DNA from: Ignavibacteriales bacterium
GTDB lineage: Bacteria; Bacteroidota; Ignavibacteria; Ignavibacteriales; Ignavibacteriaceae
Length of the DNA: 32,676 bases
Assembly (NCBI GenBank): GCA_016182615.1
Contig: JACPGF010000448.1
Span: 1-32,676, forward strand
Direction: 5' to 3'
Part shown: one piece after another, positions 1-32,676 of the stretch
Position numbering within the stretch: position 1 is the first letter of the stretch
Layout: each line of letters begins with the position of its first letter
The notes under the pieces: model-generated
What the model saw: only the letters and a program-made list of their open reading frames with translations
Told to the model about the DNA's origin: nothing
Databases searched by the model: none
Translations under genes and position numbers: made by a program

Positions 1-169
1 CTATTGCTTCCAAATTTATGGTGTCCGGTCAGAGTTCCGGTGGTACTCAAACGTTAAATGGTAGCACGTGGCTCTTGCTATTTCGGTACTTCCCGGCTTC
101 AGAAACTCGATGTATGAATATGTTGCCATGATAAGTGAAAATCCGGAAGCCCGTCAAGGGTTGGAATAG
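1..169 (+). pseudogene. C-terminal remnant of an unidentified gene, frameshifted
   Basis: From base 3 one frame reads IASKFMVSGQSSGGTQTLNG. It runs into poor-looking sequence. The frame one base earlier then reads VALAISVLPGFRNSMYEYVA and continues MISENPEARQGLE to a TAG at 167-169. The two halves look like one protein end joined by a frameshift near 70-85. The upstream part lies outside the window, so I cannot tell a real pseudogene from a sequencing indel. I do not recognise the family. Confidence 0.35.
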
Positions 170-580
170 CTACGCCAAAGGCATAGGAAATAGAAACAAA
201 AAATACATTGCAGCTCCAGCAGAGCTAAATTTTTATAACTATCTATTTTAGATATTGTTTAAGAGAATCCCAACGATTTTTCAGGTGAACCCAACTGTTT
301 TACCATTCCCACTGAGATGTCCACCGCCTGAGGGTCTTGGCATATATCCTCTTTTTTTGTAGTTTTATATTGTAATTCGTTTTGTTCCCGTGCTCATTTA
401 GGTAGTGCGGTGGCAAAATTAGTGCACCGGACAATTTTTCCAAACAGGATACCATATATATATTTGTATGAAAATTGTTTTGCCATTCGATTTACTTACA
501 ATTCTTTTTGCTCCTGCCAGCCGAGTTTACCCGGCTCCCCATCACTATAAATTTCCATTTTTTTAATTATCGGTGGTTAT
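170..580. other. Intergenic region, no gene recognised
   Basis: No convincing reading frame is present. A TAnnTTTG-like box of the Bacteroidetes type lies at 459-466, but it sits in an AT-rich run and I see no TTG at the expected distance upstream, so I do not call it a promoter. It is the only candidate I see for driving the gene that starts at 581. Confidence 0.4.
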
Positions 581-3442
581 ATGAATACAGTATTAAAGAC
601 GTCTCTAATGCTTTTATTCCCGCTCACTCTGTTTGCGCAAAGTTCCAGCGTGTACCGTGCATACGGAATCCTTAACGGTTATAGCATCAGTTCTGTGTTT
701 TCGAACTATGGAGTTTTTTCACAACCATCTCTTGGTCACAACCCTCGTGGAGCATGGCATCAACCCAACAACGGATATATTGGCGATTTAAGCTTTGTAA
801 TCGGGCTGGAATTACCTATAAAAGACTATGATGGCAATGGAACACTTGATACATTGCATGGCGTTGTTATTACTGCTGTTTCAAGACCCGGTGGCGGGAA
901 GGATGTCGATGGTTATTTCAGTGGTTTTGAGCCGCTCCCCGGATACAATAATCCTGTGCAATTGGACAAGGGCATTGCCCTTAGTGATGACCCGACAACA
1001 TGGCCGGCATCGTGGCCGGACCACCCGGAGTATCCGGCAAATACTTGGAACGGCCTGCTTGGCGCAAATGTATTTATTCCCGGCCGGGAAGCATTGTTCG
1101 TGGTTGACGATGCTAATGAAAGAACATATTTCAAACGGTATGGATTCCTCCCTGATTCTACCAACCCATCGCGTAAAGGGTATGGTTTGGAAGTTAAAGT
1201 GAGGGTTATACAATCATCCCTTCCTGAATTAGCTGATGCCCTTATTTTTGTTTACGAAATTAAAAACAATAGCAAGTACACGTATAACAAGATGGTTCTC
1301 GGTGAATTAAACGGCTCCTATATAGGAATAGCAGGCAATGAGTGGAATGATGACTACGTTGCTCTTTATCCCAAAGATGATCTGGTGATCACCGGAGATT
1401 TTGACAACTGGATTAATCCCTCCTCAAATCCTACTTGGATTGGCCCGGTGGGTAAGTACGGAAACACCTTCATTGAAAGCCCCGGGCAACAAAAGATTGG
1501 AAGTTTTTACGCATTTATGCCTTCCGGAAATATCCGCATGGGTGATGATGAGAGTATGTGGCAGCGGATAATTCCGGGCACCCGCGTTATTCCCGCTAAT
1601 ACAACCTATGGAAACGATTCTATTCCTTTGGTCAGCAGCGGTGCGGATTGTGATAATTTGTATGGCACGCATTCATTTTCATTAGCCCCCGGAGCGGTTA
1701 AACGCATTTCCTCGGTTTTAGCTTTTGGCTACAATAAAGATGAAATATACAGCAATATCATGAACGCTTCGGCGTTATACTTTAATAATTTTAACAGAGC
1801 CCTTAACGCTGCCAGATTATCTTTCAACTCGCATATGAATAATCCTCAGCTTTCCGGAACATCAACTATTCAATGGCAGTCATCCTCTTTAAATCAAGGC
1901 ACTGTCGATATAGACTATTCGGCAGATAAAGGCTCAACTTGGACACGGGTAGCCGTCGGCATATCTAATTCCGGCAGTTTTTTCTGGAATACTCTAACCT
2001 ATGCCGATAGCAAGTTCGGGATGTTGCGAATTTTGCTTAAAGATACGGATGGAAACAAGGTTGCTATTGCTCAAAGCAACAAGTTTACAATAAATAACGC
2101 TTACAATGCAGCACCATTTTTATCCTTTAATAATATTTTTCAGAACCAAACAATAAACGATTCAATATATCAACTTAACATTTCAGCAGCGGATCCGGAA
2201 AATAGTATTATCAATTTAAAGCTGTATTCCGTGGATAATGAAACAGTAAATTCTGCAGTAATTCTTGAGAAAAATCTACCGTCAGATACACTAGACCAAA
2301 TAATACCAATAAATCTTTGCAGGGCGCCAAATACTAATCATCTCTCGCTGCAAGCGGTAATTTCCGACGGCCAGAATACAATCACGTATGCATCAGCAGA
2401 GTTTATCAAACAGACAACAACGGGTTATATATCCACTAACAATTATTCATTTATTAGCGGTCATACTTCCGCGCAAGTTCTTGTCCGTATTGGAGACAAA
2501 AACCTCATAAACAGTCATAGTTATACTATTACATTTGATGATACTACGAATCCCGGAGTTGAGAAATTCTATTCGGTCTGGAGCGATGATGGGCTTAGTT
2601 ATTTATTAAGGAATAAGACTTTAAGAGCTGGTTACGAGTCGGAAATGTTTGATGGGATATATTTTCAGGCAAATGATTTCTTTACAAGCAAAGATACCGC
2701 GAAAAGCAAATGGCATATTAACAATGCAAACTCCTTACCTTTAATAAATTTTTCACCTTTAACTGTTACAGGTGTGAAAGTATTAAAAAGTCCAAGAGAC
2801 TACGCGGTTGTTTTCTCCAATTCTTATAACGAAACGTCTAACGATCTGGACAATTTGCTGGGCAGCCATTATCCTGTTTACACCAACCTTAATTTTAGGG
2901 TATACGATATAACAAGCGGGGTGCCGGAACGGATAAAATTTGCCCATATCTCTTCATCGTTATTTTCATCCGACACCCTTTCGGCAAATGATGCGCTGGC
3001 TTTGAGCGATGCACAGGGTAAAAATCTCGCGTGGGTAATCCGCTTTACCGGCAGTCAAAACAGTTATATTCCCCAGGGTGGAGACACACTATACTTTTGT
3101 ACAAATAAAGGTTTATCATTCTACGATACACTTCGTATTAGCGGGCTTACGTTGGATGTTAAAAGTGAGCAGGGGCCTGTATTCTATGCAGTATCCCAAA
3201 ATTATCCTAACCCGTTTAATCCCTCGACAACGGTCAGGTATGCAGTACCGCAAAGATCAATGGTAAACATTCAAGTGTTTAATACGCTCGGTCAGTTGGT
3301 AAAAACCGTTATTAACACAGAGCAGCAGCCGGGCACATACACGGTTGCACTGAATATGCAAGGTTTTGCATCCGGAATTTATTTTTACAGAGTTACTATC
3401 GGCATCCAGACTGCAACAAAGAAAATGCTGTTACTTAGATAG
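581..3442 (+). CDS. Secreted protein with type IX secretion (Por) C-terminal sorting domain
   Basis: This 953-residue protein starts with a Sec signal peptide (residues 1-20, hydrophobic core LMLLFPLTLF, likely cleavage after FAQ). It ends in a type A T9SS sorting domain at about 872-953: NYPNPFNPST, then VNIQVFNTLGQLVK, then a final YFYRVTIG strand and a KKMLLLR end. In this family the sorting domain directs the protein across the outer membrane and is usually removed while the cargo is anchored or released. The body between about 30 and 860 is large, polar and beta-rich. A stretch near residues 425-510 resembles an Ig/FN3-like surface domain. No catalytic motif is visible, so I infer a surface or extracellular protein without assigning an activity. 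A shorter overlapping frame at 475-675 is a shadow. Confidence 0.88.
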   Translation: MNTVLKTSLMLLFPLTLFAQSSSVYRAYGILNGYSISSVFSNYGVFSQPSLGHNPRGAWHQPNNGYIGDLSFVIGLELPIKDYDGNGTLDTLHGVVITAVSRPGGGKDVDGYFSGFEPLPGYNNPVQLDKGIALSDDPTTWPASWPDHPEYPANTWNGLLGANVFIPGREALFVVDDANERTYFKRYGFLPDSTNPSRKGYGLEVKVRVIQSSLPELADALIFVYEIKNNSKYTYNKMVLGELNGSYIGIAGNEWNDDYVALYPKDDLVITGDFDNWINPSSNPTWIGPVGKYGNTFIESPGQQKIGSFYAFMPSGNIRMGDDESMWQRIIPGTRVIPANTTYGNDSIPLVSSGADCDNLYGTHSFSLAPGAVKRISSVLAFGYNKDEIYSNIMNASALYFNNFNRALNAARLSFNSHMNNPQLSGTSTIQWQSSSLNQGTVDIDYSADKGSTWTRVAVGISNSGSFFWNTLTYADSKFGMLRILLKDTDGNKVAIAQSNKFTINNAYNAAPFLSFNNIFQNQTINDSIYQLNISAADPENSIINLKLYSVDNETVNSAVILEKNLPSDTLDQIIPINLCRAPNTNHLSLQAVISDGQNTITYASAEFIKQTTTGYISTNNYSFISGHTSAQVLVRIGDKNLINSHSYTITFDDTTNPGVEKFYSVWSDDGLSYLLRNKTLRAGYESEMFDGIYFQANDFFTSKDTAKSKWHINNANSLPLINFSPLTVTGVKVLKSPRDYAVVFSNSYNETSNDLDNLLGSHYPVYTNLNFRVYDITSGVPERIKFAHISSSLFSSDTLSANDALALSDAQGKNLAWVIRFTGSQNSYIPQGGDTLYFCTNKGLSFYDTLRISGLTLDVKSEQGPVFYAVSQNYPNPFNPSTTVRYAVPQRSMVNIQVFNTLGQLVKTVINTEQQPGTYTVALNMQGFASGIYFYRVTIGIQTATKKMLLLR

Positions 3443-3480
3443 GGTTAATATATCACTACTGACCGAGAAAAATAAAACCA

Positions 3481-3504
3481 CGGGAGCCGCAAAAACGACT
3501 CCCG
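3481..3504 (+). terminator. Possible stem-loop terminator after the T9SS cargo gene
   Basis: CGGGAG at 3481-3486 pairs perfectly with CTCCCG at 3499-3504 across a 12-nt loop, 39 nt after the stop codon. There is no T-run behind it, so it is either a weak or factor-dependent terminator, or a leftover end of the decayed IS that follows. Confidence 0.35.
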
Positions 3505-3545
3505 GATGTCGTAAATTTGTGTGACAAAACAACATAGGAAACGAC

Positions 3546-4232
3546 ATGCTCAAAGATACGGAAATCAAATTAGTCGGTCAGACGATATTAGGACAAATGT
3601 TAAATCTAGTTGACAAGATCAAATTTTCCGCATTAGTCCAGAAGAAGGACAATGACCGTTATTATCAGGCATTTAAGAGCTGGGTTCGTTTTTTACTATG
3701 CTGTTCGGAATACTAAGCAGGTGCGATTCTATGGGCCAAATGTGCGAGGGGATGAAAGGATTGAGCGGAAAACTTAACCAATTAGATTAGATCAAGCCCA
3801 TGCCAAGAGTATCGCGGGTGACGGGTTAAAGAATCGTGTTAATACGTTTTTTAAGAACTCTATTTTCTCTTGGTGGAACAGTATAAGGATTTTTTGCCGG
3901 CCATGCAGCAGAGAGGTCGGCCAGCCGGATCAATGATCTAACGATAAAAGAGCTCGTGATTATCGATTCGACAACAATTGGGTTGTTTAGCAATATACTT
4001 AAAGGGGTGGGGAGAAATACCAAGGATGACGGGAGGAAAAAAGGCGGTTTAAAAGTACACAGGTAAATTGATGCCGTGCAATATATCGGGGGGTTTATAC
4101 CGATGACAGAAGTAGTGGTGCATGACAAGAATTTTCTGGAGAGAATCAATATTCCGCCTCATAGTATGTTGGTAATTGCTCTATTCCATCAGTATTTTGC
4201 GGAGTGGAACGGCTCAACTGCTCAATCGAACT
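3546..4232 (+). pseudogene. Decayed IS4-family transposase (DUF4372-type)
   Basis: The ATG at 3546 opens MLKDTEIKLVGQTILGQMLN and then SWVRFLLC, like the N-terminal DUF4372 region of IS4-type transposases. The frame then breaks. The next frame reads TMLFGILSRCDSMGQMCEGM and KGLSGKLNQL. Another frame reads DQAHAKSIAGDGLKNRVNTF. A further frame reads TIKELVIIDSTTIGLFSNIL followed by KGVGRNTKD, which carries the first catalytic Asp (IDSTT), and then EVVVHDKNFLERINIPPHSM. At least three frameshifts and a stop in KVHR(stop) make it non-functional. The C-terminal half with the Y-R-E-K motif is missing or unrecognisable. Terminal repeats could not be defined. Confidence 0.8.
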
Positions 4233-4388
4233 AAAGTTATTTGAATTTTGAGGCTCAAAACGCTATCACTAAATTTGGTTTCCAAATAAATTGTCCCTAT
4301 CCACGTGGCTGAAAAAAATCCGCATTGACCGGGTTTATCCAATTTCTAAATCCTGCCTGAATGGATTAAAATTTGCCATCAAATTTAA

Positions 4389-4526
4389 GAACATTGTGTA
4401 AGGTGTGGCGGTAAAAAGGTAGTTTGCCGTTTAGATGGGAATTATCATATCACCATTACCTTCTTTGGCAGGCAAGATGATAGATTTTTTTCGGCAAACT
4501 ATTTTAATGGTGTCACCCCACTTTAG
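4389..4526 (+). pseudogene. Short coding-like fragment, 45 codons, unidentified
   Basis: The frame open from 4389 to the TAG at 4524-4526 reads EHCVRCGGKKVVCRLDGNYH, then ITITFFGRQDDRFFSANYFN, then GVTPL. Alternating hydrophobic strands and a CxxCGG start look like real protein rather than noise, but there is no start codon and a stop lies just upstream. It could be the end of a lost gene next to the IS4 remnant. A 10-bp inverted repeat (4420-4429 with 4492-4501) overlaps it, so a small MITE-like element is the alternative. Confidence 0.3.
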
Positions 4527-4577
4527 TAGCAGGCAAATGAATCTAATCGTGTTGACTGATTACTTCCCATTTCCGGT

Positions 4578-5102
4578 TTAAGCGGATGCTTTTTTTATAG
4601 CAATTTCGATTTTGTTTAACTGCAAAACAACAATAATTAAAGTAACCGTTGAACTGCCAAAAATTGCATGCAGAACAGGCGCGGGTAAAGCTTTAACGGC
4701 TCCCGAGGCAACCTGAAAACTTCCCCACTGAATTGTAATGAATAACACCTGCAAGGTACACGAGATTTGTGCAGACATAGTATCAAGTGCCAAGAAAACA
4801 GGCTCTCTTTTTTGCAGGGGGAGCGCCAATAGCATCTCCCGGTGTGGTATATTAATGAGATGTGGCTTTTTCCTTATGAATCGTGATACTCCGTAAAATA
4901 GCAGAACGAGAACCCAACTGATTGCATTAAGGAGAAACCACGAGAAAACTGAACTTTTTGCCCAACTATCAGGTGTCCCTGATGCATCGAAATGCACAGG
5001 TATGGTTGCCGGTAATTGCAGGTAGAAACACAGTGATACAGTAAATGCCAACAGCACAGTACTGATATGCCACCACGACAAAAAAGCATTTTTTCCGGAC
5101 AT
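4578..5102 (-). CDS. DUF1648-domain integral membrane protein
   Basis: This 174-residue protein has about four membrane segments (near residues 9-30, 54-72, 112-130 and 140-162). After the first it carries the motif LPATIPVHFDASGTPDSW, which is the hallmark of the DUF1648 family. DUF1648 proteins are small membrane proteins, often linked to peptide or antibiotic transport regulators in Firmicutes (SdpI-like). Their biochemical role is unsettled. It lies 21 nt after the SIMPL-domain gene on the same strand, so the two are probably co-transcribed, which hints at a shared envelope function (inference). It ends just before IS4 and other gene debris, so it is the last gene of its unit. Confidence 0.75.
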   Translation of the reverse strand: MSGKNAFLSWWHISTVLLAFTVSLCFYLQLPATIPVHFDASGTPDSWAKSSVFSWFLLNAISWVLVLLFYGVSRFIRKKPHLINIPHREMLLALPLQKREPVFLALDTMSAQISCTLQVLFITIQWGSFQVASGAVKALPAPVLHAIFGSSTVTLIIVVLQLNKIEIAIKKASA

Positions 5103-5123
5103 GCCGAAACTCAGAATTCTGAA

Positions 5124-5885
5124 TTAATCGACAGAATATTGCAACCGCACAGTGGTTGTCGCAGTTTTCTTTTTAGAACCGGTATTATAGCTGCCGCTCC
5201 ATGAAAGGCTTTCGTCTGAGTTTTGCGCGGTAATCTGGAATACGCCCAGAGTGGCATTCTTCAAGTCGCCAAGACCGCCGTTGGAATTTTTGGCAATACT
5301 CTCAGCCCGCATTCTTGCATTTTTTGTTGCTTCGGAAATAACGGAAAGTTTTACTTCGTCAAGTTTGGTGTAAAAGTATGAAGGGGGCATAGAATAGAAC
5401 TCGACACCACGATTAATAATTTCCGTTATCTCGCGTGCAACGGTTTCTACTCTGTCCACGTTTTTTGATTCTATGCGGACACTTTGAGAAAGCTGAAACC
5501 CCGAAAACACATCCCGCTCGGTGTTGTTTTCTTTAATGTGCTGAAACTCTTTATTGATACTTATTGATGAAAAGGTAATTTCTTTATTATCAACGCCTTT
5601 TTTCTTAAGATAATCCTCAACAACTTTTCTGTCCTCATTAAGCAGTTTGTAAGCGTTTTGCAGGTTCATATCAACCCTTCTAAAATCCCCCGAGCACACT
5701 GCCAGATCAGCTTCGAAATTAACCGTTCCGATACCGGTTACGCTGATAAGCTCTTGCGCCTTATTGCGGTTAACAAAAGCACGTGCAATAATGGTAACGG
5801 CAATGATAACAATTAATCCAATGCCGATAAGTTTTATATAATCGGTAGTTAGTCTTTTAATGAAGCCTTCTTCTTCGTGTGCCAT
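5124..5885 (-). CDS. SIMPL-domain (DUF541) membrane-anchored protein
   Basis: This 253-residue protein has a charged N-terminus, one membrane anchor at about residues 18-37 (IKLIGIGLIVIIAVTIIA), and an extracytoplasmic SIMPL/DUF541 domain from about 45 to the end. The family start ISVTGIGTVNFEADLAVCSG, the central YLKKKGVDNKEITFSSISIN, and the NARMRAESIAKNSNGGLGDL stretch are all present, as is the terminal VRLQYSVD strand. Bacterial SIMPL proteins such as BP26/OMP28 form oligomeric channel-like rings at the envelope and are tied to oxidative stress in E. coli (YggE). No enzyme residues are known. It is the first gene of a probable two-gene unit with the DUF1648 gene downstream. Confidence 0.85.
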   Translation of the reverse strand: MAHEEEGFIKRLTTDYIKLIGIGLIVIIAVTIIARAFVNRNKAQELISVTGIGTVNFEADLAVCSGDFRRVDMNLQNAYKLLNEDRKVVEDYLKKKGVDNKEITFSSISINKEFQHIKENNTERDVFSGFQLSQSVRIESKNVDRVETVAREITEIINRGVEFYSMPPSYFYTKLDEVKLSVISEATKNARMRAESIAKNSNGGLGDLKNATLGVFQITAQNSDESLSWSGSYNTGSKKKTATTTVRLQYSVD

Positions 5886-5967
5886 ATAACCTCTCTTATG
5901 GAAATACTATTTAAAAATAAAATGCATAGAGTTAAACAATGCATGGCTTAAACTCAATCCGGGATTC

Positions 5968-6789
5968 CTATTTCTTGTACGGAAAAAGGAATGTTAAGGG
6001 GCGCTCCAAACGGTTAGCCCATGCAGATTCTGTGTGCTGTGCGCCCCGGGCATAGTAATAATCGATGTCTTCTCCAATGATATATCCTTTTTGCGAAAGC
6101 AGCGTAAACATTTTTTGTGCATCTTTTTTACCGTCTTCCCCGCTGTCGATATAAAATGTCACACGGGGGTGATCCTCTGCAAAAAGTACCATCTTGAATG
6201 ATTTATCATTACTGAAATAAAAGGAACTGGAAAGGCATCCCGCTTTTCCGAAAACATCACCATGTTTCCAAACTGTTAGCAGTGAACACAAACCACCCAT
6301 CGAAGAACCCATGATAGCGGTATTTTCTTTTTCGGGTTTGGTACGGTACCTGCTGTCTATAAAAGGTTTCAGCTCACGGGTCAGGAAATTGCGGTAATAC
6401 ATTCCTGTCTGGCAATCGCTATATTCATAAAGCCTGTCGGGAGTATTATTTATACCGACAATAATAATTTCTTCCATTTTGGCTTCTGCAATCAGTCTAT
6501 CAGCCCACTCATCAACCCGCCAGTCGGCTCCGGCATAAGAAGTGCGTGGATCCATGATGTTTTGCCCGTCATGCATGTATAAAACAGGATAAGTTTTCCC
6601 TGTATCCAAACTATATGTTGGGGGGAGCCAGATAATAATATCGCGCTTGTGTGGCAAACCAACCGCGGTAACATCGCGAACATACTCCACTTTACCGACT
6701 ATAAGGTCGCGCGATTCAAATCCATTTTGTTGGATTTTTTTGCTTGATGGGGCACTCTTGGAATTGCGTTTTACTATTCTAACGGGCAT
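5968..6789 (-). CDS. Alpha/beta-hydrolase, putative esterase family (PF00756 type)
   Basis: This 273-residue protein has the esterase-D/CE1-like layout. YPVLYMHDGQN is at about 67-77, the nucleophile elbow GSSMGG is at 161-166 with Ser163 as nucleophile, the YIDSGEDG acid region is at 213-220, and the catalytic His is in GAQHTESAWANRL (His252). Relatives hydrolyse ester bonds of carbohydrate-linked or siderophore substrates, but the substrate cannot be read from sequence. The first 25 residues are basic and polar and lack a signal peptide, so a cytoplasmic location is likely unless the start is wrong. It is monocistronic and divergent from the S9 peptidase gene, sharing a 324-nt intergenic region with it. 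Confidence 0.85.
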   Translation of the reverse strand: MPVRIVKRNSKSAPSSKKIQQNGFESRDLIVGKVEYVRDVTAVGLPHKRDIIIWLPPTYSLDTGKTYPVLYMHDGQNIMDPRTSYAGADWRVDEWADRLIAEAKMEEIIIVGINNTPDRLYEYSDCQTGMYYRNFLTRELKPFIDSRYRTKPEKENTAIMGSSMGGLCSLLTVWKHGDVFGKAGCLSSSFYFSNDKSFKMVLFAEDHPRVTFYIDSGEDGKKDAQKMFTLLSQKGYIIGEDIDYYYARGAQHTESAWANRLERPLTFLFPYKK

Positions 6790-7113
6790 TTTACCAATAC
6801 TTAATTATTAAATTCTATTACAACTACTGCTTGCTAAAAACATATATCTAATATAGCAAACAGGAGTCTGATTGTGAAATATTCCTTTACACTTAACAAC
6901 CTATTGCAAAATTGCCGGGATGTTGATTGCCTATCCCCAAGATTTATTTTCAACTTGCTTCATCAGTTTTCCGGATAATCTGCCAGTTTTCTTTATAAGC
7001 GGTAATAAGAACAGGATGAATGGTTTTGATAAAAGCTGGTATTTTGTATTTTTTCAATAGTAATTCCATAAGTTACACTGAGCAACACCCTACTAACAAA
7101 AACAGAGAAACAT
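6790..7113. other. Divergent intergenic region between esterase and S9 peptidase genes
   Basis: The 324 bases must hold the promoters of both flanking genes. I see no exact TTG/TAnnTTTG pair on either strand. A minus-strand stretch around 6958-7030 reads KTIHPVLITAYKENWQIIRK before a stop and looks faintly coding, but it has no start and is too short to call. Confidence 0.4.
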
Positions 7114-9039
7114 ATGAAAAAATTCTTTTTTCTTTTACTTCTGATATTTACTTCAGCCCGCCCACAGAACCTTCCGGTACCCGACAACATGGTTTTAAAA
7201 GGCGTTCCACAAATACCTGCAGGATTGGCAGCAGAAGTTGGGCGTTATACCGAATTCCGTTCGGCTTCATTTACACAGTGGCACCCGGTAAAAAAAGAAA
7301 TGTTGATCGCGACCCGCTTTGGCGAAGTAGCGCAGATTCATCAAGTTGCATTTCCCGGAGGGGACAGGAAACAATTAACATTTTTCAAAGAGCCCGTAAG
7401 ATGGGCTGCTTATGAGCCAAAAGAGGGCAAGTATTTTATTTTCGGCAAGGATATCGGCGGTAACGAGAACTGGCAGCTTTTCCGCTTTGATGTTGCTGAT
7501 GCAAAGGTTAGCATGCTGACTGATGGAAAATCGCGTAACAGTTTGATGGGTTTTTCGAACAAAGGCGACAGAGCACTATTTGCATCAAATAAACGGAATG
7601 GTAATGATGTGGATTTTTATATTATGGATCCTTTACATCCCGAAGGTGCAAAACTACTGCTGGAAAACAAAGGCGGTGGTTGGGGTGTTATGGATTGGTC
7701 TCCCGATGATAAACAATTACTGATCGAGGAAGGTATCTCCGCGAATGAAAGTTATATATGGTTGTTTACGATAGCAACAGGTGAGAAAAAACTCCTTACC
7801 CCGAAACCTGAAAAAGGACAGGTAGCATACGGAGGAGCTGAATTTGATAAAACCGGGAAAGGCATTTATCTCACTACCGATAAAGATAATGAATTCTACC
7901 GTTTAGGTTATATGAATCTTGAAAATTTGAAAGTTAACTGGCTTGCCGCAGATATCAAATGGGATGTCTCCGGGTTTTCACTTAGTAAGAACAAAGAGAT
8001 GCTCCTTTTTACTTCTAACGAAGAAGGTGTATCTGCCATGCACTTATTGAATCTTAAGACGAATAAATATATAGAACTTCCCAAAATTCCCGTAGGCATT
8101 ATTGGCGGTTATGCGTGGCATCATAACAATGAAGATATCGGGCTTACCTATGGTTCGGCCCGCTCGCAATTTGATGCTTATACAATTAACATTAAGAAGA
8201 AAACATTTACCCGTTGGACAGAAAGTGAGACCGCGGGTATTAACACGGCAGCCCTTTCAGAGGCCAAAGTTGTCAGATGGAAAGGTTTCGACGGACTCGC
8301 GCTTTCAGGATTTTTATACATGCCGCCTGCAAAATTTTCCGGTAAACACGCGGTTATTATAGATGTCCATGGCGGCCCGGAAGGACAGGCAAGTCCGACC
8401 TTTTTAGGCAGGGATAATTATCTTTTGAATGAACTTGGCGTTGCTATTATTTACCCGAACGTGCGGGGCTCCACAGGTTTCGGAAAAACTTTTCTTGCAA
8501 TGGATAACGGCTTTTTACGAGAGAATTCCTACAAGGATGTTGAGACACTTATTGAATGGATTAAACAACAGCCGGAGTTAGATGGAAACCGAATCATGGT
8601 AACCGGTGGCAGTTACGGTGGAAATGTTACACTGGCAATGTCTTCTTTTTACAGCGACAAAATTACTTGTGCCCTTTCTGTCGTTGGCGCAAGCAGCCTT
8701 GTAACCTTTCTTGAAAATACAGCGGGTTACCGCCGCGACTTGCGCCGTGTTGAGTATGGCGATGAGCGCGACCCCAAGATGCGGGAATACCTGTTAAAAA
8801 TTGCCCCGATAAACTCGGTCGAAAAAATTAAAAAGCCGCTGTTTATCGTGCAGGGGGCAAACGACCCCCGTGTGCCTGCTTCTGAAGGTGACCAGATTGT
8901 AAACAAGATGATTGAAATGAAAATTCCTGTCTGGTATATGCTTGCAAAAGACGAGGGCCACGGTTTTGCTAAAAAAGTAAACCGCGATTATCAATTCTAT
9001 GCAACAGTTATGTTTATTAAAGAGTTTTTGCTTAAATAA
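7114..9039 (+). CDS. Prolyl oligopeptidase family (S9) serine peptidase, exported
   Basis: This 641-residue protein has a signal peptide (MKKFFFLLLLIFTSARPQ). A beta-propeller of WD40-like/PD40 repeats spans about 60-370 and includes SPDDKQLLI and FSNKGDRALF. The S9 alpha/beta-hydrolase domain spans about 385-641. The catalytic triad is visible: Ser500 in GGSYGG, Asp584 in ANDPRVP and His616 in DEGHGF. The oxyanion and propeller-gate context YPNVRGSTGFGK is also typical. Family members cleave short peptides, often after Pro or as dipeptidyl/acyl-aminoacyl peptidases. With the signal peptide it likely works in the periplasm on imported peptides. It is a single-gene unit closed by the strong hairpin at 9071-9109. 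Confidence 0.92.
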   Translation: MKKFFFLLLLIFTSARPQNLPVPDNMVLKGVPQIPAGLAAEVGRYTEFRSASFTQWHPVKKEMLIATRFGEVAQIHQVAFPGGDRKQLTFFKEPVRWAAYEPKEGKYFIFGKDIGGNENWQLFRFDVADAKVSMLTDGKSRNSLMGFSNKGDRALFASNKRNGNDVDFYIMDPLHPEGAKLLLENKGGGWGVMDWSPDDKQLLIEEGISANESYIWLFTIATGEKKLLTPKPEKGQVAYGGAEFDKTGKGIYLTTDKDNEFYRLGYMNLENLKVNWLAADIKWDVSGFSLSKNKEMLLFTSNEEGVSAMHLLNLKTNKYIELPKIPVGIIGGYAWHHNNEDIGLTYGSARSQFDAYTINIKKKTFTRWTESETAGINTAALSEAKVVRWKGFDGLALSGFLYMPPAKFSGKHAVIIDVHGGPEGQASPTFLGRDNYLLNELGVAIIYPNVRGSTGFGKTFLAMDNGFLRENSYKDVETLIEWIKQQPELDGNRIMVTGGSYGGNVTLAMSSFYSDKITCALSVVGASSLVTFLENTAGYRRDLRRVEYGDERDPKMREYLLKIAPINSVEKIKKPLFIVQGANDPRVPASEGDQIVNKMIEMKIPVWYMLAKDEGHGFAKKVNRDYQFYATVMFIKEFLLK

Positions 9040-9070
9040 CTGTTCTTTTGAAAATAATCATTTTTTTTGA

Positions 9071-9109
9071 GCCGCTGCCTGCAACTGATTTTCGGGCAGC
9101 GGCTTTTTT
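9071..9109 (+). terminator. Rho-independent terminator of the S9 peptidase gene
   Basis: GCCGCTGCC (9071-9079) pairs perfectly with GGCAGCGGC (9095-9103) and is followed by six T at 9104-9109. An upstream T-run at 9061-9068 gives an A-tract on the other strand, but no minus-strand gene needs it here. Confidence 0.92.
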
Positions 9110-9291
9110 ATTTTGTTTATTGCTTGTTGTAAACCCGCGAAAATACATGTCAAAATCGGCAAAGTGGCATTGATAATCGGTAACTTTAACATGTGGAACC
9201 TTTACCCGGTTAGAGAAAAAGCTCAATATCGTATAGAAATAACAGAGTTTCTAGTTACCTTTAGAGTATTAAAAGTAAAAAAAACATATCT

Positions 9292-11583
9292 GTGAAGCTA
9301 AAATTATTTTTTGTTCTGTTCATTTATTCAACTCTTGCACTTGCTAGTGTCGATTCTCTTAAAACATTATTGAAACAAGCGGTGGGTGTTGACAAAAGTA
9401 ATGCGCTGATTGCCGTATTAACAACCCATCAGAGGAAGAAAGACAATTCCAGTGCCCGAATTTTACTTGAACAGACAGCAAAAGCTATTACAACATTAAG
9501 GGAAAGTAACGAAAAAAACATCCTGATTGGTATGTATGCCGAGGAATGTAAAAAATCGAAATATTTCAATATCTCCTCTGAATTGTTCAGTTACTATTTT
9601 GGCAATGCGACAAACTATACATCGGAAAAAAGCGGCAAATACATACAGATGTATGCCGATGTGGTTAATGCAACGGCAAACCGCCACAGTGCCGCGAACG
9701 CCTTGCGCCCCATGCTCCTGAAACGCCAGTCCATTGCCGACAAGGAATTTGTTTCACAATTGCTATACACAGCCGGCAATTTCTATTGGAAAAACGGTAT
9801 TCTTGATACCGCGTTATTTTATATGCAGGAAAATCTCAGTTTGCAGCAAAGCTTTCCGGCCTCTGTCATGCTCGGGTGGGCTTATCACAGCCTTGGTAAT
9901 TTATACTGGCGAATGGGAAAACTTGATGATGCCTATAACAACTATACAAAAGGACTTTCCATTCATGAACAATTTAACGATACACTTAAAATTATTGTTA
10001 CTCATAATAATCTCGGGTTAATATTTCAACGATTACGGTACTTCGATTATGCCATGCAAAATATCGAAAGGGCATTAAAACTTGCCGAAAAAAAATCTGA
10101 CAACATAACTCTTGCTTATACTTTAAAGCGGCTGTCTGATTTGTATATTCAACAGAATGAATTGGTAAAAGCCGATTCCTTATTACGCAAATCAGCAATG
10201 ATCTACCGTAGTTTGAATGCGGTTGATAACCTTACCGGAGTGTATTTACAATTCGGCCGGATTTATCAGTTGTCGGGGGATAATGATAAAGCGCTTGACC
10301 ATTTTATGAAGTCTTTCGAGAACGCGAAAAAAGAGGCCGATAATTTTAATATCGCCGCGGCAGGTGCAAAAATAGGTGAGGTGCTTCTCCTTTTAGGCAG
10401 GGAAAAGAAGGCTGAGTTTTATCTCGAAACAGCCAGAAAAATTGCCGATGCAAACGATTACCGGGTTATTCTCCGGAATATTTACAAGCAGTTCTCGTTG
10501 TTGTATAAACAGCAAAATCATCCGGATAAGGCTCTATACTATTTAGAAATGTATTTAACTTATAAAGATTCGGTAATCAACGAGATAGTCATTTCTTCAA
10601 TAAACGAAAGTAATACCAGGCAGATTATCCGAAGCTCTGAAGAGGAGCGCCAACACTTGCAAAGATCAAACGAACTGCAAAAAAAAGCTATCAACGTGCA
10701 GTCAAGTTTAAACACGGCATATCTTGTTATTATAGTGGTTATTACAATACTGTTATTGCTTTCTATTGCCTTTTACCACAGGCTTAATTTATTAACCAAA
10801 AGGGTAGAGGATGCCAACAGGCAGCTTACCCGTTTGAATAAAGATGCAGAAGTGAGAAATGCCGAACTTACCGAGGCGAATGCGACAAAGGAAAAACTTT
10901 TCTCGATAATTGCGCATGATCTTAAAAATCCATTTAACAGCATATTCGGGTTTACGGAAATTATTAACAGCCGCGCGAAAGAAACAAATGATGCGGAGTT
11001 AATAGAATTTAGTTCATTGCTGTTGTTCGCCTCCCAAAAGCTCGTGTCCCTTATAAACGATCTCACGCAGTGGTCGGTTATGCAAAACGGAAAGCTGATT
11101 CCCGTTGTACAAAGTTTTGATTTAATCCCCGAGATTAAAGATGTGGTTGGGCAGGTTGTACTTGAGGCCAATCTAAAAAATATTGCCATTATTACCGAGT
11201 TGCCCGAGACCAAGTTTGTTTTTGCAGACAAGGATATGATTTTAACCGTCGTGCGTAATTTACTTGTTAATGCTATTAAATTTACACCAGATGATGGCCG
11301 GATTATTTTGCGCGGTGTTGAAGTGGACGGTTTCTTCGCGTTATCGGTTATTGACAGCGGTACCGGTATGAATGACACCCTGAAACAGAGCATTCTTAAT
11401 GGTGGAGATATTACCTCAACTCTTGGGACACAAAATGAAAAAGGGTCGGGTATAGGGCTAACTGTTTGCCGGGAGTTTATTAAAGTAAATAACGGGCTGC
11501 TTGATATTAACAGCACCCCGCGCCGCGGCACAGAATTTATCGTGAGCATTCCACTTACCGGAGATAAACAGAGCGAGGCTTAG
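9292..11583 (+). CDS. Sensor histidine kinase with periplasmic TPR domain
   Basis: This 763-residue protein uses a GTG start directly before an ideal signal peptide (MKLKLFFVLFIYSTLALA), and I see no ATG that fits better. Residues about 60-440 are tetratricopeptide repeats (for example WAYHSLGNLYWRMGKLDDAY and YLQFGRIYQLSGDNDKALDH). They are followed by a membrane segment at about 477-498 and a coiled coil. The HisKA helix has phospho-acceptor His542 in FSIIAHDLKNPF. The HATPase domain has an N box (Asn656-Asn660), a G1 box DSGTGM (Asp688) and a G2 box GSGIGL (718-723). The TPR part is predicted outside the cytoplasm, so it may sense a protein or peptide ligand. No response regulator gene is adjacent, making it an orphan kinase in this window. 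Confidence 0.92.
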   Translation: MKLKLFFVLFIYSTLALASVDSLKTLLKQAVGVDKSNALIAVLTTHQRKKDNSSARILLEQTAKAITTLRESNEKNILIGMYAEECKKSKYFNISSELFSYYFGNATNYTSEKSGKYIQMYADVVNATANRHSAANALRPMLLKRQSIADKEFVSQLLYTAGNFYWKNGILDTALFYMQENLSLQQSFPASVMLGWAYHSLGNLYWRMGKLDDAYNNYTKGLSIHEQFNDTLKIIVTHNNLGLIFQRLRYFDYAMQNIERALKLAEKKSDNITLAYTLKRLSDLYIQQNELVKADSLLRKSAMIYRSLNAVDNLTGVYLQFGRIYQLSGDNDKALDHFMKSFENAKKEADNFNIAAAGAKIGEVLLLLGREKKAEFYLETARKIADANDYRVILRNIYKQFSLLYKQQNHPDKALYYLEMYLTYKDSVINEIVISSINESNTRQIIRSSEEERQHLQRSNELQKKAINVQSSLNTAYLVIIVVITILLLLSIAFYHRLNLLTKRVEDANRQLTRLNKDAEVRNAELTEANATKEKLFSIIAHDLKNPFNSIFGFTEIINSRAKETNDAELIEFSSLLLFASQKLVSLINDLTQWSVMQNGKLIPVVQSFDLIPEIKDVVGQVVLEANLKNIAIITELPETKFVFADKDMILTVVRNLLVNAIKFTPDDGRIILRGVEVDGFFALSVIDSGTGMNDTLKQSILNGGDITSTLGTQNEKGSGIGLTVCREFIKVNNGLLDINSTPRRGTEFIVSIPLTGDKQSEA

Positions 11584-11701
11584 CTTCAGTTTCTGAATAA
11601 TTGCAGGAATAAGACAAAAAAATTGCAAAATTATATTATTTCTGCTATTTTGCACGAATAAGATAGATTAAACTATATTATTCATGCAAATATTTTGAAA
11701 T

Positions 11702-13198
11702 ATGAAAAAACACTCCAATTTTTCGGCTATTGGCAGCGAGCAGCTTTTAGACAGGCTGCGGTTTGAAAACCCATGGTGGATATCCGGCTTAATTGACGAG
11801 GATATGAGCGAACTACAAAAACGCTTGTATTTTGACCTTTTCTTTCCTTTAATACAGGAGCTCGATATTAAGCGGGCCGTAGTCCTTATGGGTCCCCGAA
11901 GAGTTGGCAAAACTGTTATGATGCATCATGCGATTGAGGAACTAATAAAAAGCGGCATCGATAAAAAGAAGATTTGTTTTATCAGCATCGATAACCCGAT
12001 TTATTTAAACACCAGCTTGGAGCAGCTTTTTTCATTAGCCCGGAAGGCAGTTGGATCAGGCAACCACAAAGGATGGTACGTGTTTTTTGATGAAATTCAG
12101 TACCTTAAAGATTGGGCAATTCATCTTAAGGTTTTAGTTGACAGCTATCCCCAGACGAAGTTTATTGTCTCGGGTTCTGCATCAGCAGCTTTGCGACTTA
12201 AAAGCTCTGAAAGCGGTGCCGGCAGATTTACCGAATTCCTTTTGCCCCCTTTGACATTTTACGAGTATATTCACTTAATTAAAGCCCAAAATTTAGTACT
12301 GCCAAAATATCCTGAATGGACTGAAGTTGAAACAGTGGACTTTACCGCGGTGAATCTGCGTGAATTGAACAAGCATTTTTCCGGTTACATTAATTTCGGC
12401 GGTTATCCCGAGGTCGCACTATCTGAAAAAATTCAGGCAAACCCGGGAAGGTATATTAAAAACGATATAATTGATAAAGTTTTACTTCGCGATTTGCCGA
12501 GCCTTTACGGTATCCGGGATGTGCAGGAGCTTAATTCGTTTTTTACTTATATCGCTTACTATAGCGGTAACGAGTTTTCTTTAGATGCTTTATCCTCATC
12601 AAGCGGCGTTGAAAAGAATTTGCTAAAAAAATATTTGGAGTATCTCGAGGCGGCTTTTTTAATAAAAGTAATTCACCGGGTGGATGATTCAGCAAAAAGA
12701 TTTAACAGGGCAACCTTTTACAAAATCTATTTAACCAATCCCTCATTAAGAAGTGCACTATTCTCGCCCCTGCTCGCAGCAGATGACTTTTTCGGTAATA
12801 TGGTAGAGACCGCGATATATGCCCAATGGTTTCACCGGGACTGGTTTACTCCCTGGTATGCCCGTTGGAATACAGGACGGGTCCAAGGAGAAGTGGATAT
12901 GGTTGGCCTGGATGAAAAAAAGCTCAAACCCCTCTGGGCGCTTGAAATAAAATGGAGCAACCGGTATTATGAAAAGCCCTCGGAATTAAAAAGCCTTTTG
13001 CAGTTCTGTCAAAAGAACAATTTAAACTCTGCGCTGGTAACAACATACGATAAAGACGGAACAGTTATTTATAATGGCATCCATTTGACGTTTGTGCCAT
13101 CGGCACTTTATGCTTATACAATTGGAGCTAATACAATTAAACAGAAGAAAACAGAGCGCGGCATAGCGGAAATGTTATTTCCGTATTATCGAAAGTAA
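11702..13198 (+). CDS. AAA_14 / DUF4143 family ATPase with nuclease-like C-terminus
   Basis: This 498-residue protein has a P-loop GPRRVGKT with Lys70, a Walker B FFDEIQ with Asp130-Glu131, and an FIVSGSASAAL sensor strand near 155-165. This is the AAA_14 pattern. The DUF4143 part follows (about 220-450: LLRDLPSLYGI, a winged-helix-like LLKKYLEYLEAAFLI). In it, Asp399 (GEVDMV) and Glu415-x-Lys417 (ALEIKWS) match the PD-(D/E)xK nuclease pattern. The family is very widespread in mobile and accessory DNA and its role is not established. DNA processing or defence-like roles are only inferred. It is transcribed alone, between the kinase and a bidirectional terminator. Confidence 0.85.
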   Translation: MKKHSNFSAIGSEQLLDRLRFENPWWISGLIDEDMSELQKRLYFDLFFPLIQELDIKRAVVLMGPRRVGKTVMMHHAIEELIKSGIDKKKICFISIDNPIYLNTSLEQLFSLARKAVGSGNHKGWYVFFDEIQYLKDWAIHLKVLVDSYPQTKFIVSGSASAALRLKSSESGAGRFTEFLLPPLTFYEYIHLIKAQNLVLPKYPEWTEVETVDFTAVNLRELNKHFSGYINFGGYPEVALSEKIQANPGRYIKNDIIDKVLLRDLPSLYGIRDVQELNSFFTYIAYYSGNEFSLDALSSSSGVEKNLLKKYLEYLEAAFLIKVIHRVDDSAKRFNRATFYKIYLTNPSLRSALFSPLLAADDFFGNMVETAIYAQWFHRDWFTPWYARWNTGRVQGEVDMVGLDEKKLKPLWALEIKWSNRYYEKPSELKSLLQFCQKNNLNSALVTTYDKDGTVIYNGIHLTFVPSALYAYTIGANTIKQKKTERGIAEMLFPYYRK

Positions 13199-13216
13199 CA
13201 TTTCTATTGCAACGGA

Positions 13217-13248
13217 AAAAGGCGCCCCAAATACATAGGCCGCCTTTT
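13217..13248. terminator. Bidirectional terminator between ATPase gene and tRNA-Ala
   Basis: AAAAGGCG (13217-13224) pairs with CGCCTTTT (13241-13248). Read on the plus strand the T-tract ends the ATPase transcript. Read on the minus strand the complementary T-tract lies after the tRNA-Ala and carbamoyltransferase operon. Confidence 0.75.
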
Positions 13249-13257
13249 GCTTTAGAG

Positions 13258-13330
13258 TGGAGCTAAGCGGGATCGAACCGCCAACCTCCTCGTTGCGAAC
13301 GAGGCGCTCTCCCAATTGAGCTATAGCCCC
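13258..13330 (-). tRNA. tRNA-Ala (anticodon CGC)
   Basis: The 73-nt cloverleaf folds fully. The acceptor stem GGGGCTA/TAGCTCC includes the G3-U70 wobble pair that identifies alanine tRNAs. The anticodon stem is CCTCG/CGAGG with loop TTCGCAA, and the T-arm is GGCGG-TTCGATC-CCGCT. The discriminator is A73 and CCA is not encoded. It is 10 nt downstream of the carbamoyltransferase stop and on the same strand, so it may be co-transcribed. Confidence 0.95.
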
Positions 13331-13340
13331 ATCAATAAAA

Positions 13341-14351
13341 TTACATGGTTAAAGACATGATTGCTTTTGCCGTGTGCAGCCTGTTTTCAGCTTCGTCAAA
13401 CACGATTGAAATTTCAGGGTTATCCAAAATTTCATCGGTTACTTCTTTGTTGCGGTCTGCCGGTAAAGCGTGCATTAATTTAACGTTTTTATCTGCTAAT
13501 TTAATGCGCCTGTCATCACAAATCCAATCTTTGTATTTTGCAATGTTCTGTTTCATTTCGGCTTTGCACGCATCTTCGTTTGCAAGGTAGGTTTCTTCGC
13601 CATAGAAACCGAATCCGCCCCAGTTTTTAGGGATAACAATATGCGCGCCTTCGAAAGCCTCATCCATATTGTCAGTAAATTTCAAGCTGCCACCGCCCTT
13701 TTGTGCATTTAATTGTGCTTTTTCAACAATGTGTTTGCTCAGCGGAAACTCTTTCGGATGGGCAACGGTAACGTCTATTCCATAACGGGGAAACAACATA
13801 ATTTGTGTCTGCGGAACCGAAAGCGGTTTTGAATGGGATTCGGCATACGCCCAACTTACGGTTACCTTCAGGTTTTTTGTATTTTTTCCACAATGTTCAA
13901 AAATGGTCATCAAGTCTGCAAGTCCCTGGAACGGGTGATACATATCATCCTGTAGCGACATAACCGGACGGGTTGAGTACTTTGCCATTTCTTCGATATA
14001 TTTTAAACCGGTGCCATAAAAACAATTACGGCAGGCAATACCATGCCCCATACGCGAAAGGATTATCGCAGTATCTTTCGGTACTTCACCGTGTGAAATC
14101 TGCATTTTATCCGGGGTTAAATCGTGCGCGTGGCCGCCAAGCTGCGTCATGCCCGCTTCCATACTATTGCGGGTGCGGGTTGATTGTTCAAAAAACATCA
14201 TGAACAACGTTTTATCCTGTAAATATCTTGTTGATTCACCAAGCGCGAATTTACGTTTCAAATCGAACGCGGTTTCGAAAACGGTGTCAAGCTCCTGTTT
14301 GGTCCAGGTGTCCTCTGTAATAAAATGTCTGCCTTTAAGATTGGATACCAT
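13341..14351 (-). CDS. Ornithine/aspartate-type carbamoyltransferase, YgeW-like
   Basis: This 336-residue transcarbamoylase has the carbamoyl-phosphate loop STRTR (57-61), KMQISHGE (82-89), HPFQGLADLMT (139-149) and the C-terminal VFDEAENRLHTAKAI (318-331). The family moves a carbamoyl group from carbamoyl phosphate to an amino acceptor. The K-x-QI-x-HGE segment resembles the knotted YgeW branch, while the C-terminal end resembles ornithine carbamoyltransferase. The ornithine-binding HCLP loop reads HALP (294-297), so the usual Cys is missing and the acceptor may not be ornithine. It starts 16 nt after the YgeY-type hydrolase gene. The same partnership exists in the E. coli ygeWXY island, which supports the YgeW-like reading. 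Confidence 0.85.
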   Translation of the reverse strand: MVSNLKGRHFITEDTWTKQELDTVFETAFDLKRKFALGESTRYLQDKTLFMMFFEQSTRTRNSMEAGMTQLGGHAHDLTPDKMQISHGEVPKDTAIILSRMGHGIACRNCFYGTGLKYIEEMAKYSTRPVMSLQDDMYHPFQGLADLMTIFEHCGKNTKNLKVTVSWAYAESHSKPLSVPQTQIMLFPRYGIDVTVAHPKEFPLSKHIVEKAQLNAQKGGGSLKFTDNMDEAFEGAHIVIPKNWGGFGFYGEETYLANEDACKAEMKQNIAKYKDWICDDRRIKLADKNVKLMHALPADRNKEVTDEILDNPEISIVFDEAENRLHTAKAIMSLTM

Positions 14352-14367
14352 CGTGTCCTCTTCTCTG

Positions 14368-15561
14368 TTATATTATGTGACAAAAATATGCGTAAAATGC
14401 AGATGCCTTAACAAGGTCATCAACCGGTACTTTTTCGTTTGGTGCATGTGCAAGAGCTTCGTTACCGGGACCAAAGCCTATCGCGGGTATCTTATACACA
14501 CCATTAATCATAATACCGTTTGTCGAAAAAGTCCATTTGTCAACAACCGGGGCGGTGCCGAATAAATCGGTATATGTTTTAATGCCGGTTTGCACAATAG
14601 GGGTATCTTCTGCAAGTTTCCAGGTTGGGAAATATTTTTCCATACCGTATTCAGTTCCGGTAAATCCTTTTTCGCTGTAGTTTAGCACTTCTACTTTAGC
14701 TCCAAACTCTTTCACAATTTCTTCAATCTGAGATACGGCGAGTGCTTTGTCCTCACCCCAGGTCAGGCGGCGGTCAAGGTGAATTTTGCAAAAGTCGGAG
14801 ACAGCACATAATGAAGGGCTCGAGGAAACCATTTCGGTAACCGTTACCGTGCCTTTGCCGAGGAACGGGTCAAACATCAAACGCTCGTTTAACTGTTCGA
14901 TAGCAAGAGCGGCTTTTGAAGCCATGTAGATAGCGTTAACACCACGCTCAGGGGCTGAACCATGTGAAGATACACCGTGGAACGATACCTCTATTTCCAT
15001 GCGCCCGCGGTGACCGCGATAAACTTTACAATCGGTCGGTTCAGTAATAATGGCAAAATCGGGACGGATTTTTTCTTCTTCAACAAGATATTTCCAGCAC
15101 AGGCCGTCGCAATCCTCTTCCATAACGGTACCGGTAAAATACACGGTAACATCATTTAAAAGATTCGTTTCTTTTAATATACGCCCGGCGGTAATAAACG
15201 CTGCAACACCGGACTTCTGATCAACAGTACCTCTGCCATACACAAAACCTCCGCTAATCTCACCGCTGAATGGGTCTTTATCCCAATTGTTCAGGTTGCC
15301 GGTATCAACGGTATCGATGTGGCCGTCGATGACTATGATTTTTTTTCCGTTACCGATCCTGCCTATAACATTGCCAAGGCCGTCGATACGGGCTTCATCA
15401 AAGCCTGCTTCTTTCATTTGCGCAATGATAACTTCCGTTACTTCTTTTTCTTGAGTGCTCAAAGATTTGGCGTGTATCATTTTAGAAAGGTTTTGCGCGG
15501 TATAACCGCTGTACTGCTTCGCTAACGCGAGAATTTGTTCAGAAAGTGCCATACTAATCAT
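14368..15561 (-). CDS. ygeY: M20 family metallohydrolase, YgeY-like
   Basis: This 397-residue M20-type dinuclear zinc hydrolase has metal ligands and catalytic residues in order: His81-x-Asp83 (GHIDTVD), Asp114 (RGTVDQKSG), Glu148-Glu149 (VMEEDCDG), Glu174 (ITEPTD) and a late His in EALAHAPNEKV. YRGHRGRMEIEVSFHG opens the dimerisation domain. The pattern fits the YgeY family of selenium-metabolism-linked hydrolases, related to acetylornithine deacetylase and carboxypeptidases. The substrate is not known. It is the first gene of a two-gene operon with the carbamoyltransferase, which suggests that one enzyme makes or uses a carbamoylated or deacylated amino acid for the other (inference). Two in-frame ATGs (15561, 15552) are possible starts, and neither has a clear Shine-Dalgarno. 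Confidence 0.85.
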   Translation of the reverse strand: MISMALSEQILALAKQYSGYTAQNLSKMIHAKSLSTQEKEVTEVIIAQMKEAGFDEARIDGLGNVIGRIGNGKKIIVIDGHIDTVDTGNLNNWDKDPFSGEISGGFVYGRGTVDQKSGVAAFITAGRILKETNLLNDVTVYFTGTVMEEDCDGLCWKYLVEEEKIRPDFAIITEPTDCKVYRGHRGRMEIEVSFHGVSSHGSAPERGVNAIYMASKAALAIEQLNERLMFDPFLGKGTVTVTEMVSSSPSLCAVSDFCKIHLDRRLTWGEDKALAVSQIEEIVKEFGAKVEVLNYSEKGFTGTEYGMEKYFPTWKLAEDTPIVQTGIKTYTDLFGTAPVVDKWTFSTNGIMINGVYKIPAIGFGPGNEALAHAPNEKVPVDDLVKASAFYAYFCHII

Positions 15562-15968
15562 ATAAATTGTGAAATAAGGACTTTAAACATACACAAATTA
15601 ATATAACTGCTAAAAAACAATTTTCGGTTACGTGATAATTTGTTCTTTTGTTCGGGATTCGCCTTCTTAAGCAATAAAGTAGTCCTCATCCACAGGGCAA
15701 TTCAGTCAATCGCATTTTTAACAACCAATCACGCAGGTATTCTATTAATTGCTGTGCTTTCAAGCCATGCCCACTTGGCTGGCATGCTACGGTGGCGCGG
15801 GGTATATCATTCCAGGAGCACAAATACTTTACACAGAATTTTTATATAACCACCATCATCAGGTGGGGAATGCAATGCCGTGCTGCCCTCTTTTTTATGG
15901 AAGCTCCACCTGAAAAGGCGGGTGGTAGCCGGGCATAACTATAAGTAATTTAAGAGCTTATGCGGTGT
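15562..15968. other. 407-bp stretch without a recognised gene, end of the Rhs array
   Basis: This is where a partner gene for the last Rhs module would be expected, yet the minus strand has only very short frames. A stem-loop GCTCCACC/GGTGGTAGC with a 10-nt loop at 15902-15930 could end the Rhs transcript, though it lacks a T-run. The sequence TTTACACAGAATTTTT near 15828-15843 resembles ends of IS256-type elements, but there is no second end, so I do not call an IS. Confidence 0.4.
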
Positions 15969-17282
15969 TCAGGAGGCTTCTTCAAGCGTTACTAGAAAAA
16001 CCTCGTTTTCTGCATACCCATTATCAATACTGAACGCAAGAAGATTAGTTGAAACATCGTAGTCTTGTATTCTTCCAGTTATTGGATGGCTACATTTGAT
16101 TTTAAAATTAGCGTAAACAAGTGCATCCTCATTAATTTCGTATAATTCAAGTAATAGTCCGTCATCTTCCTTTTCGTTATTTACTTCATTGTAATAACTG
16201 TTCGTATCAGATCCAGAAGAGAAAATTACACTATCAAGCTCATCATCCGATATTTCTTGATATTTTGTGTCCTCATCCGTATCTGTGTAATACTCCTCGC
16301 CGGCTTGGTTTTCATTATTAAGTGCCTCCTCCGTACATGTTCCAGTTCCTTGAGCAATACCTTTCCCGCCATCAGTCGAATAGAATTGTTTTTGTTCATC
16401 CGAATTTTTTAATTTACTTTGCTTGTTTGCATGGGTAACTTCATTTGCCATTGTTTTAACTGCTTTGGATCCACTTGTAGGAAATACTCCATCTCCTTGC
16501 TTAAGACTTATACTTGTAGTTGTCACGGCTCTTCCCGATGGGGTGTACACGGAATGTGTTGTTGCCCGGCTTCTTAAACTATTTCCTGATTTGAATGTCC
16601 AAAGCTGGTTAGAATTATTTAGTACTGCATTATGCCCCTCTCGATATGTTGATGAGGTGCGATATGCCAATCTTATAGCTGCTGTTATATGGCTATTGTT
16701 TGGTTTTGCGACTAGCATTCCATCCGGGTCAATAGAGTTTACTGGGTTGTTTAAACAATAATTATAAGAGCTCCAACCCGGGTACTTGTCTGCAAGCGGG
16801 TCAACATTTAGCCACCGGCCAAGTTCGCTGTCGTAATACCGCGCGCCGTGGTAGTTTAAACCGCTTTCGGTGTCGCGCTCTTTGCCCGTAAAGTCGTACC
16901 GCTCGTTTGGTGAACTGTTGTTATAACTTCTTAGTATTTCGCCAAAGGCATAATAATCCTGCGCGTTGAGAACTGTACCCGTTGTGTCTATGGTTACACG
17001 GTTGCTGCCCAAATGGTCTTGCACGTAGTAGCGGCGGCTGTCCACGCGCAGCTTTACCATTATTTCTTCATTGGTTTCAGGGTCTATCCATATAGCATCA
17101 CGGCTGCCAACATCCACCCGTCCAATGCTGCCGTTGCCAAACAGGTTAAAATACTCGTAACCCTCGGTACTGCTGTGCAGTGCCATCTCGCGGCCGGTAT
17201 GGTCGCGGATGTACCGCTCCGTTACACCGCCTTTTATTTTTTCTATGCGGTTACCGCCCTCATCATACCGGTATTTTACCAT
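15969..17282 (-). CDS. Orphan Rhs core plus toxin tip module (module 4, NEVTH tip)
   Basis: This 437-residue frame begins inside the RHS core at MVKYRYDEGGNRIEKIKGGV and carries the core to IDPDG (residue 188). It then has a unique 249-residue tip. It lacks the signal peptide and YD repeats of the full gene, so it looks like a stored tip rather than an exported protein. The tip is polar and acidic in its middle (TDTDEDTKYQEISDDELDS). It contains TMANEVTHANK with Asn280-Glu281-x-x-His284, aligned by eye with the HExxH of modules 1 and 2, but with Asn instead of the first His. It may be an inactivated or altered protease, or the resemblance may be chance. No partner gene follows. The nearest upstream gene belongs to module 3. 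Confidence 0.75.
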   Translation of the reverse strand: MVKYRYDEGGNRIEKIKGGVTERYIRDHTGREMALHSSTEGYEYFNLFGNGSIGRVDVGSRDAIWIDPETNEEIMVKLRVDSRRYYVQDHLGSNRVTIDTTGTVLNAQDYYAFGEILRSYNNSSPNERYDFTGKERDTESGLNYHGARYYDSELGRWLNVDPLADKYPGWSSYNYCLNNPVNSIDPDGMLVAKPNNSHITAAIRLAYRTSSTYREGHNAVLNNSNQLWTFKSGNSLRSRATTHSVYTPSGRAVTTTSISLKQGDGVFPTSGSKAVKTMANEVTHANKQSKLKNSDEQKQFYSTDGGKGIAQGTGTCTEEALNNENQAGEEYYTDTDEDTKYQEISDDELDSVIFSSGSDTNSYYNEVNNEKEDDGLLLELYEINEDALVYANFKIKCSHPITGRIQDYDVSTNLLAFSIDNGYAENEVFLVTLEEAS

Positions 17283-17296
17283 ACCCTACGGGGTGC
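16720..17296 (-). repeat. RHS core repeat, copy 4
   Basis: This segment is homologous at nucleotide level to the core of the full-length Rhs gene. It runs from the IDPDG codons (16720) to the STPxG codons (17296), where similarity stops abruptly. It shares with copy 3 the AIWIDPETNEEIMVKL block, where the full gene has VVFIDPESGVAETSKV. Confidence 0.85.
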
Positions 17297-17312
17297 AAAA
17301 TCGAAACAATAA

Positions 17313-17822
17313 TTAAATATATTGACCATACTTTTCAGTATATTCTTTACCAGCATTCGCTAACAATTCGAGAATTTCATCTCTTGAAAAATTGTACAAG
17401 TAAAAGCTGTTTGCATCGTGATCAACAAAAATAGACTTGTAATTTACTAGTTCAGGGGCAAATAGTACATTCAAATATTGATCAACGTTTTCTTTCTTAA
17501 ATTCATATTGATTATTAAAAATTAAAAACCGCATCGTACCGTCGATAAACTCTTCATTTTCTGAGATTAATTCTATGAGCTGTTCAAACTTAACACTTTC
17601 TATATAGGTACAAAGAAGCTTACTTTTTTTATCGGCTATCTGTATACCGAAATCAAACCCCAGGGATAATTTATGTGGCTCTTTTACTACAAGACAAATT
17701 GATTTGTCAAGCAAAAGGAACTTACATGAAATCTGTATTAAACTTTTTAATGTTTCAACTTCTTTTAATTCCCATGGGGGTAAAACAGAGAAACAAAAAC
17801 CGGATATTTTATGTAATTTCAT
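17313..17822 (-). CDS. Candidate immunity protein for the glycine-zipper Rhs tip (module 3)
   Basis: This 169-residue protein of no recognised family starts MKLHKISGFCFSVLPPWELK and has no signal peptide and no clear membrane helix, so it should be cytoplasmic. It begins 4 nt after the stop of the module 3 Rhs fragment. This position is where Rhs systems place the immunity gene, and position is the only reason for the call. Its base composition is more AT-rich than the RHS core next to it. A weak GGAG lies about 10 nt before the ATG, inside the end of the toxin-tip gene. An adaptor or chaperone role cannot be excluded. Confidence 0.6.
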   Translation of the reverse strand: MKLHKISGFCFSVLPPWELKEVETLKSLIQISCKFLLLDKSICLVVKEPHKLSLGFDFGIQIADKKSKLLCTYIESVKFEQLIELISENEEFIDGTMRFLIFNNQYEFKKENVDQYLNVLFAPELVNYKSIFVDHDANSFYLYNFSRDEILELLANAGKEYTEKYGQYI

Positions 17823-17826
17823 AACT

Positions 17827-19074
17827 TTATGGCTCCATTAAATCATTTGCAATTCTTTCGCCTAAGTTGCTGCCTGCATACGCTCCAGCAAAGCCCCCGA
17901 CTAATCCACCAACAACACCCCCGACTGCAGTGCCCACTCCGGGACATAAGCCTGTACCTATTGCTGCTCCAAGTTCGGCACCCGTTCCTGCGCCAGCAAC
18001 TGCACCTGCCCATCCACCAGCGACACTACCAACTGTACTAATTGTATTAGCACCAGCTTGGCCTCCATCCATTTGCAAAGCAGAACCAATTCTATACGCG
18101 TCTATTGCAACTGCAATTGGAGTTGCAACTTTCGAAGCCCCATCGATAAATCTCCCTGTTTTTGAGAGGGATTCGAAAGCTGGGGTTGACAACGGAGTAT
18201 GTGGGTCAATCTGACCCGGTATATTAACATTCAAATGAGGATTTTTTACGTAACCATGTGCCCCATCCACTCTCACTGCAGGTTCCCCTACGGGTTTACC
18301 ATTTTTTACTCTTCCGCTTTTTGTATTTGCTATTTCCACCGTTGTTGAGCCTCCCTTGGCTTTTCGAACTTTATATTCTTGGTTATTCCCGGTTTTTGCT
18401 CCCTTAGCAGCATTTGAGGCCTTCGCACTAACAGAGTCTCTGCCATCCGGGTCTATCACATTCACCGGATTATTCATACAATAATTATATCCGCTCCATT
18501 CAGGGTACTTGTCCGCAAGCGGGTCAACATTTAGCCACCGGCCAAGTTCGCTGTCGTAATACCGCGCGCCAAAGTAATCGAGGTTGGTCTCTGTATCACG
18601 TTCTTTTCCCGTGAAGTAATACCTCTCGTTTGGCGAGCTGTTGTTATAACTCCTTAGTATTTCGCCAAAGGCGTAATAGTCCTGCGCGTTGAGTACTGTA
18701 CCCGTTGTGTCTATGGTTACACGGTTGCTGCCCAAATGCTTGTCCCTTTGGGAGTCCTGCACGTAGTAGCGGCGGTTGTCCACCCGCAGCTTTACCATTA
18801 TTTCCTCATTGGTTTCAGGGTCTATCCATATAGCATCACGGCTGCCAACATCCACCCGGCCAATGCTGACTGTGCCAAACAGGTTAAAATACTTGTAACC
18901 CTCGGTACTGCTGTGCAGTGCCATCTCGCGGCCGGTATGGTCGCGGATGTACCGCTCCGTTACACCGCCTTTTATTTTTTCTATGCGGTTACCACTCTCA
19001 TCGTAACGGTATTTTACCATACCCTGCGGGGTGCTCATCTGCAGGGGCAGGTTACGGTGGTCGTAGGTAAACAT
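17827..19074 (-). CDS. Orphan Rhs core plus glycine-zipper toxin tip (module 3)
   Basis: This 415-residue frame begins at MFTYDHRNLPLQMSTPQGMV, matching FDYDHRNLPLQ of the full-length gene. It carries the core to IDPDG (residue 211), then a 204-residue tip. The tip's last 70 residues are rich in Gly and Ala in a GxxxG-like pattern (GAVAGAGTGAELGAAIGTGL, VVGGLVGGFAGAYAGSNLGE). This is typical of glycine-zipper segments that insert into membranes. A membrane-acting toxin is inferred, and a translocation aid is the alternative. The core copy has a five-codon insertion (SQRDK) after YYVQD. The ATG has a weak AAGG 8 nt upstream, so it could be translated on its own, but it lacks a signal peptide. 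Confidence 0.75.
   Translation of the reverse strand: MFTYDHRNLPLQMSTPQGMVKYRYDESGNRIEKIKGGVTERYIRDHTGREMALHSSTEGYKYFNLFGTVSIGRVDVGSRDAIWIDPETNEEIMVKLRVDNRRYYVQDSQRDKHLGSNRVTIDTTGTVLNAQDYYAFGEILRSYNNSSPNERYYFTGKERDTETNLDYFGARYYDSELGRWLNVDPLADKYPEWSGYNYCMNNPVNVIDPDGRDSVSAKASNAAKGAKTGNNQEYKVRKAKGGSTTVEIANTKSGRVKNGKPVGEPAVRVDGAHGYVKNPHLNVNIPGQIDPHTPLSTPAFESLSKTGRFIDGASKVATPIAVAIDAYRIGSALQMDGGQAGANTISTVGSVAGGWAGAVAGAGTGAELGAAIGTGLCPGVGTAVGGVVGGLVGGFAGAYAGSNLGERIANDLMEP
18442..19072 (-). repeat. RHS core repeat, copy 3
   Basis: This is the longest of the truncated copies. It is homologous to the full gene from the IDPDG codons to the YDHRN codons, where similarity ends at about 19065-19072. It carries the AIWIDPETNEEIMVKL block shared with copy 4 and a 15-nt insertion (SQRDK) found in no other copy. 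Confidence 0.85.
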
Positions 19075-19233
19075 ACGTTAGGCCTTTTGCAGAAGAAAAC
19101 AATTACCAATTCTGTAGTATAGTAGGCATAAATAAAATTGCCACTCAAGTGGTTTACCAGCAGAAGACATTACAATTACAGGAAAATTTTATCAAAGTGC
19201 TTCATTATATTGCAAAGAACAGCATTAAATAAC

Positions 19234-19647
19234 TCAATAACCATGAAACTTTATGAATGCTTTTAAGTATAAATATTTATTTTGCTCATCAATTTCGGAG
19301 ATTTCAGTGAACTCGATAAATTCTTTTAAAAAACCTTCAAAAGATGTATCGGTAAATAATTTTACTTTATCTTTGCTTTTGATTAAAATCCAAGGAGTAC
19401 AATGTACTTCATTGTATCTGCAATAAAAGATACCATCTTTATAATTACGATTTTTATTCTCCAAAATATTGACTAAAATAATCCCTCTTCGATCAATATC
19501 TGAATAACCTTGAATTTCATTGAAGGATTTTGATAATGAAATTAGCAATGTATCAGGGACATTTTTAACATAACTTAAAGTTGGTTTTATTTGTAATTGA
19601 ACTTTAACTGCTAAAATCACAAGTAGAAAAAAGAATAGTTTTTTCAT
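19234..19647 (-). CDS. Candidate exported immunity protein for module 2 HEIVH tip
   Basis: This 137-residue protein has an N-terminal signal peptide or anchor (MKKLFFFLLVILAVKVQLQ) and a soluble remainder with no recognised family (ITDxxxEGFLKEFIEF-like helices near the end). It starts 6 nt after the stop of the module 2 Rhs fragment and is strongly AT-rich. By position it is the immunity gene for the HExxH tip before it. An exported immunity protein would fit a toxin acting in the periplasm. No clear Shine-Dalgarno precedes the ATG. The immunity role is inferred from position only. Confidence 0.6.
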   Translation of the reverse strand: MKKLFFFLLVILAVKVQLQIKPTLSYVKNVPDTLLISLSKSFNEIQGYSDIDRRGIILVNILENKNRNYKDGIFYCRYNEVHCTPWILIKSKDKVKLFTDTSFEGFLKEFIEFTEISEIDEQNKYLYLKAFIKFHGY

Positions 19648-19653
19648 AATTTT

Positions 19654-20517
19654 TTAATTTTCTTTTAGTTCGTCCATTATTTTATTTTCAACCTTTTTCG
19701 GCTTCACCTCTCCATCTTTTCTTTCTTCTCCTTTCAATTGGGTTTGTTTGTCTTTATTTATCTCACTCTCATCTGTCGCATGAACTATCTCATGACCAGC
19801 AACAGCCCCAATTACTTGATCAACAGTTAATCCAGCCGCTTTGCTACTTTTTTCCATAAAAGTATTAATTGAGCCTTCATTAATAGTTATTGACGCTTCT
19901 TTTATACCAATTGAGCCATTTGTATTTTGGAATTGTCCATAATTATCTTTTGGATTGAAATTACCTTGGATAGTTTCCCCTAAACGAAAAATGGTCTTAT
20001 CTCCTTCCTTTCGAATTACTGTCTTATCCGAAATATCCAGATGTACCTTTATTTTTGATTTTACCACTTGATCAAGCATAAGTCCTCCTGTTTTGGTCAT
20101 TGCTAATGCATTGCAAATTCTTTTAACAGCCGATGTCGCATTTTTACCAAATTTGAGTGTGCCATCCTTTTGTCTAACTATACTTATCTCTTTATTTTTT
20201 GAATCAACCACTTTTCTTCCATCCGGGTCAACAGAGTTTACCGGATTATTCATACAATAATTATATGGGCTCCACCCCGGGTATTTGTCAGCAAGCGGGT
20301 CAACATTTAACCACCGGCCTATTTCGCTATCATAATACCGCGCGCCAAAGTAGTTTAATCCGCTTTCGGTGTCTCTTTCTTTACCCGTATAATCATACCT
20401 CTCGTTTGGCGAGCTGTTGTTATAACTTCTTAGTATTTCGCCAAAGGCGTAATAGTCCTGCGCGTTCAGCACAGTGCCGGTGGTGTCTATGGTTACCCGA
20501 TTACCGAAAAAATGCAT
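19654..20517 (-). CDS. Orphan Rhs core plus HExxH metalloprotease-like tip (module 2)
   Basis: This 287-residue frame starts MHFFGNRVTIDTTGTVLNAQ, so it keeps only the last third of the RHS core (RYYDSEIGRWLNVDPLADKY) up to DPDG at residue 100. A 187-residue tip follows. It contains GAVAGHEIVHATDESE with His242-Glu243-x-x-His246, a zincin motif. A late VENKIMDEL helix could supply a third ligand. Zinc-protease tips are known among polymorphic toxins, but the peptide target cannot be read. It has no signal peptide or YD repeats, so it should act only after being joined to the full gene. The first four residues come from non-core DNA at the breakpoint. Confidence 0.78.
   Translation of the reverse strand: MHFFGNRVTIDTTGTVLNAQDYYAFGEILRSYNNSSPNERYDYTGKERDTESGLNYFGARYYDSEIGRWLNVDPLADKYPGWSPYNYCMNNPVNSVDPDGRKVVDSKNKEISIVRQKDGTLKFGKNATSAVKRICNALAMTKTGGLMLDQVVKSKIKVHLDISDKTVIRKEGDKTIFRLGETIQGNFNPKDNYGQFQNTNGSIGIKEASITINEGSINTFMEKSSKAAGLTVDQVIGAVAGHEIVHATDESEINKDKQTQLKGEERKDGEVKPKKVENKIMDELKEN
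20219..20505 (-). repeat. RHS core repeat, copy 2 (shortest)
   Basis: Homology to the full gene runs from the DPDG codons (20219) to the NRVTIDTTG codons and stops near 20505. This copy is about 290 bp, against about 580-630 bp in the other copies, so any recombination with the full gene must use this short stretch. Confidence 0.85.
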
Positions 20518-20628
20518 GCAAATTTTGCTAAATTGAGAATATACGCATAATGTAACTACTCAGTTGATTTTAATAGCATCGAAATTCAAAATTCGCACTT
20601 TTCTTTATTATAAATATATATTAGATGG

Positions 20629-20645
20629 GATTTTAAGTTAAAATC
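20629..20645. promoter_or_regulatory. 17-bp palindrome upstream of the module 2 Rhs fragment
   Basis: GATTTTAA and TTAAAATC flank a single G, forming a perfect dyad 112 nt before the module 2 start. It could be an operator, but the sequence around it is very AT-rich and chance is possible. Confidence 0.25.
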
Positions 20646-20694
20646 AAAACATAATAATGAGTAATTACCATATAAGAATCTATTTTAAAAATTA

Positions 20695-21420
20695 TTACTC
20701 AAACTGTTTATCTAAAAGGAACCCACCTCCAAAACCTTCTAAACGCACAAGATTGAATTTTTCATCAAACCAAATAAGAACATCTTTTTCACTTTCACAA
20801 AAATACGGTTTAAAGTAAAACTCATATACATTCAAAAACGATCTATTAAAAAATTTCACTTCTTTATAGTGTTTTAAAAGGATTGATAATCCAAAGTAAC
20901 TTGCTGTTTCTGTTCCAACAGCATTTATATCGAAAACTTTGTTTAATACCGATTGAAACTTTATGTACAGTTTACCATTTTTGACAATAAACTTGGCATA
21001 CTTTGCGCCTTTTTTACTTACTGGGATAGCTGTAGAAATAACTACAATTTCCTTTGCATTTGTTTTTTGTAAAAACAACGCACCATCGTATACACCTAAA
21101 GAATCATAAAAATAGCCAAGAGATTCCTCTTCAATAGTATCTTTACGATTGAAAAAAACCTCAGAGTTTTGCATCCAAAATGCGTGTTCGATTATACTAT
21201 TTTTTCTATGCGCTTGTTGCCAATATTTTGAAAACCATTTTTTAAAGGTTTTATTCTTGAGGGAATTGAAACTTTTAGCATCTGTTATTGAATCTTGAAA
21301 CAATTCAAAGTAACAAGAATTTTGGTTTATGGATTTATGCCAGTTGTAGTGGAAAAACACTTGTGAAAATGACAAAAAATTGACATTGATAAACAATAAT
21401 ACTATTATTAGAGATTTCAT
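20695..21420 (-). CDS. Candidate exported immunity protein for the full-length Rhs toxin
   Basis: This 241-residue protein starts with a clear signal peptide (MKSLIIVLLFINVNFLSFSQ). The remainder is polar and aromatic-rich and belongs to no family I recognise. It begins 2 nt after the Rhs stop codon with an AGGAAA Shine-Dalgarno inside the toxin gene end, so the two are translationally linked. Its position marks it as the cognate immunity gene of the HEVDH tip. An exported immunity protein implies that the toxin acts outside the cytoplasm. It is AT-rich compared with the Rhs core. The role is inferred from position only. Confidence 0.65.
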   Translation of the reverse strand: MKSLIIVLLFINVNFLSFSQVFFHYNWHKSINQNSCYFELFQDSITDAKSFNSLKNKTFKKWFSKYWQQAHRKNSIIEHAFWMQNSEVFFNRKDTIEEESLGYFYDSLGVYDGALFLQKTNAKEIVVISTAIPVSKKGAKYAKFIVKNGKLYIKFQSVLNKVFDINAVGTETASYFGLSILLKHYKEVKFFNRSFLNVYEFYFKPYFCESEKDVLIWFDEKFNLVRLEGFGGGFLLDKQFE

Positions 21421-21422
21421 GC

Positions 21423-24400
21423 TTATTTCCTAATTGGTTTCCAATTCACTTGCTTATAAGCAGCGCTATTATATCCCCAAAAACTCTTCACAATTTTATC
21501 AATTTCTTTATTACTAACACCCAAGTTATATTTCTTGTTTACTTCTTTAACAAGTGATATCCTATCATTGATATATTGTGGTATAGATATAGCTTCTTCT
21601 TGATTATTATCTCTCTCAATATAATTCTTAAATGTCTCTTCAACCAATCCATGATTCTTTCTAACATCAAAATCAACATGATCAACTTCATGTCCAGCCG
21701 TTTCAACAGTTTCCAAGAAACTTTTGTCAGAAGTATTGTTCATATTTAGTTTTTCAGATAAAGTAATGAGATACTTATCTTCTTTACCTTCTGATAAATC
21801 AGCCGTCCCATTTTTATCACCCATTGTAGTGGTAGGCAGTTTCCCTTTCTTAATAACTACTTTGACTTTCTCAAATTTCCCACCCTTCCTGAATGGTGCT
21901 AATCTTTTTCTACCGACTTCTGAATTCGCATAGTCTTGCCAAGCCTGATCATCTTGCACTCCGGAATCATCAATCTCCATGCCATTGGGATCAATAAACC
22001 GTAGTGGATTATTCATACAGTAATTATATCCGCTCCAACCCGGGTATTTATCCGCAAGCGGGTCAACATTTAGCCACCGGCCAAGTTCGCTGTCGTAATA
22101 CCGCGCACCGTGGTAGTTTAAACCGCTTTCGGTGTCTCTTTCTTTACCGGTATAATCATACCGCTCGTTTGGCGAGCTATTGTTATAACTTCTTAGAATT
22201 TCGCCAAAGGCGTAATAGTCCTGCGCGTTAAGCACAGTGCCGGTAGTGTCTATGGTTACACGGTTGCTGCCCAAGTGGTCTTGCACGTAGTAGCGGCGGC
22301 TGTCCACGCGTACTTTCGATGTTTCTGCAACACCGCTCTCAGGGTCAATAAAAACCACATCACGGCTGCCAACATCCACCCGGCCAATGCTGCCGTTGCC
22401 AAACAGGTTAAAATACTTGTACCCTTCCGTACTGCTGTGCAGTGCCATCTCGCGGCCGGTATGGTCGCGGATGTACCCCTCCGTTACACCGCCTTGTATT
22501 TTTTCTATGCGGTTACCGCTCTCATCATACCGGTATTTTACCATACCCTGCGGGGTGCTCATCTGCAGGGGCAGGTTGCGGTGGTCGTAATCAAACGAGC
22601 TTAAACCCTTGCGGAGATGAAAGGTTATGTTACCCCGGCTGTCGTACAAAAACGGGTATGCCTGGGAACCGTTATTCTCATCAACTGTAATTCCGGCAAG
22701 CAGGTTATTGCCCTGCTGGTACTGGTAGGCTATTTGTTTCCCGCTCCGGTACTTGCTAAGCATATTTCCGTCTTCGTCGTAGGTAAAGTATTCAGCTTTG
22801 TCTGCATCGGTGTTGCAAAATGCCTGCAACAGTTCCTTCCTGTTATTGTACATGTAATTAAACCCCAGCTGCGCCCACTGCCCGCCCATGCCTGCCTGAA
22901 TGATGTTCTGCTGCTCAACGTTGCCATCAGGATAATACCCCAAACTTTCGGTAAACACGCCCGGCATGCTAATGCCTGTTACCCAGCCGCGGAACTGGTT
23001 ATAGGTATAAGCTATTTTTTTGTTGCCCGCGTAGGGTAAAACAAGGCTGTCTATTTGTGCTGCACGATTATACACGTACCGTGCATCGGGCACTGCCGTT
23101 GCCCTGTTATTTACCATACTGCTAAATACCTGCGAAAGTTTTCCTTCATGATCGTAATTATACCAATAATACATTTTATTGTCAACAGATTGTTTTACCA
23201 GGTTGCCCGCGTGGTCGTAACTGTTCTCGGTAATTACCCATGAGCCGCCCGAAGGGAAACACTGGTAAAATTTGGCAACGCGGCCCCGCGAGTCATAGGA
23301 GTACATCTTGTAACCCCATGGCCCGCCCGGTTTGTCGCGGTGTGCCAGGGCCATTAACCTGCCAACCGTGTTTGCAAGGTTATTAAGCCATGAAACAACC
23401 GGCATTTTTTTGAACGCACCAAACACCACCTTTTTATCGTACATGTATTGCATAATCATGTTTGCCGTATCGGCCTCGTGGTTCTCGAAACTGTTCGGGG
23501 CTGAAACGTATTCATCATCCCCGTTAAGCTGCGGCCACAGCGCGGTATTTATTACGCCTTTAAGAAACGGCCTGCCTAATTTATCGTAACGGGTATAAAC
23601 AATATTTTCAGCAGTGCTGCTGCCATCCCTTTTTACAAAACGCAGCCTGCCATACTTGTCGTACTTCATCCCTGTAAACCCTTCATCGGGCGAGGATTTG
23701 GCAGTAAGGTTACCTAAATTATCGTACGTGTAGGTAGTTTGTTTACCCATCGGTGAGGTTACTGCCAGCAGCCGGTTCAATTGGTCGTAAGCAAAAGTTG
23801 TGGCAGCCCCGCCTGCCCGCGTAGAGGTAACATTGCCAAAACGGTCTAAAAACTTGAAAACGGTATCGTTTTTCTCGTCAACCAGCATTTCCTGTTCAAA
23901 GCATTGGTTATCGTTATGTAAAGTGTAAACCATTTTCTGCTGCGTAGAACCGCTCTCCGTGCCTGCCAAAAATTTTACCGATACGGGTCTGCCGAATCCA
24001 TCGTAAGATGTAGCCGTCCTGCGGTTCATGGCATCACTGTTAAAATCGGGCTTGCCGGTAAAGTTAAAACTGGTGGAGTCGCGCAAAGCGAAGGACAGAT
24101 CCGGCTGCATAGCCTTTACCGTCCGCAGTTGCCCGTAGGAGTCGAAGCTGAACAAGGAGGCTATACTCCTGAAATCGTTCACATCCATGCTCAGGCGCTT
24201 CGTCATCGTTACTTCGTTCCGGGTGTCATCAAAGGCGTACTCAACCGAGCCCGCGCTCACCCCGTCTATAACATTATTAAAAACTCCGGTAATAAACATT
24301 GCGGGTTTAACTGCCGGATCGAACTGGAAAGATTTCACGCCAAAGTTGGTGTCACACGATTCCTGAATAGAAAGAGGAGCATAGAATTTAATTGCCGCCA

Positions 24401-27400
24401 ATTTTTTATTAGTGTTTTTAAACTCCTGCAAAACAGAGGTCATGTTAATTTCCAGCGTTGAGTTATTGTTGAACTGTCCGCTTACTGCAGTACCGGCCTG
24501 AAGCACGTTGTTCGCGTTATAGAAGTATGGCACCATGATGAAAACATTGTCCTGGCACCCGGAAATGGTAGCGTTAAGCGCTTTTACTTTATAAACCGCG
24601 CTGTTTAACGATACCACATTTTGCAGCATATCTTTGGCGAAATAATGGTATAAAAAACCGGTGCAAATCCGCGTAGAATCTACGGGGTCATTTCCAGTCC
24701 ACGGTTCATCAGTTCCGGGGCCGCTATAACTTGCTGTATCGGAAGCAGTTGTTGGTGCATCCGGATCTTCAGAAATTTCACCGGAACCAATTTCACCCTC
24801 GGTGGCTTCGTTTTTAACGGCTCCATCAATTTCACCCGTACCGGGAGGGAGACCGATATGGCTTTTAATGTATCCTGCTGCCATGAAAGAATGATCTCCG
24901 TTAGATACAACCGGTGGATACGAGGTGCTCTTGTAATACTGGTAAAGCGTTGTCTTGTCCGCCGGGAATGAAAACTGTTGGGTTACTGCCAAAGGGTTAA
25001 CGGGGGTGTTTGGATTAATATATCCCCCCGGAAACCTTGCCTTTTCCAGCCTGTTCAAAGCATCGTAATCATAATCCGAGATAAATCCATTAGCGTTCAC
25101 CTCAACAAGGGGCTGCCCGGTGCCTGAATAATAAGTCCGCTGTTTGATTGTATCTTCTATCCCATTAGCATTCGGGTAAATGAGCTGCTGCTCGGCTGGC
25201 ATGGTTGTATTATTCCAAATCTCCGCACTAACCGAAGAGTCTCTTACCACTCCATCGGTATAGACAATTTTACCGGGATACGTGTAAATCCATTTGTATT
25301 TTGGTGGATACAGTTGAACCATCTGCCCGTTTATCAGCCCCCACCCGTCATCGGAACAATACGTGCGTAAGGTATCGTACACGTTATAATTAAACTCCAA
25401 CCGGGCACCGTTACTAAAAAGTTTTTTCCGCAGGGAATACCTGTTAAGGTTAGGGATGGTGTCGGGGGCTTTTACAATTTGCGGTGATGTGTTGTAAATA
25501 TATTTAACCGTGTCAAGTGTCAGCATGTTAATTTCGGCTGTCGGTTTACAATACAACTCAATTGCACTGGTGGGCCCGGCATAAAAATTATCGCCGTAAT
25601 ACAATGTTTTTTTATGGCTGTAAACGGCCGCATCGGTATAGATTTTTTCCTCTGCCAATAAATTAGTATGATAGAAAGAGCTGTTACCGTTAAGAGTACT
25701 TTCCGGAGACCGGTATGCAGTATATTTGTACAAATTTTTCATGGAATCTTTTTCAGTTGTTCTGCCGATACGGTATTTTGTGTCATTAAGAACCTGCCTG
25801 TTTGTAATCTCGAAATAATTATACTCGTAGCTCTTTGCATTCTTGAAAAACACATCAGCACCCTTTAAGGAAAACTCTGTCGTTCTTTTCAGATCAAACA
25901 GACCCGTGTATGCATGCCAAAAATTTGATTCAAATGTCCCTTCGTCCCATTCGTTTACAATTAAGGTACCCGATCCATCTTCCAGTATGGTTTTTTCATA
26001 CATCAGTTTTGTTTGCCCCGAGTAATCGCTCGCGTTTCCATCCCTTGGCAAAGTGGGATAATAATTAAAAACCTTTTCTGTTTTTATTTCCGGTGGTGCA
26101 GTGTTGGCAGCTAAGTCAAGCAAATTTCTTCGGGTAATAGTAGTTTTCATACTATCTTTTTTATACTTAGACTCAACAGTTAAATAGCGGTTAACAGCTG
26201 TTGCATTGCCGTATTCATAAACCGTTTCATCAACCGTTTTCCGTATCCCGGCAAACAAGTTACTTTTAGTGACCCTTGATACCATGTAATTTGTCTGCCT
26301 GTCGCGGTTAGAAAGCTGGTAGAAATCGTCTAAATTCACCCCCGAAGTATTTTTTAGTTTTACGGGAGAATATATCGTGTTAATTGGCACATAGTTAAAC
26401 TTGGAAATTTTCCCTGAAAAATATTTTATCGAATCGATACAATGCGCGGTGGTGTTAAAGTGTACCGGAGGAATTGCAGTCCCGTCAAAGCTATAGGTTT
26501 TTACAGGATCGGCATACTTGAAAAAATCAATCCTGCCCCCGAAGTCTTTAATGTATTCCACCTCGATACTGCGGTCATGCGAAGAAGACTGCCGTGTTGT
26601 ATCATACCCCGAACTCAAATCGCTTAAGGCGATGGTAACCGGGTCATAGTTCAGCGGCCTGTTGCCTAAAAATATCTCGATACCCCTGAGCAGTGTTTGC
26701 CCGATGAAGGCGAATTTTACATAATTAAACTTGAAAGCCAGCCCCCTGCAAAGAGTGGTTTGGGTGCTATATTCCGAAAAAACGCATTTTTCAAACATCC
26801 TTCTGCCGGAATTCTTTCCGGTTTCGTACGGCAGATAGGAAAATACGAGCGTGTCGCCCTGCTGGTTTATAACATTCTTCAGGTACCAGATGGTGCGCAA
26901 CGGGCGGGTTAAATTAGAGGCATAGTCGGGATAATGAACAGAATCTTCTTCAAAGTAGTATTGCAGACCGTCACCCGGCCAATAGGTCATTTTCCGTAAT
27001 ATCTGTGTCCCATCAATGAAGTTTACATTAGCTAAAGCCGGGTTTGACCTGACGGTTTCAGAATAATTCCCTATCCGCAAATTATGCTCGGGACTATTAT
27101 TAACAAGCGTTTTTTTTGAGCCATCTGACATAAGTAACTGTATTTGGTCAAACTTATGAGGCGATTCATTAAAATATCTTTCGGTACAATAATCATAACC
27201 GGGTACGTGAAAAACAGTGTACTCGCCATTTTGCGGGCCATTACCGGATTCCTTTAACGCGGAAAACCACCTGTTTTCGAAATTTAATACCAGTAATGCA
27301 AACCCTTTAAAACCAAGAATCCACTCCGGCTTATTAAGTGAAAAACCGGACTGTTCGCCCCAATCCAAACCAATCCCGTCATAAAAAACCCGGTGCTCAA

Positions 27401-27641
27401 CATTTGCATTGTAGGTTAAGCTAACGCTTCCATCCATGCCCCCTGCAAATTGCAATGGGTAACCATATACAACACTCAAATTGCCGTCGTAATCGGAGAT
27501 GATTTCGTTACCCGAGGATGAAAAACTAGCAGAATTGACGAAACCACGCTCGTTGAATTTTTCTGAAGTAGATTCCTCAAGAAGGCTTTGTGAATAAAAT
27601 GCCTGGCTGAAAACTATTGACAAAATAAAAAAGAACCTCAT
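21423..27641 (-). CDS. Full-length Rhs/YD-repeat toxin with HExxH metalloprotease-like tip
   Basis: This 2072-residue protein has a signal peptide (MRFFFILSIVFSQAFYSQS). The large N-terminal part includes a DNRLRE-like beta domain near 1000-1130. YD repeats run from about 1170 to 1800 (for example TTYTYDNLGNLTAKSSPDEG). The conserved RHS core follows (RYYDSELGRWLNVDPLADKY), ending at IDPNG (residue 1887). The last 185 residues are the variable tip, with TAGHEVDHVDFD (His1984-Glu1985-x-x-His1988), a zincin motif, and a possible third ligand in NNQEEAIS. RHS shells are known to encapsulate the tip toxin and deliver it to neighbouring cells. No T6SS gene is in the window, so export by Sec and then an unknown route is inferred. 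A GAAAGGG Shine-Dalgarno lies 6 nt before the ATG. It is the only gene here with all parts of an Rhs effector. Confidence 0.9.
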   Translation of the reverse strand: MRFFFILSIVFSQAFYSQSLLEESTSEKFNERGFVNSASFSSSGNEIISDYDGNLSVVYGYPLQFAGGMDGSVSLTYNANVEHRVFYDGIGLDWGEQSGFSLNKPEWILGFKGFALLVLNFENRWFSALKESGNGPQNGEYTVFHVPGYDYCTERYFNESPHKFDQIQLLMSDGSKKTLVNNSPEHNLRIGNYSETVRSNPALANVNFIDGTQILRKMTYWPGDGLQYYFEEDSVHYPDYASNLTRPLRTIWYLKNVINQQGDTLVFSYLPYETGKNSGRRMFEKCVFSEYSTQTTLCRGLAFKFNYVKFAFIGQTLLRGIEIFLGNRPLNYDPVTIALSDLSSGYDTTRQSSSHDRSIEVEYIKDFGGRIDFFKYADPVKTYSFDGTAIPPVHFNTTAHCIDSIKYFSGKISKFNYVPINTIYSPVKLKNTSGVNLDDFYQLSNRDRQTNYMVSRVTKSNLFAGIRKTVDETVYEYGNATAVNRYLTVESKYKKDSMKTTITRRNLLDLAANTAPPEIKTEKVFNYYPTLPRDGNASDYSGQTKLMYEKTILEDGSGTLIVNEWDEGTFESNFWHAYTGLFDLKRTTEFSLKGADVFFKNAKSYEYNYFEITNRQVLNDTKYRIGRTTEKDSMKNLYKYTAYRSPESTLNGNSSFYHTNLLAEEKIYTDAAVYSHKKTLYYGDNFYAGPTSAIELYCKPTAEINMLTLDTVKYIYNTSPQIVKAPDTIPNLNRYSLRKKLFSNGARLEFNYNVYDTLRTYCSDDGWGLINGQMVQLYPPKYKWIYTYPGKIVYTDGVVRDSSVSAEIWNNTTMPAEQQLIYPNANGIEDTIKQRTYYSGTGQPLVEVNANGFISDYDYDALNRLEKARFPGGYINPNTPVNPLAVTQQFSFPADKTTLYQYYKSTSYPPVVSNGDHSFMAAGYIKSHIGLPPGTGEIDGAVKNEATEGEIGSGEISEDPDAPTTASDTASYSGPGTDEPWTGNDPVDSTRICTGFLYHYFAKDMLQNVVSLNSAVYKVKALNATISGCQDNVFIMVPYFYNANNVLQAGTAVSGQFNNNSTLEINMTSVLQEFKNTNKKLAAIKFYAPLSIQESCDTNFGVKSFQFDPAVKPAMFITGVFNNVIDGVSAGSVEYAFDDTRNEVTMTKRLSMDVNDFRSIASLFSFDSYGQLRTVKAMQPDLSFALRDSTSFNFTGKPDFNSDAMNRRTATSYDGFGRPVSVKFLAGTESGSTQQKMVYTLHNDNQCFEQEMLVDEKNDTVFKFLDRFGNVTSTRAGGAATTFAYDQLNRLLAVTSPMGKQTTYTYDNLGNLTAKSSPDEGFTGMKYDKYGRLRFVKRDGSSTAENIVYTRYDKLGRPFLKGVINTALWPQLNGDDEYVSAPNSFENHEADTANMIMQYMYDKKVVFGAFKKMPVVSWLNNLANTVGRLMALAHRDKPGGPWGYKMYSYDSRGRVAKFYQCFPSGGSWVITENSYDHAGNLVKQSVDNKMYYWYNYDHEGKLSQVFSSMVNNRATAVPDARYVYNRAAQIDSLVLPYAGNKKIAYTYNQFRGWVTGISMPGVFTESLGYYPDGNVEQQNIIQAGMGGQWAQLGFNYMYNNRKELLQAFCNTDADKAEYFTYDEDGNMLSKYRSGKQIAYQYQQGNNLLAGITVDENNGSQAYPFLYDSRGNITFHLRKGLSSFDYDHRNLPLQMSTPQGMVKYRYDESGNRIEKIQGGVTEGYIRDHTGREMALHSSTEGYKYFNLFGNGSIGRVDVGSRDVVFIDPESGVAETSKVRVDSRRYYVQDHLGSNRVTIDTTGTVLNAQDYYAFGEILRSYNNSSPNERYDYTGKERDTESGLNYHGARYYDSELGRWLNVDPLADKYPGWSGYNYCMNNPLRFIDPNGMEIDDSGVQDDQAWQDYANSEVGRKRLAPFRKGGKFEKVKVVIKKGKLPTTTMGDKNGTADLSEGKEDKYLITLSEKLNMNNTSDKSFLETVETAGHEVDHVDFDVRKNHGLVEETFKNYIERDNNQEEAISIPQYINDRISLVKEVNKKYNLGVSNKEIDKIVKSFWGYNSAAYKQVNWKPIRK
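21982..22596 (-). repeat. RHS core repeat, copy 1 (inside the full-length gene)
   Basis: This is the C-terminal core section of the full-length Rhs gene, the reference for the truncated copies at 16720-17296, 18442-19072 and 20219-20505. Many stretches are near-identical between copies. The block VVFIDPESGVAETSKV is special to this copy. Confidence 0.85.
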
Positions 27642-28022
27642 ATCTAACCCTTTCCCGTTTGGGGGTTTGTCTAAAAATACATAACCCTGTTTATGCTAAT
27701 CCGAAAAAAACATAATAGTGTTACTGATCCCGTTAAATGGAACAAGAATTATTCTTGTTTTATAAAATGAATTGATATATGCTGGCTATTTCAACATATA
27801 CAAACTTCTGCTATTCTTTATTAAATATTACGCAACCTGACTTTAAGTATTAGCGCTTGAAAAAGACTCAGTAAAAAGAGAATGGTAAAATTGTTCGCTT
27901 CTATCTTTCCATTGGAATAGAACATCACCTTATTATTACATACATGTTATTACAAAATTATTTTGTTTTTAGCGAATTTCAAAGCGAAATTTTCAGGAAT
28001 AACTAGTAGAAGCATTCTAATC
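27642..28022. other. Upstream region of the Rhs gene
   Basis: The 381 bases between the Rhs start codon and the left end of the IS must hold the Rhs promoter, unless the IS provides one. The only structure I see is the dyad at 27741-27759. No reading frame looks real. Confidence 0.5.
27741..27759. promoter_or_regulatory. 19-bp dyad, possible operator of the Rhs gene
   Basis: AACAAGAA and TTCTTGTT form a perfect 8-bp inverted repeat around TTA, 100 bp upstream of the Rhs ATG. It is followed by another palindrome, TTTTATAAAA. The spacing of half-sites is typical of a dimeric repressor site. The regulator is unknown. Confidence 0.35.
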
Positions 28023-28052
28023 CCTAACCACCGCCAACCAATACGTATGCTA
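28023..28052 (+). repeat. Left terminal inverted repeat of the IS
   Basis: It begins CCTAACCACCGCC and ends ATACGTATGCTA, matching the reverse complement of 29571-29599 with a few mismatches and one gap in the middle. Confidence 0.85.
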
Positions 28053-28130
28053 AATTCTATAAAACCATAAATAACACTTGTATATAGGGATTGTATTGCT
28101 TTTTTTAGCATCCGTAAATACGGAGTTCAT

Positions 28131-29573
28131 ATGTCCTTTCCCGATTGGATTGAAAAATTTCGAAAGCCAAAAACAGAAATTCGGTTTTTGAATGGTCAGT
28201 ATTATATCTATTCGATTTCTTATAAGTATTCAGCCGAATTGAAACGAACTAAGAAAATCACAGGGAAACTATTGGGAAAAATTACCGAAAACGATGGGTT
28301 CATACAAAGTCAAAAGGATAAACTTCGCGATATGCCACACGGGAGTATTCATGTCGCTGAATTCGGGGTTTATGAATTGTTTCTTTCTCATATGGAAAAG
28401 GAAACCAAATATCTTGAAAAAGCCTTTGCCGATTCTTATATCGATTGGAAACAAATAATTGCTATGGCAATGATCCGATTCATATATCAATCCCCTATAA
28501 AAATGATGGATTTTCATTGGTATAACTCTTACTTCCATACGCAGTGGGGTATCTCGTTGAGCGATAAACAGATATCAGCTCTGCTTCGTGAATTAGGCGA
28601 TAGCCGCGACAATATTTTGGCTTATTTCCGGCAGTTTTCCACAGTTGGAGCACATCTGTTAATTGACACGACCAATATTCCGAGTCGGTCAACGAAAATT
28701 GAAAGCGTTCGTCTTGGATATAGCAGAGACATGTCCTTTACGCCGCAAACAAATCTGTTCTTTATCTTCTCATTAGAACTACAAATGCCGGTTTATTACA
28801 GAGTAGTGCCGGGAAACATCAGGGATGTGAAGTCATTTACGCTCAGCCTCCAGGAAAGCGGAATTCCCAATGTCGTGATTGTGGCCGACAAAGGCTTCCA
28901 TTGAAATAAGAACATCAAATTACTTGATGAGTCAACGATGCGCTATGTTCTGCCTTTGCGGAGGAATAACTCATTAATAAACTATCGCCCTTTACAAAAA
29001 GGCGCAAAGAAGGAGCTTACGGATTATTTTGATTTTGACGGACGCATTATCTGGTATTATGAGCATATCAGTACCGGAAAGAGAGTGATCACCTTTTTTG
29101 ATCAACAATTAAAGGTTCAGGAAGAACAAGATTATTTGAGAAGAATCATTACGCATCCGGACGGATATACGAAGGAAAGTTTTTTCAAAAAACAATTCGA
29201 GTTGGGGACTTTGAGTTGCATCACCAATCTTCCGGATAGCGCTGAGAAAGTATATCACATTTACAAATGTCGTGGTCAGGTAGAACAAGTCTTTGATACG
29301 TATAAGAACTTTTTGGATGCTGATCGAACCTATATGCAAAATGAAAAGGCTCTCGATGGCTGGAGCTTTATCAATTTTTTAGCGGTTCAAGCTTACTACA
29401 AAATATATCAACGAATGAAGCAAAAAAAACTTCTGAAAAAGTTTTCAGTTGAGGATATAGTTCATATTGCCATGAAGAAGAGGAAACTACGAATAGGAAC
29501 TAGTTGGACAGATTCAGAGATAACTAAGAAACATATTGATCTAATTGCCAAGATTATGCCTCAGAAAACATAG
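28131..29573 (+). pseudogene. IS4-superfamily DDE transposase interrupted by one in-frame TGA
   Basis: Two frames (28131-28904 and 28938-29573) are in the same phase and together make one 480-codon transposase. They are separated only by TGA at 28902-28904 (codon 258) and 11 further sense codons. The catalytic Asp179 is in LLIDTTNIPSR and the second Asp253 is in VIVADKGFH, immediately before the TGA. Glu385 lies in YKCRGQVEQVFDTYK, an exact Y(2)R(3)E(6)K signature. Relatives usually carry a Ser, Tyr or Asn codon at the TGA position (DKGFYS-like), so a single substitution, such as TCA to TGA, explains it. Everything else is intact, so the inactivation looks recent. A sequencing error is also possible. 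Confidence 0.85.
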
Positions 29574-29599
29574 CATACGTATTTTGCGGCGGAGTTAGG
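29571..29599 (-). repeat. Right terminal inverted repeat of the IS
   Basis: It starts TAGCATACGTAT and ends GGAGTTAGG. Its first three bases are the transposase stop codon. Confidence 0.85.
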
Positions 29600-29658
29600 T
29601 TTTAAACATACAAGGGGCGGAATTCCATAATGGAGCCTCCAAAAACCGGTGCCGCTTG

Positions 29659-30144
29659 TTACTGCAATTGCAGCAGGCAGACGGAATACGCGGCAATGCC
29701 CTCTTCACGGCCAATAGAGCCAAGCTTTTCTGTTGTTGTTGCTTTTATTGAAATCTGCGAAGTTTCCACCTCGAGAATCCCGGCAATAACACTTTGCATC
29801 TCAGGAACATACTTCATAATCTTTGGGGCTTCAGCCAGCACCATAATATCTGCATTGCAGAGCGTGTATCCCTCGGCCCGTACCAGTTTATACGTGTGTG
29901 CAAGCAGCACTTTGCTGTCTATGCCCTTGTACTGCATGTCCGTGTTCGGGAAGTGTTTACCGATATCACCCAATGCCAGCGCGCCCAAGAGCGAGTCGCA
30001 CAACGCGTGTAAAATTACATCCGCATCCGAGTGGCCTTCAAGACCCTTGTTATGCGGTATTTCCACACCACCGAGAAATAATTTACGCCCTTCTTCAAAA
30101 GGGTGTATGTCAAAACCGTTACCAATCCGTAATTGCTGTTTCAA
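29659..30144 (-). CDS. ispF: 2-C-methyl-D-erythritol 2,4-cyclodiphosphate synthase
   Basis: This 161-residue enzyme of the non-mevalonate isoprenoid pathway converts CDP-ME 2-phosphate to the cyclic diphosphate with release of CMP. Zinc ligands Asp12 and His14 are in RIGNGFDIHPF and His46 is in DADVILHALCD. LFLGGVEIPHNKGLEGHSDA and ALALGDIGKHFPNTD are also typical, and the length is standard. The start is TTG at 30144-30142, overlapping the acylphosphatase stop as TTGA, so translation is probably coupled. It is the last gene of the era operon, and the IS right end lies 59 nt beyond its stop codon. Confidence 0.95.
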   Translation of the reverse strand: MKQQLRIGNGFDIHPFEEGRKLFLGGVEIPHNKGLEGHSDADVILHALCDSLLGALALGDIGKHFPNTDMQYKGIDSKVLLAHTYKLVRAEGYTLCNADIMVLAEAPKIMKYVPEMQSVIAGILEVETSQISIKATTTEKLGSIGREEGIAAYSVCLLQLQ

Positions 30145-30425
30145 TGCCGTACTTCAAATGTGATAAATTCGTTAGTGGCTTCACGCCAGTCAATAGTTGC
30201 CCGCTGTACTATCGCGCTCCGCGGGCCTGATTTCTGCGCCTCGAATAATTTTTGCAGTTTAGCTCGTTCGCCTTCAGCAATGGTTATCACATCGCCGTTA
30301 TACAGGTTTTTAACATAACCGGTAATACCGCCTATCTCGTCAACTCTCCGTTGTACAAAATACCGGAAACCGACACCTTGCACTAAACCAGAAACAACTA
30401 TCTCAGCACGGGCAAATGCAGCCAT
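30141..30425 (-). CDS. Acylphosphatase
   Basis: This 94-residue enzyme hydrolyses acyl phosphates. The signature VSGLVQGVGFRYF holds the phosphate-binding Arg21, and GYVKNLYNGDV holds Asn40. A longer in-frame start at 30590 exists but would overlap the transporter gene by over 160 bases and add a non-family N-terminus. The ATG at 30425 has AAGGA five bases upstream and gives the usual family length. The transporter stop is one base away and the ispF start overlaps the end by four bases, so it is a tightly packed operon. Confidence 0.92.
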   Translation of the reverse strand: MAAFARAEIVVSGLVQGVGFRYFVQRRVDEIGGITGYVKNLYNGDVITIAEGERAKLQKLFEAQKSGPRSAIVQRATIDWREATNEFITFEVRH

Positions 30426-30426
30426 A

Positions 30427-31329
30427 TTATTCCTTAGAAAATAATTCTGATACCAGTAAACCAGAAATGATACACGCGGCTCCAAACACGCCAAACACCG
30501 TGAACCGTTCCTGCAAGATAATAAAAGCAAACACGGAAGCAAATATCGGCTCCATGGAAAAAATAATACTTGCCCGTGTGGGTGTAACATATTTCTGGAA
30601 TTTCGTCTGCAAAGTTGTGGTGATAATTGTCGCGAGCAAGGCCGTGTACCCCACTGCGCGCAATACCTCGTAGTTCATGGTAAACTTTGGTATTTCAATG
30701 CCTGTCCCCGAAAGGACAAATAAAAAGATTCCGCTGCACAGAGCGGTAAAGGCAATCTGCATGTATGAGAGAAAAATGTAGTCCATATCCTTGCTGGTCA
30801 TATCAAGATACACGATGTAAACCGCGTACATGATGGCGCACAGCAGGGTAAGCGCATCCCCCGCGGTAAAATCGCTGCCAATCAAATAAATTACCTCAAA
30901 CAACGATGTTCCGGTACTTGAAAGAAATATTACTCCCACGAGAGCCAATAATATAGCCACGATGTTAGCTTTTCCCGGCGGGCGGCGCTGAAGTATGGTT
31001 TGAAACAGCGGGGTAAACACAACAAACAATTCGGTGATAAATGCCGACTTGACCGCGCTGGTGTATTTTAACCCGACGGTTTGCGCGGCAAAACTGATAA
31101 AGTATATTGCCGAAAGTATGGTCGCTTCTTTCCAGTGCGTTGCGGTGGCTGTCCTGAACCGCTTGAACGCGAAAGGCAGCATAACCAAAGCGGCTATGGT
31201 AAACCGTGAGGTAATAAAAGCCATGGGAGATGCATATTGCAATGCTGATTTAATCAGCGCGAAAGTTCCGCCCCAGATAAGCGTGGTTAACAGTAACGCG
31301 GACTCTGCCCGGTATTTATACGTTTTCAG
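30427..31329 (-). CDS. EamA/DMT-family transporter with probable CTG start
   Basis: This is a drug/metabolite transporter superfamily membrane protein with ten hydrophobic segments in two EamA repeats. The second repeat includes ALLATIITTTLQTKFQKYVT, PTRASIIFSMEPIFASVFAF. A start at 31242 would cut off the first membrane helix. Extending the frame gives YKYRAESALLLTTLIWGGTF and ALIKSAL before it, the standard EamA opening. The only suitable start is CTG at 31329, six bases after AGAGGA, giving 300 residues, the normal size. It follows the era stop codon by two bases. The substrate is unknown. Confidence 0.85.
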   Translation of the reverse strand: MKTYKYRAESALLLTTLIWGGTFALIKSALQYASPMAFITSRFTIAALVMLPFAFKRFRTATATHWKEATILSAIYFISFAAQTVGLKYTSAVKSAFITELFVVFTPLFQTILQRRPPGKANIVAILLALVGVIFLSSTGTSLFEVIYLIGSDFTAGDALTLLCAIMYAVYIVYLDMTSKDMDYIFLSYMQIAFTALCSGIFLFVLSGTGIEIPKFTMNYEVLRAVGYTALLATIITTTLQTKFQKYVTPTRASIIFSMEPIFASVFAFIILQERFTVFGVFGAACIISGLLVSELFSKE

Positions 31330-31331
31330 GG

Positions 31332-32249
31332 TTAGTCCTCTTTTATATCATACCCGAATTGCCTGAGGGCACGGGCATCTGTCCGCCAGCCGTCACGCAC
31401 TTTTACCCGTAACTCCAAATACACCGGATGCTCAAGAAACTCTTCTATACCTGCACGGGCAAGCTCACCAAGCTTTTTAATCTGCTCGCCTTTTTTGCCA
31501 ATGAGTATGCTTTTTTGCGAGTTACGCTCGATATAAATCATCGCGGCGATATAGTGCTTGCTGTTTTCCCGCTCGGTAAATTCTTCTATCACAATTTCAC
31601 TGCTGTATGGTATTTCATCGTGGTACAGCTCAAGTATTTTTTCACGCACGATTTCAGAAACAAAAAACCGCTCAATTTCATCGGAAACAATATCGTCGGG
31701 AAAATATTTCGGATGAATGGGCATACATTCAGCAACAAAACGTATCACATCCGGTACATTTTGCCCGTTCAGCGCGCTAATAGGGATGATATGCTTAAAT
31801 ACTTTTGTTTGCTCTGCTTCTGCAATTGCCTTTTCAAGTATTTCAGGCTGTGCTTTGTCTATTTTATTAAGCAGCAGAATCGCGGGTCTGCGTGAAATTC
31901 GGGGGAACTGTTCAAGCAGCTTTTCAATATATTTTAATCCGCCGTCGCCGAGTTCCGTTATATCGGCAATAATTAAAAAAACGTCCGCGTCGCCAAGTGC
32001 AAGATACACGTGGCTCATCATCTTTTCCTGCAGGAGATATTTCGGCTCGATAATACCGGGGGTGTCCATAAAAATCACCTGAAACTCCGGTTCGTTGAGG
32101 ATACCGAGTATTTTTTTTCGCGTTGTTTGAGGCTTAGGATTGGTAATAACCAGTTTTTGGCCCAGAATCGCGTTTAACAGGGTAGATTTTCCCGCGTTTG
32201 GCTTGCCAATGATGGCAGCATAGCCGCAGCGAATAGTTTGTTGGGACAT
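31332..32249 (-). CDS. era: GTPase Era
   Basis: This 305-residue GTPase is needed for 16S rRNA maturation and 30S assembly. G1 is GKPNAGKS at 15-22. The switch I TTRKKI is at 42-47, G3 DTPG at 62-65 and G4 NKID at 128-131. The G5-like ISALNG follows. A C-terminal KH RNA-binding domain (SILIGKKGEQIKKLGELAR) comes after a long linker. The sequence and length match the family well. It is the first gene of a minus-strand operon with the transporter, acylphosphatase and ispF, and diverges from tRNA-Leu across 78 nt that must contain both promoters. Confidence 0.97.
   Translation of the reverse strand: MSQQTIRCGYAAIIGKPNAGKSTLLNAILGQKLVITNPKPQTTRKKILGILNEPEFQVIFMDTPGIIEPKYLLQEKMMSHVYLALGDADVFLIIADITELGDGGLKYIEKLLEQFPRISRRPAILLLNKIDKAQPEILEKAIAEAEQTKVFKHIIPISALNGQNVPDVIRFVAECMPIHPKYFPDDIVSDEIERFFVSEIVREKILELYHDEIPYSSEIVIEEFTERENSKHYIAAMIYIERNSQKSILIGKKGEQIKKLGELARAGIEEFLEHPVYLELRVKVRDGWRTDARALRQFGYDIKED
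31336..31341 (-). promoter_or_regulatory. Shine-Dalgarno AGAGGA deciding the CTG start of the transporter
   Basis: AGAGGA on the minus strand lies inside the last codons of era, six bases before the CTG at 31329. No ATG, GTG or TTG is available near it in the right frame. Confidence 0.6.
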
Positions 32250-32327
32250 ATTTTATAAATGACAGTGAAAATTGTATATTTAAAGTTTAAATGTATAATA
32301 TTTACGGCTAATAAACGTAAACTACCT

Positions 32328-32409
32328 GCGGATATGGCGGAATTGGTAGACGCGCCAGACTTAGGATCTGGTGGAGAGATCCGTGGGGGTTCGAGTCCCC
32401 CTCTCCGCA
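32328..32409 (+). tRNA. tRNA-Leu (anticodon UAG)
   Basis: The 82-nt tRNA has the long variable arm of class II. Its anticodon stem is CCAGA/TCTGG with loop CTTAGGA, and its T-arm is GGGGG-TTCGAGT-CCCCC. The acceptor stem GCGGATA/TCTCCGC has one mismatch (T6 opposite C67), unusual but otherwise sound. The discriminator is A and CCA is not encoded. Confidence 0.95.
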
Positions 32410-32422
32410 CTAACATTTTATT

Positions 32423-32430
32423 GAAAGAGG
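32423..32430 (+). promoter_or_regulatory. Shine-Dalgarno GAAAGAGG deciding the TTG start of tig
   Basis: This purine-rich site lies six bases before TTG at 32437. No ATG exists in the frame between the tRNA and the first family-conserved residues. Confidence 0.65.
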
Positions 32431-32436
32431 TTATCA

Positions 32437-32676
32437 TTGGATACAAATATAACTCCGATACACGAATCTGAATCGGAAATTGAAATTACCCTGACACCGG
32501 AAGAATATGCCGCTGATTTTGAAAAGGCCTATCAGAAACAACTGAAAAAAGTTAACGTACCCGGTTTCCGGAAAGGGAAAGTCCCGAAAAATGTTGTTGA
32601 AAAAATGTTCGGCAATGCTTTAAAATATGATGCAGCGGAAGAAGTTGCCAACAGCAAATTTTTTGATTATGTGGAA
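32437..32676 (+). CDS. tig: Trigger factor, N-terminal part, cut by the window end
   Basis: Eighty codons from a TTG start encode the ribosome-binding domain of the trigger factor chaperone/prolyl isomerase. The ribosome-contact signature is VPGFRKGKVPK, preceded by EIEITLTPEEYAADFEKAYQ and followed by NVVEKMFGNAL. The protein binds ribosomal protein L23 at the exit tunnel and shields nascent chains. The rest lies beyond the window. It may be co-transcribed with tRNA-Leu 27 nt upstream. Confidence 0.93.
   Translation, partial: MDTNITPIHESESEIEITLTPEEYAADFEKAYQKQLKKVNVPGFRKGKVPKNVVEKMFGNALKYDAAEEVANSKFFDYVE

Follow-up and report, generated by a model that had tools for sequence, protein, structure and literature searches.

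Why does a single Rhs gene cluster carry the motif HExxH in two of its C-terminal tips, and where would the products of these tips act? A preliminary description of the locus took both tips for likely zincins directed at a target in the envelope, and read their co-occurrence as selection for a metalloprotease theme. From our analysis of the window (i.e., the whole stretch of 32,676 nucleotides), it is probable that tips 1 and 2 are two different small zincin toxin domains of a Sec-exported Bacteroidota Rhs system, which act in the envelope and are accompanied by exported antidotes. The tips are new sequences in an already known kind of weapon, and the envelope proteins of a rival are most likely what they cut.

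Results

Organization of the array

The full-length Rhs protein combines a Sec-type signal sequence with RHS repeats and an Rhs-associated core (matching RHS_repeat and TIGR03696 in Pfam/NCBIfam scans), and this core ends shortly upstream of a variable C-terminal tip, the arrangement that defines an RHS polymorphic toxin. The modules downstream also match TIGR03696, and their core DNA is 85–91% identical to that of the full-length gene over 260–601 bp (91% over 260 bp for module 2), whereas their tips differ. The reading frame of module 2 begins inside the core and has no export signal. Both this frame and that of tip 1 are open, with intact HExxH motifs and with intact antidote-like genes adjoining them (Table 1). 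The cluster presents four interchangeable toxin ends, two of which contain HExxH. No VgrG or PAAR match was obtained for the Rhs protein, and no VipB was found in the genome, which is 90% complete.

Table 1. Features of the Rhs array, with positions in the window.
Feature	Position	Strand	Remark
Full-length Rhs protein, 2072 aa	21423..27641	-	carries tip 1
Tip 1, 185 aa past DPNG	21426..21980	-	putative zinc metallopeptidase toxin
HEVDH motif of tip 1, residues 1984-1988	21678..21692	-	
E2015-E2016 (QEEA) of tip 1	21594..21599	-	candidate third zinc ligand, from alignment with L023
Putative immunity gene of tip 1, 241 aa	20695..21420	-	N-terminal signal-like sequence
Module 2, 287 aa	19654..20517	-	short Rhs core fragment and tip 2; probable stored cassette
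Tip 2, 187 aa	19657..20217	-	putative zinc metallopeptidase toxin; relatives in other genomes
HEIVH motif of tip 2, module 2 residues 242-246 (tip residues 142-146)	19780..19794	-	
Glu of E-V-K-P, tip 2 residue 170 (E170)	19708..19710	-	candidate third zinc ligand; kept in intact-ended relatives
Putative immunity gene of tip 2, 137 aa	19234..19647	-	N-terminal signal-like sequence
Module 3	17827..19074	-	core fragment and glycine-zipper-like tip without HExxH
Putative immunity gene of module 3, 169 aa	17313..17822	-	no clear signal sequence
Module 4	15969..17282	-	core fragment and tip with NEVTH replacing HExxH

The two HExxH motifs

The preliminary description had placed the motifs about 90–140 residues past the core junction, and there we located them: HEVDH (local context GHEVDH) lies ~97 residues past the DPNG junction of the 2072-aa protein (DPNG starts at residue 1884), and HEIVH (GHEIVH) ~142 residues past the DPDG junction of module 2 (DPDG starts at residue 97). 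HExxH arises by chance in 0.28% (tip 1) and 0.26% (tip 2) of composition-preserving shuffles; a six-frame search of the window gives three occurrences, i.e., in tip 1, in tip 2 and once on the strand opposite the module 2 motif. The surrounding tip sequences do differ, as had been noted: there is no BLASTP match between the tips, and when the tip 2 family was aligned to tip 1 with hhalign, only 11 columns around the motif were recovered, with a probability of 5%. Neither tip meets a family cut-off in Pfam, NCBIfam or PADLOC.

Tip 2 belongs to a family with members in four Bacteroidota/Balneolaceae groups, which share ~30% identity and keep HExxH. Across six sequences of this family H142, E143 and H146 are invariant, and a Glu is found 22–24 residues past the second His in every intact-ended relative. 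An AlphaFold2 model (pLDDT 84, pTM 0.84) contains a strand at residues 107–113, a single confident HExxH helix at 132–148 and a C-terminal helix that begins directly past E170, and the modelled zincin core extends to the final residue. Placement of the motif off a single helix, or a profile match to a non-protease family, had been named beforehand as evidence against a zincin; with the motif on helix 132–148, this check on tip 2 produced nothing of the kind. No fold match reached E ≤ 0.001 in PDB or BFVD. The top weak matches, to viral entries of BFVD, were a Zn-dependent protease (probability 0.85) and a SprT-like zincin (0.72), both non-significant, and the weak Pfam contacts across HExxH, which fall below cut-off, are the metallopeptidases M13 and DUF5700. 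Because HExxH is kept in relatives, the motif lies on one helix, the Glu is conserved and the best weak folds are zincins, the assignment of tip 2 as a putative zincin from its sequence and predicted structure is well supported.

Two further affiliations of tip 2 were considered and set aside. Clostridial neurotoxin light chains appeared among the PDB fold matches (E 0.5–6), but these are non-significant and redundant and convey only a faint zincin resemblance. As for membership in Peptidase_M91, tip 2 had no match to PF14891 at E up to 1, and hhalign with the tip 2 family was non-significant with the motifs unaligned; comparisons with L021, L061 and module 4 scored above chance in shuffles, but the alignments were out of register at the motif. 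One relative of tip 2 (L003/L006) has a stop right past the motif.

For tip 1, the case is weaker. We found no relatives in the phylum and order genome samples, the genome contigs, or the viral, plasmid and phage collections, although the genome-contig scan requires near-exact 8-residue matches and distant relatives may exist. Those matches at E 0.003–0.1 that we inspected proved to be coiled-coil-like or unrelated noise with no aligned HExxH, and L004 was discarded, being a sensor histidine kinase-like protein. The single-sequence AlphaFold2 model (pLDDT 44) is too low in confidence to use. There is an in-register local match to the M91-like tip L023, equalled in 0.23% of motif-fixed shuffles and being one of about seven comparisons, and the strand-helix context of the motif agrees in register with that tip. 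L023 is itself a borderline M91 member, and tip 1 does not match PF14891, such that its sole link to that family is indirect. As such, the earlier view of both tips as likely zincins stands for tip 2, whereas for tip 1 a zinc metallopeptidase is a plausible, putative assignment.

Neighbouring genes

The genes behind the tips were assigned an immunity role from their position, and signal sequences were called by hydrophobicity and inspection rather than by a trained predictor. On this basis, exported or lipobox-type neighbours follow 12 of the 12 HExxH tips examined (M91 tips included); three C151 tips with Imm26/Imm53-type neighbours have no exported neighbour. Because exported antidote-like neighbours follow both tips and every other HExxH tip examined, our results support the envelope target that had been proposed for both. 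Exported or membrane-anchored neighbours also lie behind two C414 tips that lack HExxH. We therefore dropped the idea of exported immunity as a specific property of HExxH tips, and take such neighbours to mark envelope action and not proteolysis.

Other tips in the assembly

HExxH occurs in three of the ~14 readable tips of the assembly. Because HExxH peptidases are a standard toxin category of Rhs systems (PMC3482391), two such tips in one array could be chance draws from that repertoire, and a metalloprotease theme under selection does not follow from the data. Variants in which the first His of the motif is replaced by Asn also occur (NEVTH in module 4, NEADH on C151), and a search of the genome itself with PF14891 gave matches on C151 only. 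In this phylum, Peptidase_M91 (NleD/HopH1-type) domains are found as Rhs tips.

Discussion

We infer zinc binding, proteolysis, target compartment, delivery, immunity function and cassette exchange as the elements of the following model. Zinc would be bound by both His of HExxH and probably by a Glu further downstream, namely E170 in tip 2 and either E2015 or E2016 in tip 1, while the Glu of the motif would activate water. Once released from the Rhs shell, the tip would reach the envelope of a competitor and cleave a protein or peptide there, while the product of the next gene would be an exported antidote guarding the producer outside the cytoplasm. Tip 1 would be the mounted warhead, and module 2 (i.e., the short core homology, tip 2 and its antidote) a stored cassette that could replace tip 1 through recombination in the common core.

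If only tip 2 were a zincin, HEVDH would be coincidental and tip 1 some other envelope-acting toxin. That tip 1 has neither relatives nor a profile match, and yields an unusable model, is in keeping with this alternative; but the rarity of HExxH among shuffles of tip 1 and the in-register agreement with L023 argue the other way, and we consider it unlikely, if the foremost of the competing explanations. Both tips might instead act in the target cytoplasm or on eukaryotic cells, as NleD/HopH1-type effectors do. M91 domains are present as Rhs tips in this phylum and the nearest thing to tip 1 is an M91-like tip, but exported antidote-like genes accompany every HExxH tip examined, those with M91 domains among them, and a dedicated antidote speaks for bacterial targets, which together leave this possibility with little weight.

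It is also conceivable that the HExxH domains are not themselves toxins, but proteases that release a toxin from the Rhs shell by autoprocessing, a processing role having been reported for PVC-metallopeptidases, with their HExxHxxQ-E signature (PMC3482391). This we regard as very unlikely: Both domains are C-terminal with no room for a further toxin domain (the modelled core of tip 2 running to its end), the HExxHxxQ string is absent from both tips, and an immunity-like gene lies directly behind each. Least probable of all is that the array is decaying, with module 2 and perhaps tip 1 unexpressed or inactive and their motifs mere relics. Module 2 does start within the core and has no export signal, and the L003/L006 relative is cut short past the motif; but both frames are open, and motifs and adjacent antidote-like genes are intact, and orphan modules of such form are reportedly usable upon recombination (PMC3967940).

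A precedent for tips 1 and 2 as envelope-acting zincins is VgrG2b of Pseudomonas aeruginosa, an HExxH gluzincin that is toxic only in the periplasm and whose antidote, PA0261, bears a signal peptide (PMC6899460). The likeness comprises a C-terminal zincin-type HExxH domain on a delivery protein, a downstream Glu as third ligand (a candidate in our tips), and, directly behind it, a small gene whose product has a signal peptide (a signal-like sequence in our case). Periplasmic action was demonstrated for VgrG2b, whereas for the tips we infer it; moreover, VgrG2b rides a VgrG spike and is delivered by a T6SS, its third ligand lies 44 residues past the second His (vs. 22–24 in the tip 2 family), and we found no sequence relation between it and the tips.

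Within Rhs systems, Tox-HopH1/Peptidase_M91 tips resemble ours: They are HExxH metallopeptidases at the ends of Rhs cores, occur in the same phylum and have exported neighbours, but neither of our tips matches their profile. Tox-MPTase1-5 are small HExxH zincin-like domains found exclusively as tips of RHS-type polymorphic toxins and distantly related to Wss1 (PMC3482391); they are comparable in kind, and the weak folds of tip 2 include a SprT-like protein. Among the families covered by the Pfam-A and NCBIfam libraries, no Tox-MPTase matched either tip at E up to 1.

A 2012 survey of polymorphic toxins described exported immunity proteins as the exception (PMC3482391). The exported neighbour behind every HExxH tip examined suggests a simple genomic marker of envelope-acting toxins in Bacteroidota Rhs systems, and the tip 2 family, with its confident model and defined candidate active site, is directly testable by a periplasmic toxicity assay. 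A far broader proposition, which we consider doubtful, is that zinc proteases acting in the envelope form a dedicated set within the Rhs arrays of Bacteroidota, comprising several undescribed zincin families that are cassette-swapped along with exported, sometimes lipid-anchored antidotes, and including NEVTH/NEADH variants whose action would involve a different metal or no proteolysis.

The layout of the array recalls that of enterobacteria with orphan rhs-CT/immunity modules (PMC3150448, PMC3967940). In both cases, core-fragment modules that carry alternative tips and immunity genes lie behind a full-length gene; the present array differs in its core, in its phylum and in the exported putative immunity proteins of two of its modules.

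HExxH in two unrelated Rhs tips

The toxin ends of the full-length Rhs protein (tip 1), whose Rhs-associated core ends at DPNG (residue 1884), and of module 2 (tip 2) both carry HExxH, and no alignment between them extends beyond this motif, which bears out the preliminary description of two unrelated tips. The motif is rare in composition shuffles, arising in 0.28% for tip 1 and 0.26% for tip 2, and a six-frame translation of the window contains it only at these two sites and on the strand opposite the tip 2 site.

Positions of the tips, their relatives and adjoining features
Feature	Position	Strand	Description
Full-length Rhs gene	21423-27641	-	2072 aa; RHS repeats and Rhs-associated core
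Tip 1, GHEVDHVDFD	21678-21692		motif His is residue 1984
Module 2	19654-20517	-	287 aa; same core end as full-length protein
Tip 2, GHEIVHATDE	19780-19794		motif His is residue 242 of module 2
Module 4 tip, NEVTH	16431-16445		
DDE transposase pieces	28131-29573	+	two
YgeY-family hydrolase and carbamoyltransferase genes	13341-15561	-	
Balneolaceae relative of tip 2	L006:3590-4471	+	
M91-like tip in joined frame	L022:1198-2553	+	
C151 HExxH tip	L072:4190-5437	-	HEFVHGQQ...EAEAFE
C151 NEADH tip	L072:2034-2804	-	
HEFKKH tip	L005:5103-6374		

Are the tips metalloproteases?

Both tips had been proposed to be zincins, a reading that is now well supported by family conservation and modeling for tip 2 and plausible, from a local sequence match, for tip 1. 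A profile scan of contigs from 84,980 species genomes matched tip 2 in Cytophagales (L005), Balneolaceae (L006), Chitinophagaceae (L007) and Dysgonamonadaceae (L008 and L009); the Balneolaceae match apparently represents the L003 locus, a distant relative from the phylum sample with identical sequence on a contig of equal length. In this locus a TGA lies shortly 3′ of the motif, and the other four relatives reach a similar end. The Balneolaceae protein is short, with its own signal peptide in place of a full Rhs core.

H142, E143 and H146 do not vary across the family alignment, and neither do the residues of the preceding stretch ITI.E..I or several N-terminal positions. Because the Glu of an E-x-[KR]-P string, 22–24 residues past the second His, is kept in all four intact relatives, while L005 has Gln and L007 has Ala at the later E177 position, the corresponding E170 is the best candidate for a third zinc ligand. 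An AlphaFold2 model built with six family sequences (pLDDT 84, pTM 0.84) places HExxH on a single confident helix (132–148; block pLDDT 92–97), preceded by a strand (107–113) and a helix (114–123) and followed by a helix (150–162), a loop and a helix (171–186) starting immediately past E170, a predicted order that is the usual one of the zincin core. Foldseek gave this model no significant match. Among the weak rows, a Zn-dependent protease led in the viral library (probability 0.85), ahead of an SprT-like protein (0.72), and many in the PDB were clostridial neurotoxin light chains, which are zincins.

For tip 1, no relatives were found in any collection searched, and its single-sequence model (pLDDT 44) is too low to use. 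Besides the motif, the sole positive evidence is local similarity to the Rhs tip L023, which scores 24.0 bits against Peptidase_M91 (cut-off 25): KLNMNNTS..DKSFLETVETAGHEVDHV aligns to KVNINKTTWENKTVTERAETIGHELEHV at 46% over 28 aa, and a longer alignment ends on a Glu in both. In one of about seven such comparisons, this score was attained in 0.23% of 6000 shuffles that held the GHExxH block fixed and shuffled the rest of tip 1.

Both tips fell short of every Pfam and NCBIfam family cut-off, and nothing was listed for either by PADLOC. A Peptidase_M13 model fragment lay weakly over the tip 2 motif (E 0.002-0.0035, below the family cut-off), DUF5700 ("putative zinc dependent peptidase") weakly matched one tip 2 relative (E 0.0027), and tip 1 contacted only Ig-domain and adhesin profiles, unconvincingly. 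The sequence families of both tips are new, and the kind of toxin is known.

Delivery and site of action

Since the full-length protein has a signal sequence and lacks T6SS features, and VipB was not found in its genome (roughly 90% complete), it is likely exported by Sec and then displayed on the surface or released. A freed tip would bind zinc and cut an envelope protein of a competitor, and an exported antidote would shield the producer. Module 2 starts inside the core without an export signal; its 91% identity to the full-length core over 260 bp makes a stored cassette the best reading, and it resembles the orphan modules described for enterobacterial rhs loci (PMC3150448, PMC3967940).

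The proposed envelope target gains support from the exported putative antidotes. Within a few bases behind each tip lies a small gene whose product has a Sec-type N-terminus (MKSLIIVLLFINVNFLSFSQ behind tip 1, MKKLFFFLLVILAVKVQLQ behind tip 2). An exported or lipobox-type small protein also follows 5/5 tip 2 relatives and each of four M91 or M91-like tips (L020–L023), and the third HExxH tip of the genome, on contig C151, has an exported neighbor of 345 aa. Exported-type neighbors thus accompany 12/12 HExxH tips examined, the five tip 2 relatives among them not being independent. According to a 2012 survey, immunity proteins act mainly in the cytoplasm and secreted ones are exceptional (PMC3482391). 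The HExxH gluzincin VgrG2b, whose antidote carries a signal peptide, shows toxicity in the periplasm but none in the cytoplasm (PMC6899460); taken together, these observations support the envelope as the target of both tips.

The link between HExxH tips and exported immunity is informative. Signal-like N-termini are absent from the module 3 neighbor and, on C151, from the Imm26-type neighbors of two paralogous tips (a profile match for one, resemblance for the other) and the Imm53 neighbor of a further tip. Protease-like tips are not the only ones with exported immunity in this genome, since two Rhs tip modules without HExxH on contig C414 have exported or membrane-anchored neighbors. In L022, an M91-like tip shares one open frame with an apparent exported immunity protein (MNAKFIITLLLCCFCTQGCFSQ...), which could reflect fusion of toxin to antidote, misassembly or loss of a stop.

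Other tips and surroundings of the array

HExxH occurs in 3 of about 14 readable tips of the assembly, so protease-like tips are common in it. Selection for a metalloprotease theme, as previously suggested, is not demonstrated, because peptidases count among the main tip classes known from RHS proteins (PMC3482391). The C151 HExxH tip has an HExxHxxQ string like the PVC-metallopeptidase signature in that survey.

Two tips of the genome, those of module 4 and the C151 NEADH tip, have NExxH at an HExxH-like place; their mutual alignment scores better than shuffles (1/400) and keeps NExxH in register, and they could be zincin-like tips in which the first zinc His was lost. The NEADH tip weakly matches Peptidase_M91 (18.9 bits) and has an exported neighbor. 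HExxxH, one residue longer, stands at a comparable place in two Rhs tips, the M91-matching L024 (HEFLGH) and one on L005 (HEFKKH), the latter followed by a lipobox-bearing neighbor.

The transposase pieces, which lie shortly upstream of the full-length Rhs gene, suggest a broken insertion sequence beside the array, and the hydrolase and carbamoyltransferase genes adjoin each other past the array end.
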